Positions 1 to 64,000 of a stretch of 64,000 bases of DNA are shown one piece after another. The notes beneath the pieces are model-generated. The model was not told where the DNA came from and did not search any database. It saw only the letters and a program-made list of their open reading frames with translations. Source of the DNA: Diplonema papillatum (taxonomy: Eukaryota; Euglenozoa; Diplonemea; Diplonemida; Diplonemidae); assembly GCA_030068145.1 (NCBI GenBank), contig JAPJBO010000756.1, positions 1 through 64,000 of the forward strand. Reading direction: 5' to 3'. The position numbers and the translations under genes are program-made. Position 1 is the first letter of the stretch, and every line of letters begins with the position of its first letter.

Positions 1-2190
1 CAGCGTTGTCGACGCTTCAGCCCGTAGCATTCGTCGCGGTGTAGTCGACACCCGCCCGTACCCCTCCGAAGTTTGTGCGCCTCTTCTCGAGCTCCTAGGC
101 GCCAGCCGTGAATCGCCTTTCTCAGGGTGTGCCCTCGCTCCCCCTTGCTTCGTCGCACCAGCCTCAGCACATTCCCTGCCTCGTCCTCGGCGTCGTCGAA
201 ATCTTCCGTCCATCGTATACCGAGCTTTTTTGCATGCTCGGCCGCAATACCGACCGGTCCCCACGCGCGGATTCTGCTGCCATACGCCCGTCGAACTGTT
301 GCGACGCGGGCCCTCCACGCCGGCCTCTTTCGGCACACTTCTGCGATCATGCCGAGTGACCGATATGGCAGCACTGCGTATGGGTCGAGTAAGTGGGCCT
401 TGTTGAGAATGCCCAACACGGCCTCCTGCGCCCTATGCATCCTCACCGGGTCCCAGACGCCTCTGAGCAGTGCTGCGGTGAACTTCCCCAGCCCTCGCAC
501 CGTCGGGAGCGCGAACTCGGAGCCGTATGTCGCCGCCGGTAGAACCGCCATCGCCGCTAGCCCCGACCTCTGCGCCCTCGAGATCGGTAAGGCACCCAAC
601 CGTTCGGCCTCCTCTGCACGCTGGTCGTAGCGCAGGTCCGTTGTTCTGCGTGTCCGCTTCGTGCCGACCAGACATCCTACGATTGTAAGCTCTTCCTTCG
701 TCACGATGTCGGTGCCACCTATCTTCAACTTCGCTTCGTACCCCTTCGGCGTCCCGAAAGCGAACGTCTTCGGTATCCCGATCGACATGCCGGTGTTCGC
801 ACAAAACCTGTCGACTTCCACCAAGGCGTCCTGCAAGCATGCTTCTCTGAGACGCGTCAGGAGGGTGAGGTCGTCCGCGAAGGACTCGCTCGTCACCCCC
901 CCCACGTCGTCCACTCTGCGCACCACGATGGACAGCAGCGCGTTGATGAGGATCACGCTCAGGGGGCAGCCCTGCAGTATCCCGTTGGTGGTGTAAAAGA
1001 TGTCTCCCAGCCCCATGTGCAACTTGTACCGCCTTCGTAGTCGCGCGTAAACATCGCGCAGCGGCCCGAGAATTCTCTCATGGAGGCCAAGATCCCCCAC
1101 CAGCTTCAGCACGACGTCTCGTGGCACTTTGTCGAAGCACTTGGCAAAGTCTAGGGCCACGCCGTACAGCTCCTTTCCCGTCAAGAGAGCCTCTTCAATC
1201 TGCGAGGCGATTTCAAACACCACGTCCACGGTTCCGTGTTTGGGCCTGAACCCGTGCTGGCTATTCGCTATCCAGCCTTCTTGCCACTGGACGACGTCCC
1301 TGAGCCTCGTGCTCGCCCACAAGCGATAGACCGCGCTTGTGACGGTGATGGGCCGCAACGCCAGCGGGTCGAGGGTTTCGTCTTTCGGGATCAGCGTGAC
1401 CGCGGCTTCCAACAACGCGTTCGGCCACGTTCCGGTCGCTTCTATCGCGTTGAACACCTCCGCCAGGGCGTTCAGCAACGGCAGTGGCAGCTTCTTTAAC
1501 TCTGCTGTGCTCCATCCGTCCACGCCCGGGACTCCGGCACGCTGCTTCTTTCCAAGAACGCTCCTCAGATCATCGCCCGTCAAATCTCGGCACACCATCG
1601 GTCGACATCGGATGTATTCCGCATACTCCGCCTTGAAGGCTTCATAGCACGGTTCCGGTCTACTCGCGTACATCCGGTTGATGGGCGCCCATTCTTTCTG
1701 CAACGTCGCGTCGATCTCCCGTAGATTTGCCGTGTAGCGGCCATCCACTTTCAGCGCCACCAGACCGTCCGCCTTCTTCCTTCTGCACCACGGAAGCAGT
1801 TGCGCCCTGTTTGCACAGTGGAAGTTCTGCATCTTGCTCTCCAGCTGAGCTATTCTCCCCTTTCGCGCCTGTGCTGTCAGTGACCGGCTCCTCGCTTCCA
1901 GCTTCTGCCTCAAGGTCTGGGCGACGCTCAAGTCCGGCGGGCGTCGCGGCAAATCGCGCACCTTTGGTACTCGTCCGGCCATTGATTCCAGTCCCGATAC
2001 TACGTTCTCCCACGTCTTCTCCAGCGATCTCGGCATGCACCCGGGTCCTTCCCCACTCAGTGTTTGCAGCCCTCGGATGTAGGCGTCGAGGCCGTTCAAT
2101 ATCTTCCGGAATCTGCTTGAGGCATACGTACCCGCGCCCGTCCCGGTGTCTGTCACGGACGCAAAATGTTCTCTCTTAGGCTTTCTTGTC
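1..2190 (-). CDS. LINE reverse transcriptase region, copy 1, partial
   Basis: Minus-strand translation matches the intact reverse transcriptase of copy 2, including the regions corresponding to the GVALDFAKCFDKV, QGCPLS and FADD motifs. The frame appears open from about 2270 down to about 110; I judged this from the indel-free alignment to copy 2, not codon by codon. Upstream, the same frame reads back over the end of the endonuclease ORF (a stretch reading EYLVELAEKQGLLDG), which suggests one long ORF2 split by a single-base change. The C-terminal cysteine-rich part lies outside the window. Confidence 0.75.
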
Positions 2191-3786
2191 TCACCCCGTC
2201 CTTGATAGGCGGCAACGGGCCCGTCGAGCAACCCCTGTTTCTCCGCCAGCTCGACCAGATACTCCCTCGCACGCCTTAGTCGCCGACACCCAGAGCGCTT
2301 CCACGTCATCTGGTGCTGCATCTTCGAACCGGTGCTTCACTAACAACTCTTCCGCCCGCGCTGCTGCCCGTCCTTCGTGCGTCACGTCTACCTGGCTCAT
2401 GGACCTTGGCATGCGGTACCTCTCACATGTGTCTGCAAACGCGGTGATGTCCAGCTCTACCGTCACCATCTTGTGGCTGGGCACCCGCTGCCCTTCCGCG
2501 TCTACGACGACGGTGGTTTCGCTCGCTACCAGTGAGTGTATCGCGACGTCGTTCAGCAAGACGTGATCGATGCGTGTGCCTCGCGTCCCCGTCTTCTCGT
2601 ACGTCTTCGGGGCACCGCCATCGGTGCAGATCTCTGCGGCGTCGTACCATCCCGATCGCAGCATGCACGACATCGCCGCCGACGACGAGGGCTCCGCATT
2701 AAAATCGCCGGCCACAATGACCGGTACTCGTCCGAGACTTGCTGCTTCTCGGTGCACCTCCGCAATAATCTTCTCCCTCTCCGGCGCCGCCTTGTCCCCC
2801 GAGTTCGCATACAGTGTGAAGACATGCAAAAATTGGTTTCCTCTTCCAAGTCCGACGGCCACGTGCACCCACCTCCGGCTCGGTGACGGCTTCCCGACCA
2901 CGAAGGCCGGCGCCGGTTTCTTCGCGAAGACTGCAACACCCGCTCCGCCGGCTTCCGCTATCCACGGTGATGCTTTGCCCTGCCGGTCAAGTCGCTCCCG
3001 ACACGGTTCCCCCCACAGCGACTTCCAGTCTCGCCTGACGCCGTCCTCGAACTCCCTCTGACCCCAGTCGGTCAAAAGCGTCTCCTGTACCGCCAGAATG
3101 TCGACAGCGGCACAATCCAAAAAGTGTGCCCTCCCCCCGAGAGATGTCATGTTTATCGTCCCGAACTTCAGCGTCTCCCTTCCTCCTTGTAACACGCCCC
3201 CGTCCCGCTTCGGCGGCACCTGCTGCGACCTGGCGTCCGTTCCTTCATGTGCTGCGACCCTCACCGCGTGCTCGACCCGGCTCAACTCCACAGTTTCCAC
3301 CGTGTCTGCATGTAGCGCCAGCTCCGCCAATGTGGTACCCGGGAGCAGGAGCCGGTCGTAGTGCTCCGGAACGTACGTGACCGCCGTCTGCTGCCCCGTG
3401 GCGCCCACGCGAGGTGCGTATCGTCGCAGGATGTGCGGCCTCCTGCTGTCCAGCACCCAGAGTACCGCTCCGGTGACCGTCGCGGCTGCCGTCAACGTCA
3501 TCTCGTCCCCGTACTCGTACGGCCCCCGCATTGCCTCCACGTAAGCAAACCAGCTGCCGTACCTTTCGGACGGCGCGAAGTGTGCTTCGAATGTCGGGTC
3601 TTTTAACATCGCGTCCACAACCCGTGCACGAAGTCTCCTTACCGACCACCCCGGCAGTCCGGCTGCGACCGCTGCGAACTGGCAGGCCCCGTCCCCAGGG
3701 ACTTCTTGCACACTCGCTCCCATCGCGTCCGCGGCTTCTCTCAACCTTAACCCCAGCGTTTCGTGCGTCTCTCCACCGCCACGCAT
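2191..3786 (-). CDS. LINE ORF2 N-terminal part: OTU-like protease plus AP endonuclease
   Basis: 531-residue ORF. Residues about 20-115 look like an OTU cysteine protease: GDGACQFAAVAAG holds the expected Asp and Cys box, followed by a W..Y...M pattern and YGDEMTLTAAA. Residues about 205-450 are an exonuclease-endonuclease-phosphatase (AP-like) domain: a start near KFGTINMTSL, catalytic Glu in VQETLL, GDFNAEP, IDHVLL and a terminal SHK. Known biology: the endonuclease nicks target DNA for target-primed reverse transcription. OTU domains cleave ubiquitin-like linkages, and their role in a retroelement is unknown. The ORF ends in a different frame from the reverse transcriptase that follows. Confidence 0.8.
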   Translation of the reverse strand: MRGGGETHETLGLRLREAADAMGASVQEVPGDGACQFAAVAAGLPGWSVRRLRARVVDAMLKDPTFEAHFAPSERYGSWFAYVEAMRGPYEYGDEMTLTAAATVTGAVLWVLDSRRPHILRRYAPRVGATGQQTAVTYVPEHYDRLLLPGTTLAELALHADTVETVELSRVEHAVRVAAHEGTDARSQQVPPKRDGGVLQGGRETLKFGTINMTSLGGRAHFLDCAAVDILAVQETLLTDWGQREFEDGVRRDWKSLWGEPCRERLDRQGKASPWIAEAGGAGVAVFAKKPAPAFVVGKPSPSRRWVHVAVGLGRGNQFLHVFTLYANSGDKAAPEREKIIAEVHREAASLGRVPVIVAGDFNAEPSSSAAMSCMLRSGWYDAAEICTDGGAPKTYEKTGTRGTRIDHVLLNDVAIHSLVASETTVVVDAEGQRVPSHKMVTVELDITAFADTCERYRMPRSMSQVDVTHEGRAAARAEELLVKHRFEDAAPDDVEALWVSATKACEGVSGRAGGETGVARRARCRLSRTG

Positions 3787-3801
3787 CCCGTCGTTCCCCA
3801 G

Positions 3802-4317
3802 TCACGAACGCTTCGCCGCTGCTGGTTGGTGTGCCTTCTTCGTCTTCGCTAACGGTGACTTCCCCGGCGTTCCCAGCGGACGCTTCGGTTGCGTCATGTG
3901 GACGTCTTGAGACGGAGCCTCGGCCCGTCCCATCTTCTGCTTCGTCGGTGTGGCGACGGGCGTCTTCGGCGCCTTCTTCTTGACCGGGGTCCGGTCTACG
4001 GGCATCGCCGGGGGTGTCTTCGGCCTCATCGTCGCGACCATCTCCGTCAGCTTCGCCATCTGAGCACTGAGTGCTGCGATGTCACCTCGCAGCGCGTCGT
4101 TCTTCGCGCGTAGCTCCGCGTTCTCCGCCCGGAGCTGTCGCACCGCGCCATTGTTGTCACCCGCGCCCTTCGGTTGCTCGGGTGTGCTCGTCTTTTCCTG
4201 ACCCTGCCGTCGCAACGCCTCGAGGTACGACGAGACCTTCGGCGTCCTCTCCGCCCTTGCATCCCACACCTGCGATTTCGGCCGCCGTCCGGACCTGTCT
4301 TCAGTGTAATATAGTGT
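3802..4317 (-). CDS. LINE ORF1-like coiled-coil protein
   Basis: Minus-strand reading frame ending 15 bases before the OTU/endonuclease ATG. It has a clear heptad-type segment (AENAELRAKNDALRGDIAALSAQ) followed by a long Lys/Pro/Thr-rich basic tail. Coiled coil plus basic tail is the usual plan of LINE ORF1 RNA-binding proteins. The true start is unclear: the open frame runs upstream into the TCGATTACAC-like repeats and past them to 4707, which I take as fortuitous. The copy may be 5'-truncated. Confidence 0.5.
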   Translation of the reverse strand, partial: TLYYTEDRSGRRPKSQVWDARAERTPKVSSYLEALRRQGQEKTSTPEQPKGAGDNNGAVRQLRAENAELRAKNDALRGDIAALSAQMAKLTEMVATMRPKTPPAMPVDRTPVKKKAPKTPVATPTKQKMGRAEAPSQDVHMTQPKRPLGTPGKSPLAKTKKAHQPAAAKRS

Positions 4318-4380
4318 AATCGAGTGTAGTAGAGTGTAGTAGAGTGAAGTCGAGCGTTGTAGAGTGTGATCGAAATTGAC
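4298..4380 (-). repeat. Degenerate TCGATTACAC-type short tandem repeats at 5' end of LINE copy 1
   Basis: Runs of a roughly 10-base motif; on the minus strand it reads CTACTACACTCGATTACACT and variants. Similar arrays sit at both ends of LINE copy 2. Confidence 0.75.
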
Positions 4381-6018
4381 ACTAGTATTTTGGGTTCGAC
4401 CACTGGTGGACCCCTGGCTGGCCCATGAGCGACCATGTTGACCACTGTCTGGCCCAAGAAGTGCCAAGCACAAGCATACGAGGGACGGAAACCGCAGGTG
4501 TGGGCCTTCACCGTGGTGGAGCCAGGCTAGATTCGGGGTGGCGCCCTGGGAGGGACAGGGACGGGGGTAGTCACGCCTTAGTCCCAGGGCCTCTCCCCAC
4601 CCATCTGTATGTGTTCTCCTGGTCATCGCTACCGCGCTGACCTTTCCCTCAAAGCCCGCTGCCCACTGCCCTACAAGAGACATGCTTTGCACTCTCTGAA
4701 TGCCCATTGACTGTGCTCCGCTTCAGCCGACTGCTTTGGAAGAGGTACTGTGCTCCGTTTGGTGCCGACTGCCCTGCCAGAGACGTGCTTGCAGACAGAG
4801 GTCGGCCGCCGCTACTTTGGTTTTCTCTCGCGTCTTCCCAGCTCCGCCACCTTCCCAGAGGCTTGGGGAGAGCCACGTGCTCCGGCTGTAAGGGACGAGA
4901 CCGAGGTGCGACGCTGGCCCCGGTCGCAATCTGTATGTGCCGGCCCGGCCCGATTAGGCCTTTGGAGTACCGCGTGAATGGCGCGATTGGGCCCACGCGC
5001 ATGCAGCCTGTCTGCTCGCAGTCACGCCGGCCGGCCCGCAACCGCAACCACATTCGCTTGTGCCCACACACCAGCTCTTCTTATCGAGCTAGCGATCCAG
5101 CTAAGGAGCACAACCGAGGATCCGAGGCGGAATCATGCCCCACAGTGGCCGCACGAGAGCAGACAGCGATGAAGGCCGCAGGGACAGGGTGTGTCAGCCA
5201 CAATAACGGCAGGTTCCTCCCGCAGACGCACTACCCATCGGAATGTGACAGCGCAAGTAGGCTCGATGGAAGCACGAAGTGAAGCAGGATAGACGAGCTA
5301 CGGAGACGAGACGAGTCGTGTACCAGGGGCAGGCCGGGACGATGAACCGCATGAAGCCGAAGAAAAAGTTCAAGAACGAAGCAACACCACAAGCCGCGTG
5401 CAGCCAAGCAGACCTCCCGGAACCTACGTGGGCAGTAACGAGGAGCCAACAGATGAGTGTCCACTGAACCCCCTTGTCAATACCCCCAACGACTATGGCA
5501 CGAATTGCGCAATGCCAGACGGTAGCGTCTGACAATGGCATGCGTGACATTGCAGTGCCTAAAGGTGAGATTAGCCTCCGTTTTCAACCGCCTTGTTGTC
5601 GCCAGGGAGATCGAACCCACAAACAGAAACTTGACATCTTCGAGGACAGGGTGTCTGCCAAGCGCTTGCCCTATCGCCTGGAACTGCCCCGCAGGGAATG
5701 CCAAAAGGCTCGAGTATTAGCTGCGCTAAATTGCAAAGGTTGCTAATACGGGAAAACGGGTACCCGAGCCCCTATGCACTCGACAACCTGCTTCCACAAG
5801 TCAGTCCGAACTTCCTCGTCCCCTGCTGCACTGCCTGGCTACATCCTTTTTTCAGACGAATATGCTTCTTTTTGTTCGATATTCGATGATCGTGCTATCA
5901 GCATCTTTAGCCCCAGAAGAAGGCTCGATAATAGACACGTTGCATCGGCTAATCAGGATTGGCTGAGTGCTGTGTGTTTAATCAATTGTTACAGTACCCC
6001 CCCAATTCACCAAAAGCT
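4381..6018. other. Spacer between LINE copies
   Basis: No convincing gene. Open frames here are short and resemble no family I know. A run of cytosines and an A/T-rich part (5,800-6,060) precede the repeats at the 3' end of LINE copy 2. Confidence 0.5.
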
Positions 6019-6058
6019 GATCGATTGTAATCGATCGTAATCGAGTGTAATCGTTTGG
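6019..6058 (-). repeat. TCGATTACAC-type repeats at 3' end of LINE copy 2
   Basis: The minus strand reads CGATTACACT, CGATTACGAT, CGATTACAAT in succession, directly after the 3' untranslated tail of LINE copy 2. No poly(A) tail is seen. Confidence 0.75.
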
Positions 6059-9000
6059 ATTAGAATGCAAAGAATCTGTGGCGATAATCTGCATCGCCGA
6101 CGGCGCGGTTATCTCTTCGCACGTGAAGTGTCATGCTTTCGCCTCTTTAGCTCGTCTTGATCGTCGCGCTCAGGCGCGCGTTTGGTGCTTCGCTTCTTCT
6201 TCGATTGCTCGTCGAGGTTCATCGGTTGCGCGTCGATTTCTGCTTTTTCTCGGCGCCTGGGCGATGGTCGTGGCACATCGACGCGTCCTTTGCGCCTTTT
6301 CGGTACCGGCTCCGCCGCGGAGTCCGATTGCCGCTTCTTCGCTGGCGTTGGTGCCGTCTTCCCGACCTTCGCTGCTGACGTCGGTGTTGATGTTGCGGGC
6401 TCTTGCTCGCCTTCTGCTGCTTCCGGCAGAACGAGCACCACGTTCTCTCGCTTCGCCTGTCTCGGCGCTGGCGCGGGGCTCTCCGGCTCCGCCTTCCTCT
6501 TCTTCGTCGTTGATTCTTCAGCTCTCGCCACGGCCGCCCGGTGGTGCCCCTTCCGACAGCACAGTTTGGGCCTTCGACTCCGCAAATCCGCGAGCCGGCT
6601 GCAATGCGCACACGTCGGCATGCCATGATCAAGGCACCGGTGGTGTCCGTTGCGGCAGCACTCCGCGATCGTCTTGCACGTCGCGCATTGCGTCAGGCGG
6701 TGCTGCGCGCAGAACTTCACCGCAAGGCCGTCGTCTTCCTTGTGGTGGGCCTTACAGCACCACGCCACCGACTTGCCCCGGCGCTTGCAGACGTCGCACT
6801 TCACCTTTTGGTGCTCGTGGCACACCCGCTCACCCCACTTTTCGTGTCGGGGAACCCCTTCCGGCACGTACCACGGATCCCCTCCGACGACTGCCGACTT
6901 CTTGCCTTTCTTCTTCTCCGTAGCGTCGTTGAACACCGCCCATCTCGCCGCACGCTCCGCCCTTCCACCTCCGTACGTCGGGAAAAGATCCATCCCCCAC
7001 GCCTCGCCGTTGAATCCGTGCCGAGCCGTCGTCAGCTGCGTCTCGAGCACTTCCATCGTCTCCGTACCACCACGGAAGATTGGCCTCATCTCGTACCCCG
7101 TGAGGCACGGCGGGGCTCCCACCGTTCTCAGCGACCCTATCGTCCCCAGTTTCCTTCCCGGCAGAGGCGGTTCGTCGCCGTTCCGCTCCAGCGCATCCCC
7201 GACGGTCTTCAAAAGCCTTGCGAGTACCCTCGCACGCATGCTCAACGGTGTCCCGTCCGTCGTTGCTACGACACTGCCTGGAAGGTCCAATCCGGTGTAT
7301 ACTTCAAAGTCGATGGCGAGCTCTGCCGTCGAGACGTCACCCGCCACCGACCAGCACATCCCATCCAGCCAATACTGCAGCGCCCGGAACCACCTCTCTC
7401 CCCCGACCGCCGCGAAGGTCCCCGGTCCAGCGATCGCTTCGAAATTCAGCCGGCGCGGGGGGCAGTCGTCAGGGTGCAGTTGTCTCCAGGGGTGGCCGAC
7501 CGCCCGGTCTCTTCCGTCTCTCTCCAGCCGTCGTCTCTCGTGCATGACCTCCGCCATGAACGTGTGCAGCACTTCGATGCTGACTCGACTTCCCTTCGGC
7601 AGAATCCCGTGTTCTTGCAGGCAGGGGGGCCAAGTCGAGCGATCCGCGCCAACAATTTCGGCATATTGGTGTTGCCCTCGGATTCGTTCGTACGCCCGGC
7701 ACTGCCACCAAATGTGGCCCAGAGTTTCTTCCGTCGCCTCGTCACAGCGTCTGCACAGCCCGTCACCTCCCCACAGCTTGGCAGCATGTGATTCCGTCAT
7801 CACCGACCCAGCTACGACCTCGGCAACGTCCCGCGCGGCCGTCAGCGTTGTCGACGCCTTCAGCCCGTAGGCATTCGTCGCGTTGAAGTCTACACCTGCC
7901 CGTACCCCTCCGAAGTCTGTGCGCCTCTTCTCAAGCTCCCCGAGTCGCCAGCCGTGAATCGCCTTTCTCAGGGTGTGCCCTCGCTCCCCCTTGCTTTGCC
8001 GTACCAGCCTCAGCACATTCCCTGCCCCGTCCTCGGCGTCGTCGAAATCTTCCGTCCATCGTATACCGAGCTTTTTTGCATGCTCGGCCGCAATACCGAC
8101 CGGTCCCCACGCGCGGACTCTGCTGCCATACGCCCGTCGAACTGTTGCGACGCGGGCCCTCCACGCCGGCCTTTTTCGGCACACTTCTGCGATCATGCCG
8201 AGTGACCGATACGGCAGCACTGCGTATGGGTCGAGTAAGTGGGCCTTGTTGAGAATGCCCAACACGGCCTCCTGCGCCCTATGCATCCTCACCGGGTCCC
8301 AGACGCCTCTGAGCAGTGCTGCGGTGAACTTCCCCAGCCCTCGCACCGTCGGGAGCGCGAACTCGGAGCCGTATGTCGCCGCCGGTAGAACCGCCATCGC
8401 CGCTAGCCCCGACCTCTGCGCCCTCGAGATCGGTAAGGCACCCAACCGTTCGGCCTCCTCTGCACGCTGGTCGTAGCGCAGGTCCGTTGTTCTTCGTGTC
8501 CGCTTCGTGCCGACTAGACACCCTACGATGGTGAGCTCCTCCTTCGTCGCGATTAGTGCGCCGCCTACCCGCAACTTCGCTTCATACCCCTTCGGCGTCC
8601 CAAAAGCAAACGTCTTCGGTATCCCGATCGACATGCCGGTGTTCGAACAAAATCTGTCGACTTCCACCAAGGCGTCCTGCAAGCAGGCTTCCCTGAGACG
8701 CGACAGGAGGGTGAGGTCGTCCGCGAAGGATTCGCTCGTCACCCCCCCCACGTCGTCCACTCTGCGCACCACGATGGACAGCAGCGCGTTGATGAGGATC
8801 ACGCTCAGGGGGCAGCCCTGCAGTATCCCATTGGTGGTGAAGAAGACACCTCCCACTCCCATGTGCAGCTTGTACCGCCTCCGTAGTCGCGCGTAAATGT
8901 CGCGCAGCGGCCCGAGGATTCTCTCATGGAGGCCCAGCTCCCCCACCAGCTTCAACACGATGTCTCGCGGCACCTTGTCAAAACACTTGGCAAAGTCTAA

Positions 9001-10008
9001 GGCCACGCCGTATAGCTCCTTACCCGTCAAGAGCGCTTCTTCGATCTGCGAGGCGATTTCGAATACCACGTCCACGGTCCCGTGTTTGGGCCTGAATCCG
9101 TGCTGGCTATCCGCTATCCATTTCTCCTGCCACTGGACGACGTCCCTGAGCCGCGTACTCGCCCACAAGCGATAGATCGCACTTGTGACGGTGATCGGCC
9201 GCAACGCCAGCGGGTCAAGAGTTTCGTCCTTCGGGATCAGCGTGACCGCGGCTTCCAACAACGCGTCTGGCCACGTTCCGGTCGCTTCTATCGCGTTGAA
9301 CACCGCTGCCAGGGCGTTCAGTAGCGGCAATGGCAGCTTCTTCAGCTCCGCTGTGTCCCATCCGTCCACACCTGGGACACCGCCATCCCTCTTCTTTCCA
9401 AGAACGCTTTTCAGATCCTCGCCCGTCAAATCTCGGCATTCCATCGGACGATGTTCGATATATTCCGCATACTCCGTCCGGAACGCTTCATAACTCGGCT
9501 CCTGTTTGCCCTCGTACATCCGGTTAACCGGCGCCCACTCCTTCTGCAACGCCGCATCGATCTGCCGTGCGTTCGCCGTGTACTGCCCCTCCACCTTCAG
9601 CGCCACCAAGCCATCCGCCCTCTTCTTCCTGCACCACGGTAGCAACTGTTCGCGCAGTGGAGGTTTTGCATCTTGTTCTCCAGCTGTGCAATCCTCCCTT
9701 TACGCGCTTGTGCCGTCAGTGTACGGCTTCTCGCTTCCAGCTTCTGCCTGACGGTCTGGGCGACGCTCAAGTCCGGTGGACGCCGCGGCAAATTGCGCAC
9801 CTTCGGTAATTGTCCGGCCATAGAATCCAGACCAGACACCACGTTCTGCCACGTCTTCTCCAGCGACCTCGGCATGCACCCAGGTCCTTCCCCATTCAGA
9901 GCTTGCAACCCTAGGATATACGCGTCGAGGCCGTTCATCGCCTTCCGGACTCTGCTCGAGGCATATGTGTCTGCGCCCGTCCCGGTGTCCATCGCAGATG
10001 CAATTCGC
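6059..10008 (-). mobile_element. LINE copy 2, 5'-truncated
   Basis: Same family and strand as copy 1. It contains the complete reverse transcriptase with its cysteine-rich C-terminus but lacks ORF1, the OTU domain and the endonuclease: homology with copy 1 stops near 10,005. Both ends abut TCGATTACAC repeats (6,019-6,058 and 10,013-10,064). A 7-base deletion relative to copy 1 near 9,650 shifts the frame between the N-terminal part and the reverse transcriptase. Confidence 0.9.
6109..9645 (-). CDS. LINE reverse transcriptase with C-terminal Cys/His repeats (copy 2)
   Basis: 1,178-residue uninterrupted ORF. Reverse transcriptase motifs are complete: PITVTSAIYRLW, HGFRPKHGT, catalytic Asp in GVALDFAKCFDKV, QGCPLS and the FADD box. 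A thumb-like and long C-terminal region follows, with CRRCDEATEETLGHIWWQC, the CCHC-like finger often found downstream of LINE reverse transcriptases. The C-terminus carries three copies of C-x2-H-x4-C-x2-C (VCHEHQKVKCDVC, FCAQHRLTQCATC, RCLDHGMPTCAHC) and then a Lys/Arg-rich tail. The first Met is probably not the native start, because the conserved frame continues upstream and is cut by a 7-base deletion. Confidence 0.9.
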   Translation of the reverse strand: MLPWCRKKRADGLVALKVEGQYTANARQIDAALQKEWAPVNRMYEGKQEPSYEAFRTEYAEYIEHRPMECRDLTGEDLKSVLGKKRDGGVPGVDGWDTAELKKLPLPLLNALAAVFNAIEATGTWPDALLEAAVTLIPKDETLDPLALRPITVTSAIYRLWASTRLRDVVQWQEKWIADSQHGFRPKHGTVDVVFEIASQIEEALLTGKELYGVALDFAKCFDKVPRDIVLKLVGELGLHERILGPLRDIYARLRRRYKLHMGVGGVFFTTNGILQGCPLSVILINALLSIVVRRVDDVGGVTSESFADDLTLLSRLREACLQDALVEVDRFCSNTGMSIGIPKTFAFGTPKGYEAKLRVGGALIATKEELTIVGCLVGTKRTRRTTDLRYDQRAEEAERLGALPISRAQRSGLAAMAVLPAATYGSEFALPTVRGLGKFTAALLRGVWDPVRMHRAQEAVLGILNKAHLLDPYAVLPYRSLGMIAEVCRKRPAWRARVATVRRAYGSRVRAWGPVGIAAEHAKKLGIRWTEDFDDAEDGAGNVLRLVRQSKGERGHTLRKAIHGWRLGELEKRRTDFGGVRAGVDFNATNAYGLKASTTLTAARDVAEVVAGSVMTESHAAKLWGGDGLCRRCDEATEETLGHIWWQCRAYERIRGQHQYAEIVGADRSTWPPCLQEHGILPKGSRVSIEVLHTFMAEVMHERRRLERDGRDRAVGHPWRQLHPDDCPPRRLNFEAIAGPGTFAAVGGERWFRALQYWLDGMCWSVAGDVSTAELAIDFEVYTGLDLPGSVVATTDGTPLSMRARVLARLLKTVGDALERNGDEPPLPGRKLGTIGSLRTVGAPPCLTGYEMRPIFRGGTETMEVLETQLTTARHGFNGEAWGMDLFPTYGGGRAERAARWAVFNDATEKKKGKKSAVVGGDPWYVPEGVPRHEKWGERVCHEHQKVKCDVCKRRGKSVAWCCKAHHKEDDGLAVKFCAQHRLTQCATCKTIAECCRNGHHRCLDHGMPTCAHCSRLADLRSRRPKLCCRKGHHRAAVARAEESTTKKRKAEPESPAPAPRQAKRENVVLVLPEAAEGEQEPATSTPTSAAKVGKTAPTPAKKRQSDSAAEPVPKRRKGRVDVPRPSPRRREKAEIDAQPMNLDEQSKKKRSTKRAPERDDQDELKRRKHDTSRAKR

Positions 10009-10010
10009 AT
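9597..10010 (-). CDS. LINE reverse transcriptase N-terminal segment, out of frame (copy 2)
   Basis: Matches the segment that precedes the reverse transcriptase in copy 1 (MPRSLEKTW, LPKVRNLPRRPPDLSVAQT, a Leu/Lys-rich helix). Copy 2 loses the frame at the 7-base deletion near 9,650, so this segment and the main ORF overlap in different frames. It is a broken part of one ORF, not a separate gene. Confidence 0.7.
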   Translation of the reverse strand: MRIASAMDTGTGADTYASSRVRKAMNGLDAYILGLQALNGEGPGCMPRSLEKTWQNVVSGLDSMAGQLPKVRNLPRRPPDLSVAQTVRQKLEARSRTLTAQARKGRIAQLENKMQNLHCANSCYRGAGRRGRMAWWR

Positions 10011-10012
10011 CG

Positions 10013-10064
10013 TAATCGAGTGTAATCGAGTGTAATCGACGCGTAATCGAGTGTAATCGAGCTC
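10013..10064 (-). repeat. TCGATTACAC-type repeats at 5' junction of LINE copy 2
   Basis: The plus strand shows four GTAATCGAGT units with one GCGTAATCGA variant, ending in GAGCTCAAG. They abut the truncated 5' end of LINE copy 2. Confidence 0.8.
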
Positions 10065-10119
10065 AAGTCGCTTTCAGGGGGGGTAGGTGAATTGGCTCAT
10101 AAGTGGGGGCGTAGTCGGT

Positions 10120-10212
10120 CAGGAGAAACGTACCCACTTCGTTGTCTCCTCCCCTCCCGGAGACTCCGTCGAAACAAGCACAAGACATCTCCTTGGGGTA
10201 TATCTAGGCCCA
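10120..10212 (+). repeat. Dispersed repeat family A (3' part), directly upstream of the sirtuin
   Basis: Shares the block 'CCACTT..GTTGT..TCTC..CCTCC' and 'TCCGTCGAAACAAGCAC' with copies near 15.2, 52.9 and 57.8 kb. It ends at the sirtuin ATG and so would form part of its 5' flank or leader. Confidence 0.6.
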
Positions 10213-11043
10213 ATGCAGCACCGCGCCCTCGTCGAGCAAGCCGCCGCGGCGGTGCGCCGTTGCCGGCGGCTGGTGGTCACATCGGGGGCAGGCATGGGGG
10301 TGGACTCGGGGCTGCCGGACTTCAGGGGTCCCGAGGGCCTGTGGAAGGCGTATCCAGCGCTGCGCGAGGTGAACCTGGACTTCTACGAGATGGCCGACCC
10401 CCGCTGGTTCCGAAGCAACCCGCGGCTGGCGTGGGGGTTCTACGGCCACCGGCTGCACCTCTACCGGAACACGGTGCCGAACGACGGCTTCGCGGTGCTG
10501 AAGCGGTGGGGCGAGGGGAGGTTCGGCGGGGAATACTTCGCGTGGACCTCCAACGTGGACGGGCAGTTCCAGGCGGCTGGGTTTCCCGAAGACAGGGTGC
10601 TCGAGTGCCACGGGAGCATCCACCACATGCAGGGCGTCGACGGGGCAGGGCCCGTGGTTTCCGCAGACGGCGTCGGCAGGCTCGAAATCGACCCCAAAAC
10701 GCTGCTGGTCGACGTGGACGCCACTCCGTTGCCCACGATGCCGGACGGCTCGCCGGCGAGGCCGAACATCCTGCTCTTCTCCGACGCCTCGTGGTGCGAT
10801 TCGCGGCACGAGGGCCAGGCGCGGCGGTACGACGCGTTCCTTCAGTCCGGGGGCCCGACCGTCGTCGTCGAGGTAGGGGCCGGGACTGCGGTGCCTTCAG
10901 TGCGGCGCCAGTCGCAGTGGCTGCGTTCCCTCGGCGGCGGCAACGTGCTGGTCCGCATCAACCTGCGCGAGGCGTACGATGGCGACGTCAACCTCGCGTG
11001 CACGGGCGTCGAGGCGCTCAAAGCCATCGACGAGCTGCTCTGA
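10213..11043 (+). CDS. SIR2-family (sirtuin) NAD-dependent protein deacylase
   Basis: 276 residues from the ATG at 10213; the frame is open upstream but lies in a dispersed repeat. NAD-binding signature SGAGMGVDSGLPDFRG sits near residues 24-39, TSNVDGQFQAAGF corresponds to the Q-N-x-D ribose-binding box (here S-N-V-D), and ECHGS holds the catalytic His. The Rossmann-fold return GAGTAVPSVR and VLVRINLREA follow. The usual pair of C-x2-C zinc motifs after the catalytic His is absent, so it belongs with zinc-poor, divergent sirtuins (inference). The family transfers acyl groups from lysine to ADP-ribose. Three degenerate copies of its 3' end follow. Confidence 0.85.
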   Translation: MQHRALVEQAAAAVRRCRRLVVTSGAGMGVDSGLPDFRGPEGLWKAYPALREVNLDFYEMADPRWFRSNPRLAWGFYGHRLHLYRNTVPNDGFAVLKRWGEGRFGGEYFAWTSNVDGQFQAAGFPEDRVLECHGSIHHMQGVDGAGPVVSADGVGRLEIDPKTLLVDVDATPLPTMPDGSPARPNILLFSDASWCDSRHEGQARRYDAFLQSGGPTVVVEVGAGTAVPSVRRQSQWLRSLGGGNVLVRINLREAYDGDVNLACTGVEALKAIDELL

Positions 11044-12040
11044 CAGAGACGAGTTGATGAAGCTTCCAAAGATTGCTTGCAGATGTCTTCAAGGCCAGCA
11101 GGACCAGGCGCGGCGGTACGACGCGTTCCTTCGGTCCGGGGGCCCGACCGTCGTCGAGATAGGGGCCGGGACCGCGGTGCCTTCGGTGCGGTGCCAGTCG
11201 CAGTGGCTGCGTTCCCTCGGCGGCGGCAACGTGCTGGTCCGCATCAACCTGCGCGAGGCGTACGACGGCGACGTCAACCTCGCGTGCACGGGCGTCGAGG
11301 CGCTCAAAGCCATCGACGAGCTGCTCTGACAGAGACGAGTTGATGAAGCTTCCAAAGATTGTTTGCAGATGTCTTCAATTCTACAAAAAAATAGCTATTC
11401 TTGGCGAGGGAAAAGTTGTTTGCTGGCACCAGAGTTTTCCGGAATTCCGCGAGGGGCCCACAATTCGACCCCAAAGCGCTGCGCGATTCGCGGCACGAGG
11501 GCCAGGCGCGGCGGTACGACGCGTTCCTTCAGTCCGGGGGCCCGACCGTCGTCGTCGAGGTAGGGGCCGGGACTGCGGTACCTTCAGTGCGGCGCCAGTC
11601 GCAGTGGCTGCGTTCCCTCGGCGGCGGCAACGTGCTGGTCCGCATCAACCTGCGCGAGGCGTACGATGGCGACGTCAACCTCGCGTGCACGGGCGTCGAG
11701 GCGCTCAAAGCCATCGACGAGCTGCTCTGACAGAGACGAGTTGATGAAGCTTCCAAAGATTGCTTGCAGATGTCTTCAAGGCCAGCAGGACCAGGCGCGG
11801 CGGTACGACGCGTTCCTTCGGTCCGAGGGCCCGATTCGGTCCGGGGGCCCGACCGTCGTCGTCGAGATAGGGCCGGGACGGCGGAGCCTTCAGTGCGGCG
11901 CCAGTCGCAGTGGCTGTCTGTCCTCGGCGGCGGCAACGTGCTGGTCCGCATCAACCTGCGCGAGGCGTACGACGGCGACGAGGCGCTCAAAGCCATCGAC
12001 GAGCTGCTCTGACAGAGACCAGGTTGATGAAGCTTCCAAA
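10815..12040 (+). repeat. Tandem partial copies of the sirtuin 3' end
   Basis: A unit of about 289 bp, covering the last ~75 codons, the stop and the sequence TGACAGAGACGAGTTGATGA, starts at 10815 (in the gene) and recurs at 11104, 11502 and 11791. The third unit contains about 109 bp of unrelated insert (11,380-11,483), and the last carries further indels. Each retains much of the C-terminal reading frame (RINLREAYDGD ... ALKAIDELL) but lacks any catalytic part. Confidence 0.9.
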
Positions 12041-12079
12041 AGTACGTGCGCTCGGCTAAGGCCGGCGCGTGGCGAGACT

Positions 12080-12150
12080 GGAGACAGCAGTTAAAGTTCG
12101 GGGAACAGTAAAGTTCGGGCGAAGCTAAGTTCGGGCAATGCTGGTGAAGC
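12080..12150 (+). repeat. AAGTTCGGGCGAAGC repeats, left arm
   Basis: Three to four degenerate copies of AAGTTCGGGCGAAGC. The reverse complement of this motif forms the larger array at 13,075-13,420. Confidence 0.6.
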
Positions 12151-12429
12151 TAAGTTCGAGTGTGTGTGTCCGTGTTTGAATGGAGCATCTATTTGGGTTC
12201 GGAAAGACACTATCTGCTGCCCGTTGAAGAAGTGTACACGGTACATTCGGGCCTAGAACTAGAAGGGCGCAAATTGCGCTTGAGGGCGCAAATAACGGAC
12301 GGATTACACCAACGGGGCTCGAGAATGCCCGTCTGCACAAAGCAAGAACCTCTGAGTCAGAGGTCAGGGACTTCTTTTCTCGAATCTGCCACAAACCTTT
12401 TGACCAGCGCAAGACACCAACTTTTTCTC

Positions 12430-12690
12430 GGGCCAAGAATAGCTTTTTTTATTGAAGATACTGTCAAGGCCGTCCTTGAGGATATTTTCAAGCGAATTTT
12501 TGGACGGAGGCATCTGCTGCGCCTGGCCCTCGTACCGCAAATCGCCACGAAGAGCAAGATCTTGGAGTCCACGTTTACCGTTTGGAGTCGATTTCTGGGC
12601 CCCTCGCGGCAATCCAAAAAAACCCTGGTGCCAGCAAACAACTTGTCCCTCGCCAAAAATAGCGATTTTTTGTAAGATATCGTCAAGGCC
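12430..12690 (-). repeat. Inverted relic related to the insert in the sirtuin tandem array
   Basis: Read on the minus strand, this region matches 11,380-11,510: TAGCTATTCTTGGCGAGGG-like, TTGTTTGCTGGCACCAG, then GCGAGGGGCCC, and further on a TACGAGGGCCAGGCGC block that resembles a sirtuin exon. It looks like an inverted, decayed copy of a sirtuin intron/exon border or a repeat that picked one up. Confidence 0.55.
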
Positions 12691-12850
12691 GGCCTTGAAG
12701 ACATCTGCATGCAATTTTTCGAGACTGGAGGTCCTATGAACATGCAATGTGAATAGCCTCTATTCGAGCCAACCCGGCTTTTCTTCATGAAAAAAGTGTA
12801 TTGTTTTTGGAAAGAGCCGGGCAAGCTTTTTTTTTTTCCTCGCAGAAGGT

Positions 12851-12919
12851 ATGCGGGTGGCAGAGTGACCGGGCGCCGGCCTTCAGGCCGGTGAGTCCGG
12901 GTTCGAACCCCGCCCATGA
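12851..12919 (+). other. tRNA-like sequence (pseudo-tRNA or SINE head)
   Basis: TGGCAGAGTG matches an RNA polymerase III box A and GGTTCGAACCCC matches box B, about 37 bases apart. Between them CCGGCC TTCA GGCCGG forms an anticodon-arm-like hairpin. The acceptor strands pair poorly (ATGCGGG against CCCGCCCAT), so it is not a functional tRNA as it stands. It could be the head of a tRNA-derived SINE. Confidence 0.45.
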
Positions 12920-13074
12920 CATTTTTCCGGTCGAAGATTGTTTTCGAGGTTTGTTGCGTTTCGGGGTCAAATGTGCCCGAAATTTGCGTTCTTGGCGGGT
13001 TTCTCAGTATCTCGCGGTACCCCGGGAAACGGAGTCGGGCGGCCGAGCTTGCCATCACAGGCCAAACTTGCTAC

Positions 13075-13420
13075 GAGAACCGAACTTTGCTTCACCAGAA
13101 CTCAGCTTCGTGCGAACTTTGCTTCGTCCGAACTCAGCTGCGCCCGTACCAGAATTTAGCATCGCCCGAACTTTGCTTCGCCAGAACTTAACTTCGCCCG
13201 AGCGTTGCTTCGCCCGAACTCAGTCCGCCCGAACTTTTGCTTCGCCGGGGGGCGGCGGGGGGGGCGCCCACCCGGGTACCAGCGCCAAACTTTTCCCGCA
13301 CTCGGTGGGTCGGGGGGGGTCCGGGGGGGGTGTCCCCCCGGGTACGAGCACCGACCTTGGCTTCACCCGGACTTTACACCCTGGCCGAACTTCGCTTCGT
13401 GCCCGAACTGTTTTTTAGTA
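13075..13420 (+). repeat. GCTTCGCCCGAACTT repeats, right arm
   Basis: More than eight degenerate copies of GCTTCGCCCGAACTT, with G-rich insertions (13,250-13,340). The orientation is opposite to 12,080-12,150, so the two arrays face each other across about 0.95 kb. Confidence 0.7.
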
Positions 13421-13736
13421 CCAGCGCAGCCTGAGCGCTTAGCAACGCCCGAACTAAGCATCACACTCTCTCCCTCCGAACTTCTCATCTCGGGCTTGGA
13501 GCCGCGTTGCTGCCTTCTAGTATTGCCGCACTCGTTGTTTGCTAACAAGGAAGGTGAACCGGCGAACCAAATTAGACCACTATACTGCACTACTTGTGCC
13601 TGTAGAAGAGTTGCTGGTTGCTTCTGTAGGTTGATGTAGTTGACCAACAGGTCCACCACCACTCCGCCGCACGCCAAGTCCGCCGTTCGGTGCACATTCG
13701 TCCGCAGTTTCACTTAACTTCGTTTACAAGTTTTTA

Positions 13737-13855
13737 GCCACATGCAATGTGTGAGGAAACTGAACCGCCCAAGTAGGACCTTCTGATCATGATCATTTGC
13801 CAAATTTGCCACCTGCAACCACGTCCAGGATTTGGGCTCAGGGTAGTGCGGTCAA
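13737..13855 (+). repeat. Dispersed repeat family E
   Basis: About 118 bp nearly identical to 56,022-56,141, with only a few differences. It contains the palindrome TGATCATGATCA. Here it ends some 65 bp before the thioesterase start. Confidence 0.85.
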
Positions 13856-13879
13856 TGAAAAACTTTCGTTCTTCAAATT

Positions 13880-13904
13880 TTCTCTCTCTCTCCTCCTTTG
13901 CGAG
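13880..13904 (+). promoter_or_regulatory. Pyrimidine tract with AG, candidate trans-splice or 5' splice acceptor
   Basis: TCTCTCTCTCTCCTCCTTTG followed by CGAG, ending 18 bases before the thioesterase ATG. A 3' splice acceptor here would fit leader addition (inference); no leader sequence is seen in the window. Confidence 0.35.
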
Positions 13905-13921
13905 CTCAAATATATGAGCAC

Positions 13922-14818
13922 ATGAGCATCGAAAAGACCCAGCAGCTGACGGGGGCGTGTGGAGGTGGGGGAGGGGGCGGCATGTACGAGCCCTCGTCGA
14001 GCACCTTCGCGGTGCAATGGGTGGAGCAAGCGACGCCGTGGGGCAGGCTCGGGGCGATTTTTCGGTGGTGCGACACGGCCGGGGACCTGCTGTTCTGCGA
14101 CATCGAGAGGGCGTTCAACGAAGAGGAGGACGCGGCCGCAAACCGGGCGGTCGTCGCCGAGTGGCGGCGGATGTGGAACGACTCGGTTATGCGGGTCAAC
14201 TCCGCCGAGATGTACACGGACGCCTTCGGCTCGCACGTGGAGATCCGCGCGTACCTGACGAAGGTCGGACGGACGAGCTGGGGGATCCAATACCAAATCT
14301 TCGACAAGCCGGGAGCCGCAGGCGCGGCCGAGCCGCGGCTCATCGCGCGGATGGCACAGGTCATCGTCGCCGTTGACGCGGAGACCCACAGCCAGCCGAC
14401 CCCGATCCCGCACGCCGACCGCATGAAAAAATTCGTCACCGCCCTTCCGTCGGTCCGCCGGGCTCCCGTCCTCCCCGAGGCCACCGCCCGCGCCCCGCCG
14501 CTCGGCAGCTGCTCGTTCACCGTGCGCGTCACGGACTGCGACTCCTTGGGCCACGTCAACAACGCGATATACCCGGTCCTCGCCATCGAGTCCCTGCCCC
14601 TCCCGACCATCCCGTCCTTCGGGTACTGCCACGTTGAGTACATCAAGCAGGTCCTCCCGCGGGCCCCCTTGACCATCGACTCGTGGACGTGCGAAGACGA
14701 CGGGACCCGGGACAACCCGACGTACTTCTGCACCTACACCAGCGACAACCAAACCGTGGCGAAAGCTGTTTTCAAGCCCCTCGACGCGAAGTACTGCACC
14801 CGGAGCGCGAAGCTGTGA
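13922..14818 (+). CDS. Double-hotdog acyl thioesterase-like protein
   Basis: 298 residues from ATG at 13922. An upstream ATG at 13913 closes after three codons, and the more distal frame has no ATG. The C-terminal half carries RVTDCDSLGHVNNAIYPVLA, the D-x-D-x2-GHVNN active-site box of 4HBT/acyl-ACP thioesterase hotdog folds, followed by a strand reading CHVEYIKQVLP. The N-terminal half resembles a second, degenerate hotdog (YTDAFGSHVEIRAYLTKVGR, WGIQYQIFD). Such enzymes hydrolyse acyl-CoA or acyl-ACP thioesters. The substrate cannot be told from the sequence. A Gly run near the N-terminus is low complexity. Confidence 0.8.
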   Translation: MSIEKTQQLTGACGGGGGGGMYEPSSSTFAVQWVEQATPWGRLGAIFRWCDTAGDLLFCDIERAFNEEEDAAANRAVVAEWRRMWNDSVMRVNSAEMYTDAFGSHVEIRAYLTKVGRTSWGIQYQIFDKPGAAGAAEPRLIARMAQVIVAVDAETHSQPTPIPHADRMKKFVTALPSVRRAPVLPEATARAPPLGSCSFTVRVTDCDSLGHVNNAIYPVLAIESLPLPTIPSFGYCHVEYIKQVLPRAPLTIDSWTCEDDGTRDNPTYFCTYTSDNQTVAKAVFKPLDAKYCTRSAKL

Positions 14819-14861
14819 CGAGCCACGAACAGCCGCCTGGCACACCAGACTCGCACTGCAG

Positions 14862-14995
14862 CCCCTGTCTGCAGACACCCAGGTTCCGCGCTGATGATGG
14901 ACCCGCCTTACGTGGCTTAAAGGACCGCAGACGGGAGTGCGGCTGGGCACATATCCACTTCAAGCACGTTCTTGCGATCCCCCACCGCCGGCTTC
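14862..14995 (+). repeat. Dispersed repeat family B copy
   Basis: GTCTGCAGACACCCAGGTTC through AAGCACGTTCTTGCGATCCCC, starting about 44 bp after the thioesterase stop. Related copies lie at 34.3, 46.6-47.3 and 57.0 kb. Confidence 0.75.
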
Positions 14996-15125
14996 TTTAC
15001 ACACCCTGCGCCGCGCTGTGCGCGTTTTTTTTTCTCGTCGCGTAGAAGATTCGTACCTGTGTGTGGTCCTGGAGAGAACTTCTCTGTCCCTCACACAGCC
15101 GCTCTTGCTTGCACGCGCACCTGTT

Positions 15126-15310
15126 TTATAGGAAGTACAGCAATTGCACAATCAGAATGGAGGAAACGTGCCTGCAGCCCACACGAAACACAGGTGCATC
15201 TGGGTTTAGTGCCGGAGCGCAAGCGTCCAACAAAAAAGAACGTCCCGCTTCGTAGTTGTGTTGTTTCTCTCTATCTAGCCTCCGTCGATTGTCCTGGCAC
15301 CGGCCTCACG
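15126..15310 (+). repeat. Dispersed repeat family A copy
   Basis: Contains ACACGAAACACAGGTGCAT, CTGGGTTTAGTG and AAGCGTCCAACAAAAAAG, then TAGCCTCCGTCGA. It aligns along most of its length with the fuller copy at 57,585-57,815. Confidence 0.7.
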
Positions 15311-16338
15311 TTACCTTCGCTTCGTCTTTCGTCTGGAGATTAACAAACGCAGTACCAAATGCAGGTTCAAGGCAGCTTGCGATCAACATACGACACGTCG
15401 GAAGACGCCCGCACATGATGAAAGAACTCGTTGGATTTGAGCGAAGACACGCAGGAGCATCGCAGATCTGCCATCGGCTCGCCGTTCCGCATGCCTCTCG
15501 GTTGCAAGCCAAAAAGCGGGGCTCTTGGCGCGGACCAGTTGATCATCTTTAAGAAGGGCATGCCTGCGCAGGTAGACAGTACAGATTGTCGGCCTGCGGC
15601 AGAAGGGCATGCTCAGTTTGATTCGTGCCCACGAGTGTGTCCAGGCACATCGCGGCCGGAGGCCCGTGCGCTGTCAGTTGCGCGGCAAACCAAGTTTGAG
15701 AGCGTGGGTCCCCCCCGAGGAGAGACTAACCGCACCTCCCCCGTCTGTGACTTTGGATAGGGGGGCCTGGGAGGCAGGCTTTAAGAAATTCACCTATCAA
15801 CGGCTGTACCAGGTTTCTGTCCTGAGGCACTTGCTAACACAGGTCAAACTGGTTAATTTTCATCCATTCTGTCTCCACATGCGGGCCACCGACTAGAAGC
15901 GTGTTGTTAGTTGAACCACGGGCAACCCAAAGTCTGACGGGACACCGCTCCGTAAGTCGACACGGGATCGTCGGAAACACGAATCAACCAGGCACATTCC
16001 GCCGCCCACACGCCCCAACCGGGGGGTGGCAAGGGGAGGCGGGTGGTGGCGTGGCAGATCGGGCGTGGGGCAGTTTGTCGCGAAGAAGGAAGCGCTGCGA
16101 GACCTTGGGGGACTTGGCCGGCCCAGGGTCACAAGCCTACCAACACACACTTGAACGGGGTCTCGGGCCAGCGTAGAATCGACCTCCTACACTGCACCCA
16201 GTGTGTCATCGTCACCCGTAGGTTCAGCACCGGGTGAAGGCGCGCGGAGAAGCGTCGACGTGCTCGAACACAAAGACACACGCACGGGGTCCTCTTGAAA
16301 ACAGCGCATCCAACCGGGACGCGGCGTCAGTGTTCGGT
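15311..16338. other. Spacer upstream of PIG-P
   Basis: No supported gene. Short open frames on both strands have no recognisable content. The last 100 bases before the PIG-P ATG stay open in frame but show no conserved residues. Confidence 0.5.
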
Positions 16339-16710
16339 ATGCAGCCTGACCACGAGAAAGCCGTGTACGGCTTCGCCCTGTGGGTGGCCGCGTGGGTGCT
16401 GTTCGTGGTATTCGTGGCGTGGGGCCTGCGCCTGGTGCCCGAGACGCTGTACTTCCCGCACAGCTACTGGTCCCTCGGCGTGCCGGCGATGCTGGCCGTG
16501 GCCATGATCGCTTACCTGCTGCTGGTCCCGCTGACCGGCATGGCGGGAACCTTCCCGCTGAGCGACCGCCGCACGGTCACGGACCCGAACGCGAGGCGGA
16601 TCACGCCGTCCCAAGGGCTGCCGTCGCTGGGCGACATCCCCATCGCAAGAGTCAGCGAGGCGCTCTACGGCCGGCCCCGGCGTGCCGTCGCCCCCGCGAA
16701 AAAAGGATGA
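16339..16710 (+). CDS. PIGP: PIG-P-like subunit of the GPI-GlcNAc transferase
   Basis: 123 residues. Start chosen at the ATG just before EKAVYGFALWVAAW, the conserved entry to the first membrane span. The order matches the PIG-P/Gpi19 family: YGF-type span 1 (about residues 9-32), PETLYFPHSYW (the family's P-x-Y/F-W loop), span 2 (about 46-67), then PLSDRRTVTD and LGDIPIARVSEALYG, which correspond to the family's conserved T-x-TD and P-x-L-x-DI-x-I-x2-V tail. The family is part of the ER complex that adds GlcNAc to phosphatidylinositol, the first step of GPI-anchor synthesis. Length is typical. No intron is needed. Confidence 0.88.
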   Translation: MQPDHEKAVYGFALWVAAWVLFVVFVAWGLRLVPETLYFPHSYWSLGVPAMLAVAMIAYLLLVPLTGMAGTFPLSDRRTVTDPNARRITPSQGLPSLGDIPIARVSEALYGRPRRAVAPAKKG

Positions 16711-16834
16711 GCTTTCGTGCGGGGAAAAAGGATTGCCCGCGCGGCTATGGTGATGCTCCGACCGTAGATCTCAGTTTTAGGAGAGGCAATGACTGGAGCA
16801 CCAGGGCAGATTCGTGTCCGAATAGCCGAATGGC

Positions 16835-17500
16835 CGGACCAGCTACACCCAGCTGCTACTCATGAGGACAGCTCCGTCTCGGATTCCCAGGAGTCCCGTG
16901 CAGCCCTCGCGACCCGAAATCCGAGTTTCAAGCAAACTTTTGCTCTAAAAAGTTGCGCGGACTCGAATTCTGAATTTTTAGTCTCCGATACGGGTAGCTG
17001 GACCAGCTACTTGTGAGGACAGCTCCGTCTCAGATTCCCAGGAGTCCCGTGCGGCCCTCGCGACCCGAAATCCGAGTTTCAAGCAAACTTTCGCTCTGAC
17101 AAAGTTGCGCCGACCCGCATTCGGGAATCTTTTAGTCTCCGATACGGGTACCTGAGTAGCTGGACCAGCTACTTGTGAGGACAGCGCCGTCTCGGATTCC
17201 CATGAGTCCCGTGCGGCCCTCGCGACCAGAAATCCGAGTTTCAAGCAAACTTTTGCTCTAAAAAGTTGCGCGGACTCGAATTTTGAATTCTGAATTTTTA
17301 GTCACCCATACGGGACGGCATGACTTTTTTTTTATACTTGAGTAGCTGGACCGCTCCGTCTCGGATTCCCATAAGTCCCGTGCGGCCCTCAACCTTAAAT
17401 CCTTCAAGCGAACTTTCGCTCGAACAAAATTGCGCAGAAGTTGTGTGAGCCCTAATTTGTGAGTCTTTAGTCTCCGATATGGGACTTTTGGCCACGTGTA
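16835..17500 (+). repeat. Four degenerate tandem repeats of about 160 bp
   Basis: Each unit has GGACAGCTCCGTCTCGGATT, CGACCCGAAATCCGAGTTTC and TTTAGTCTCCGATACGGG. CTCGGATT and AATCCGAG within a unit can pair as a stem. The last unit is the most decayed. The shared block 'TTTCAAGC(A/G)AACTTT..GCTCTAA' also occurs near 49.85, 61.9 and 62.56 kb. Confidence 0.8.
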
Positions 17501-17504
17501 CTCT

Positions 17505-18240
17505 TGGCAGGGTTTTTGGGCTGGACCAGCGGAAACCCCTCTAAAATTCTACCCCGCCTCCCCGGACAGCTGGAATGCGACGATTTTGTTGTGGTTCCTT
17601 GCGTGCGCTGCCCCTCGAGTTTCAGAGAAGTCGCACTCGAGAACAAGTGGAGCAGTCGTCGTTTCCTGATCTTCCCGGGCTGTTGTATTCACGCGGCAAA
17701 CCTGCCTCCGCCGCCCGCCGCGCGACGCTTTTGCCCTTCGTCTTCGTTCGCTTCTCATGCCTGCCCATCTGGTCTTGCCTACCTGGCACAGTCCCTACCT
17801 ATCTGCCACACAGTCCACTTACATGGCACTGTGTTGGGTCCTGAGTATCTACCCATCTGGGATACAGTTTTACTTTGTCCTGTCCAGGCTGGCGCTGGTC
17901 TGCGGCCGTGCGCAATGAAAGCGTGAAACTCCCGCATACCCGTGATGGGAAAGCTTCTGGTCTCATTTGCCGGCCGACGGCGCTAAGGCCAGGCGTGTTG
18001 CGGGTAAACGAACTGTTTGAGATACGTAGGGACAGTCAGCAAAGAGCCCCTCGGTGACACACCACGGTCTACGAAAGTGTGGTGACCTGCACGAGCCGTG
18101 GTCCGTATCCAGTGTACAGCCACATATCTCCTCGGTTAACTTGTCTCTGCCTGCCGGCCTCTTTTTCTGCACCAGCACGAGTTGCACAATAATCAAAAAA
18201 AAATAGGCAGGGACACAACTGTTTTCGAAAACAAAAAAAA
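17505..18240. other. Spacer without recognised gene
   Basis: Pyrimidine-rich on the plus strand around 17,700-17,880; no coding signal that I can support. Confidence 0.5.
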
Positions 18241-18245
18241 GGAAC

Positions 18246-18283
18246 AGCCGCCCCACCTCTCTCTCTCTCTGTCTCGCTTTTGT
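18246..18283 (+). promoter_or_regulatory. Pyrimidine tract ending in CAG, candidate splice acceptor
   Basis: CACCTCTCTCTCTCTCTGTC and GCTTTTGTTTCAG precede the ATG at 18312 by about 25 bases, the layout of a trans-splice or leader-intron acceptor. Confidence 0.4.
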
Positions 18284-18311
18284 TTCAGCGCAGCTGCTGG
18301 GACGTGCAGCA

Positions 18312-18704
18312 ATGCAGCGGCTCGTTGGCGCGGCTAATGCTCTCGGGGGGCAAGCCCGCGCGTTCAGCTGTTCGCGCGTGCTGCTGTGGGACTCGCGAGA
18401 TGTGCCGAAGAAGCTGATTCCCAACTTCGCGCCGTGGCAGATCCTGAGGCAGCAGAACATGATGGCGGAGTCCCGTTTCCGCCTGGTGGGCCCGACGTGG
18501 GGCCAGGTGCTGGTGCACAAGACGCACGGCATGCGGCAGCGGTACCGGTTCAACTCGTACGACTGGCGCGCCAAGGGCCGCTGGCGCCGCCTGAACGAGA
18601 ACTTCGAGCGCAAGTACCACAAGAACTTGCTCCCCCGGGGCGTCGGCAACGAGCGGTGGACGAGCCTCTACAGCAAGTCGCTCCACCAAGAGGGGATCTG
18701 CTGA
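18312..18704 (+). CDS. Small basic protein with mitochondrial-type N-terminus
   Basis: 130 residues. The N-terminus (MQRLVGAANALGGQARAFSC) is Arg/Ala/Ser-rich without acidic residues, as in mitochondrial presequences, with R-x-F/S near a likely cleavage site. The remainder is strongly basic and Trp/Arg-rich (WQILRQQNMMAESRFRLVGP, KTHGMRQRYRFN, KGRWRRLNENFERKYHKN). Size and composition would suit a mitoribosomal or respiratory-complex accessory subunit, but I do not recognise the family. A pyrimidine-tract acceptor lies just upstream. Decayed copies of its last ~30 codons follow in tandem. Confidence 0.65.
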   Translation: MQRLVGAANALGGQARAFSCSRVLLWDSRDVPKKLIPNFAPWQILRQQNMMAESRFRLVGPTWGQVLVHKTHGMRQRYRFNSYDWRAKGRWRRLNENFERKYHKNLLPRGVGNERWTSLYSKSLHQEGIC

Positions 18705-19640
18705 TACCACGTCGGCACCTCGCCTGTCTGCCAGCATAGGATGGGAGGCTGCTGATGCCAAAGGCGGGCGGAAACCTTCGGAATCTCGCGAATGTCTCGC
18801 GACCCGACGGGGGAACATTCGCCGCCGACGTGTTGTTCATAATGTGTCGTGTCTTCCTGTCGTGCTGTTGTCTCAGTAGAGAGGGTGCAAGCGACTGCGA
18901 AAAAGGCCACCGAGTAACGCGTCCGCCGGGCGTGGCCAAAGAAGGGCCCTCCATGAAAAAACGAGCGTACCACAAGAAACTTGCTAGGCAACGAGCGATT
19001 TGCTACGTCAAGCCTCTCCGATCTGCTGACACCACGTCGGAATCTCGCCATTCTGCCAGCCCAAAATGGGGAGGCTGCTGATGCCAAAGGCGACCGGAAA
19101 CCTTTCCGCGCATCTCTCGCCACCCCTGACGGGGGAGCGTTCGCCGCCGACGTGTTGTCATAGGGTCGTGTCTCGTGTCGTGGTGTTGTCTCAGTAGAGA
19201 GGGTGCTAGCAACTGAAAAGGCAACCGAGTAACGCGTCCGCTGGGCGTGGCCAAAGAAGGGCCCTCCATGAGAAAACGAGCGTACCACAGGAAACTTGCT
19301 AGGCAACCAGCAGTGGACGATTTGCTACGGCAAGTCTCTCCGATCTGCTGACACCACGTCGGAATCTCGCCATTCTGCCAGCCCACAATGGGGAGGCTGC
19401 TGGTGCCAAAGGCGGCCGGAAACCTTCGGAATTTCGTGCATTTCTCGCCATCCCGTCTTGACGGGGAAGCATTCGCCGCCGACGTGTTGTTCGTAAAGCC
19501 GTGTCTTCCAAGAGGGGCCGTGTCGGGATTTCGAGCGGAAGTACCACGAAGAACTTGCACACACCCACACCCCCGGCCGGGTGTCAGCAGCAGCAAGTCG
19601 CTCTTTCAAGGAGGCGTCTGCTACGGCCGGTAGCTTGCGT
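18620..19640 (+). repeat. Tandem degenerate copies of the 3' end of the small mitochondrial-type gene
   Basis: The block running from GAGCGCAAGTACCACAAGAA through GATCTGCTGA and about 250 bp of 3' flank is repeated roughly every 310 bp, with units ending near 19,020, 19,340 and 19,640. Coding parts are recognisable but decayed. Flank parts share CACGTCGGAATCTCGCCATT and TTCGCCGCCGACGTGTTGT. Confidence 0.85.
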
Positions 19641-20213
19641 TCGAGCTGCATGCTGTGATTCTCTTTGTCCTGGGACGAGCAATGTCCATCGAACCAGACC
19701 AGCTTGACCAAAGAAAGACAAGGGGGGACAAGAAAGACAAGAGAGCCGCGCTGGCAAATTCATTCGCCCCTTATTGGTCTCTCTTTTCGTCACTCAGTGC
19801 CGTATTCGCGGGTGACTTCTTCTCATTCGGCCTGCCATTCCCTTCAGTGCATTCCTATCGATAGCAAGAACGCGATTGCACATTCGAATACCCGTGTTAC
19901 GTTCCTGTGCACGTGGTACCAATTTCTCCACGTGTGGTTCTGACCAACGGCACACGGTACCGAGATGTAAACCTTTTCTCACGTGTTGCTTTCTGAAGTC
20001 GGGTGTAGCTCACGAAAGCGTGGTAGTGTGTTCAGCATTATCTGTGGGTGGGGGGAAATGGAGTTGCGTACTCCTTTGAAGGCTCGAGAGATAATCAGTC
20101 CCAGAGACACGATTTTCGAAGTGAGGAGACGGAAGTTCCCCAGAGAGATGGGCCCTGCACGCGAACACACACTGGTGGCTTTCCAAGGATCGCAAGGATC
20201 GCCTTTCACCCTC
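19641..20213. other. Spacer before the snoRNA array
   Basis: No gene seen. Near 20,100-20,165 it carries a copy of the spacer block found inside the array (GAAGTTCCCCAGAGAGATGG). Confidence 0.5.
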
Positions 20214-20293
20214 TGCGGCGTGATGATTACATCAACCCTGGTCCGTGTTTAAGAGCTCTTGGGCCATGAGATTGCTAAGGGAACTGATCCGCA
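20214..20293 (+). ncRNA. U18-like C/D snoRNA, copy 1
   Basis: Terminal stem TGCGG/CCGCA, box C GTGATGA, box D CTGA. The internal guide TGGTCCGTGTTT is complementary to the conserved LSU rRNA stretch AAACACGGACCA, the same target as human/yeast U18. This copy has GAACTGA at box D where most copies have GATCTGA. Confidence 0.85.
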
Positions 20294-20447
20294 ACCATCA
20301 ACTGTTTGGATCCACAGTGTGATGGACCTTTCTTCTGAGGGGCTCACGCACTAAAAGTCCGACTTATACGCAACCATCATCTCGCAGACATGTAGGGTCT
20401 CGTGCTGATATTTGCATCTGGTTCTTCACGAAGTGCTTCGCACCTTC

Positions 20448-20527
20448 TGCGGCGTGATGATTACATCAACCCTGGTCCGTGTTTAAGAGCCTTTGGGCCA
20501 TGAGATTGCTAAGGGATCTGATCCGCA
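20448..20527 (+). ncRNA. U18-like C/D snoRNA, copy 2
   Basis: Same boxes, stem and guide as copy 1. The D'-C' region reads CCTTTGGGCC. Confidence 0.85.
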
Positions 20528-20691
20528 ACCATCAACTGTTTGGATCCACAGTGTGATGGACCTTTCTTCTGAGGGGCTCACGCACTCAAAGTCCGACTTA
20601 TACGCAACCATCATCTGTTTGGGCAGCGCAGGCATGCAGGGTTTCGTGCTGATATTTGCATCTGGTTCTTCACGAAGTGCTTCGCACCTTC

Positions 20692-20775
20692 TGCGGTGTG
20701 ATGACTACATCAACCCTGGTCCGTGTTTAAGAGCCCCATCAGGGGCCATGAGATTGCTAAGGGATCTGATCCGCA
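20692..20775 (+). ncRNA. U18-like C/D snoRNA, copy 3
   Basis: Boxes, stem and guide present; the internal hairpin is longer (GCCCCATCAGGGGC). Confidence 0.85.
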
Positions 20776-20849
20776 TCTGTTCACTGCAGGCATGGAGTAT
20801 TTGTTGTACGATGTTTGCATCCGGTTCTCCAAGGATCGCTTCCCACCTT

Positions 20850-20929
20850 TGCGGCGTGATGACTACATCAACCCTGGTCCGTGTTTAAGAGCCCTTGGGC
20901 CATGAGATTGCTAAGGGATCTGATCCGCA
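20850..20929 (+). ncRNA. U18-like C/D snoRNA, copy 4
   Basis: Boxes, stem and guide present; short internal hairpin GCCCTTGGGC. Confidence 0.85.
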
Positions 20930-21013
20930 ACCATCAACTGTTTGGGCAGCGCAGACTGTAGGGTCTCGTGCCGATATTTGCATCTGGTTCTTCACGAAGT
21001 GCTTCGCACCTTC

Positions 21014-21093
21014 TGCGGCGTGATGATTACATCAACCCTGGTCCGTGTTTAAGAGCCCTTGGGCCATGAGATTGCTAAGGGAACTGATCCGCA
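21014..21093 (+). ncRNA. U18-like C/D snoRNA, copy 5
   Basis: As copy 1, including the GAACTGA variant at box D. Confidence 0.85.
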
Positions 21094-21257
21094 ACCATCA
21101 ACTGTTTGGATCCACAGTGTGATGGACCTTTCTTCTGAGGGGCTCACGCACTCAAAGTCCGACTTATACGCAATCATCATCTGTTTGGGCAGCGCAGGCA
21201 TGCAGAGTTTCGTGCTGATATTTGGATCTGGTTCTTCACGAAGTGCTTCGCACCTTC

Positions 21258-21341
21258 TGCGGTGTGATGACTACATCAACCCTGGTCCGTGTTTAAGAGC
21301 CCCGTCAGGGGCCATGAGATTGCTAAGGGATCTGATCCGCA
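21258..21341 (+). ncRNA. U18-like C/D snoRNA, copy 6
   Basis: Boxes and guide present; internal hairpin GCCCCGTCAGGGGC. Confidence 0.85.
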
Positions 21342-21415
21342 ACTGTTCACTGCAGGCATGTAGTATTTGTTGTACGATGTTTGCATCCGGTTCTCCAAGG
21401 TTCGCTTCCCACCAT

Positions 21416-21495
21416 TGCGGCGTGATGATTACATCAACCCTGGTCCGTGTTTAAGAGCCCTTGGGCCATGAGATTGCTAAGGGATCTGATCCGCA
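21416..21495 (+). ncRNA. U18-like C/D snoRNA, copy 7
   Basis: Boxes, terminal stem and guide present; short internal hairpin. Confidence 0.85.
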
Positions 21496-21626
21496 ATTGT
21501 TCACCGTTTGAGCAGTGCAGGCACGTAGGCGATATCTGGAGTGAGGAAATCAGAAACTCCCCAGAAAGGTGGTCCTGTCCTCTTAGGCACCCGGGTTTCC
21601 AAGGATTAAGGATTGTTCTCATCTTC

Positions 21627-21710
21627 TGCGGCGTGATGATTACATCAACCCTGGTCCGTGTTTAAGAGCCCCGTCAGGGGCCATGAGATTGCTAAGGGAT
21701 CTGATCCGCA
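21627..21710 (+). ncRNA. U18-like C/D snoRNA, copy 8
   Basis: Boxes, terminal stem and guide present; long internal hairpin. Confidence 0.85.
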
Positions 21711-21839
21711 CTTGTTCACCGTTTGAGCAGGCATGCAGGCGATATCTGAAGTGAGGAAATCAGAAACTCCCCAGAAAGATGGTCCCTGTCCTCTGACTCG
21801 TCTCTCTTAGGCACCCGATTAAGGATGGTTCTCATCTTC

Positions 21840-21919
21840 TGCGGCGTGATGACTACATCAACCCTGGTCCGTGTTTAAGAGCCCTTGGGCCATGAGATTG
21901 CTAAGGGATCTGATCCGCA
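21840..21919 (+). ncRNA. U18-like C/D snoRNA, copy 9
   Basis: Boxes, terminal stem and guide present; short internal hairpin. Confidence 0.85.
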
Positions 21920-22059
21920 CTTGTTCACCGTTTGAGCAGGCATGCAGGCGATATCTGAAGTGAGGAAATCAGAAACTCCCCAGAAAGATGGTCCCTGTCC
22001 TCTGACTCGTCTCTCGTAGGCACCCGGGTTTCCAAGGATTACGGATTGTTCTCATCTTC

Positions 22060-22139
22060 TGCGGCGTGATGATTACATCAACCCTGGTCCGTGTTTAAGA
22101 GCCCTTGGGCCATGAGATTGCTAAGGGATCTGATCCGCA
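22060..22139 (+). ncRNA. U18-like C/D snoRNA, copy 10
   Basis: Boxes, terminal stem and guide present; short internal hairpin. Confidence 0.85.
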
Positions 22140-22223
22140 ACCATCAACTGTTTGGGCAGCGCAGACTGTAGGGTCTCGTGCCGATATTTGCATCTGGTTC
22201 TTCACGAAGTGCTTCGCACCTTC

Positions 22224-22303
22224 TGCGGCGTGATGATTACATCAACCCTGGTCCGTGTTTAAGAGCCCTTGGGCCATGAGATTGCTAAGGGATCTGATCC
22301 GCA
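22224..22303 (+). ncRNA. U18-like C/D snoRNA, copy 11
   Basis: Boxes, terminal stem and guide present; short internal hairpin. Confidence 0.85.
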
Positions 22304-22434
22304 ATTGTTCACCGTTTGAGCAGTGCAGGCACGTAGGCGATATCTGGAGTGAGGAAATCAGAAACTCCCCAGAAAGATGGTCCTGTCCTCTTAGGCACCC
22401 GGGTTTCCAAGGATTAAGGATTGTTCTCATCTTC

Positions 22435-22518
22435 TGCGGCGTGATGACTACATCAACCCTGGTCCGTGTTTAAGAGCCCCGTCAGGGGCCATGAGATTGC
22501 TAAGGGATCTGATCCGCA
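22435..22518 (+). ncRNA. U18-like C/D snoRNA, copy 12
   Basis: Boxes, terminal stem and guide present; long internal hairpin. Confidence 0.85.
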
Positions 22519-22639
22519 CTTGTTCACCGTTTGAGCAGGCATGCAGGCGATATCTGAAGTGAGGAAATCAGAAACTCCCCAGAAAGATGGTCCCTGTCCT
22601 CTGACTCGTCTCTCTCTGATAAGGATCGTTCCCTTTTTA

Positions 22640-22722
22640 TGCGGTGTGATGACTACATCAACCCTGGTCCGTGTTTAAGAGCCCCTCAGGGGCCATGAGA
22701 TTGCTAAGGGATCTGATCCGCA
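22640..22722 (+). ncRNA. U18-like C/D snoRNA, copy 13
   Basis: Boxes, terminal stem and guide present; internal hairpin GCCCCTCAGGGGC. Confidence 0.85.
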
Positions 22723-22807
22723 ACTGTTCATTGTTTGAGCAGCGCGAGCATGCAGGGTTTGTTGTACGATGTTTGCATCCGGTTCTCCAAGGTTCACTTC
22801 CCACCAT

Positions 22808-22887
22808 TGCGGCGTGATGATTACATCAACCCTGGTCCGTGTTTAAGAGCCCTTGGGCCATGAGATTGCTAAGGGATCTGATCCGCA
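22808..22887 (+). ncRNA. U18-like C/D snoRNA, copy 14
   Basis: Boxes, terminal stem and guide present; short internal hairpin. Confidence 0.85.
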
Positions 22888-22957
22888 ATTCGTTGTTTGA
22901 GCACCAGGCAGTGTCGGCTTTATTGCATGGTGTTTCTATGGTTCGCTTCCCATCTTC

Positions 22958-23037
22958 TGCGGCGTGATGACTACATCAACCCTGGTCCGTGTTTAAGAGC
23001 CCTTGGGCCATGAGATTGCTAAGGGATCTGATCCGCA
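22958..23037 (+). ncRNA. U18-like C/D snoRNA, copy 15
   Basis: Boxes, terminal stem and guide present. It is the last copy before the inserted transposon, which begins 66 bp downstream. Confidence 0.85.
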
Positions 23038-23159
23038 CTTGTTCACCATTTGAGCAGGCATGCAGGCGATATCTGAAGTGAGGAAGTCAGAAACTCCCCA
23101 GAATGGGGTGGCCATGGACATCGGGTCGACGGGGAGGATCACAAATTATCATGGGCTGT

Positions 23160-23270
23160 CATGTGATCTGTTGTGATTCCGTGTGATTTTTGTTGATTTT
23201 TTGTGATTTAGAACGATTTTTTTGTGATTTTTACTGATTCCTTGTGATCTAGAACGATTTTCTGTGAGGT
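23160..23270 (+). repeat. TGTGATTTTT subterminal repeats, left
   Basis: About seven degenerate units of TGTGATTTTT/TTGATTTTT just inside the left inverted repeat. A similar run at 26,505-26,610 is in the same, not inverted, orientation. Confidence 0.7.
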
Positions 23271-23369
23271 CGTCAGCAGGCAGATGCTGTAGTGCACCTG
23301 TTTTAGCGGTTTACCTGTGGGCAGTTTTTTTTAGAGAGTGTTAACACAACCACTTTTGGAAAAAAGAGG

Positions 23370-24234
23370 ATGCTTTCAGCACCATGGACCCAGCCAATGT
23401 CGCAGCCCTGCCGAACCGGTTACGCACGTCGCGGTCACGTGCAGATGAGTGTGGGGTGCATGGATTTGGCAGATCTGTTCTCCAAGCTCGAATTGTTGGG
23501 GATGGAGCTTTCTTCTGGGACTGTATTCGGTTACAACGGTGACGAGTGGGTATTGTTGGGATCCGGTATTCCCGTCTCCTGCTTCAGCCGCGTCGTATTG
23601 CAGGACCCTGTGCACTCTCGTGCAGCTTCAGCATCTACGATTCCCGTTGTCCCCTTTCCTGCAGACGTTCTCGGTCGGAGTCTCCTCAGTGCATGTCCCC
23701 TCAGCACACGACAAGCTGTACGCGCAGCAGATTATTTGGCGCAGGAATGCGCAGACGAAGGTATCCCGATAAGAATACAAAGCCTGACGCGGCACACCGC
23801 ACGAGCTCTCTGCCTGCGAGAGCTGTACCTGCGAGACGCGCTCTTCTCCCGCCTTGTCGGAACGGCAGTTCTTGGACTGGAAACAGCTGCCACTCCTCTG
23901 AGCTGGAGCAAAAGCGGGTACCGCAGTACTGCCACTTGGACCGATGCCAAGACCGGCAAAAACATGTCGTACCCGCTCTACAGGGCTGGGGTGCGGTACG
24001 GAGGTAGACAGGGGCAGCGACAGCGACTTCGCTTCAAAGCTAAAGCAGCTGTCCGGCTACGTCCACGACAACGCGGCTTTCACGCAGTGGCTGCGTAAAA
24101 AGTCCGTTGTTCTGCAAGGTTCCTTGTTCTGGGAGAAAGTGAGCGGCATTCGGTTCGGTGGACTGACGGCTGCAGCCTACGCGCTCACGCGTGTTGTCGG
24201 GGACAAGCGCATGTTTGAATGGGCTTTGTCGTGA
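23370..24234 (+). CDS. Transposon ORF, N-terminal part of a possible Fanzor/TnpB-like protein
   Basis: Open frame from 23370 to 24098, overlapped by a second frame from about 23,944 to 24,234 that reads as the better continuation after about 24,000 (LKQLSGYVHDNAAFTQWLRK, then LFWEKVSGIRFGGLTAAAYA). So there is either a frameshift or a small intron near 24,000. I cannot assign the N-terminal 200 residues. The helical Arg/Lys/aromatic segment resembles the middle of eukaryotic TnpB-like (Fanzor) proteins only in general character. Its place just upstream of the candidate RuvC-like end (24,383-24,640) is the main reason to suspect one protein. Confidence 0.35.
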
Positions 24235-24325
24235 ATTGCTGTCAGTGGCGCACGAGGTAAGTCTGTGCCTGCGCTGCAAAAGTTTTTTGCAGACCTCGTG
24301 AACCACGTTTTGAGCCTCATCTACT

Positions 24326-24349
<24 letters not shown>

Positions 24350-24359
<10 letters not shown>

Positions 24360-24640
24360 TTCTAATTAAAGACGCGCATGAATGGACCAATGAGATTCCT
24401 ACATGTTCACCGACGGGCTCATGCGACGGGCCCGTCGCGTCACAGTTTTTGAGCCGAGTTGACCTCAGACATCGAGGAGCTTTTGGCTTTTCGTTGCTGC
24501 GCAGTTTGCTGCAGCTGCTTCCGCGCCAGGGGACTTCTGCAGTGAGCGGCAACTCGTGCGGGACATGTTCGGTGATGAACCGGCGAGATCTCGATGTGAT
24601 GAAAGGGGCGAATAACTTGTTGCATGCTATGGCGTACAAC
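24350..24640 (+). CDS. Candidate Fanzor/TnpB-like C-terminal segment (RuvC-III plus zinc motif)
   Basis: Plus-frame reading EWTNEIPTCSPTGSC, then about 50 residues on NSCGTCSVMNRRDLDVMKGA followed by NNLLHAMAY. In TnpB/Fanzor proteins the end carries an E-x-x-T-S..C..C box, a second C-x2-C, and NRD-V-x4-N-I/L, where the Asp is the third catalytic RuvC residue and Asn follows six residues later. Here D-V-M-K-G-A-N has that spacing, with an extra Leu after RD. A GTAAGT at 24,255 could be a 5' splice site. Family assignment is inference from short motifs only; the element is probably degraded, as upstream frames contain stops. Confidence 0.35.
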
Positions 24641-24840
24641 AACGACAATTGTGCGACAGAGCGTAGCCTCACCTGGGTTGACGAAAAAGTGTCCCTGGCA
24701 GTTATCCCCAAAGGCGAAGAAAAGACTTCGAGACGAGGCCAAAGAAGCAGGCGCCAAAAGACAGAAGTCGCCGGCCACTCAGCAGACGAGCAAAGGAACC
24801 AGCATCCGCAAGTAGCAGATACCGTAAACAGAAATAAGTT

Positions 24841-25869
24841 GGACCGGACAAAACGCCAACTCACCTATTTTGAGCTCTCGCGGTCCAACTTTTTTCGGGG
24901 GGTCCTGTGTACTTAGTGAAATCTCGCGGCTGGCCACTGAACAGCACTCGCTTCACCTCCGTAGTTTGATATCGCGCGCATGAGCCCGCCACCGGTGTTC
25001 TAGAACACTGCGCGGCACTGCGTACCCCGCCGTGTCCCATCAAGCACCAACCATTGGTAGCCATGGCCCTGTGGTAGGTAATCACAAGCGAAAGGATGCT
25101 TGATCGCGATCGGTTGTGGTTGTCGTGCCGAGGGCCCATTGCTTTGGTAGAGCAAACGCAAAAATGCAGAGTGTAAACGAGGTGGATCGAGGTTGGCCGA
25201 CAGTGAAGGAAAAAGTATGAGCCCAGTCTACCGACAGAGTGTTTGCACTTTCTAAGCACTCCGGTTCAGCAGACGCCTTCACTATTCCTCATGCTGAGTT
25301 GCTGACGAAGGACGTAGTCACAGCGCCAGTCACCCGGGCAACAGTAAGCAGCATGAACAGCTGCTTTTCTGACAACAGGGCCGGACGGCCCCTTGTTTCC
25401 CGCCACTGTCTTCCCGTCATCGAGTTTGACAGAATCGTCATAAAACCGCTTCGCGCCTCCTTTGGACAGCGGTCTCTCGTTCCCGTCCGCTGACCACTGC
25501 CTGATTGCACCGTTCAAGCCGTTCGCCCTTACGTAGTTCACGATCTTTTCCTTGTCGGTTTCGCACCACTCCACCCCCTTCTTGCCATGGCGAAGTGCTC
25601 TTTGCCTTGTTCTTGTCGCGCACTTCTGCTTGGATCGGCCAACGCCTGCTTCTTTGTCACCGCGCCGTTTCCTGCCACGGCTTGTTCGAGTGCTTCGCAT
25701 CTCTCGCGTTCGGCTACCCATTTGGCAAGAGACATTTCTTATTTCACCTGATGCCCCTCGGCCCAACCCCGACTACGTGGAAACGTGCCCGGGCGGAAAT
25801 AAGGTGGGCCGGACAAAATGGTCCAATTGGTTTGTCGTCGTGCGGTCCAACTTTTGTCCGGTCCGATGC
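24841..25869. mobile_element. Nested small element with GGACCGGACAAAA ends
   Basis: Left end GGACCGGACAAAA (24,841) and right end TTTTGTCCGGTCC (to 25,869) are perfect inverted repeats of 13 bp. Each end also holds an internal GCGGTCCAACTTTT, so each roughly 60-bp end can fold on itself. No target duplication is obvious. It contains a minus-strand transposase-like fragment. Probably a nested, decayed DNA transposon. Confidence 0.5.
25266..25766 (-). CDS. Transposase-like N-terminal fragment in nested element
   Basis: Minus-strand reading has KIVNYVRANGLNGAIRQW in one frame and, overlapping it in another frame, RGRPALLSEKQLFMLLTV. A GRP-x-L turn followed by a helix is common in the DNA-binding N-terminal part of DDE transposases. 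The frame change suggests a broken gene. No DDE core is visible. Confidence 0.3.
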   Translation of the reverse strand: MGRGASGEIRNVSCQMGSRTREMRSTRTSRGRKRRGDKEAGVGRSKQKCATRTRQRALRHGKKGVEWCETDKEKIVNYVRANGLNGAIRQWSADGNERPLSKGGAKRFYDDSVKLDDGKTVAGNKGPSGPVVRKAAVHAAYCCPGDWRCDYVLRQQLSMRNSEGVC

Positions 25870-26504
25870 TAGCATCAAGTCTTTTTGGGTGAAAGGGGCT
25901 AAAGGGAGAGTAAACCTGGGAAAATCTGCCCCGAACACTAAACTACGACTTTTCCTCCGAGTACTAATTTCGGGTTTGATTGAACCAGCCGTCAGCCTGC
26001 TAGCCAGAACGCCTCCGATTGCGTCACTATCGGCGCAGTCATCCTCTGTGACAGGGCCGCGGTTCGCGCCGCGCCTCCGACGTAGCGACTTCCGCCCGCC
26101 GTAGTCGCGCTTTCTTCGTGTTTACTCTGTCGTCCCCTCCTGTGTCTTCACATTAAACTGCATCTTCCCTCATCTACTGAAAGAAGAAAATCCGCGATCT
26201 GTCCGGCTAGTCAAGAATTCGAGAGTTTCGTGCCGCTTATCTTACCCCTTCCTCTTTGTCTGACTTGCGCTACTACTTCGCCAAGGCCGATGTGCCCGAA
26301 GGAATGCGAAGAGTTCAGCCTTCCATACGCATAGACGCCCCAGTCATGTCGACTCGTGCCCAGAACGTTGCGTTTCTGACGCCCACTATGCCTGCTGCGT
26401 GAGCAGTCTACACTTCTTGCAACGTCACAACGTGGTAAGCCACAACTGACAGGTGATAGATACAGCAGGGTAGCCAGGTTTGAAGGAATCCTGCATTTTG
26501 CGTT

Positions 26505-26610
26505 GTTTTGTGATCCTCTGCGTTATTTTCTGATTGGAATTGACCGTATGTGATATCATGTGATTTTTCTTGATTTTTTGTGATTTGGATTGATTTTTTG
26601 GGATTCCAAA
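26505..26610 (+). repeat. TGTGATTTTT subterminal repeats, right
   Basis: TGTGATATCATGTGATTTTT and similar units just inside the right inverted repeat of the 3.6-kb transposon. Confidence 0.65.
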
Positions 26611-26744
26611 AGTTGACCCATGACAATTTGTGATTCCCCCCGTCAACCCGATGACCATGACCACCCCATCAGAAAGATGGTCCCTGTCCTGTGACTCGTC
26701 TCTCTCTGATATGTACCCGGGTTCCAAGGATCGTTCCCATCTTC

Positions 26745-26826
26745 TGCGGCGTGATGACTACATCAACCCTGGTCCGTGTTTAAGAGCCCCTCAGGGCCAT
26801 GAGATTGCCAAGGGATCTGATCCGCA
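26745..26826 (+). ncRNA. U18-like C/D snoRNA, copy 16
   Basis: First copy after the inserted transposon. Boxes, stem and guide present; GATTGCCAAGGGAT in place of GATTGCTAAGGGAT before box D. Confidence 0.83.
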
Positions 26827-26910
26827 ACTGTTCATTGTTTGAGCAGCTCGAGCATGTAGGGTTTGTTGTACGATGATTGCATCCGGTTCTCCAAGGTTCG
26901 CTTCCACCTT

Positions 26911-26993
26911 TGCGGCGTGATGAATACATCAACCCTGGTCCGTGTTTAAGAGCCCCTCAGGGGCCATGAGATTGCTAAGGGATCTGATCCGCA
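26911..26993 (+). ncRNA. U18-like C/D snoRNA, copy 17
   Basis: Last copy. Box C is followed by ATACATC instead of TTACATC or CTACATC; otherwise intact. Confidence 0.83.
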
Positions 26994-27371
26994 ACTGTTC
27001 TTGTTTTGGCACGCGGCCTGTGGTCCTTTTGAAGGTCAACCTCGCGTTTGGCATGCTCACGACCGAGTGACGCGCGGCCGGGGGGGTAGCTATCTGCTTC
27101 ACGGTTCTCCGCCGACAGAGAGGTCGGCCAGTGTCCGTAGCACTCGACGACTTTCTTTTCTGATTCGCACCGCGGGTTTTGCCCTCTGAAAACATCAGCA
27201 AGGAAAGGAGAAAGTAGTAAAAGAATTGCAGTAAAACCACGCAACCACCGCCCGAAGGAAGGACAGCAAGAAAAGTCGAAAGAGCCCCCAGACTGCACAT
27301 CAACCCTCGGTTGATTGTCGGCAGCACAAAAAAGGGAAACATCCAAACGCTCGCGTCCCGGATCCTGGGAC

Positions 27372-27814
27372 ATGGAACGCGGCAGAGGCGGGGGCAGGGG
27401 CCGGATGCACAGCGACACCGGCGAGTACCGGGATGAAAGCTGCGTCATCGTTGGGGGGCAGCACCAGCGGAGCGGCCGAGGGGGCGCCGCGGGTGATGGA
27501 AGGCTGCACTTCGAGAAGAACGACGCCGCGGCCGGCGGGCGCGGCGGGGGCGGCGAGGACCCGAGGATCCAGCACCAGAAGGGGAGCGGGCGAGGCTCGG
27601 CCGGCAGAGGGGACGGCAAGGGCGGGAGGGGCGGCCACGAGGGCCGCGGCGGCGGGCGGGCCGAGGCGGGCGGCGCCGAAGGCCGGAAGGGCGGCGGCAA
27701 GCGCGGCGGCCGCAAGGCGAAGAACACGGAGAACTTCGACCCCGACCACCGACCCACCGACATGCGCGTCATCTTCGACTCCGCCGCGTTGAACGAGGGC
27801 GGGGCGTACTCCAG
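27372..27814 (+). CDS. AlkB-like 2OG-Fe(II) dioxygenase, exon 1 (RGG-rich N-terminus)
   Basis: Start at the ATG opening MERGRGGGRGRMHSDTG; the frame is open further upstream but without conserved content. About 120 residues are Gly/Arg-rich, like RGG boxes that bind RNA, and end in DMRVIFDSAALNEGGAYS. The exon ends AG|GTGTGT at 27814/27815, splitting an Arg codon. Joining to exon 2 restores the frame and gives a smooth strand (GGAYSRIFIQRIRPYLSN). The RGG region suggests RNA binding or nucleolar targeting (inference). Confidence 0.75.
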
Positions 27815-28396
27815 GTGTGTGTGTGCAGCCTTCCCACGGGGCCAGTCTCACGGGTTTTCCGAGGGAATCTGCGAGGCTTAACGAATCTTCGTGCACATAC
27901 AGGGTGTCTGTTCTTCGGGAACCATTTTGGGTTCCATCGTAAATTGTTATACCGATTTCCTCATTCCTTTCCTCTCATGGAACGAAACCCGCTGCAGCAA
28001 TGCACAGCTGCAATGTCCACCACTGAGGATAGCCGCCGATAGAGATTCCCTCAAAGATTTCGTACCCTACTGAGAACTGTACACCCCCTTTACCATTTTT
28101 TTGCAATCCTTTTCTACGCAACATCTTCTTCGAAGAAGACTTAATGCTAGTATCAACCATGCATGCGAGGCAGTGCTCTGTCGATGCATTAAACTATGAC
28201 TTTCCCCCCTCAAACAACTTTTCTCGACCGTTTGCGTACCCCGAGTACAAGGTGTGCACAACGCCGGTGAATAACCGAAGAAAACAGTTCCCTGTTTGCG
28301 GGGGCTTGCACACCCGTGTGTTCGTTCTTCTCTTTCTCTTTTTCTTCCGAGGAAGGCTTGGTGCTAGCATCAAACATGCCTGCGGTATAGACTAAG
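27815..28396 (+). other. Intron of the AlkB-like gene
   Basis: 582-bp GT-AG intron. It holds two copies of dispersed repeat family C (about 28,125-28,215 and 28,345-28,396). The second ends in GACTAAG, which forms the 3' splice site. Confidence 0.75.
28125..28215 (+). repeat. Dispersed repeat family C copy in intron
   Basis: GAAGAAGACTTAATGCTAGT, ATCAACCATGCATGCGAGGC, then AGTGCTCTG and ATTAAACTATGACTTTCCCCC. Related copies occur at 56.7-58.9 kb. Confidence 0.7.
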
Positions 28397-29015
28397 AATT
28401 TTCATCCAACGCATCAGGCCGTATCTCTCGAACGAAGTGATTGTGAACCGTGACCTGTTCGGCACACCCAAAGACGCCGGCATCTTCGACAAGCTGCTGA
28501 AAGAGATTTCCGAGTCGGACGTCAAGGCGAGCGACCTGTGGAAGCTGTGGCACGGCGACAGCCACTTGATAGCCGACGACGCTAGGAACTGGAAGGCGAA
28601 GTGCCCGACGTTCACGGGCATCATCGACCGGATTTCGCGGTACTTCAACATGGACGTGAAGGCGACCCGGTTCAACTACTACCGCGACTCGTCCGAGTGG
28701 AAGCCGTACCACCACGACGCCGCAGCGGTGAAGCCGGAGAGGGCGAAGACGCAGAATTTCACGGTCGCGATCTCGTTCGGCGCCGAGCGGGAGGCCTCGT
28801 TCGAGCACGCGAAGACGAAAACCACGGTGTCCGTCCCGCTGCCCAACGGCAGCGTGTACGTGTTCTCCTGCGACGTGAACATCGACTGGAAGCATGGCAT
28901 CCTCCAAGTGCCCCCGGAGCAGCAGCACAGCGAAGGCCGCATCTCCATCATCGCGTGGGGCTGGGTGGACATGATTTCGAACACGCCCCGCCCGCGTGGG
29001 GGGGCTGGAGGCTGA
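28397..29015 (+). CDS. AlkB-like 2OG-Fe(II) dioxygenase, exon 2 (catalytic domain)
   Basis: About 205 residues to the stop at 29015. Iron ligands fit the family: H-x-D in KPYHHDAAAV, and the distal His in DWKHGILQVPPE; the 2-oxoglutarate-binding Arg is in GRISIIAWGW. NYYRDSSEWKPYHHD and FTVAISFGAEREASFEH are typical of AlkB-type jelly rolls. Family members oxidatively remove alkyl groups from nucleic acids or modify proteins. The RGG-rich N-terminus would favour an RNA substrate (inference). Length is usual for the domain. Confidence 0.85.
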
Positions 29016-30480
29016 ACCGTGAAGATTAGTTCTTCCAGGCTTCAGTGCAGCCAGGGAGGGATTCTTCGATGCCGAATTGTCTACCCCTAGTGGGGCGACC
29101 GGATACTCCCCAGAGAGATGGTCCCTGCACTCTAACTCGTCTCTCTCTCTACGAGTTGTCTACCTGTTGTTTTCACCCACTAACAGGAAACGTGAGCAGG
29201 GCTTAGACCGTCGTGAGACAGGTTGGTTTTACCCTACTGATGGAGAGAGAGAACCATCGGGCCAGCGGTAGGAATTGGAGAGACGCGCACGAATGCGCCT
29301 TCGTCGTACCCGACCTTTTCCGTATCCAGTGCGAACACGCCCCGTCTACGTGGGGGAGCGTGAACGTGCAGTGGAACGGGCGGGCTGGACGGACAGGATG
29401 TTCTCGCATCTCGGATTTCCATGTAACCTTTTCTGGACGGACAGGATGTTCTCGCATCTCGGATTTTTCCGTGTAACTTTTTCTGAAGACCATTGCATAG
29501 AGAGCTTGCCTCGCCTTTGGGTGAGATGTGCCGCCTGTGTGAAGACATTCAGCTGTTGCACGGGGCCTAAACCCCGATGCAGCTAACACTGCAAGATGAT
29601 AGCAGAGTCTTGAGCGAGTGCCGGATGGAGAAGCTGACAGCCTCCCACGCTCTATCCGTCCTTCGAAGGATCCCATCCCAAGACTTTTTGCCGGCGTGTC
29701 ATCATTTGGGGAAGGGGGGCAGATGGACACACGGTGGATGCTAGCTTCATAAGCTTGCGATAAAGGGGGGTGACACCCCCTTTCTAACTCCGGCTTTTTT
29801 GTGGCTGCTGTAGCCCAGGCAAATCTGGGTTAAGTGGCGGGCGTAAGCGTTCAACAAAACGTTCAGCAGTAGTGTTCGGTGGGGATATCGAATGAATCCG
29901 GAAACTCAAGAGAGATGTGGTCCTGTACTCCCAGCTCGTCTCTCTCGCTCTCTCTCCCATACAGTAGACGGCTTCCTCTCTAGCCCGAACCCGCCCAGGC
30001 GGCTTCTGTGGGCTTGTCACTCTCACGGTATACTAGACGCTTCCCCTCGCTCGTTCGATGCGTGAAGTGCAAAAAAAAAAAAAAAGAACGTTCTCCATGC
30101 GGCGTTTCAACCCGTCACTGCATCCCTTCTTTCCTACAGGCAGGCACCTGTTATGAACACACAACTGTCTTACATATGGTACACATTCACGCAGGTGTCC
30201 AGGCAAGCTCGATACACGATTTTCAGTGTGGAGGCATGGTGGCCCGCCGACCCCCTTACCTTTGGTATCCGCAAGGTGCAAGGGATGAAGCCGCGGCTTG
30301 AAGAAGCTGGTGAGAGACGGGGAATCGGGGCGTGCTTTTCGGGCCAAAATGTGGTGATACAACAGCTCAGTCACGAAGCCGCGGGAATACTGTCTCACTG
30401 CACATCAGGGGATGCCCATGACATGCGTTGCTTTGAGTGCGCACTTCACCGTCTGTATGGGCACAAGGCTCAGCGCACAC
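29016..30480. other. Spacer after the AlkB-like gene
   Basis: No gene recognised. It contains two decayed copies of the snoRNA-array spacer block (CCCCAGAGAGATGGTCCCTG near 29,108 and CAAGAGAGATGTGGTCCTG near 29,910) and a short family A fragment (29,806-29,875). Confidence 0.55.
29806..29875 (+). repeat. Dispersed repeat family A fragment
   Basis: TGCTGTAGCCCAGGCAAATC then GTGGCGGGCGTAAGCGTTCA, matching the middle of the fuller copies at 56.2 and 57.6 kb. Confidence 0.6.
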
Positions 30481-30880
30481 CAAATAAACACACACACACA
30501 CACAGACCTAGGCTATATTCCGCGCAGGGATTAGCTTTAACACACACACACACACACACACACAACAGCACACGGGGCACGAAGCAGGAAGCCTGCACCA
30601 TTCAAGGCTACAGTTCCGAACAGCGCGTGATCACCGCGAGCAGCAGGACCTTCAGCCGTAACGTAAAATAGCTGAAAACCTGGGCTATACTTCGCATCAG
30701 GTGTTACCCATCATTGAATTCCACACACACACACACACACACATTGGGGCGCGGTCGTACTTTCGTGAACGGAGGCACCGGGTCCGTAACACACACACAT
30801 ACTAGGGTATACTCCGCGGCAGATGTCATCATTGAATTTCAACACACACACGCGCGCATCCACACTCATTCAAAGAGATC
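30480..30880 (+). repeat. Repeated (AC)n tracts with a conserved linker
   Basis: Four AC-dinucleotide tracts separated by related linkers: CTAGGCTATATTCCGCGCAG, GGGCTATACTTCGCATCAGG and TAGGGTATACTCCGCGGCAG, several followed by CATTGAATT. A similar linker plus CATTGAATTCCA occurs at 48.62-48.68 kb. Confidence 0.7.
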
Positions 30881-30915
30881 CGAAAAAGAAAGAACACCAC
30901 CGCAAAAGCACAACA

Positions 30916-32442
30916 ATGTCGGAAGAAGAAGAAGACCAGCTCTCGTCCGGGACCCCCACGGACAACGGCGAGCCGTCGCCGATCGACGACATCGACCACG
31001 CCGAGCTGCCGCCGCCGTTCCGCGCGTACATCGGCTGCCTGTCGCGGTCCGTCGGGACCGAGGAGCTGACCCGGTTCCTGCAGAAGCACGACCCAAACGT
31101 GAGCCACGTGCACGTCGCGAAGAACAAGCTCGACGGCTCCTGCAGGGGCTTCGCCCACTGCTCCTTCAGCACTGACGCCCTGCGCATGCGCGCGATATCG
31201 GAGCTCACGGGAGCGACGTTCAACGGGCGGAAGGTGCGCCTTGAAACCGCCGGCGAGCACTTCACCGTCGTAAACCAACGGGAGGGCAAGGACGCCATGC
31301 AGAAGCCGCAGGAGAAGCAGCCGAAAAGGGCAGCCGCAGAGGCCGACTGGTCGTCGTACAACACGTCTTCGTACGCTGCCCCGTCGTGGCAGGCAGGGCG
31401 TGTGCCGCAGGGCTCGCAGAAGAGGTGGGACCCGAACGCGGACTACACCGCGAAGCCCGCCAGCAGCGGGGAAACCGAGCTGGAACGGCAGAAGGCGGCG
31501 GCCGTCGCCCGCGAGGACTACGCCGAGGCGGCGCGGCTGAAGAAGCTGATCGACGGCATGTCCGGCAAGCTGCACGAGCTGCAGCAGAGGAAGCAGGCCG
31601 CGGTCGCCAGCGAAGACTACGCGGAGGCCGCGCGGCTGAAGTCCGAAATCGACAAGCTCGGGTCTGGCGGTGCCGAGCCACAGACCCAGCAGCCGCAGGC
31701 GGCCGCGAAGCCGGAAAAGAACTCCCGGGGGAAGCCGAAGCAGCCGCCGCTGCCGAAGCTGCCGCCGCCGTCGCCGTCGAAGTGCCCTCGGTGCACGACC
31801 GGCAAGGTCTGCAGCACCCACGGGTCCTTCGGCAGCGCAGCCCCCGTCAACCCGCCCCTCCCCACCACCGCCCACCCGACGACGTTGGACGCGCAGCCGG
31901 CTCCCGCTGCCGAAGCTGCTGCAGTCGCAGTCGCGGACGGCGCGGCGCCGAAGTGCAAGCGCTGCATGACCGGCAAGCCGTGCTCGAAGCACAGCGCCGG
32001 CGGCGCCCCGAAGGCGGACAACGGCCCCCGGTGCCGGAAGTGCGCCGCCGGGCAGCCGTGCATGAAGCACAACCCGGAGGCGGCCCTCAAGGAAATGCAG
32101 CAGCAGCAGCAGCAGCCGCCGGCGCCGCAGGAGCAGCCGCAACAGCAGCAGCAGGCGGAGCCGCAGCAGCAGAAGCCGGAACCGGAACAGCAGCAGCAGC
32201 AGCAGCAGCAGGAGGAGGCGCCCCAAGCTCCGGAGAAGAAGGCCGCGGCTTCGCCGGCGAAGAGGAAGGCGGCGGCCGCGGCGCCGGCCGCCGCCGCTGC
32301 CGCCGCGGCGCCGCCCGCCAAAAAGCGGAAGCCGGCGCCGAAGAAGAAGAAGGTCGTCGCCGCCGCGCCGATGACGATGGAGGCGCTGCTGGGCTCGTCG
32401 GGCGGCGCCGGCTTTGTGGCGTGCATGGACGATGACGTTTGA
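30916..32442 (+). CDS. RRM protein with UVR motifs and triple C-x2-C-x2-G-x2-C-x2-H
   Basis: 508 residues from the ATG in ACAACAATGTCGG. Residues about 36-110 form an RRM: RNP2 AYIGCL and RNP1 SCRGFAHCSF. Two UvrB/C-type (UVR) helices follow, each with EDYAEAARLK. Then come three copies of C-x2-C-x2-G-x2-C-x2-H (CPRCTTGKVCSTH, CKRCMTGKPCSKH, CRKCAAGQPCMKH), probably a small zinc knuckle. A long Gln-rich tract leads to an Ala-rich, Lys-rich C-terminus with nuclear-signal character (KKRKPAPKKKK). It is probably a nuclear RNA-binding protein. I do not know this domain combination elsewhere. Confidence 0.8.
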   Translation: MSEEEEDQLSSGTPTDNGEPSPIDDIDHAELPPPFRAYIGCLSRSVGTEELTRFLQKHDPNVSHVHVAKNKLDGSCRGFAHCSFSTDALRMRAISELTGATFNGRKVRLETAGEHFTVVNQREGKDAMQKPQEKQPKRAAAEADWSSYNTSSYAAPSWQAGRVPQGSQKRWDPNADYTAKPASSGETELERQKAAAVAREDYAEAARLKKLIDGMSGKLHELQQRKQAAVASEDYAEAARLKSEIDKLGSGGAEPQTQQPQAAAKPEKNSRGKPKQPPLPKLPPPSPSKCPRCTTGKVCSTHGSFGSAAPVNPPLPTTAHPTTLDAQPAPAAEAAAVAVADGAAPKCKRCMTGKPCSKHSAGGAPKADNGPRCRKCAAGQPCMKHNPEAALKEMQQQQQQPPAPQEQPQQQQQAEPQQQKPEPEQQQQQQQQEEAPQAPEKKAAASPAKRKAAAAAPAAAAAAAAPPAKKRKPAPKKKKVVAAAPMTMEALLGSSGGAGFVACMDDDV

Positions 32443-33380
32443 GCCCCCGCGCGCCGTCGAACGCGTGGCTTTTCGTACGCGCGGATGGACAATGCCTGCA
32501 CGTAGACGTTTGAACCCTGCGCCATTGCACACTAGGTGATTTCGTTGCCCAAATGCTAATGTGTTGCGACCCGGTGTTGGATCCTCTTGTTTGCGTCCGT
32601 AGCCAGTGCCGGTTGAGCCGTGCGCCATCGAGCACTACGGGACTTTCGCTGCGTGCGGAAGGGGACGATGACGATGGAGAACCCGGGCGGTAGTTGTAGG
32701 CTCTTGTTGCGAGCGTGGACGACTGAACCTTGCGTCATTGCAGATTGAGTGACTTTCGTACAAGGGAACTAACAGAAAGAGCAGCAGCACTACTCTTTCC
32801 ACGCAGCAGTTATGTCAAGAAATCCAACTACTTATAAAAATAACGTCACCGGATAAGCCGGCAGCCGCTCGACGCCTTCATCACGTGGACGGCCCTGAAA
32901 TCACCCCGCCACTGATTTCCATGCTTCAAGTCTTGCGCGGATCGTTGGCGATCGTGCACATCCGAACACCAGTGTGTTTCGGCCTGGTAGTGTACGGTCT
33001 TACTGCGTGCGTGGACGACGCCTTTTTTTTGAGCCCCGGGTCATCGACCGCAGGGCTTTTGCTACGCGGATGGACGCCGCTTTTGGCCTCCGGAGCACCT
33101 GCACAGCACCGTGTGACACCCCGGATCCTGAGTCGTCAAGCCACCGTCGCGCGGCTCGTTTTGTGTGTGCGTGGAAGGTGTCGTTTAGAGGCCAGAACAA
33201 GTCGTGTGCTCTTGAGGCACATTCTTGATGGAGACAGTCGTCAAAAGCACTGCGATCTTTTGAGAACATGAGCCACATGGATTTGCTGCACTGACGTCGT
33301 CATTTCCTGCCGTTGCGTCGTCAAGATCGAGTCATCAAGAGCAGTAGTGTGACGTTCAAGCACCCAAATGCATGGTGACT
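32400..33380 (+). repeat. Degenerate repeats related to the 3' end of the RRM gene
   Basis: Blocks such as GCGTGCATGGACGATGACGT / TTGAGCC at the gene end recur with changes (GCGCGGATGGACAATG...TTGAACC near 32,480, GAGCGTGGACGACTGAACC near 32,712, GCGTGCGTGGACGACGCC near 33,006), each followed by a short T-rich or CATTG block. They look like worn copies of the last codons plus 3' flank. Confidence 0.55.
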
Positions 33381-34254
33381 TTCGAGCCAAGTGTTTGACC
33401 GACGGTTGTTACCACAACTTGGCCCTGCATCCCTTGCAGCGTTTCGCTGTTGTACAGAAGGTAGTCTGGGCATCCCATGCGTGCGTGCAAGGCAAATGCA
33501 TCGTTCACACCGTGCATGCCGGCTCGGTACCCTCTTTCATATGCCCCGTGAGACGAGTGACCTCTTTTTGCTTCTCAGAAAAGTTTACGACGTCAACGGA
33601 CGCAGTGTCGAAAGCCAAGCAAGCGAGCAACTGTTCCCCTCTCTGCGGGCAACCCACTCTGCCCCACGACGGCCGCACCGGGCGTACCCCCCGTGTCAGA
33701 ATTCCTTTTGTCAAGTAGTAGGTAAAGAAGGAGCCGACATCGAAGGATGAAAAAGCAGCATCGCGGTGAGCGCTTAGCTGCCATGTGCCAGTTTTCGTGC
33801 GGCACCGTTCTATGATCCATCTCCAGCAAGCGAGACCTTGGATGGATTGCACAACAGTCAAAAAACCGGAACTACTGAAAAAAACCCCACGAAACCGTCT
33901 GGACACCGCCAGGCACACGTCTCTAGCACACAAAGTCATCATCATGTCTCTTTTTTGTATCATTTGTCTTCCGCTCGCTTTCTTTTCTTCTTCTTGGTAG
34001 TTCAGTCGTACCGAAAGAAGACCCTTTCTGGGAACAACGGTTGCGCGTGAAGAAAGCTGAACGAAACCGAAGTTCGCACTTCTTTCTTGCCGCTTTTCCG
34101 CATTCTTTCTTCCGCCTCTCTTTATTGGTTTTTCCGACGTCAAAGACCGAAGCAGCACAGCAAATTCCGGAGGAAGCGAAGAAAAAAATTCTGGACCACT
34201 GCTCTTCTCTCAGCCCATTTCTAATCCGCTCGTTGCAAGACAACACTCTCCGGG
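33381..34254. other. Spacer without recognised gene
   Basis: Short frames only. A T/C-rich stretch at 34,080-34,140 has no supported function. Confidence 0.5.
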
Positions 34255-34440
34255 GCTGGGACTGCAAGAACGTGCACTGGTCCCGTCTGCGCCGTGTTTC
34301 GGTCCCCAGATCCACGGACGCACTGAGGCGGACCACCACCAGCGTGGAACCTGAGTGTCTGCAGACACGTGCAGACGGGGGAGGAGGGGACTGCAAAAAT
34401 GTGCACTGGTCTCGTCTGCGCGTTGTTTCGTCCTTAGAGC
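34255..34440 (-). repeat. Dispersed repeat family B, inverted tandem pair
   Basis: On the minus strand: TCTGCAGACACTCAGGTTCC, GTCCGCCTCAGTGCGTCCGT, ACACGGCGCAGACGGGACC. Two partial units lie head to tail, opposite in orientation to the copies at 46.6-47.3 kb. Confidence 0.75.
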
Positions 34441-35082
34441 CACCTACGCACAAAGGCGAATCCAGATCCCCGGGTCTATACGAGTCCGAATGGACCGGCG
34501 GGCGTAACGCACTGAGAAGCCTTGTTGTTCCGAGGGTTTGAGCCTTGTGGCCGGTTCCTACGGTTATCTCCTGGTTCGGCTCCACTCGAAAGAGTGGGGT
34601 TGGATACGTCATTTTGGCTCTTACGGCACAAGAAATCAAAGATTCTGGTTTAAGGGGGGGATCAGTACATGCGCAAGGCTGAACCTCAGAGGAATGGACG
34701 GAATGCCACCACCAGGCGCGGAGTTTGCGGCTTAATTTGACTCAACACACGATCTCAAGGATCTTGTTGTGAGTTCGATCTATCCTCTTTCAGTCAAAAA
34801 GCTCATCAGGAGGCGGGGGGAAAAAAGGGGGAGGAGAAGACACACACCGAACTAGACACACATACGCTCACATGGCGCTCGTCTGCTGTAAGGGGCTCTC
34901 TTCTATCTGCAAATCGTTCTCTTCGGTTCTCTGCCCGGATGACCGGCCTTCGCCGATCTTCACGCTGTTCTCCGTAACTATCAACACAGTCAGTGCGGTA
35001 TGCTGAGATCACACAAAACCATCTTTGGGGGTTGTTCTTCACGCAGGTCGACCTGGTTCATCAAAAAAAAAAAGACTGTTTA
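34441..35082. other. Spacer left of transposon copy A
   Basis: No gene seen. Confidence 0.5.
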
Positions 35083-35450
35083 TGGTGTGGTCGGTGGGCC
35101 AGTTCCCCGTAGTTCAACCAGGGGGGGGGGTGTCGTTTTTTTTTTTGCTTTTTCAGTTTTTGCTGAGTACTTCAGGGCTGTGATTCTTGATCTTGGCGAG
35201 CACTTCCTAGCGACTTTGCACCTTTCTGTCACACAATGTGGACAATTCTGATGATATTTGGCCCACGAAGGTCGGAAAGCCAAGAGGATGAAGAAGAAGA
35301 CACTGCGTAAAAACAAAATAAAACGACAAAAAAACAAGACGGCACACGTCCTCCGGAAATTGGAAAGCGAAATTTGTGGGATCTCGACGGTCAAACGGTT
35401 CCAACATCTTGATGAAATAACCCAGTCTGCAAACCTGTGACGTTTCTGCG

Positions 35451-37811
35451 CTACATCTCCTCGCTGCTTTCACTATCCTCGCTATTAGCTGTCTCGAAGC
35501 GCACCTTTTTCAGGGGGGGCTCGTCTTCTTGGGGTTGCTTCTTTCGCTGCCGGGAGGGAGACCTCGGACGCGGCAAAGCCTCGGGTTCTTCGGTTTTTGC
35601 ATCCTTCTGTTCCAGGTCATGGAGCAACTTGCCAGCAACAACATTAGCCCGGAATCGCATGCTTCGGGCAAGGGCGTGCTGTTTTAGCTCGTCAAGAAGC
35701 AACTTCTCATCAGCTTCCTGACATGCAGACACAAGCTTGTCTTTGCTCCAGTTTTGGCAGGACTTGATACCTCGCCGTTCAGCTTGCTGCACAAGCGCAT
35801 CCTTTCGCCAATGACTGTCTGCATCGAATCGCCAAGGAATCCTTTTGATGAAGTCATTGCGTTCTGCCTGCCACTTTTTCCTGTCGTCATGAGAAACTTG
35901 CTTCGCCTTGTAGTGGGTCAACTTCAGCAAACCGCATCGGTCTTTCCTCGCCTGGATAGTTTCTATCCTTTGCGCAGCATATTGCTGAATTGTCTTTGGG
36001 TAGGGCTGGTGAATGCTCAGGTGAGCGTTGGTGCTCGATAGCTTTGCCCTGATGCATTCATCGCGGATGCGCGTGTTTGTCTGCTGTTGCAGGTGACGTT
36101 TCATGGATCCAACGGTGCCCTCTATGAGACTCGGTCCTAGCTTTACGGGTCTTGGGGTATCCGCTGTTGCCTTGCTGTACATGGTCAGCTCTGCAACAAT
36201 GCCGCAGGCAAACCTGTGGGCAACAGAAGACAGGAAAGCTGAATCTGTTGCCTCGTCTATGGGTTTAATGGTTGGCATCTGCACGCCGGGACCTCCGTAA
36301 TAGCTCGCAATAGAGCCAGCCGCGTCTAAGTGGGCTTTCATACGCCGAATGAACTGCTGAACGGAGTTCCGCTGGCACACAAACTTTACTTCCGGGGCCT
36401 TCGTAGGAAATGTCACACCTCGTCTCGCTTTTTCCATCCACAGCGGATTCCCGAAAATGTCCTTTCCAGTTCGAATTTTTGTGAAATAGAGACCCAGGGT
36501 AGCCATCAAATCGCTGGCAAAGCCGGCAGTAAAGTCGTCGTCGAGTACTTCTTCCCCAGCGTACTGCCAGATTCGCCTCAACGCCGGATATGCAATGATC
36601 TCAAATGCTAAACCTATTCGACGGAAGCGCTCCTGGGTACCACGAGGAGTCAGGTACATGACGATATTCTTCTTTTTTTTCGAATACTCTGTCGTTTCAT
36701 CAAAGCTGCCGAGGAAGTCCAAGTACCATCCCAATAGGGTCTTCTGACCAACGGTGCATGATAGAGACCACGCGGCTGCCCAGGACGTTCCGAATCTCCC
36801 TGTCGTCGCCCTCTGCCACAACACACCTTTCAACTCCGGGCCGCCCTGTTCCCGCAGCCATACAGCAAATGCAGGTGAAGATGCCACGTCGTTCGCTGCT
36901 GCACACAGGAACGTCATCTCCTTCCCAATCTTGAGCTCGGTCACAACCCTGCTCATCGTCCGATGCAACCTGTGCACTGGTTCGTATACCCGGGGTTGTT
37001 TGAGGCCCCCCACACCTGCTCCGCGGTCCGTAAACATACAGCAGAAGCGGTCTTGCTCGAAAAAGGCATCAGGGCCGAGAACGCCAAGCCCTCGAAGTTC
37101 TTGCGTGAGAGACGAGAAGTAGCAACAGATTTCTGTCACTGCGTCTTCCACCATGCTGCCATCGTGCACGGTTGAAAGGCACGCCTTCAGGAAATGGTGC
37201 CTTTGTGATGTTCCTTGCATCCAAGTTGCTGTCAAGTGGATTGCATGCCAATTCTCGTTAACAGGTGTGCTATCGTGCTGCAAGGCGACATCCTTGTCTT
37301 CGATGGCACACAAAAACGAGATATCACGCGCAACCAGGTTGCTCTGCCATGCTCGCTCAACCCTGAAACGACTCACTTTTACTCGCTGGATAATGAGGAG
37401 TACCCGGGGTATGCGTCGGATCTTGACATCTTCCGCCATCAGGCTGTCTACGATACCTCGCAGTTCTCCGTCGGCCAGGCCTCCGCCGTCCGTCACCACA
37501 GCGCGATTCTTGTCGAGGACTGGTACAAGCACGCAATGGCCGCAACTGAGCTTCCACAAGTCCTCTCTGAGAACAACAGGACAGTCGGCCAGACAAACTG
37601 TTGAAGGGGGGCCGGTAGCGAGGCGCACATATGTCCCAGCAAGCGCGTAGCCAACCGACTTCGCAAGTCCTACGATAGCGTTCCAGTCAGCATTCTCGAC
37701 GAGAAAACCTTCATGGCGCATTCCACACGGCTTCACGAAAGTAACGTCAATCTTCATCTCCCCGTTGTTCCAGGCTTTCCTGACTCGCTCTCGTTCCTTT
37801 TCCTGCAACAA
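35451..37811 (-). CDS. Transposase, copy A (DDE-type suspected)
   Basis: 786 residues, intact and identical to the ORF at 41,002-43,362. Candidate catalytic Asp residues lie in LQHDSTPVNENWHAIHLTAT and FCCMFTDRGAGVGG; the TDRG box is common after strand 4 of DDE transposases. I cannot place the third acidic residue with confidence. Near residues 680-715 WRKDALVQQAERRGIKSCQN resembles a SAP-type DNA-binding helix pair. The C-terminus is acidic and Ser-rich. Superfamily unassigned. Confidence 0.7.
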   Translation of the reverse strand: MLQEKERERVRKAWNNGEMKIDVTFVKPCGMRHEGFLVENADWNAIVGLAKSVGYALAGTYVRLATGPPSTVCLADCPVVLREDLWKLSCGHCVLVPVLDKNRAVVTDGGGLADGELRGIVDSLMAEDVKIRRIPRVLLIIQRVKVSRFRVERAWQSNLVARDISFLCAIEDKDVALQHDSTPVNENWHAIHLTATWMQGTSQRHHFLKACLSTVHDGSMVEDAVTEICCYFSSLTQELRGLGVLGPDAFFEQDRFCCMFTDRGAGVGGLKQPRVYEPVHRLHRTMSRVVTELKIGKEMTFLCAAANDVASSPAFAVWLREQGGPELKGVLWQRATTGRFGTSWAAAWSLSCTVGQKTLLGWYLDFLGSFDETTEYSKKKKNIVMYLTPRGTQERFRRIGLAFEIIAYPALRRIWQYAGEEVLDDDFTAGFASDLMATLGLYFTKIRTGKDIFGNPLWMEKARRGVTFPTKAPEVKFVCQRNSVQQFIRRMKAHLDAAGSIASYYGGPGVQMPTIKPIDEATDSAFLSSVAHRFACGIVAELTMYSKATADTPRPVKLGPSLIEGTVGSMKRHLQQQTNTRIRDECIRAKLSSTNAHLSIHQPYPKTIQQYAAQRIETIQARKDRCGLLKLTHYKAKQVSHDDRKKWQAERNDFIKRIPWRFDADSHWRKDALVQQAERRGIKSCQNWSKDKLVSACQEADEKLLLDELKQHALARSMRFRANVVAGKLLHDLEQKDAKTEEPEALPRPRSPSRQRKKQPQEDEPPLKKVRFETANSEDSESSEEM

Positions 37812-38023
37812 ACCCCTGCATTGGTTTTGAACACACCGACATTACAAACGTTAATTTCTCTTCGTCAGCTAGTCGAATACCCGAGTTGCCGCCGGATAGA
37901 CAGGCCGTCGCTTCCAATGGACATCCAGAACAAAAGAGAATTGAGACAACAAAAAACTATAATTGATCGTCGGGAACACACAAAAAAAGAAATGCCTTTA
38001 CGATGGAGGCTATCACCAGAAAG

Positions 38024-38977
38024 CTAGATTTTTGCCTCTTTGCGTGGGTTCTCGACCTCTGCTTCCTCGTCTGCCTTTCGTTTGAAGCCAACCATTTCAA
38101 ACATCTTTTTGGCGTTGGCCTTTTCTTGTTCGGACATGCCCCTTGTGAGATCCTTCCTGGCCGCCACCTTCTTCTTATTTTTAGCAGCTTCTTTTTCTCT
38201 GAAAGCTTTTAGGTCTGCTTTCGCGTTCTTTGACAGCTTCTTGGCGAACTTCGGGCATCGACAACCGTGTCGTACAAACGACGTCCCGTCAGAAAGCCTG
38301 TCCGGCGGGTTGCTGACCTTTGTGCCACAAATACAAAGCACCCAAGAGGGTCCGAACTTCAGCCCCACCTTGCCGAACCTGTCACACAGCGCCTCCTCCA
38401 ACTTGTTCGTAATCATCGAGCTACTGTCCGCCCGCGATGTGTATGAGTTGTCGTGCACTTCCGCGTCGTGTGTTAGCAGGTGCTTTCGGACGTGCTTTGC
38501 CGAGTGCTTTTTCAGCTCCAAACGGACCACTATATGGAGGTTCAACTTCTTTTCGACGACCTTTTGTAGTCCCGCGTCGTTGAGCACTTCCGTCTCGTCG
38601 TCGCGCTCCTTATAAAACCAGCGACGTGCGACACCGGTAGCCCCCCTAAGGAAAGGAGCGTCTTTCTTTTCTGCAAGCTGGTTTCCGCATTCCAGCAGGT
38701 GCGGCCGTATTGTGGACTCGTGGAACGTTTGCAGCGAGCCGTTAGTCATAAAGTCGGCGTTGTACTTCATGTCTTCTTCCTTCAGGTCGATGGTGTCGCT
38801 TTCTTCGGTCTCGCTGTTGTCGTTCTCCTCACGCTCTTCCGTCGTGCGGACTTGGAGATATTTCGTAAAGCAGTGAAACGTAACGCCGATACAGAATTGC
38901 ATTTTACGCTTTTGAATTTTGTTTCGTGCCTTTATTTGGGTACTTTCTTTTGTAGCCAGTTCAATGGAAACGATCAT
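38024..38977 (-). CDS. Transposon accessory protein, copy A
   Basis: 317 residues, minus strand, upstream of the transposase. Charged throughout, with a cysteine cluster CICGTKVSN ... HGCRCPKF that could bind zinc, and a Lys/Glu-rich helical C-terminus. I do not recognise the family. A second DNA-binding protein beside the transposase is common in two-gene transposons (inference). In copy B the same gene is broken by a 10-base deletion. Confidence 0.6.
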   Translation of the reverse strand: MIVSIELATKESTQIKARNKIQKRKMQFCIGVTFHCFTKYLQVRTTEEREENDNSETEESDTIDLKEEDMKYNADFMTNGSLQTFHESTIRPHLLECGNQLAEKKDAPFLRGATGVARRWFYKERDDETEVLNDAGLQKVVEKKLNLHIVVRLELKKHSAKHVRKHLLTHDAEVHDNSYTSRADSSSMITNKLEEALCDRFGKVGLKFGPSWVLCICGTKVSNPPDRLSDGTSFVRHGCRCPKFAKKLSKNAKADLKAFREKEAAKNKKKVAARKDLTRGMSEQEKANAKKMFEMVGFKRKADEEAEVENPRKEAKI

Positions 38978-39179
38978 TTTACGAGAGAGATGATTTGCGC
39001 TTTATTTAGAGTTCGAGCTCGCTTGAGATTCCGGATGCAAAAGTCACCTGTAAGGCGATTGCATCGTATTGGGGTCACATTTCGTTTAGGCTACAGCAGC
39101 AGATGTTAGAACACAGAGAAGCATTTCATAAAGCTGTCTAGCTTTATTATGCAATGCTTCTCTGTTAAATTTAGGGTCA

Positions 39180-39515
39180 ACGACAAAACGGATTCTATAT
39201 AACTGGATTACGACAAAGTGGATTATTAGTGGATTATAATCCAGTAATAATCCACTTTGTCGCTTTTGATAATCCACTTTGTCGCTTCTGACAACCGGCA
39301 TGAATTATATAGGGGGACCCTTTCACAAAAAGTTCCCACAGGGAAAGTGACTATTTTGAGCTGTTTGAGTTCATTGAAACCATCAAAAGTGAGCTTAGGT
39401 CCGTCATACGGGGCGACAAAGTGGATTAGGCGACAAAGTGGATTGGCGACAAAGTGGATTATAATCCACTTTGTCGTAATCCAGTTATATAGAATCCACT
39501 TTGTCGTTTTCCCTA
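39180..39515. repeat. Palindromic CGACAAAGTGGATTATAATC repeats, copy A
   Basis: Many direct and inverted units of CGACAAAGTGGATT and AATCCACTTTGTCG near the right end of the transposon, flanking about 110 bp of unique sequence. They may be transposase-binding sites. Confidence 0.8.
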
Positions 39516-39737
39516 AATTTAAACGCGCCGGTTTGAAGACCCCTGGCGCCCCTGTCCACCAACACCCCCAAAAAGCCCCAAACCCTTTAACTAACTCCAA
39601 AGCCCCCGCAGTCTGAGGGAAACATGAGACCTATGCCCCTCAAGAACCACCAAAAAAAAAAAGGACACCCCAAGGCCAGTTCCCCGTAGTTCCCCCGTAG
39701 TACCCCATGGTTATACCGATCACACCATGTTTTGTAG

Positions 39738-39925
39738 TTTTGTTGTTTTTCACATAAGCGCGCCAACTTGGAAGGAATTGCTCGACGAAGCTGCCAGATA
39801 ACGAACCGACGGACGTGAGTCATGTGGGTCTACCCCTCACACGACAAGACACACAAACACAACAGGTCGAAAGTCCTGAGTGAGATAACAACACACGGTG
39901 GTGTAAGCGAAAGAACAAAATCCTT
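39738..39925 (+). repeat. Dispersed repeat family F copy 1
   Basis: TTTTTCACATAAGCGCGCCAACTTGG through AACACACGGTGGTGTAAGCG. A second copy lies at 40,290-40,490 and an inverted one at 51,715-51,885. Confidence 0.8.
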
Positions 39926-40102
39926 CGTCTGCTGCGTATGTGTGTTACGGACCACGTTTTTACGTGGTGCTTCCGTTCTCGGAAGTACGACCACGCTTGT
40001 GCGTGTGTGTGTGTGTGTTTCGGGTGCGTGTGTGCGGTTTACTTGTGCACGCTACACGTATTCCCGCACATCTTCGCTACAAACTTGCTCTCCCTTCCAC
40101 AG

Positions 40103-40246
40103 GTACTCTCTATCGTCTACGCCACCTCCGATGACGCAGACGTCTGCACCTATGACATGCTGACCACGTGGCTGTACATAGCCCTGATGATAAGCGTCGT
40201 CAACATAGCGTTCGCGGTGTATTTATACTGGCGGGTGTACCAGAAG
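40103..40246 (+). CDS. Membrane-protein gene, exon-like segment 1
   Basis: Preceded by a pyrimidine-rich acceptor (CTCTCCCTTCCACAG) and followed by AAG|GTGCAG, this 48-codon phase-0 segment encodes VLSIVYATSDDADVCTYDML and then a strong membrane span ending in YLYWRVYQK. The C-x-Y-D box before the span recurs in the two segments downstream. The upstream exons are not identified. Confidence 0.5.
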
Positions 40247-40289
40247 GTGCAGCAGATGACGATAACCAGCGCAGTTTGGAAGTATGGGC

Positions 40290-40490
40290 CCTTCTTGTTT
40301 TACATAAGCGCCAGCTTGGAAGGAAATGCTCGACAATAGCTGCCAGACAAAGAACCGAAGGGATCCCAAGTGCTGTAACTACCGAACCACGTGCTGAACG
40401 GACGTGGGGTCATGCGGGTCTACGACAAAACACACAAAAGTCCTGAGTGAGAAAACAACACACGGTGGTGTAAGCTAAGAACAAATGAAC
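40290..40490 (+). repeat. Dispersed repeat family F copy 2
   Basis: TTTTACATAAGCGCCAGCTTGG through AACACACGGTGGTGTAAGC; it follows exon-like segment 1, as copy 1 precedes it. Confidence 0.8.
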
Positions 40491-41001
40491 GACACATATA
40501 TTCTAGTTTGCATGCATCACGCAGCAGGCAGGATTAAAAGGCCTTCATGCATAGACACAAAGATAGCTCAAACCATCTGCAGAATAACACGAAAAGCCTC
40601 TAGGCAAAAAGCCTTTTTCACTGGTGTGGTCGGTGGGCCAGTTCCCCGTAGTTCCCCCGTAGTTCAACCAGGGGGGGGGGGTGTCGTTTTTTTTTTTGCT
40701 TTTTCAGTTTTTGCTGAGTACTTCAGGGCTGTGATTCTTGATCTTGGTGAGCACTTCCTAGCGACTTTGCACCTTTCTGTCACACAATGTGGACAATTCT
40801 GATGATATTTGGCCCACGAAGGTCGGAAAGCCAAGAGGATGAAGAAGAAGACACTGCGTAAAAACAAAATAAAACGACCAAAAAACAAGACGACACACGT
40901 TCTCCGGAAATTGGAAAGCGAAATTTGTGGGATCTCGACGGTCAAACGGTTCCAACATCTTGATGAAATAACCCAGTCTGCAAACCTGTGACGTTTCTGC
41001 G

Positions 41002-43362
41002 CTACATCTCCTCGCTGCTTTCACTATCCTCGCTATTAGCTGTCTCGAAGCGCACCTTTTTCAGGGGGGGCTCGTCTTCTTGGGGTTGCTTCTTTCGCTG
41101 CCGGGAGGGAGACCTCGGACGCGGCAAAGCCTCGGGTTCTTCGGTTTTTGCATCCTTCTGTTCCAGGTCATGGAGCAACTTGCCAGCAACAACATTAGCC
41201 CGGAATCGCATGCTTCGGGCAAGGGCGTGCTGTTTTAGCTCGTCAAGAAGCAACTTCTCATCAGCTTCCTGACATGCAGACACAAGCTTGTCTTTGCTCC
41301 AGTTTTGGCAGGACTTGATACCTCGCCGTTCAGCTTGCTGCACAAGCGCATCCTTTCGCCAATGACTGTCTGCATCGAATCGCCAAGGAATCCTTTTGAT
41401 GAAGTCATTGCGTTCTGCCTGCCACTTTTTCCTGTCGTCATGAGAAACTTGCTTCGCCTTGTAGTGGGTCAACTTCAGCAAACCGCATCGGTCTTTCCTC
41501 GCCTGGATAGTTTCTATCCTTTGCGCAGCATATTGCTGAATTGTCTTTGGGTAGGGCTGGTGAATGCTCAGGTGAGCGTTGGTGCTCGATAGCTTTGCCC
41601 TGATGCATTCATCGCGGATGCGCGTGTTTGTCTGCTGTTGCAGGTGACGTTTCATGGATCCAACGGTGCCCTCTATGAGACTCGGTCCTAGCTTTACGGG
41701 TCTTGGGGTATCCGCTGTTGCCTTGCTGTACATGGTCAGCTCTGCAACAATGCCGCAGGCAAACCTGTGGGCAACAGAAGACAGGAAAGCTGAATCTGTT
41801 GCCTCGTCTATGGGTTTAATGGTTGGCATCTGCACGCCGGGACCTCCGTAATAGCTCGCAATAGAGCCAGCCGCGTCTAAGTGGGCTTTCATACGCCGAA
41901 TGAACTGCTGAACGGAGTTCCGCTGGCACACAAACTTTACTTCCGGGGCCTTCGTAGGAAATGTCACACCTCGTCTCGCTTTTTCCATCCACAGCGGATT
42001 CCCGAAAATGTCCTTTCCAGTTCGAATTTTTGTGAAATAGAGACCCAGGGTAGCCATCAAATCGCTGGCAAAGCCGGCAGTAAAGTCGTCGTCGAGTACT
42101 TCTTCCCCAGCGTACTGCCAGATTCGCCTCAACGCCGGATATGCAATGATCTCAAATGCTAAACCTATTCGACGGAAGCGCTCCTGGGTACCACGAGGAG
42201 TCAGGTACATGACGATATTCTTCTTTTTTTTCGAATACTCTGTCGTTTCATCAAAGCTGCCGAGGAAGTCCAAGTACCATCCCAATAGGGTCTTCTGACC
42301 AACGGTGCATGATAGAGACCACGCGGCTGCCCAGGACGTTCCGAATCTCCCTGTCGTCGCCCTCTGCCACAACACACCTTTCAACTCCGGGCCGCCCTGT
42401 TCCCGCAGCCATACAGCAAATGCAGGTGAAGATGCCACGTCGTTCGCTGCTGCACACAGGAACGTCATCTCCTTCCCAATCTTGAGCTCGGTCACAACCC
42501 TGCTCATCGTCCGATGCAACCTGTGCACTGGTTCGTATACCCGGGGTTGTTTGAGGCCCCCCACACCTGCTCCGCGGTCCGTAAACATACAGCAGAAGCG
42601 GTCTTGCTCGAAAAAGGCATCAGGGCCGAGAACGCCAAGCCCTCGAAGTTCTTGCGTGAGAGACGAGAAGTAGCAACAGATTTCTGTCACTGCGTCTTCC
42701 ACCATGCTGCCATCGTGCACGGTTGAAAGGCACGCCTTCAGGAAATGGTGCCTTTGTGATGTTCCTTGCATCCAAGTTGCTGTCAAGTGGATTGCATGCC
42801 AATTCTCGTTAACAGGTGTGCTATCGTGCTGCAAGGCGACATCCTTGTCTTCGATGGCACACAAAAACGAGATATCACGCGCAACCAGGTTGCTCTGCCA
42901 TGCTCGCTCAACCCTGAAACGACTCACTTTTACTCGCTGGATAATGAGGAGTACCCGGGGTATGCGTCGGATCTTGACATCTTCCGCCATCAGGCTGTCT
43001 ACGATACCTCGCAGTTCTCCGTCGGCCAGGCCTCCGCCGTCCGTCACCACAGCGCGATTCTTGTCGAGGACTGGTACAAGCACGCAATGGCCGCAACTGA
43101 GCTTCCACAAGTCCTCTCTGAGAACAACAGGACAGTCGGCCAGACAAACTGTTGAAGGGGGGCCGGTAGCGAGGCGCACATATGTCCCAGCAAGCGCGTA
43201 GCCAACCGACTTCGCAAGTCCTACGATAGCGTTCCAGTCAGCATTCTCGACGAGAAAACCTTCATGGCGCATTCCACACGGCTTCACGAAAGTAACGTCA
43301 ATCTTCATCTCCCCGTTGTTCCAGGCTTTCCTGACTCGCTCTCGTTCCTTTTCCTGCAACAA
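41002..43362 (-). CDS. Transposase, copy B
   Basis: 786 residues, the same protein as at 35,451-37,811, with HDSTPVN and FTDRGAG boxes and a SAP-like C-terminal segment. Intact, so this copy could supply transposase. Confidence 0.7.
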   Translation of the reverse strand: MLQEKERERVRKAWNNGEMKIDVTFVKPCGMRHEGFLVENADWNAIVGLAKSVGYALAGTYVRLATGPPSTVCLADCPVVLREDLWKLSCGHCVLVPVLDKNRAVVTDGGGLADGELRGIVDSLMAEDVKIRRIPRVLLIIQRVKVSRFRVERAWQSNLVARDISFLCAIEDKDVALQHDSTPVNENWHAIHLTATWMQGTSQRHHFLKACLSTVHDGSMVEDAVTEICCYFSSLTQELRGLGVLGPDAFFEQDRFCCMFTDRGAGVGGLKQPRVYEPVHRLHRTMSRVVTELKIGKEMTFLCAAANDVASSPAFAVWLREQGGPELKGVLWQRATTGRFGTSWAAAWSLSCTVGQKTLLGWYLDFLGSFDETTEYSKKKKNIVMYLTPRGTQERFRRIGLAFEIIAYPALRRIWQYAGEEVLDDDFTAGFASDLMATLGLYFTKIRTGKDIFGNPLWMEKARRGVTFPTKAPEVKFVCQRNSVQQFIRRMKAHLDAAGSIASYYGGPGVQMPTIKPIDEATDSAFLSSVAHRFACGIVAELTMYSKATADTPRPVKLGPSLIEGTVGSMKRHLQQQTNTRIRDECIRAKLSSTNAHLSIHQPYPKTIQQYAAQRIETIQARKDRCGLLKLTHYKAKQVSHDDRKKWQAERNDFIKRIPWRFDADSHWRKDALVQQAERRGIKSCQNWSKDKLVSACQEADEKLLLDELKQHALARSMRFRANVVAGKLLHDLEQKDAKTEEPEALPRPRSPSRQRKKQPQEDEPPLKKVRFETANSEDSESSEEM

Positions 43363-43574
43363 ACCCCTGCATTGGTTTTGAACACACCGACATTACAAAC
43401 GTTAATTTCTCTTCGTCAGCTAGTCGAATACCCGAGTTGCCGCCGGATAGACAGGCCGTCGCTTCCAATGGACATCCAGAACAAAAGAGAATTGAGACAA
43501 CAAAAAACTATAATTGATCGTCGGGAACACACAAAAAAAGAAATGCCTTTACGATGGAGGCTATCACCAGAAAG

Positions 43575-44518
43575 CTAGATTTTTGCCTCTTTGCGTGGGT
43601 TCTCGACCTCTGCTTCCTCGTCTGCCTTTCGTTTGAAGCCAACCATTTCAAACATCTTTTTGGCGTTGGCCTTTTCTTGTTCGGACATGCCCCTTGTGAG
43701 ATCCTTCCTGGCCGCCACCTTCTTCTTATTTTTAGCAGCTTCTTTTTCTCTGAAAGCTTTTAGGTCTGCTTTCGCGTTCTTTGACAGAACTTCGGGCATC
43801 GACAACCGTGTCGTACAAACGACGTCCCGTCAGAAAGCCTGTCCGGCGGGTTGCTGACCTTTGTGCCACAAATACAAAGCACCCAAGAGGGTCCGAACTT
43901 CAGCCCCACCTTGCCGAACCTGTCACACAGCGCCTCCTCCAACTTGTTCGTAATCATCGAGCTACTGTCCGCCCGCGATGTGTATGAGTTGTCGTGCACT
44001 TCCGCGTCGTGTGTTAGCAGGTGCTTTCGGACGTGCTTTGCCGAGTGCTTTTTCAGCTCCAAACGGACCACTATATGGAGGTTCAACTTCTTTTCGACGA
44101 CCTTTTGTAGTCCCGCGTCGTTGAGCACTTCCGTCTCGTCGTCGCGCTCCTTATAAAACCAGCGACGTGCGACACCGGTAGCCCCCCTAAGGAAAGGAGC
44201 GTCTTTCTTTTCTGCAAGCTGGTTTCCGCATTCCAGCAGGTGCGGCCGTATTGTGGACTCGTGGAACGTTTGCAGCGAGCCGTTAGTCATAAAGTCGGCG
44301 TTGTACTTCATGTCTTCTTCCTTCAGGTCGATGGTGTCGCTTTCTTCGGTCTCGCTGTTGTCGTTCTCCTCACGCTCTTCCGTCGTGCGGACTTGGAGAT
44401 ATTTCGTAAAGCAGTGAAACGTAACGCCGATACAGAATTGCATTTTACGCTTTTGAATTTTATTTCGTGCCTTTATTTGGGTAATTTCTTTTGTAGCCAG
44501 TTCAATGGAAACGATCAT
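43575..44518 (-). pseudogene. Transposon accessory gene, copy B, frameshifted
   Basis: Matches the 317-residue ORF of copy A but lacks 10 bases (CTTCTTGGCG on the plus strand) near 43,788. The N-terminal 252 residues and the C-terminal 70 residues therefore lie in different frames. Confidence 0.85.
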
Positions 44519-44724
44519 TTTACGAGAGAGATGATTTGCGCTTTATTTAGAGTTCGAGCTCGCTTGAGATTCCGGATGCAAAAGTCACCTGTAAGGCGAT
44601 TGCATCGTATTGGGGTCGCATTTCGTTTAGGCTACAGCAGCAGATGTTAGAACACAGAGAAGCATTTCATAAAGCTGTCTAGCTTTATTATGCAATGCTT
44701 CTCTGTTAAATTTAGGGTCAACGA

Positions 44725-45120
44725 CAAAACGGATTCTATATAACTGGATTACGACAAAGTGGATTCATAATCCACTTTGTCGAGACAAATTGGATTATAA
44801 TCCACTTTGTCGCGACAAAGTGGATTATTAGTGGATTATAATCCAGTAATAATCCACTTTGTCGCTTTTGATAATCCACTTTGTCGCTTCTGACAACCGG
44901 CATGAATTATATAGGGGGACCCTTTCACAAAAAGTTCCCACAGGGAAAGTGACTATTTTGAGCTGTTTGAGTTCATTGAAACCATCAAAAGTGAGCTTAG
45001 GTCCGTCATACGGGGCGACAAAGTGGATTAGGCGACAAAGTGGATTGGCGACAAAGTGGATTATAATCCACTTTGTCGTAATCCAGTTATATAGAATCCA
45101 CTTTGTCGTTTTCCCTAAAT
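44725..45120. repeat. Palindromic CGACAAAGTGGATTATAATC repeats, copy B
   Basis: As in copy A but with about 70 extra bases of the same units near 44,765-44,830, which accounts for most of the length difference between copies. Confidence 0.8.
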
Positions 45121-45436
45121 TTAAACGCGCCGGTTTGAAGACCCCTGGCGCCCCTGTCCACCAACACCCCCAAAAAGCCCCAAACCCTCTAACTAACTCC
45201 AAAGCCCCCGCAGTCTGAGGGAAACATGAGACCTATGCCCCTCAAGTACCACCAAAAAAAAAAAGGACACCCCAAGGCCAGTTCCCCGTAGTTCCCCCGT
45301 AGTACCCCATGGCTATACCGATCACACCATTCACACTTCTTCTTTTTACCTGTTTTGTCAAGAGCTTAGACTCTCTAGCTTTCGTCGAAACAAATATCGG
45401 GCTGCCTCTTTTAGTATTTTGTTTACACACAAACAG

Positions 45437-45570
45437 GATTTTTGCGTACGATGTCGGCGTTTGCTTGTACATCTGTTTCTTCGTCTTCATCATCGTGTGG
45501 TGCTCGTTGGCTGGCAAGTACGGCAACGACGAAGAAGAATGGGAAGTTGACGGCCCAGTCGTCGTATGTC
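45437..45570 (+). CDS. Membrane-protein gene, exon-like segment 2
   Basis: After ACACAAACAG the frame reads IFAYDVGVCLYICFFVFIIV, a membrane span introduced by a Y-D box as in segment 1, and continues CSLAGKYGNDEEEW. The 3' border is uncertain (a GTACGG at about 45,519 is possible). Its phase does not match segment 1 directly, so another exon may lie between. Confidence 0.4.
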
Positions 45571-45814
45571 GTCAACACTTTCAGCACTGGGGGCCTGTGT
45601 TTCTTGCTCCCTGTTGTTCAACTGCACCTGTCGGTTTGACCTCACCGATATAACTCACCGTGAGATGCGCAATCCTTATTGCCCCACCGAGTGCTTCTCT
45701 CGTCGTCCTGATGCTTGAAGTTCTCAGAGGATAGCATCTTGGCTCATGTGACTGAGGGAAATGCTTCGGTGCGAGCAGGGGAAGCTTCGTTCGCTCAGGT
45801 AGGCGAATCTTAGC

Positions 45815-45915
45815 GCGAATGTGGCCGAAGGCGTTTTCACCAGAAAAAAAAAACGTTTGTCACCGTCGCGGGTCGAAATAAGCACAAGGCAGCCCCTCGT
45901 GTATTTTCTCTGTGT
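45815..45915 (+). repeat. Dispersed repeat family A fragment
   Basis: GTCGAAATAAGCACAAGGCAGCCCCT-like block (here GGTCGAAATAAGCACAAGG) and TATTTTCT, matching the 3' part of the 57.6-kb copy. Confidence 0.55.
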
Positions 45916-45969
45916 GCTTGTGGTGATTTTCCCCATCTGCACCAACAATTCGCACCCCACCGACTACAG

Positions 45970-46196
45970 ACAGAGGCGTGCGAGGAGACTTACGACAACA
46001 TCATCAACATTGTGGTAATCTTCGTGGTGTACATGTCCCTCGGCGGCTGCGTGATGCTCTTCTCGCTGTTCACGGAGTGCTGCAAGACGCCTCGGTGGAA
46101 GCAGGAGCAGCCGCAGGCGCATCATGGCCCGGGCGCGCAGCAGCCGTACCCTCAGCATGGAGGCCACAACCCGGGGCACTATCCCGCCCACCAGCC

Positions 46197-46234
<38 letters not shown>

Positions 46235-46542
46235 GTTACTACCAGGGGCACCCGCCCCCGCCGCAGCAGCAGCCGCAGCCGCAGTACCCCCCCCAGCACC
46301 CCCCTCAGCACGCGCACCAGCCGGCACCGGTCGTCGAGCCCCACCGCGACCAGCAGCCGCAGCAGCACCAGCCGCCGCCTCCCTTGCAGCAACCCAACTA
46401 CCAGCACCAGCAGCCGCAGCAGCAGCCGCCGCCGCCGCAGCAGCAGCAGCCGCCGCAGGAGAAGAAGTCCGTGGGCGCAAAAGTCGGACACGTGGTCGGC
46501 AGCGGCATCGACAAGATCTTCGGAGGGGGCGGCCGCAAGTGA
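45970..46542 (+). CDS. Membrane-protein gene, last exon, Pro/Gln/His-rich tail
   Basis: Starts after CTACAG with TEACEETYDNIINIVVIFVV, again a C..Y-D box and a membrane span (to about LFSLFTECC). About 125 residues rich in Gln, Pro and His follow, ending SVGAKVGHVVGSGIDKIFGG. The Cys pair after the span could be palmitoylated (inference). Taken with segments 1 and 2, the gene would encode a multi-span protein with a cytosolic low-complexity tail. Family unknown. CAG-rich tracts are encoded by many synonymous CAG codons and may be unstable. Confidence 0.6.
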
Positions 46543-46609
46543 TCCGTCGAGTCGTCGGCGCGAAAGTCGAAGTCCGAAGTCCACACCCCCTGACGCTCCT
46601 CCCCCGTCC

Positions 46610-47330
46610 GTGTCCGTCTGCAGACACTCAGGTTCCGCGCTGGTGATAGTCTGCCTTAGTGTGTCCGTGGCTCGAAGAACCGAAACACGGCGCAGACGGC
46701 ACCAGTTACGTTCTTGCAATCCACCTCTTTCCCCCGTCTGTCCTGTCTGCAGACACTCGGTGGTGGTCCGCCTTAGTGCGTCCGTGGCTCCAGAATCCGA
46801 AACACGGCGCAGACAGGACCAGTGCACATTCTTGCAGTTCCCCTCCCCCCCCCCGTCCGTCTTGTCTGCAGACACTCAAATTCCGCGCTGATGATGGTCC
46901 GCCTTATGTGTCCGTGGTTTAAAGGACCGAAACACGGCGCAGACGGGACCAGTGCGGTGTTGAGCACATACCCATTCCAAGCGCGTCCTTGCAATCCCCC
47001 CCGTCTGTCCTGTCTGCAGACACTCAGGTTCCACGCTGGTGGTGGTCCGCCTTAGTGCGTCCGTGGCTCCAAGGTCCGAAACACGGCGCAGACGGGACCA
47101 GTGCACATTCTTGCAGTTCCCCTCCCCCCTCGTCTGTCCTGTCTGCAGACACTCAGGTTCCGCGCTGATGATGGTCCGCCTTATGTGTCCGTGGTTTAAA
47201 GGACCGAAACACGGCGCAGACGGGACCAGTGCGGTGTTGAGCACATACCCATTCCAAGCACGTCCTTGCAATCCCCCCCGTCTGTCCTGTCTGCAGACAC
47301 TCAGGTTCCACGCTGGTGGTGGTCCGCCTT
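46610..47330 (+). repeat. Dispersed repeat family B, tandem array
   Basis: About six units of about 110-140 bp: CTGCAGACACTCAGGTTCC, GGTCCGCCTTA(G)TG(CG)TCCGTGG, AC(C)GAAACACGGCGCAGACGG, CCAGTGC, then CTTGCA. Two subtypes alternate, one ending ACATTCTTGCAGTTCCCC and one ending CATACCCATTCCAAGC. Confidence 0.85.
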
Positions 47331-50044
47331 GCGCGGGTTCCGTTGACAGGAAAGCCTCCGACGCCCTGCGATTTCCACCCGCCACACAGTAGTACAGTAG
47401 TACGGGGGCTGGTTCCTGCATTCTGTAGCGAAAAAAGATCGCGTTGGCAGAAACGGTGGATGATATTTGTCACAGGGTTGGTGGAATGAGAGCGCGAGTC
47501 TGGGAACTCTGGTGATCATTAGATTCACGGCTCAATGAAGCTAGCGCACGAGGTTTGCCTGTTCTCGTAACTATTTCCGATGCCAAATCGATGGTCTGTT
47601 CTACCTCTCAAAGAGGCGAGCCCATCTTCTGCAAGGTGCCCTCTTTACGTGGGTTGGACAACCGCGGGCGAAGCAGCGGTAGCTGAGGCACACACAGTAC
47701 CGCTGCCCTTGCAATCGGAGCGGGGGGCGGGGTGCTGTTGCATCCTCTTCTACTTGCCCCTCTAATATCGCCACGGTTTCCTCATCTCCTCGAGCCTCGC
47801 CAAAACAGCAACCCGGATCCACCCTTCCCACACGCAATGAGAACTACGAAAATCCGAAGAGAGCGAAAATTGGCGTACGCCCCGCCCCCCCTCCCGCCTC
47901 CCGCCCCTTTGTTTCGAACAAGTTGAGCCAGACCTACCCCCTCCCACCATCCCCTCTTACTCTCCTGGAATACATCGAACCCGTCGGCCGGTGTTTCCCG
48001 CGGTCGATCAGGGGGGCCTATCTGGGTTAATCACGGCAATGGTCCTGGCTCGCAGACTGTTGCGCTGCTCGACGGGGGTTTAGGCCAGCGGCGTCCGGGA
48101 TGCGTAGTTGAGCCGGCCGTCCCTATCTCTTGAAACTGCATCGAAGTGCTCTGCCGCTATCACGGTCCACCACGGTCTATCAGGTCCATCCCTAGTGCCT
48201 GGAGAGCTGCATCAAATTGCCCGGTGCTGTATGAACCTTCGAGTGAAAACAGGGTCCGTGGCTCTGCGCTACCGCCCTCACGTTGGTGCGAGTGGTTATT
48301 ATTAGGGGGGGCAGAACTACAGCCGCCGCCGTAGGCCGTGCAATTGCCAAGAAGAAGAGAGCCCTGAAGGTTTCAGGCCAAGAACGCGAATGCTCCACGG
48401 CGATTGTCAGCACTAGTCTGAGGTGGCTACCCCAGACGTACCGTGAAACACCTGTAGACAGGCCCCCGAGAGACCACGCAGTTCCTGGTCCCTCACACCC
48501 GCAGTCTTGAAGCTAGCCCTATCGTGAAGTTGGTAACCGGTATGAGGTGCCAACGACTGAGTACAAACAACACCCTCCCGCTCCTGCCCCTTCACACACA
48601 CCACATACACACGCACACACACTGGGCTAACACCGCGTCGTTACCCATCATTGAATTCCACCCACTCACACGCACTCGACCCCGCGGATGCTCTAGCTAT
48701 GCACTTCTGTTGTTGTTTTGTTTCAAGTCCATAGCTAGAATTGTGTACCCACCCTTTTCCCTCCACCCCATGGGGATTCACCAGTGCTTTTTCTCTCTCT
48801 CTCCAGCAAACTCGTCATCCGCCGCAAAAAAAAAAAAGAAAAAAAAAAAGCACAGCCACGCACAAAACCAGACCCGACTGTACGCATGGTGTTGTCGTGA
48901 ACCGCATGTCAGTTCAACCCCCTAACGGACGGAAGTTTCCCGGGCGCAGAAAGACTTCTGGGAAATTACCCGGACAAGGTGAAAAATTTACGCCTCCCAA
49001 AAATGGGGAACCTGTGGCATTGTATCGTGACGCCTATTCACAGGAGCAAACATCGATCCTTTCTGACGTGCCTTCACTCTTGGGTGTCAAATTCCTGTTT
49101 CGACATAAGTATGCGCGTCCGTAAAGGGTTAAACGCTAAAAAATAAAAGCCGCAGTGGCGTGGCCATGACTATGTGCGTGCAACTGCCTTCAGGTGGGCT
49201 AGTCTGACACTTGCTGTCGTCGGGAAAAAAAAAAAAAAAAAACAGTCTAAAAACGAAGGGTCTCGTGGCTCAGGGCGGCAGCTCAAAACAATAAGCTCAA
49301 TCCTGGGTTCCCGTGCGAAAGTGAATGCAACTTCTTTTGCGTGAAGTAGCAACGATTCTATCGGCTCCCTGCGATGGGAGTGACGTGAATTGCTCAATGA
49401 GTGTGTGGGGGCGATGGAAACCGGGTGCGGGCGTACTGTACTCCTTCCCTTTCCCGTGTCTACCTCCAGGCTGGAGATGAACGAACCTTTGCGTTGCCGG
49501 CACTGAAAAGCGAGCTATGCCACAACACAGCAACTCACCAAAATAACCCGCACCACGTGAAGCACCGCAAGTGCCGCGAAACCCAAGCACCACGCTGCGA
49601 GAAAATACATATAAACGCTGACAACAGACCGGTACGGGCGACAAGGCAACCCCTGCTCAACTTGTAGAACGTGGGGGGCCCAAGACTACACTCCACGAAG
49701 GAATGTACTTGGTGTTCCCGGACATGGCTAGCCATAGCCCATAACGAAAGCGTGCACTAAATATACAACCCGTAACCACATAGCCCTTTCTTGCTCTAAG
49801 AGAACCCATTCATGAACGGTCACACGGAGACCCTAAAACCTCGGATTTTCAAGCGAACTTTAACTCTAATAAACGCTGGAACCCATTCATGAACGGGCAC
49901 ACGGAGACCCTAAAACCCCGGAATTTCAAGCGAACTTTAACTCCAAAAACGAGTGAGCTCCGCCCATCGCTGCACGAACGAAAGAAGGCGCCAGGTTTGA
50001 CCTCAGCACAACCGAACCTCTCGCAGGTTTCGGCAACTGGGAAT
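47331..50044. other. Long spacer without recognised gene
   Basis: Contains homopolymer and pyrimidine tracts (48,830, 49,230), an AC-tract/CATTGAATTCCA linker like that at 30.7 kb (48,590-48,670), and a short direct repeat at 49,805-49,945 (CATTCATGAACGG(T/G)CACACG plus TTTCAAGCGAACTTTAACTC, twice). No coding region can be supported. Confidence 0.5.
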
Positions 50045-51246
50045 ACAACTGGCGACGGTGCAAGAAGCGAGGGTAAAGGGAGTGTGTCTTCTCTACAACT
50101 GGCGACGGTGCAAGAAGCGAGGGTAAAGGGAGTGTGTCTTCTCTACAACTGGCGACAGTGCAAGAAGCGGGGGTAAAGGGAGTGTGTCTTCTCTACAACT
50201 GGCGACAGTGCAAGAAGCGGGGGTAAAGGGAGTGTGTCTTCTCTACAACTGGCGACAGTGCAAGAAGCGAGGGTAAAGGGAGTGTGTCTTCTCTACAACT
50301 GGCGACAGTGCAAGAAGCGGGGGTAAAGGGAGTGTGTCTTCTCTACAACTGGCGACAGTGCAAGAAGCGAGGGTAAAGGGAGTGTGTCTTCTCTACAACT
50401 GGCGACAGTGCAAGAAGCGGGGGTAAAGGGAGTGTGTCTTCTCTACAACTGGCGACAGTGCAAGAAGCGAGGGTAAAGGGAGTGTGTCTTCTCTACAACT
50501 GGCGACAGTGCAAGAAGCGAGGGTAAAGGGAGTGTGTCTTCTCTACAACTGGCGACAGTGCAAGAAGCGGGGGTAAAGGGAGTGTGTCTTCTCTACAACT
50601 GGCGACAGTGCAAGAAGCGAGGGTAAAGGGAGTGTGTCTTCTCTACAACTGGCGACAGTGCAAGAAGCGGGGGTAAAGGGAGTGTGTCTTCTCTACAACT
50701 GGCGACAGTGCAAGAAGCGAGGGTAAAGGGAGTGTGTCTTCTCTACAACTGGCGACAGTGCAAGAAGCGGGGGTAAAGGGAGTGTGTCTTCTCTACAACT
50801 GGCGACGGTGCAAGAAGCGAGGGTAAAGGGAGTGTGTCTTCTCTACAACTGGCGACAGTGCAAGAAGCGGGGGTAAAGGGAGTGTGTCTTCTCTACAACT
50901 GGCGACGGTGCAAGAAGCGAGGGTAAAGGGAGTGTGTCTTCTCTACAACTGGCGACAGTGCAAGAAGCGGGGGTAAAGGGAGTGTGTCTTCTCTACAACT
51001 GGCGACGGTGCAAGAAGCGAGGGTAAAGGGAGTGTGTCTTCTCTACAACTGGCGACAGTGCAAGAAGCGGGGGTAAAGGGAGTGTGTCTTCTCTACAACT
51101 GGCGACAGTGCAAGAAGCGAGGGTAAAGGGAGTGTGTCTTCTCTACAACTGGCGACAGTGCAAGAAGCGGGGGTAAAGGGAGTGTGTCTTCTCTACAACT
51201 GGCGACGGTGCAAGGAGCGAGGGTAAAGGGAGTAGTGTGTCTTCGA
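50045..51246 (+). repeat. 50-bp minisatellite, about 24 units
   Basis: Unit ACAACTGGCGACAGTGCAAG followed by AAGCG(A/G)GGGTAAAGGGAG and TGTGTCTTCTCT, exactly 50 bp, repeated from 50045 to the last, slightly altered unit at 51,195. Two positions vary (CAGTG/CGGTG; GCGAGG/GCGGGG). GCGAGG and GCGGGG alternate over much of the array, giving a 100-bp higher-order period. Confidence 0.97.
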
Positions 51247-51533
51247 GGCAAAGCTGCCTACGGCGCGTCAAGTAGGAACCCCTACGGTTTTGATATCCAC
51301 TGAAGCCGGTCCACCAATTGCTTCGAATTGCCTGCAGCTGTCCATTGCAGTACCACGGTACCCGACATACTATCAGGTCCGTTCCGATCCCCTGGATGCT
51401 GCATGTTGCCTGGTGCTATCCATGGAGCACGGAAAGCGGGAGTTGCACCGACTTAGAAGCGTCCCTATTTTGCATTACAATTCCTGGTACCAGTCCCCAA
51501 GATTTTCCGAAGATTTTGCATAAAAATGGCCAA

Positions 51534-51584
51534 GCGCGTTTCCCCAATTCCCAGGGAAATGCCCTGGAAATTGGGGAAACGCGC
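51534..51584. repeat. Long near-perfect inverted repeat (hairpin)
   Basis: GCGCGTTTCCCCAATTCCCA... pairs over 23 bp, with one mismatch, with the inverted copy ...TTGGGGAAACGCGC. The loop is 5 bases (AAATG). Confidence 0.9.
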
Positions 51585-51714
51585 AAGGGGGACTCTCGCC
51601 AAAGCGAGGTTGGGAGGGGTTGTGGGGGTACAACGCAAACTTAAAATACTCGACGTAGCTGCTTCGACTCCGAATGGAAGGGAGGCAATATAGAGTAAGG
51701 GGCAAATACAATAC

Positions 51715-51885
51715 AAACACAATCTGATTTGTCCTGTTGTGTTTGTGTGATTTGTCGTGTAGGGGTAAACCCGCATGACCTCACGTCCGTTCAACACGTG
51801 GTTCGGTAGTTACAGCACTTGGGATCCCTTCTGTTCTTTGTCGGGCAGCATCGTCGAGCATTTCCTTTCAAGCTGGCGCTTATGC
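51715..51885 (-). repeat. Dispersed repeat family F copy 3 (inverted)
   Basis: The reverse complement matches 39,738-39,925 and 40,290-40,490: AAGCTGGCGCTTATG, GATCCCAAGTGCTGTAACTA, GGACGTGAGGTCATGCGGGT. Confidence 0.75.
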
Positions 51886-52764
51886 AACAGGCGCAGACCG
51901 CTCGCCTCTTGCCCCCTTCTGCTTACTCTCCTTTCGCGTTTCGTCTTCCACGGGAAAAACTATGAGTTTCTGAAGGTAACCAGATGCCTCGTCATTTCCG
52001 GTGAACCTAAGCATGGATGAACCACTGAGACTCGTTTCCAGGGAATGCACCTGAAGGAAGTTCCGCCATACTCACCGTTTCCACATGCACCCCACGCACG
52101 CGTACACACACGCCCCGCCAGCCACACTCACTCTCGCACTCGAGAGCTCATTTTCTAGCCTATCTGTACAGGGGTTCTCTCGGAACTTCGTCACTCTTTT
52201 GTCTATCTCCTCCGTATGAAAACGAACGCGAGACTCGCGTGTGTTTGATCGTCTAATGGGCCGAAGAAAAACAATCGAAGCAGCGATCTTTGCGGATCTA
52301 AGATTCGGTGGTTGTTGCTGCGTCCTACGGTACGGGTCACACCTAGCTATTACTGCGAACAACCCGGCGTGCCGAAACCAGGCGACCGCTGTTAAGGATA
52401 GAGCATGGAATAACAGCAACGCGCTCGATTCTTTCGACTCTTGTCGTCAAGCCACTGCAAACAACAAGCTACAACAAAGACTAGACGGGCAAGGGAGCGA
52501 GCCCGGCGCTAGTCACGCCAGCGGGCTACGAGCGCTTGGCTTCTTGAAGCCAGGCCGTGGTCTTTTTTTGATCCCCATGCCGAACGCCGGCGTGTGCTTT
52601 GGTCCCACGTGTGGACGGCGGCACGTCCGCCTAAAGCACCTATCCCGGATCGGCGCCGCCCAAGCGGCAACCTTAATTCACTCGTTTGTGTTTGTGAAGA
52701 TTGCTCCGTTCTTCCCCCTGGCTTGTTCCCCGGTCATACTACTACACTACCGATCCCCACACTC

Positions 52765-52945
52765 TTTACCGGTACTCGAGAAGGCCGCCAGTTGCGAATC
52801 GCGAAAAGAGGAAATGTGCTGTTTCCAACACGAAGCACAGGTAAATCTGGAGCGATTGGCGTTAAATACTCCACCTTTTGTAGTCGTATTGTCTCATCCA
52901 GCCTCCGTCGAAACAAGCACCAGGCGTCTGCTCCGGGTATTTCTA
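52765..52945 (+). repeat. Dispersed repeat family A copy
   Basis: GAGAAGGCCGCCAGTTGCGA, ACGAAGCACAGGTAAATCTG, then TCCGTCGAAACAAGCACCAG. A diverged but nearly full-length copy. Confidence 0.7.
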
Positions 52946-53812
52946 TCACCTCCTCGAACATGAAGCAAGACCAAAGGTTGCTAGGCCATGCTTTCATTAC
53001 CGAGGACGGGTAACTGAAGATCGTGTATCGAGCAAGCTTTTGCCCTTATGATAATGTGCTCTACGCGAGATTTCTATTCTCGCTGAGCTTGCCTCAGCCT
53101 GTACGGCACCAGATGACCAGGTAAGAAACACTCGAGGAGGTCGCAACAGTTGAAGGGCAAAGCAAAGCCAGTCGCAACTGCAAGAAATTCATTTCGAAGA
53201 ACCTGATCAGGGTCTGGCACGTTCATCCACACAAAAAACTCGTCGTCTTCGGGTGGGGAGACGTGTCAACGAACTCCAACGGCTGTGTCACCCTCCGAAG
53301 CTTTTTTGTTCCTGTAATAAGATACCTGCCACTTGAACGTGCGTATCGTACCACCTTTTGTTCCTGTTCTTGTGTCTTGGCTGCAGGCCCTTGCTGAGTA
53401 ACGGAAGGTGTACAGGCCCGGTTTCAGACCCTTATGACGGTACGCCACCGTGCAGGTGCAGACACAGCATTGTGATCTTTTGAGTGCGTGAAGCACCCGC
53501 ATGGATTAGCACGCACTTTTCTCGTAGGTCGGGCTACTTAGTGGCGTCGTCGCCGTTGTGCCAAGATCGAGTACAGCGACGCACAGGCGACTCGGGCGCT
53601 GTTTAATGCGATGAACGGTGGTTGAGACAGTCGAGTGTGATCAGGTGACCAGCCGTCTCAAACTAGTCGAAACGGCCCTAGCAATAGCCTGAGCGTAGGT
53701 GGTCGTCCTGAATTGCATGTGTTATCGAAACTTTGGAAACCAAGTCGGGCTCCGATACATACAGCAAACGTCGAAACTTTGGAAACCAAGATGCTGTGCA
53801 CCGGGGGGGGGA

Positions 53813-53935
53813 ATGGGTCCCCGCGTCGTCGTCGTCACCGGCTTCGCCGCGCAGCCCGCCGAGGCGCTGGCTCACCCTGCCGCAGCGGTGGGTGCAAACC
53901 GAGGCGGCCCCGCGGTGCAAAATGCAGACTAACTA
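53813..53935 (+). pseudogene. Partial copy of HIS exon 1 (copy -2)
   Basis: Starts MGPRVVVV like exon 1, then jumps directly to GFAAQPAEALAHPAAAV, so most of the amidotransferase region is missing. It is followed by the same 240-bp flank as the next copy. Confidence 0.85.
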
Positions 53936-54072
53936 AGTCGGGCACCGCATACAAACACGCACACATACACCACCCAGCAAAGTTTTGCTTGAGCGCCTTC
54001 GGCGCGCTATCTGAGCGAACTCCTCATATCCAACTCGCAAAACTTGACAAACGCAGGCCCTGCCTTTTGCCC

Positions 54073-54082
54073 TTTATATATA
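54073..54082 (+). promoter_or_regulatory. TATA-like site in the duplicated HIS 5' flank (upstream unit)
   Basis: TTTATATATA about 140 bp before the ATG at 54213. The same site recurs at 54,692 before the real exon 1. Promoter role is inference. Confidence 0.25.
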
Positions 54083-54212
54083 CTCCTCATACACACAAAG
54101 CGCAGTCGTATTCATAAGGGAGGTAAACCCCAGGTACATACACTGCAGGAGACAAATAAGCTGCCTTCAGGGGTGGGCGAAGGTCTTGACACTTGAAGAA
54201 GGGCCGGGGGGA

Positions 54213-54551
54213 ATGGGTCCCCGCGTCGTCGTCGTCGGCCCGCTGCCGCCAGCGGTGCGGCAGGCGCTGCGGCAGGCCGGAGCCGACGACGCCGCGGCCG
54301 CTGCGGGGCCGGCGGCGGTGCGCGACGGCTCGCACGTGCTGGTCTCCGGCGCCGACGCCGACGAAGCTGTCGTCGCGGCGCTGCGGGGGCGGGTCGCTGC
54401 CGGGCAGCCGACGTTCCTCGTCGGGCCGGCGGTCGCCCTGCTCCCGTCCGTCGTCGCCGGCTTCGCCGCGCAGCCCGCCGAGGCGCCGGCTCACCCTGCC
54501 GCAGCGGTGGGTGCAAACCGAGGCGGCCCCGCGGTGCAAAATGCAGACTAA
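54213..54551 (+). pseudogene. Copy of HIS exon 1 (copy -1), prematurely ended
   Basis: Identical or nearly so to the first ~95 codons of exon 1 at 54,832 (MGPRVVVVGPLPPAVRQALR ...), then out of frame (AHPAAAVGANRGGPAVQNAD) and a stop. The offset to exon 1 is 619 bp and includes a full copy of the 5' flank. Confidence 0.85.
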
Positions 54552-54691
54552 CTAAGTCGGGCACCGCATACAAACACGCACACATACACCACCCAGCAAA
54601 GTTTTGCTTGAGCGCCTTCGGCGCGCTATCTGAGCGAACTCCTCATATCCAACTCGCAAAACTTGACAAACGCAGGCCCTGCCTTTTGCCC

Positions 54692-54701
54692 TTTATATAT
54701 A
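54692..54701 (+). promoter_or_regulatory. TATA-like site upstream of HIS exon 1
   Basis: TTTATATATA about 130-140 bp before the ATG at 54832. It lies within a 5' flank present in two tandem copies. Confidence 0.25.
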
Positions 54702-54831
54702 CTCCTCATACACACAAAGCGCAGTCGTATTCATAAGGGAGGTAAACCCCAGGTACATACACTGCAGGAGACAAATTAGTTGCCTTCAGGGGTGGGCGAA
54801 GGTCTTGACACTTGAAGAAGGGCCGGGGGGA

Positions 54832-55337
54832 ATGGGTCCCCGCGTCGTCGTCGTCGGCCCGCTGCCGCCAGCGGTGCGGCAGGCGCTGCGGCAGGCCGGA
54901 GCCGACGACGCCGCGGCCGCTGCGGGGCCGGCGGCGGTGCGCGACGGCTCGCACGTGCTGGTCTCCGGCGCCGACGCCGACGAAGCTGTCGTCGCGGCGC
55001 TGCGGGGGCGGGTCGCTGCCGGGCAGCCGACGTTCCTCGTCGGGCCGGCGGTCGCCCTGCTCCCGTCCGTCGTCGCCGGCTTCGCCGCGCAGCCCGCCAA
55101 GGCGCCGGCTGCCCTGCGGCAGCAGTGGGTGCAAACCGAGGCGGACCCGCGGTGCAAATGCCTGAAGGCTGGCTCCGTCTACTTCGGCGCTGCGGCGTCG
55201 TGCCTGCGGGCCGTCCCCCTCGGCTGGGCGGCCGCGTGGACGGCCCCCTACAGCCGGGCGAGCGTCGTCGCCGGGCTTGAGTGCGGCGCTGTCATCTTCT
55301 CGCAGTTCCACCCCGAAATGTCTTCGGCGCAGGGCAG
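54832..55337 (+). CDS. Histidine-biosynthesis fusion, exon 1: HisH-like glutamine amidotransferase
   Basis: About 168 residues from the ATG at 54832. The C-terminal end VVAGLECGAVIFSQFHPEMS is the class I amidotransferase box holding the catalytic His and Glu (compare G-x-QFHPEKS of HisH). The expected nucleophile box (PxLGICLGMQLL) corresponds to PTFLVGPAVALL, where the Cys position appears to be Gly, so glutaminase activity is doubtful. HisH supplies ammonia to HisF in imidazole-glycerol-phosphate synthesis. The exon ends GGCAG|GTACGC, phase 2. Two partial copies of this exon lie upstream. The joining to exon 2 is not settled by phase. Confidence 0.65.
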
Positions 55338-55349
55338 GTACGCTTTTCT

Positions 55350-55460
55350 TTTTCGTATAAGCACCTGCTTTGTAGGAAATACTTGAGCAGGCTGCCAGCT
55401 GCAAAAGATCAAAGGAGGTACATGTGCTGTAGCCCGCACGAAACACAGGTGCCAGGGAAA
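55350..55460 (+). repeat. Dispersed repeat family A fragment in HIS intron 1
   Basis: TCGTATAAGCACCTGCTTTG, GGAGGTACATGTGCTGTAGC and ACGAAACACAGGTGCC. Confidence 0.75.
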
Positions 55461-55752
55461 GCCTGCTACACGGGAGCCAAGCTTCACGTGTTCGGCGGTA
55501 CTGCAGAGCCACGGGCCTACGGGTCAAGTGGCTGCCGATTTCCCAAACTAAAGCATCAGGCGTGGCGCACCTTGGGGCTTGGCGCTTGCGCTGAACACAA
55601 GCTCGTCGAGACGGTCAGCCACAGGGCAGAGCGGACGGGGTTGTGGCACTGTGCTGCCTCCGACTCATGTTCATAAGTCTCGAATAAATACTGTATCCGA
55701 CTATAGTACCTGAACACTTTTCATTAGATCGACCTTCACGCGATGGCTCAAG

Positions 55753-55995
55753 ATGTCTGCGTCACCGCCCGCAGAGGAAGCGAAGCCGGAGCACTACTCC
55801 GCCGCCACCGGCATGATCACCGTGAGCCCGGCTGGGGTCAACGTTGGGGCGCGGGAGCCAATTTCGGTGGGCAACCTCGAAGACTCCGAGCTGCCGATTG
55901 CGTGGGAAGCATGCGGCTGCGACGACTTGCTCGTCCTCGGCGACCAGGCTGTCGAAAAAGATGTGCTGGCGTCTGCGAAGGCTTGCTTGCAGAAG
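55753..55995 (+). CDS. Histidine-biosynthesis fusion, exon 2: start of HisF-like domain
   Basis: Open segment ending AAG|GTTTGC at 55995, phase 0. It reads VGNLEDSELPIAWEACGCDD, LLVLGDQAVEKDVLASAKAC. Position and pattern fit the start of HisF after HisH in the fungal HIS7 type fusion (VRNLGKPVQLAQ ... GADEVTFLNIT ... VLKQAAK), though similarity is low. The 5' border is uncertain (candidates CAAG|ATGTCT at 55753 and CGCAG at 55775), and an additional small exon may lie between exons 1 and 2. Confidence 0.5.
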
Positions 55996-56021
55996 GTTTG
56001 CGCACTCCTCATTTTATTTTA

Positions 56022-56141
56022 GCCACATGCAATGTGTGAGGAAACTGAACCGCCCAAGTAGGACCTTCTGATCATGATCATTTGCCAAATTTGCCACCTG
56101 AAACCACGTTCAGGATTTGGGCTCAGGGTAGTGCTGTCAAC
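56022..56141 (+). repeat. Dispersed repeat family E copy in HIS intron 2
   Basis: AGCCACATGCAATGTGTGAG through GGGCTCAGGGTAGTGCTGTC; nearly identical to 13,737-13,855. Confidence 0.85.
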
Positions 56142-56194
56142 GAAAGCTCTAGTTTCCCTTTCTACTTTCTCCTACTCTCGCGGTGTACGGTTTT

Positions 56195-56370
56195 TGGTAC
56201 ACGCAACGTGCTTTGTAGGAAATACTTGAGGAGGCTGCCAGTTGCGAAAGATCAAAAGGAGGTAAGCGTGCCGTAGCCCACGCGGAACACAGGTAAAATC
56301 TGGGTTTAGTGGCGGGCGTAAGCGTTACGAAAAAAGACCCACAAGGCAGCCCCTTGAGTATTTCTTTTTG
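56195..56370 (+). repeat. Dispersed repeat family A copy in HIS intron 2
   Basis: GTGCTTTGTAGGAAATACTT, AGGTAAGCGTGCCGTAGCCC, TCTGGGTTTAGTGGCGGGCG. Confidence 0.8.
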
Positions 56371-56639
56371 AAATGCTAATACTGCAAGGGAATTATTGAC
56401 TAGACCTCTTGAGTTCGTGCCTAACCTACAAAGCTAAAAGCAGGACCGACCCCCCCCGTTCGTGAGAAAAGGCGAAGAATAACTCTAATAAAAGCACCTT
56501 TTTGCCAAGAGCTGCAACTCAACTATTCCTGCCAGTGGTTTTGCTGCTACGGAAAGAGCGTTGGCCGTGTGTCTGCCATGCGCTTTGCTCCAGTTCCGTT
56601 CCGACCAGTAACCTGTAGTAGTTAGGCTCGAACTTGACA

Positions 56640-57420
56640 TGCGGCCATGTTCAGCCTGGCCGGCGGCGAGGGTTGGGCGTGGGAGGAAGGCGGCGACCGG
56701 CGCCTGACCGAGTAGTCGGTCCCAGCACTCAAACATGCATGAGAGGCAGTGCTCTGCCTACACATTTAACTAAGATTTCCCCCCCGAACTACTCTACGGC
56801 ACCAGAAAGTCCAAAAAGACCATGGTAAAGAAAGTAAAAGGAGAAAAAAGAAGTTGTCGACAACGAAAGAAAGAAAAGAACAGAAAAGACTCTGCATTCC
56901 GCGAAGAAGACTTGATGCTAGCATCAATCACATGAGAGGCAAGTAGCGCCTGATCACGAAACTAAGATTTTCCCCCCGACAAACCCAAGAAACATCCCCC
57001 CCCCCCCCCCACCAGACTCACACCGCAGTCCTGTCTGCAGACACTCAGGTTCCACGCTGATGATGGTCCGCCTTATGTGTCCGTGGCTTAAAGGACCGAA
57101 ACACGGCGCAGACGGGACCAGTGCGGTGTTGAGCACATACCCATTCCAAGCACGTTCTTGCAAACCCCCCCCCCCCTTCCGATGCTATAGCATCAAACAT
57201 GCATGAGAGGCAGTGTCCTGCCTAAACATTAAACTAAGTTTTCCCCCCGGGAAAAAGGATTAGCCGCGAAATGCTGAAAGTACCTCTCTTTTCGTTTGAA
57301 TAGCATTGTTTGAATAAGTTACGTGGCTCCGAAGACGTGTTCATTTGCTTCTGAGGAGAGGAAAAGCATGTCCGCACATATATAGACCACCTGGGTAAAA
57401 CACGGAACAGGGAGTTTCTG
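56640..57420 (+). repeat. Worn copy of the exon 3 unit with family C and B repeats
   Basis: 56,645-56,725 holds a decayed piece of exon 3 (CATGTTCAGC ... CCTGACCGAGTAGTCGGTC). Family C copies follow at about 56,733-56,790, 56,908-56,990 and 57,180-57,245, a family B unit at 57,020-57,165, and from about 57,240 the flank GGGAAAAAGGATTAGCCGCG seen in the later units. Confidence 0.7.
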
Positions 57421-57584
57421 CTCTTCGTATTGTCTGACAAGAACTGCCTAGAAGAAAGGGAGAAGTAAGAACACGTCTTTGTAGCTGATAGCACTAGCGC
57501 AAGGGAATGTTGAGTGACTGCCTTAACCGGGGAGTCGAGCTTGGGCGAGGTCACCAGGGGGAAAGGGCGGGTGGGAAAACCTGA

Positions 57585-57815
57585 ATTTTTTTTGTATAAG
57601 CACCTGCTTTGTAGGAAATGCTTGAGAAGACTGCCAGTTGCGATAGATCAAAGGAGGTAAATGTGCTGTAGCCCACACGAAACACAGATAAATCTGGGTT
57701 TAGTGGCGGGCGTAAGCGTTCAACAAAAAAGACCCACTTTGTAGTTGTATTGTTTTCTCCCCCTCTAGCCTCCTTCGAAATGAGCACAAGGGAGTCCCTC
57801 GAGTATTTTTGAACC
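57585..57815 (+). repeat. Dispersed repeat family A, fullest copy
   Basis: Runs from TTTGTATAAGCACCTGCTTT to GAGTCCCTCGAGTATTT, about 230 bp. It serves as the reference for the other fragments. No internal polymerase III boxes are clear. Confidence 0.8.
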
Positions 57816-57974
57816 AACCAGCCTGGCAACCACACCCTGAAGGCTGTGTGAAGTTCTCTAATCGACTTTTCGTGGTGCATCAACTCCCTCAGTGAAACTG
57901 TGAGCGTAGGATGTACTTTTGCGTTTCCTATGAATATGCACCACTTTGCACCTTGCACCACCCACAAGTCCACA

Positions 57975-59162
57975 TGAAAACAGGCGGGGCTGCCGGTTGC
58001 CTGCCAGGTGTTTTCGAAGACCGCAGCGCTGGAAGCCTTGGAGCAAGGGGCGGCGCGCGTGGTCGTCGCGGTGCCGCCGAGCGGCAAAGGAAGGACCGCG
58101 GGTCTGCAGCTGCTGCAGAACCTGCCGCAAGGGACGACGCAGGCCATGTTCAGCGTGAGCGCAGCCGGCGACGACGGCTGGACGTGGGAAGAAGGCGGCG
58201 GCCCGCGCCTGACCGAGAAGTCGGTCCCAGCACTCAAACATGCATGAGAGGCGGTGCTCTGCCTAAACATTAAACTAAGATTCCCCCCCCGACACACCCA
58301 AGAAACAATCCCCCCCCCCCCCGGGAAAAAGGATTAGCCGCGAATGCTGAAAGTACCTCTCTTTTTATTTGAATAGCCTTGTTTGAATACCCTTGTTTGA
58401 ATAAGTTACGTGGCTCCGAAGACGTTTCCATGTGCTTCTGAGGAGCGGAAAGCATGCCCGCACATATACGGACCACCTGGGTAAAACACGGAACAGGCGT
58501 AGGATGTACTTTTGCGTTTCCGATTAATATGCACCACTTTGCCCTTGCACCTCCCACAAATCCACATTAAAACAGGCGGGGCTGCCGGTTGCCTGCCAGG
58601 TGTTTTCGAAGACCGCAGCGCTGGAAGCCTTGGAGCAAGGGGCGGCTCGCGTGGTCGTCGCGGTGCCGCCGAGCGGCGAAGGAAGGACCGCGGGTCTGCA
58701 GCTGCTGCAGGACCTGCCGCAGGGGACGACGCAGGCCATGTTCAGCGTGAGCGCAGCCGGCGACGACGGCTGGACGTGGGAAGAAGGCGGCGGCCCGCGC
58801 CTGACCGAGAAGTCGGTCCCAGCACTCAAACATGCATGAGAGGCGGTGCTCTGCCTAAACATTAAACTAAGATTCCCCCCCCGACACACCCAAGAAACAA
58901 TCCCCCCCCCCCCCGGGAAAAAGGATTAGCCGCGAATGCTGAAAGTACCTCTCTTTTTATTTGAATAGCCTTGTTTGAATACCCTTGTTTGAATAAGTTA
59001 CGTGGCTCCGAAGACGTTTTCATGTGCTTCTGAGGAGCGGAAAGCATGCCCGCACATATACGGACCACCTGGGTAAAACACGGAACAGGCGTAGGATGTA
59101 CTTTTGCGTTTCCGATTAATATGCACCACTTTGCACCTTGCACCTCCCACTAATCCACATTA
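57975..59162 (+). repeat. Two tandem partial copies of HIS exon 3 start with flank (593-595 bp units)
   Basis: Units begin at about 57,975 and 58,568; the true exon's unit begins at 59,163. Each has the acceptor GTTGCCTGCCAG, then VFSKTAALEALEQGAARVVV in frame for about 70 codons to EKSVPALKHA and stop. At that point (after AAGTCGGT) the sequence switches to family C repeat (CATGCATGAGAGGCGGTGCT) and shared intron flank. Confidence 0.9.
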
Positions 59163-59192
59163 AAACAGGCGGGGCTGCCGGTTGCCTGCCAG

Positions 59193-60249
59193 GTGTTTTC
59201 GAAGACCGCAGCGCTGGAAGCCTTGGAGCAAGGGGCGGCTCGCGTTGTCGTCGCGGTGCCGCCGAGCGGCGAAGGAAGGACCGCGGGTCTGCAGCTGCTG
59301 CAGGACCTGCCGCAGGGGACGACGCAGGCCATGTTCAGCGTGAGCGCAGCCGGCGGCGACGGCTGGGCGTGGGAAGAAGGCGAAGGACCGCGCCTGACCG
59401 AGAAGTCGGTTCTCGCTGCGATCGGCGAGGCTGGCTTTTCGGCAGCCCCTGCGCGCGCCCCCGACTTGCTCTTGCGCATCGCCACGGGCGGCCCGGCGCC
59501 CGCGTCGGAAGCGGCGCTTTCGAAGATCGAAAGCCTGCTCGCCGGCCTCAAGTCCCTCGGCGCCGTCCCTTCGGTCGCCTGCGCGGGGCTGTCGCTGGGG
59601 CAGACGGTGGCCCTCGCGGCTAGCGGCGCTGCCGGCGGCTTCGCACGGTTCCCGCATCCATCTCAGCATGCCCCAGGGAAGGTGAAAGGTGCGCTGCTCT
59701 CGCGGTCTGTCCCAGCGAGGGTTCAGGCCTCCGGTCTGCAGTACAGCAGCGTCAACCTGCAGTGCCTTGTGCCGAGCCTCGAGGTCAAGAACGGAGTGGT
59801 CGAAGCCGCGACGGAATCCGGGTCGGAAAAGCTGCCCCTGGAGGAAGCTCTCTCGCGGTACAGCACGGTGGGCGAGGTGGCGGTCATCGACGTCGACTCG
59901 TCCGTCGGCGCGGCCGGCGGGCCGGCCGCGCGGGAACAGCTGCGCGGGCTGTTCAAGAGGTACCCCATTCGCGTCGGCGGCGGGGTCCGCACGGTCGACG
60001 AGGCGCTGAAGCTGCTCAACGAGGGAGCCGCGAAGGTCATCGTCGGGACCGCCGCCACCCGCGAATTCCTCGCTCAGCTCCCGAGGGACCGCGTCGTCGT
60101 CAGCGTCGACGCTCAGTACTCCCCCCCCGCCTCGGACCAAGACGCCGGCTCGTGGGTCACTTCGGAGGGTGCTCCGGTCGCTGACGTCATCGCCGACCTC
60201 GCCGAGGCTGCGGGGCACTTCCAGGTCACGTTCCTCGAGCAGTCGCCAG
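59193..60249 (+). CDS. Histidine-biosynthesis fusion, exon 3: HisF-like rest and HisA-like barrel
   Basis: Acceptor TGCCTGCCAG|GTGTTT, phase 0, matching exon 2. Starts VFSKTAALEALEQGAARVVV, where HisF has the GADKVSIG strand, then a weakly conserved stretch. From LVPSLEVKNGVV it follows HisA: VAVIDVDSSVGAAGG (VDLDGA..G), YPIRVGGGVRTVDEALKLLN, EGAAKVIVGTAA and LPRDRVVVSVDAQ. The usual first catalytic Asp (PAID) appears as Glu (PSLE), while the second, in SVDA, is kept. HisA isomerises ProFAR; activity here is uncertain. Ends CCAG|GTATTT, phase 1. Confidence 0.7.
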
Positions 60250-60277
60250 GTATTTCTGCCGGGATTTTTTTTTCTTG

Positions 60278-60730
60278 AGTGGGATGAACACGCAGTCGTT
60301 TCCCCTCTGAGGTTTTATGGTCGCAAACGCATCCCCGTGTGCAGCGGGCGAGAGTGGGATGAACACGCAGTCTTTTTCCCTCTGAGGTTTTATTGTCGCA
60401 AACGAATCTCCGTGTGCAGCGGGCGTGAGAGGGATAAACACGCAGTCTTTTTCCCTCTGAGGTTTTATGGTCGCAAACGCATCCCCGTGTGCAGCGGGCG
60501 TGAGTGGGATAAACACGCAGTCTTTTTCCCTCTGAGGTTTTATTGTCGCAAACGCATCCCCGTGTGCAGCGGGCGTGAGTGGGATAAACACGCAGTCTTT
60601 TTCCCTTCTGAGGTTTTATGGTCGCAAACGCATCCCCGTGTGCAGCGGGCGAGAGTGGGATGAACACGCAGTCTTTTTCCCTCTGAGGTTTTATTGTCGC
60701 AAACGAATCTCCGTGTGCAGCGGGCGGTGC
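60278..60730 (+). repeat. Six tandem units of about 74 bp in HIS intron 3
   Basis: GAGTGGGATGAACACGCAGT, CTTTTTCCCTCTGAGGTTTT, A(T)GGTCGCAAACGCATCCCC, GTGTGCAGCGGGCG. Units alternate between TATGGTCGC and TATTGTCGC and between GGATGAACAC and GGATAAACAC. Confidence 0.95.
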
Positions 60731-61942
60731 CCACGGCACACGGCACCAAGCATTCATGCGGAGCATCGAGCTCGTGTAACATCACACCTAGTGTTCCTTC
60801 CGCGTGGAGGCACGCGGAAGAGGGCCTCCGCAGGGGTGCCTACCCCCGCGAGTAATAAGGTGCCTCTTCCAAGGCAGGTTTTATCTAGCAAGGTGGCCGG
60901 TGCTCTCCTCACGGGCCCCGACGCACGCCGCGTCCTCCTCCAGTCGTTTCTCTCCACACACACTCTCTCTCTCTCTCCGCATGTGATACGAAGAAGCTAG
61001 GTTCGTCACGGCAGCCATCCCAGAGAAGGGAAATCAAATCGAAGCAAGCATCTGCTGTGTGCTCGTCGGGGCCGTGTGTGCGTAAACCGGTGTGGGGGCC
61101 TGGTCAACCTCATCACTATAGGGCGCAACGGTTTCGCGACCGTATTGGACAGTCAGGATTGCCGGGGGTGGGTTCGTTCATGAGGAAGTCTGCGGTGTCC
61201 GACTAGCTAGCTGTCGTATAGAGTGCGACCAGTTGGCTGTTCCCGACTAATTAGCTGATGCAGGGCTGCCAGACTAGTTAGCTGTTGTGTAGGGTGCGAC
61301 TACTTTAATGGTTGTATTCTACGGTGTCCGACTAGCTAGCTACTGTCATTCATTACGGGCGTGGTCGTGGTGTCGGTCGCAAAAGCCGCTTTGCTAGCCA
61401 AAGAGAGAGATAGAGAGAAAAAGAGCGCCAGAGAGAAAAGAAAAGATAACAACCCAACACAGGACGAGAAGGAAGGAGCAGCACCACCAGAACCGAGAAA
61501 GAACAAAAAAAGAAGAATACTACGCACCAAACCCACCACCCTCCCCAACCCGGGCTTCCTTTTTACCCGTGAATAGGTGCTACGGGAGTATCTGGCAACC
61601 GCTGCTCAACAGTGCTCACGTGGTTCATGTACTTAAAAGAACTCAACGCTTAACAGTGCTCACGTGGGCGGTGTCTTCGGGCAGCACCTCGTGATGTTCG
61701 CATCACAAAACAAAGAAGACAGTGAAATGGTCGCTACCTGGTCGGGTTTCGCTCGCGACCGTTTCCAGAACAATCCTTCACTAAATCCGCGGTTAAAGAA
61801 CCTGGCCTCAGTGGTGCAAGCACCACGCGCTCTTCAAACCCAAGAAACATTGTCCCCCCTTTAACCCATTCCAAGCACGTTCTTGCAATCCCCCCCCCCC
61901 TTTGAGTGAACTTGCACTCTAAAAATCAACAACACGAAGCAG
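60731..61942. other. Remainder of HIS intron 3
   Basis: Contains loose repeats of CGACTAGCTAGCTGT at 61,195-61,345, a purine-rich stretch at 61,400-61,520 and, near 61,866-61,930, the tail of family B plus the GAACTTGCACTCTAAAAATC block. No gene. Confidence 0.5.
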
Positions 61943-62223
61943 GCCTCGATCTCGCCTTCGCGCTGAAGTTGGCCTCGGCGTGCAAAGCGTCGAATGCGCA
62001 GCTGACGCTAGCCGGGCAGGTCCAGACCGCGGCGGAGGTCGCTGCGGTCGACGAGATGGGGCTCGAGTGCCTCGTTTCCTCGACGGTGCTCGGGGGCAAG
62101 CTGCCGCTCTCCGCCGCGATCACTGCCGTCATCAAAACAGACCGCACAGACGGCTTGTACGCAACTGTAGTCGTCGACCATGCCAACGGCCGTCCGCTGG
62201 GCATGTGCTACTCGAACGCCGAG
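61943..62223 (+). CDS. Histidine-biosynthesis fusion, exon 4: HisA end and start of HisI
   Basis: Acceptor CACGAAGCAG|GCCTCG; the phase fits exon 3 and gives a Gly codon across the junction. LTLAGQVQTAAEVAAVDEMG and CLVSSTVLGGKLPLSAAI correspond to the last strands of HisA. TDRTDGLYATVVVDHANGRP then LGMCYSNAE is the opening of phosphoribosyl-AMP cyclohydrolase (HisI), very close in plan to yeast HIS4 (TDRPDGLYTTLVVDQ ... LGLVYS). Ends GAG|GTATAT, phase 0. The zinc-binding part of HisI must lie beyond the window. Confidence 0.75.
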
Positions 62224-63017
62224 GTATATAGCGGGAGGCTGCTCTTTCCACACAGTAGTTTTCAGGTTAGTTGTGTGAGTTTGATCAAAGTAACGCCAAG
62301 GCAGCCCTTACAAAGACCAGCCACAGTCAACACCGCGTGGGTGCGGGCTTTTTGTATCCATCATCATGTTTCAAACCCCCGACTGCCCGTAACCTGGAAG
62401 CACCCAGAGGGCTGTCGGTGTTACAAAGGTGCAGTTGCCCGCATCCATCCGGCAATCAGCTCGCATCGGGGAGGTGACACTACCCACCTGGACAAGGTGT
62501 TCTGCTGCCCAATTTATTATCTTCCCATATTGACGAAGATCATCCGGAGACTTAAACCCTGGTTTCAAGCGAACTTGCACTCTAAAATCCAACTTCTTAT
62601 AAGCACCGGGATCTTCGACGAACACGCAACCCGGTGAACTTAATCAAGAGTCGAAGATTAGCGTCGAAACTTCCTGGCTTTTCACGCCGTATCAGAACGA
62701 CCACACCCAATCCCAAACACCCCCTAAACGCGTCAGGGGACTTCTCAAGGTTTCGCAACCGAACGTCCCCCGAAACGAGCGGCACCCTCTCACTTTTCTC
62801 AACCCCCTCCATACCCAAGCCTCTACGGTCAACCGGAGACTTTAAAATACCGACCGTCTTATCCACAAATAACGCTATAAAAGGTGCACCGTGTGCTGGA
62901 TTCGGGTCCACTGTAGGGCTACCGGCCAGGTAGTACTGTGCAAATTCCAACCGAAGCTCTGCACACCGCAGTTGACCTGTTGCGTTCTTGCAGGAGCGAG
63001 CTTCTCCCCGTGTCAGA
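62224..63017. other. HIS intron 4, part before the hairpin array
   Basis: No conserved coding continuation of HisI was found in any frame. It includes TTTCAAGCGAACTTGCACTC near 62,565. The intron continues into the hairpin RNA array and past the window end. Confidence 0.5.
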
Positions 63018-63081
63018 AGCTTCCTTATGTACTTCGCAGCACTGCTTGTGAGTTGTTGAAGAATGGCGGAAGCTGAGATAT
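63018..63081 (+). ncRNA. Single-hairpin H/ACA-like (AGA box) RNA, copy 1
   Basis: Lower stem AGCTTCC/GGAAGCT, pocket strands TTATGTA and AATGGC, upper stem CTTC-g-CAGC / GTTG-tt-GAAG (one G-U), then G-AGA. The upper-stem base to AGA distance is 14 bases, as in H/ACA RNAs. Confidence 0.7.
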
Positions 63082-63163
63082 AGGCATTCAGAACTAGGAC
63101 ATAGCGTTTCGACACCCACCGAATGCGTAACACTTGTGCATGTAGAAGCCACCTTCTGTCAGA

Positions 63164-63227
63164 AGCTTCCTTATGCACTTCGCAGCACTGCTTGCGAACT
63201 GTTGAAGAATGGCGGAAGCTGTGATAT
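63164..63227 (+). ncRNA. H/ACA-like hairpin RNA, copy 2 (box TGA)
   Basis: Lower stem intact; one mismatch in the upper stem (CAGC against ACTG); TGA stands in place of AGA, so possibly inactive. Confidence 0.6.
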
Positions 63228-63314
63228 TGGCAACGCCAAGCGGCCTTCAAGGTCGTTTCGACATCCTACAAAATACGCAACTATTCGCGGTGCAAAAAGC
63301 TACCCTTAGTCAGA

Positions 63315-63378
63315 AGCTTCCTTATGTACTTCGCAGTACTGCTTGTGAACTGTTGAAGAATGGCGGAAGCTGAGATAT
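63315..63378 (+). ncRNA. H/ACA-like hairpin RNA, copy 3
   Basis: Upper stem CAGT/ACTG replaces CAGC/GCTG of copy 6, a compensatory C-G to T-A change. AGA box present. Confidence 0.7.
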
Positions 63379-63476
63379 TAACGGAGAACCACTGTTGTGG
63401 AGGTGTTTTTGGAGCCTTCACATGGCGTTTCGACATACCACGTAACCCTTGTGCACAGAAGCTATCATGTGCCAGA

Positions 63477-63543
63477 AGCCTCCTCCTTATGTACTTCGCA
63501 GCACTGTTTGTGAGTTGTTGAAGAATGGCGGAGGCTGAGATAC
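63477..63543 (+). ncRNA. H/ACA-like hairpin RNA, copy 4
   Basis: Lower stem AGCCTCC/GGAGGCT replaces AGCTTCC/GGAAGCT, a compensatory T-A to C-G change. Three extra bases (TCC) follow the 5' strand of the lower stem. AGA box present. Confidence 0.7.
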
Positions 63544-63608
63544 TAGCGGCTTCAACCACTCTTTTGGAGGTCGTTTTTGGAGCCGCCAGCGCTCAGACCT
63601 GTGTCAGA

Positions 63609-63673
63609 AGCTTCCTTATGTACTTCGCATCACTGCTTTGTGAGCTGTCGAAGAATGGCGGAAGCTGCGACAT
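63609..63673 (+). ncRNA. H/ACA-like hairpin RNA, copy 5 (box CGA)
   Basis: Lower stem intact; upper stem CATC/GCTG has one mismatch; box reads CGA. Confidence 0.55.
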
Positions 63674-63787
63674 TGACAGAGTCAATCACCCTGTTGTGTG
63701 GAGAGGGTTTTGAAGCCTCCAGAGCCAAGACATTTCGTTTCGACATCCCACTGAGTGGGTAATCTTCGTGCAGAATCTTGTGTCAGA

Positions 63788-63851
63788 AGCTTCCTTATGT
63801 ACTTCGCAGCACTGTTTGTGAGCTGTTGAAGAATGGCGGAAGCTGAGATAT
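63788..63851 (+). ncRNA. H/ACA-like hairpin RNA, copy 6
   Basis: Best-formed copy: AGCTTCC/GGAAGCT, CTTC-g-CAGC / GCTG-tt-GAAG, loop ACTGTTTGTGA, AGA box. Confidence 0.72.
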
Positions 63852-63961
63852 TGGCAAAGTCAATCACCGTTGTGGAGAGGGTTGTGAAGCCTCCAGAGCT
63901 AAGACATTTCGTTTCGACATCCCACTGAGTGGGTAACCTTCGTGCAGAATCTTGTGTCAGA

Positions 63962-64000
63962 AGCTTCCTTTATGTACTTCGCGGCACTGTTTGTGAGCTG
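63962..64000 (+). ncRNA. H/ACA-like hairpin RNA, copy 7, cut by window end
   Basis: AGCTTCC, pocket strand TTTATGTA, CTTC-g-CGGC, loop and the start of the 3' strand GCTG are present; the rest is outside the window. Confidence 0.6.

Follow-up and report, generated by a model that had tools for sequence, protein, structure and literature searches.

The analysed stretch of DNA (hereafter the window) comprises positions 1 to 64,000 of contig JAPJBO010000756.1 in the 271-Mb eukaryotic assembly of Diplonema papillatum. Towards its end, an array of short repeats lies within a gene for histidine biosynthesis, the exons and introns of which are given in Table 1 together with the seven tandem repeats that start inside the window. 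These repeats are spaced at 132-179 bases, and the core of each, about 69 bases long, forms a single hairpin.

Table 1. Parts of the host gene and hairpin repeats of the window locus (contig positions)
Feature	Position	Strand	Remarks
Host exon with PF00977 (His_biosynth)	59193..60249	+	upstream of the array; start provisional
Host exon	61943..62223	+	precedes the array; spans the boundary between the HisA-like and HisI parts
Array intron 1	62224-64389	+	8 complete copies and one truncated; GT at 62224, AG at 64388-64389
Copy 1	63014..63082	+	hairpin core, AGA box
Copy 2	63160..63228	+	box TGA; 5' guide UAUGCA
Copy 3	63311..63379	+	upper stem CAGT/ACTG, compensated; AGA box
Copy 4	63473..63544	+	lower stem AGCCTCC/GGAGGCT, compensated; left arm longer by 3 bases; AGA box
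Copy 5	63605..63674	+	box CGA; upper stem with 1 mismatch
Copy 6	63784..63852	+	AGA box
Copy 7	63958..64000	+	interrupted by the window end; reaches contig position 64027
Host exon	64390-64596	+	PF01502
Array intron 2	64597-66335	+	4 complete copies and a half copy; GT/AG ends
Host exon	from 66336	+	PF01503

Hairpin repeats in introns of a histidine-biosynthesis gene

The host is a HisA-HisI-HisE gene, and its sense strand carries 12 complete copies of the repeat, eight and four in successive introns. The introns are delimited by exon homology and by their GT and AG ends, that is, from sequence rather than from RNA. The exon preceding the array gave no match when searched alone against Pfam; in blastp, it matches the bacterial fusions P0007 (E 6.7e-17), P0005 and P0001. 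An earlier interpretation made from the letters alone (the sequence-only reading) had placed the array in an intron of a histidine-biosynthesis gene, and the homology of the exons to PF00977, PF01502 and PF01503, along with the blastp matches, bears this out, in sense orientation. The preceding intron of the same gene (60250-61942) holds a 75-base repeat in six copies that match at 94% (60276-60726); inspection by eye recognised no snoRNA boxes in it.

Each hairpin consists of a lower stem (AGCUUCC/GGAAGCU), a pocket (UUAUGUA/AAUGGC) and an upper stem (CUUC/GAAG, then CAGC/GCUG). The sequence-only reading had described seven repeats sharing this hairpin, and all seven starts were located, the seventh copy running past the window end. 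Both of the double changes that it reported are present, AGCCTCC/GGAGGCT in the copy at 63473 and CAGT/ACTG in that at 63311. Two other copies depart from this pattern: in copy 63160, ACTG faces an unaltered CAGC (an uncompensated change), and in copy 63605, CATC faces GCTG with a mismatch. The AGA box ascribed to the repeats is confirmed in part, being found in four of the six copies complete within the window and replaced by TGA in copy 63160 and CGA in copy 63605. The distance of 14 bases from the base of the upper stem to the box was recovered in the copies found by a geometric scan.

A box C/D-like RNA is also encoded in the window, in 17 tandem copies on the plus strand (20220-26987), with 0 found on the window's minus strand. 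The copies display a C box (GUGAUGA), a D box (CUGA), a terminal stem no shorter than 5 pairs and an internal helix of GAGCCC/GGGC type and varying length, and have 12 bases complementary to 28S AAACACGGACCA (L050:6827). Since this array accompanies the AGA array, the 64-kb window appears to hold at least two tandem arrays of a single snoRNA each. A 50-base repeat of about 24 copies (97% matching) occupies 50044-51238. Searches of the window with Rfam at gathering scores (0 matches) and with ARAGORN found nothing.

Conservation and compensation at two loci

A second array is located on the minus strand of another contig (C248), where 20 complete copies were counted and BLAST lists 21 places; the two loci thus have 32 complete copies in all. 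Together, the loci have 35 places with the 5' part, three of which were dropped for a missing 3' part. The copies were chosen by patterns overlapping the pocket letters (one substitution or set variants permitted), so the constancy of the pocket, with AAUGGC in 32 of 32 complete copies and UAUGUA in 31, is partly a product of selection; the BLAST lists of array copies are independent of these patterns. The box, 1 nt past stem I, is AGA in 27 of the 32 copies, AGC in three, TGA in one and CGA in one. Downstream of the C248 array, on the same strand, lies an open stretch of 464 codons.

The upper stem reads CUUCG-AUGCUC/GAGCAU-C-CGAAG on C248, as against CUUCG-CAGC/GCUG-UU-GAAG at the window locus. 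Since the C248 stem differs yet pairs, while the pocket is the same and the AGA tail mostly so, it is structure and not sequence that is preserved, as the sequence-only reading had argued. The lower stem is a perfect 7 bp in 11 of the 12 window-locus copies (in copy 63473 via its compensated change) but in only two of the 20 second-locus copies (AGCCUCC/GGAGGCU); a further 16 of the latter carry a C.A mismatch at the fourth pair, and two have a different left arm. In the window-locus copy 65508, the lower stem is degraded. Uncompensated stem changes in copies beyond the window had been named in advance as evidence against the sequence-only reading, and the outcome is divided: the 16 mismatched second-locus stems and the degraded copy 65508 count on that side, whereas copies beyond the window retain the pocket and show compensated changes in the upper stem.

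The edges of the hairpin also bound the conserved region, the mean identity among the same 12 window-locus copies being 90.5% in the core versus 57.2% and 53.0% in the 50-base flanks. In an alignment of 26 distinct rows, 94.8% of cells are paired; displacing the partners by 1-3 columns lowers this share to 27.7-48.9%. The alignment had been fitted to a model built from 7 window-locus rows, which favours the structure; it was used for counting pairs because in the MAFFT alignment the lower stem of the second locus stood one base off register. Double-sided changes affect four pairs (26 cells). The percentage paired, the number of double-changed cells and the covariation score all lie above 500 of 500 shuffles, the count of double-changed pairs is not unusual (105 of 500 shuffles reach it), and the variety of pair types stands out weakly (36 of 500 shuffles reach the observed value). 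As the rows derive from two related arrays, these changes represent few events that are independent.

Folding z-scores are modest in 11 of the 12 window-locus cores (-1.15 to -2.49), +0.77 in the degraded copy 65508, and -2.85, -5.01 and -5.07 in three second-locus cores. Part of the pocket is closed in the minimum-energy fold, which weighs against the guide reading, as do the modest z-scores. Ten spacers of 60-140 bases gave z-scores of -1.49 to +1.05 and no shared structure. Several spacers of the window-locus array carry a CGTTTCGACAYCC motif (for example, 63102-63118 and 63262-63278), which we take to resemble an RNA polymerase III B box.

Complementarity of the pocket to 18S rRNA

In the 18S rRNA of the organism itself, the pocket has the partner GCCAUU-[U]G-UACA, with 6 + 4 = 10 Watson-Crick pairs. 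The site, 18S CCCUGCCAUU[U]GUACACACCGCCC in an rDNA stretch (C15:97000-106900, L050), is the sole strong partner on the rRNA strand, where no second place offers at least 8 pairs, wobble included; on the opposite strand, four places of 8-9 pairs occur (wobble allowed). The target that had been predicted from the pocket, GCCAUU-UN-UACAUAA, is therefore matched in 18S rRNA by GCCAUU-[U]G-UACA, the one such site in the scanned rDNA, and the rRNA search that the sequence-only reading had suggested returned a single strong match. This search covered L050 and four 3-kb loci around spliced-leader exon copies. The spliced-leader loci yielded two wobble matches to the pocket, one of 11 pairs and one of 8; both lie in L054, and neither falls inside the spliced-leader exon. 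Among 3000 shuffled pockets, a threshold of 10 pairs, including 4 or more per side, was reached by six with Watson-Crick pairs only and by 524 once G-U pairs were allowed; thus, the strength of the target lies in its all-Watson-Crick pairing.

The target U stands in the context GCCAUU-U-GUACACACC; provided that the 18S rRNA terminates in GGATCATTA, it lies 168 nt before the 3' end. In the human 18S sequence of 1869 nt, a count from the 3' terminus puts the following G at 1693 and so aligns the target U with human U1692. It corresponds to human 18S psi1692, just before GUACACACCGCCC of the decoding region. Position 1692 is used as the SNORA70 site in one report (PMC9610020) and is assigned to SNORA64 instead in another (PMC7760958), probably through an exchange of the two names. 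In the T. brucei SSU, psi2116 and psi2146 are reported (PMC10662448).

Genome-wide, the 12-letter target occurs 300 times, versus 8 for a reversed control. Pieces of 18S rDNA seem to be dispersed over many contigs, and the two inspected (L057 and L058) are 18S copies or fragments with diverging flanks. About 3600 scattered 28S pieces are reported in the Diplonema papillatum genome (PMC10161547), and the rDNA unit spacing of 7.6 kb found here agrees with the same source.

Class assignment and relation to known guide RNAs

The box of the repeats had been regarded as the euglenozoan AGA variant of ACA. The spliced leader AACCAACGATTTAAAAGCTACAGTTTCTGTACTTTATTG, presumably that of Diplonema, is represented in the genome by its last 34 bases: with the first five omitted, it is found 610 times at up to 2 mismatches, and 0 times reversed. 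This leader is listed among the euglenozoan rows in a table of PMC3795323, and AGA replaces ACA in Euglenozoa (PMC2613932), both of which uphold the assignment.

The H/ACA-like RNAs of trypanosomatids are described as single stem-loops of 57-91 nt having a stem I of 5-8 bp (usually perfect), usually an A one base 5' of it, AGA 1-3 nt past it and 3 nt before the 3' end, and non-conserved flanks (PMC2613932). According to the same source, the upstream pocket side measures 5-11 nt, stem II is perfect over at least 3 bp, the pseudouridine lies 13-16 nt before AGA, and the rRNA duplex has 3-9 bp per side; these RNAs are pseudouridylation guides and are destabilised by CBF5 knockdown. For the Diplonema repeats, the mature RNA of copy 6 is predicted to be a single stem-loop of 65 nt (63787-63851), the ends being inferred from the A preceding stem I and from AGA+3. 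The AGA, where present (27 of 32 complete copies), lies 1 nt after stem I, the 3' end itself being a prediction. An A precedes stem I, typically as CAGA followed by AGCUUCC at the window locus and as AAGA followed by AGCCUCC in most second-locus copies. The candidate pseudouridine is 14 nt from AGA, stem II has 4 bp (CUUC/GAAG), the upstream pocket side measures 6-7 nt in typical copies and 10 in copy 63473, and the 18S duplex has 6 + 4 Watson-Crick pairs. The flanks are 53-57% identical versus a core mean of 90.5%. A canonical two-hairpin H/ACA snoRNA, in which an H box is followed by a second conserved hairpin and a terminal ACA, was considered and rejected, as the ten spacers folded show no second conserved hairpin and the 3' flanks are 53% identical.

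Scanning 68 kb of the contig with the published geometry and a minimum of 10 pairs gave 11 candidates on the plus strand, nine of which are array copies, all directed at the same U; the minus strand gave one, and 12 shuffles together gave 15. Other geometric candidates have their AGA at 57453 on the plus strand (10 pairs) and at base 6168 of the reverse complement on the minus strand (10 pairs). An AGA-hairpin candidate at 26597-26678 (+), with 6+6 Watson-Crick pairs to 18S (L050:4973), lacks the required fold and was taken as a chance match.

Taken together, these features make it highly probable that the repeats are genes for single-hairpin, AGA-box H/ACA-like snoRNAs of about 65 nt, placed in HIS introns and guiding the pseudouridylation of an 18S U; the interpretation offered by the sequence-only reading is, on comparison of sequences, supported. 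Excision from the pre-mRNA or intron would release the RNA, to which H/ACA proteins of the Cbf5 type would bind. Its pocket would pair with 18S rRNA through AAUGGC:GCCAUU and UGUA:UACA, leaving U-G unpaired beneath the upper stem, 14 nt before AGA, and the enzyme would convert that unpaired U to pseudouridine.

It is quite unlikely that the repeats instead encode a trypanosomatid-type AGA-like RNA that is not a Cbf5-dependent guide, with an 18S match that is incidental or serves rRNA processing: a class that is structurally alike yet persists on CBF5 knockdown is known (PMC2613932), but the Diplonema pocket fits a conserved 18S site in the exact pseudouridylation register, 14 nt from AGA. An intronic minisatellite, whose unit folds by chance and whose copies are alike through recent duplication, with no RNA function, would suit a tandem-repeat-rich genome (52 TRF rows in the window; many gene-adjacent repeats in Diplonema, PMC10161547). 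This origin is rendered very improbable by copies that conserve the hairpin and not their flanks, by two loci having one pocket and differing upper stems that nevertheless pair, and by an 18S target that pairs by Watson-Crick rules throughout and coincides with a known pseudouridine. Least probable of all is that the hairpins form a regulatory cluster, microRNA-like or of another kind. The conserved arms, the upper stem and loop varying between loci and a minimum-energy fold that closes part of the pocket could speak for it, but the internal loop of 6-7 nt would make a poor dicing substrate, and the AGA spacing and in-register 18S target would be unexpected in such a hairpin.

As regards the guide snoRNA assignment, the novelty lies in the organism and in the arrays, which are homogeneous and intronic; the RNA type is already known, kinetoplastids and Euglena possessing single-hairpin H/ACA RNAs (PMC2613932). 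No diplonemid guide snoRNA was found in the literature searched, and the paper on the Diplonema papillatum genome (PMC10161547) does not use the word snoRNA in its main text. The single-hairpin form in a third main lineage would make that form probably ancestral to Euglenozoa. Furthermore, one uridine of 18S rRNA is singled out as a predicted modification site, and anonymous intron repeats of the Diplonema genome can be snoRNA gene arrays. An improbable but conceivable extension is that diplonemids keep modification guides as large homogeneous tandem arrays, some of them in introns of metabolic genes, with the dose of a decoding-region pseudouridine guide following HIS transcription, which could tune ribosome modification to amino-acid supply.

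Among known systems, human SNORA70 (U70) is a two-hairpin H/ACA RNA, unlike the single-hairpin Diplonema form. Both point to the same 18S position, psi1692 (PMC9610020), with no sequence relationship claimed. With the trypanosomatid H/ACA-like snoRNAs (PMC2613932), a typical window-locus copy has in common one hairpin, an A preceding stem I, an AGA placed 1 nt after that stem, a predicted pseudouridine 14 nt from AGA and duplexes of 6 + 4 bp; its stem I of 7 bp agrees as well, whereas that of the second locus is usually imperfect. Euglena gracilis shares the single-hairpin H/ACA form, as compared by description and not by sequence (PMC2613932), and has many multi-copy, linked guide snoRNA genes (PMC2784804). 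The arrangement sets Diplonema apart, since here a single RNA is encoded in homogeneous tandem arrays, of which one is intronic, whereas the trypanosomatid genes are described as clustered (PMC2613932).
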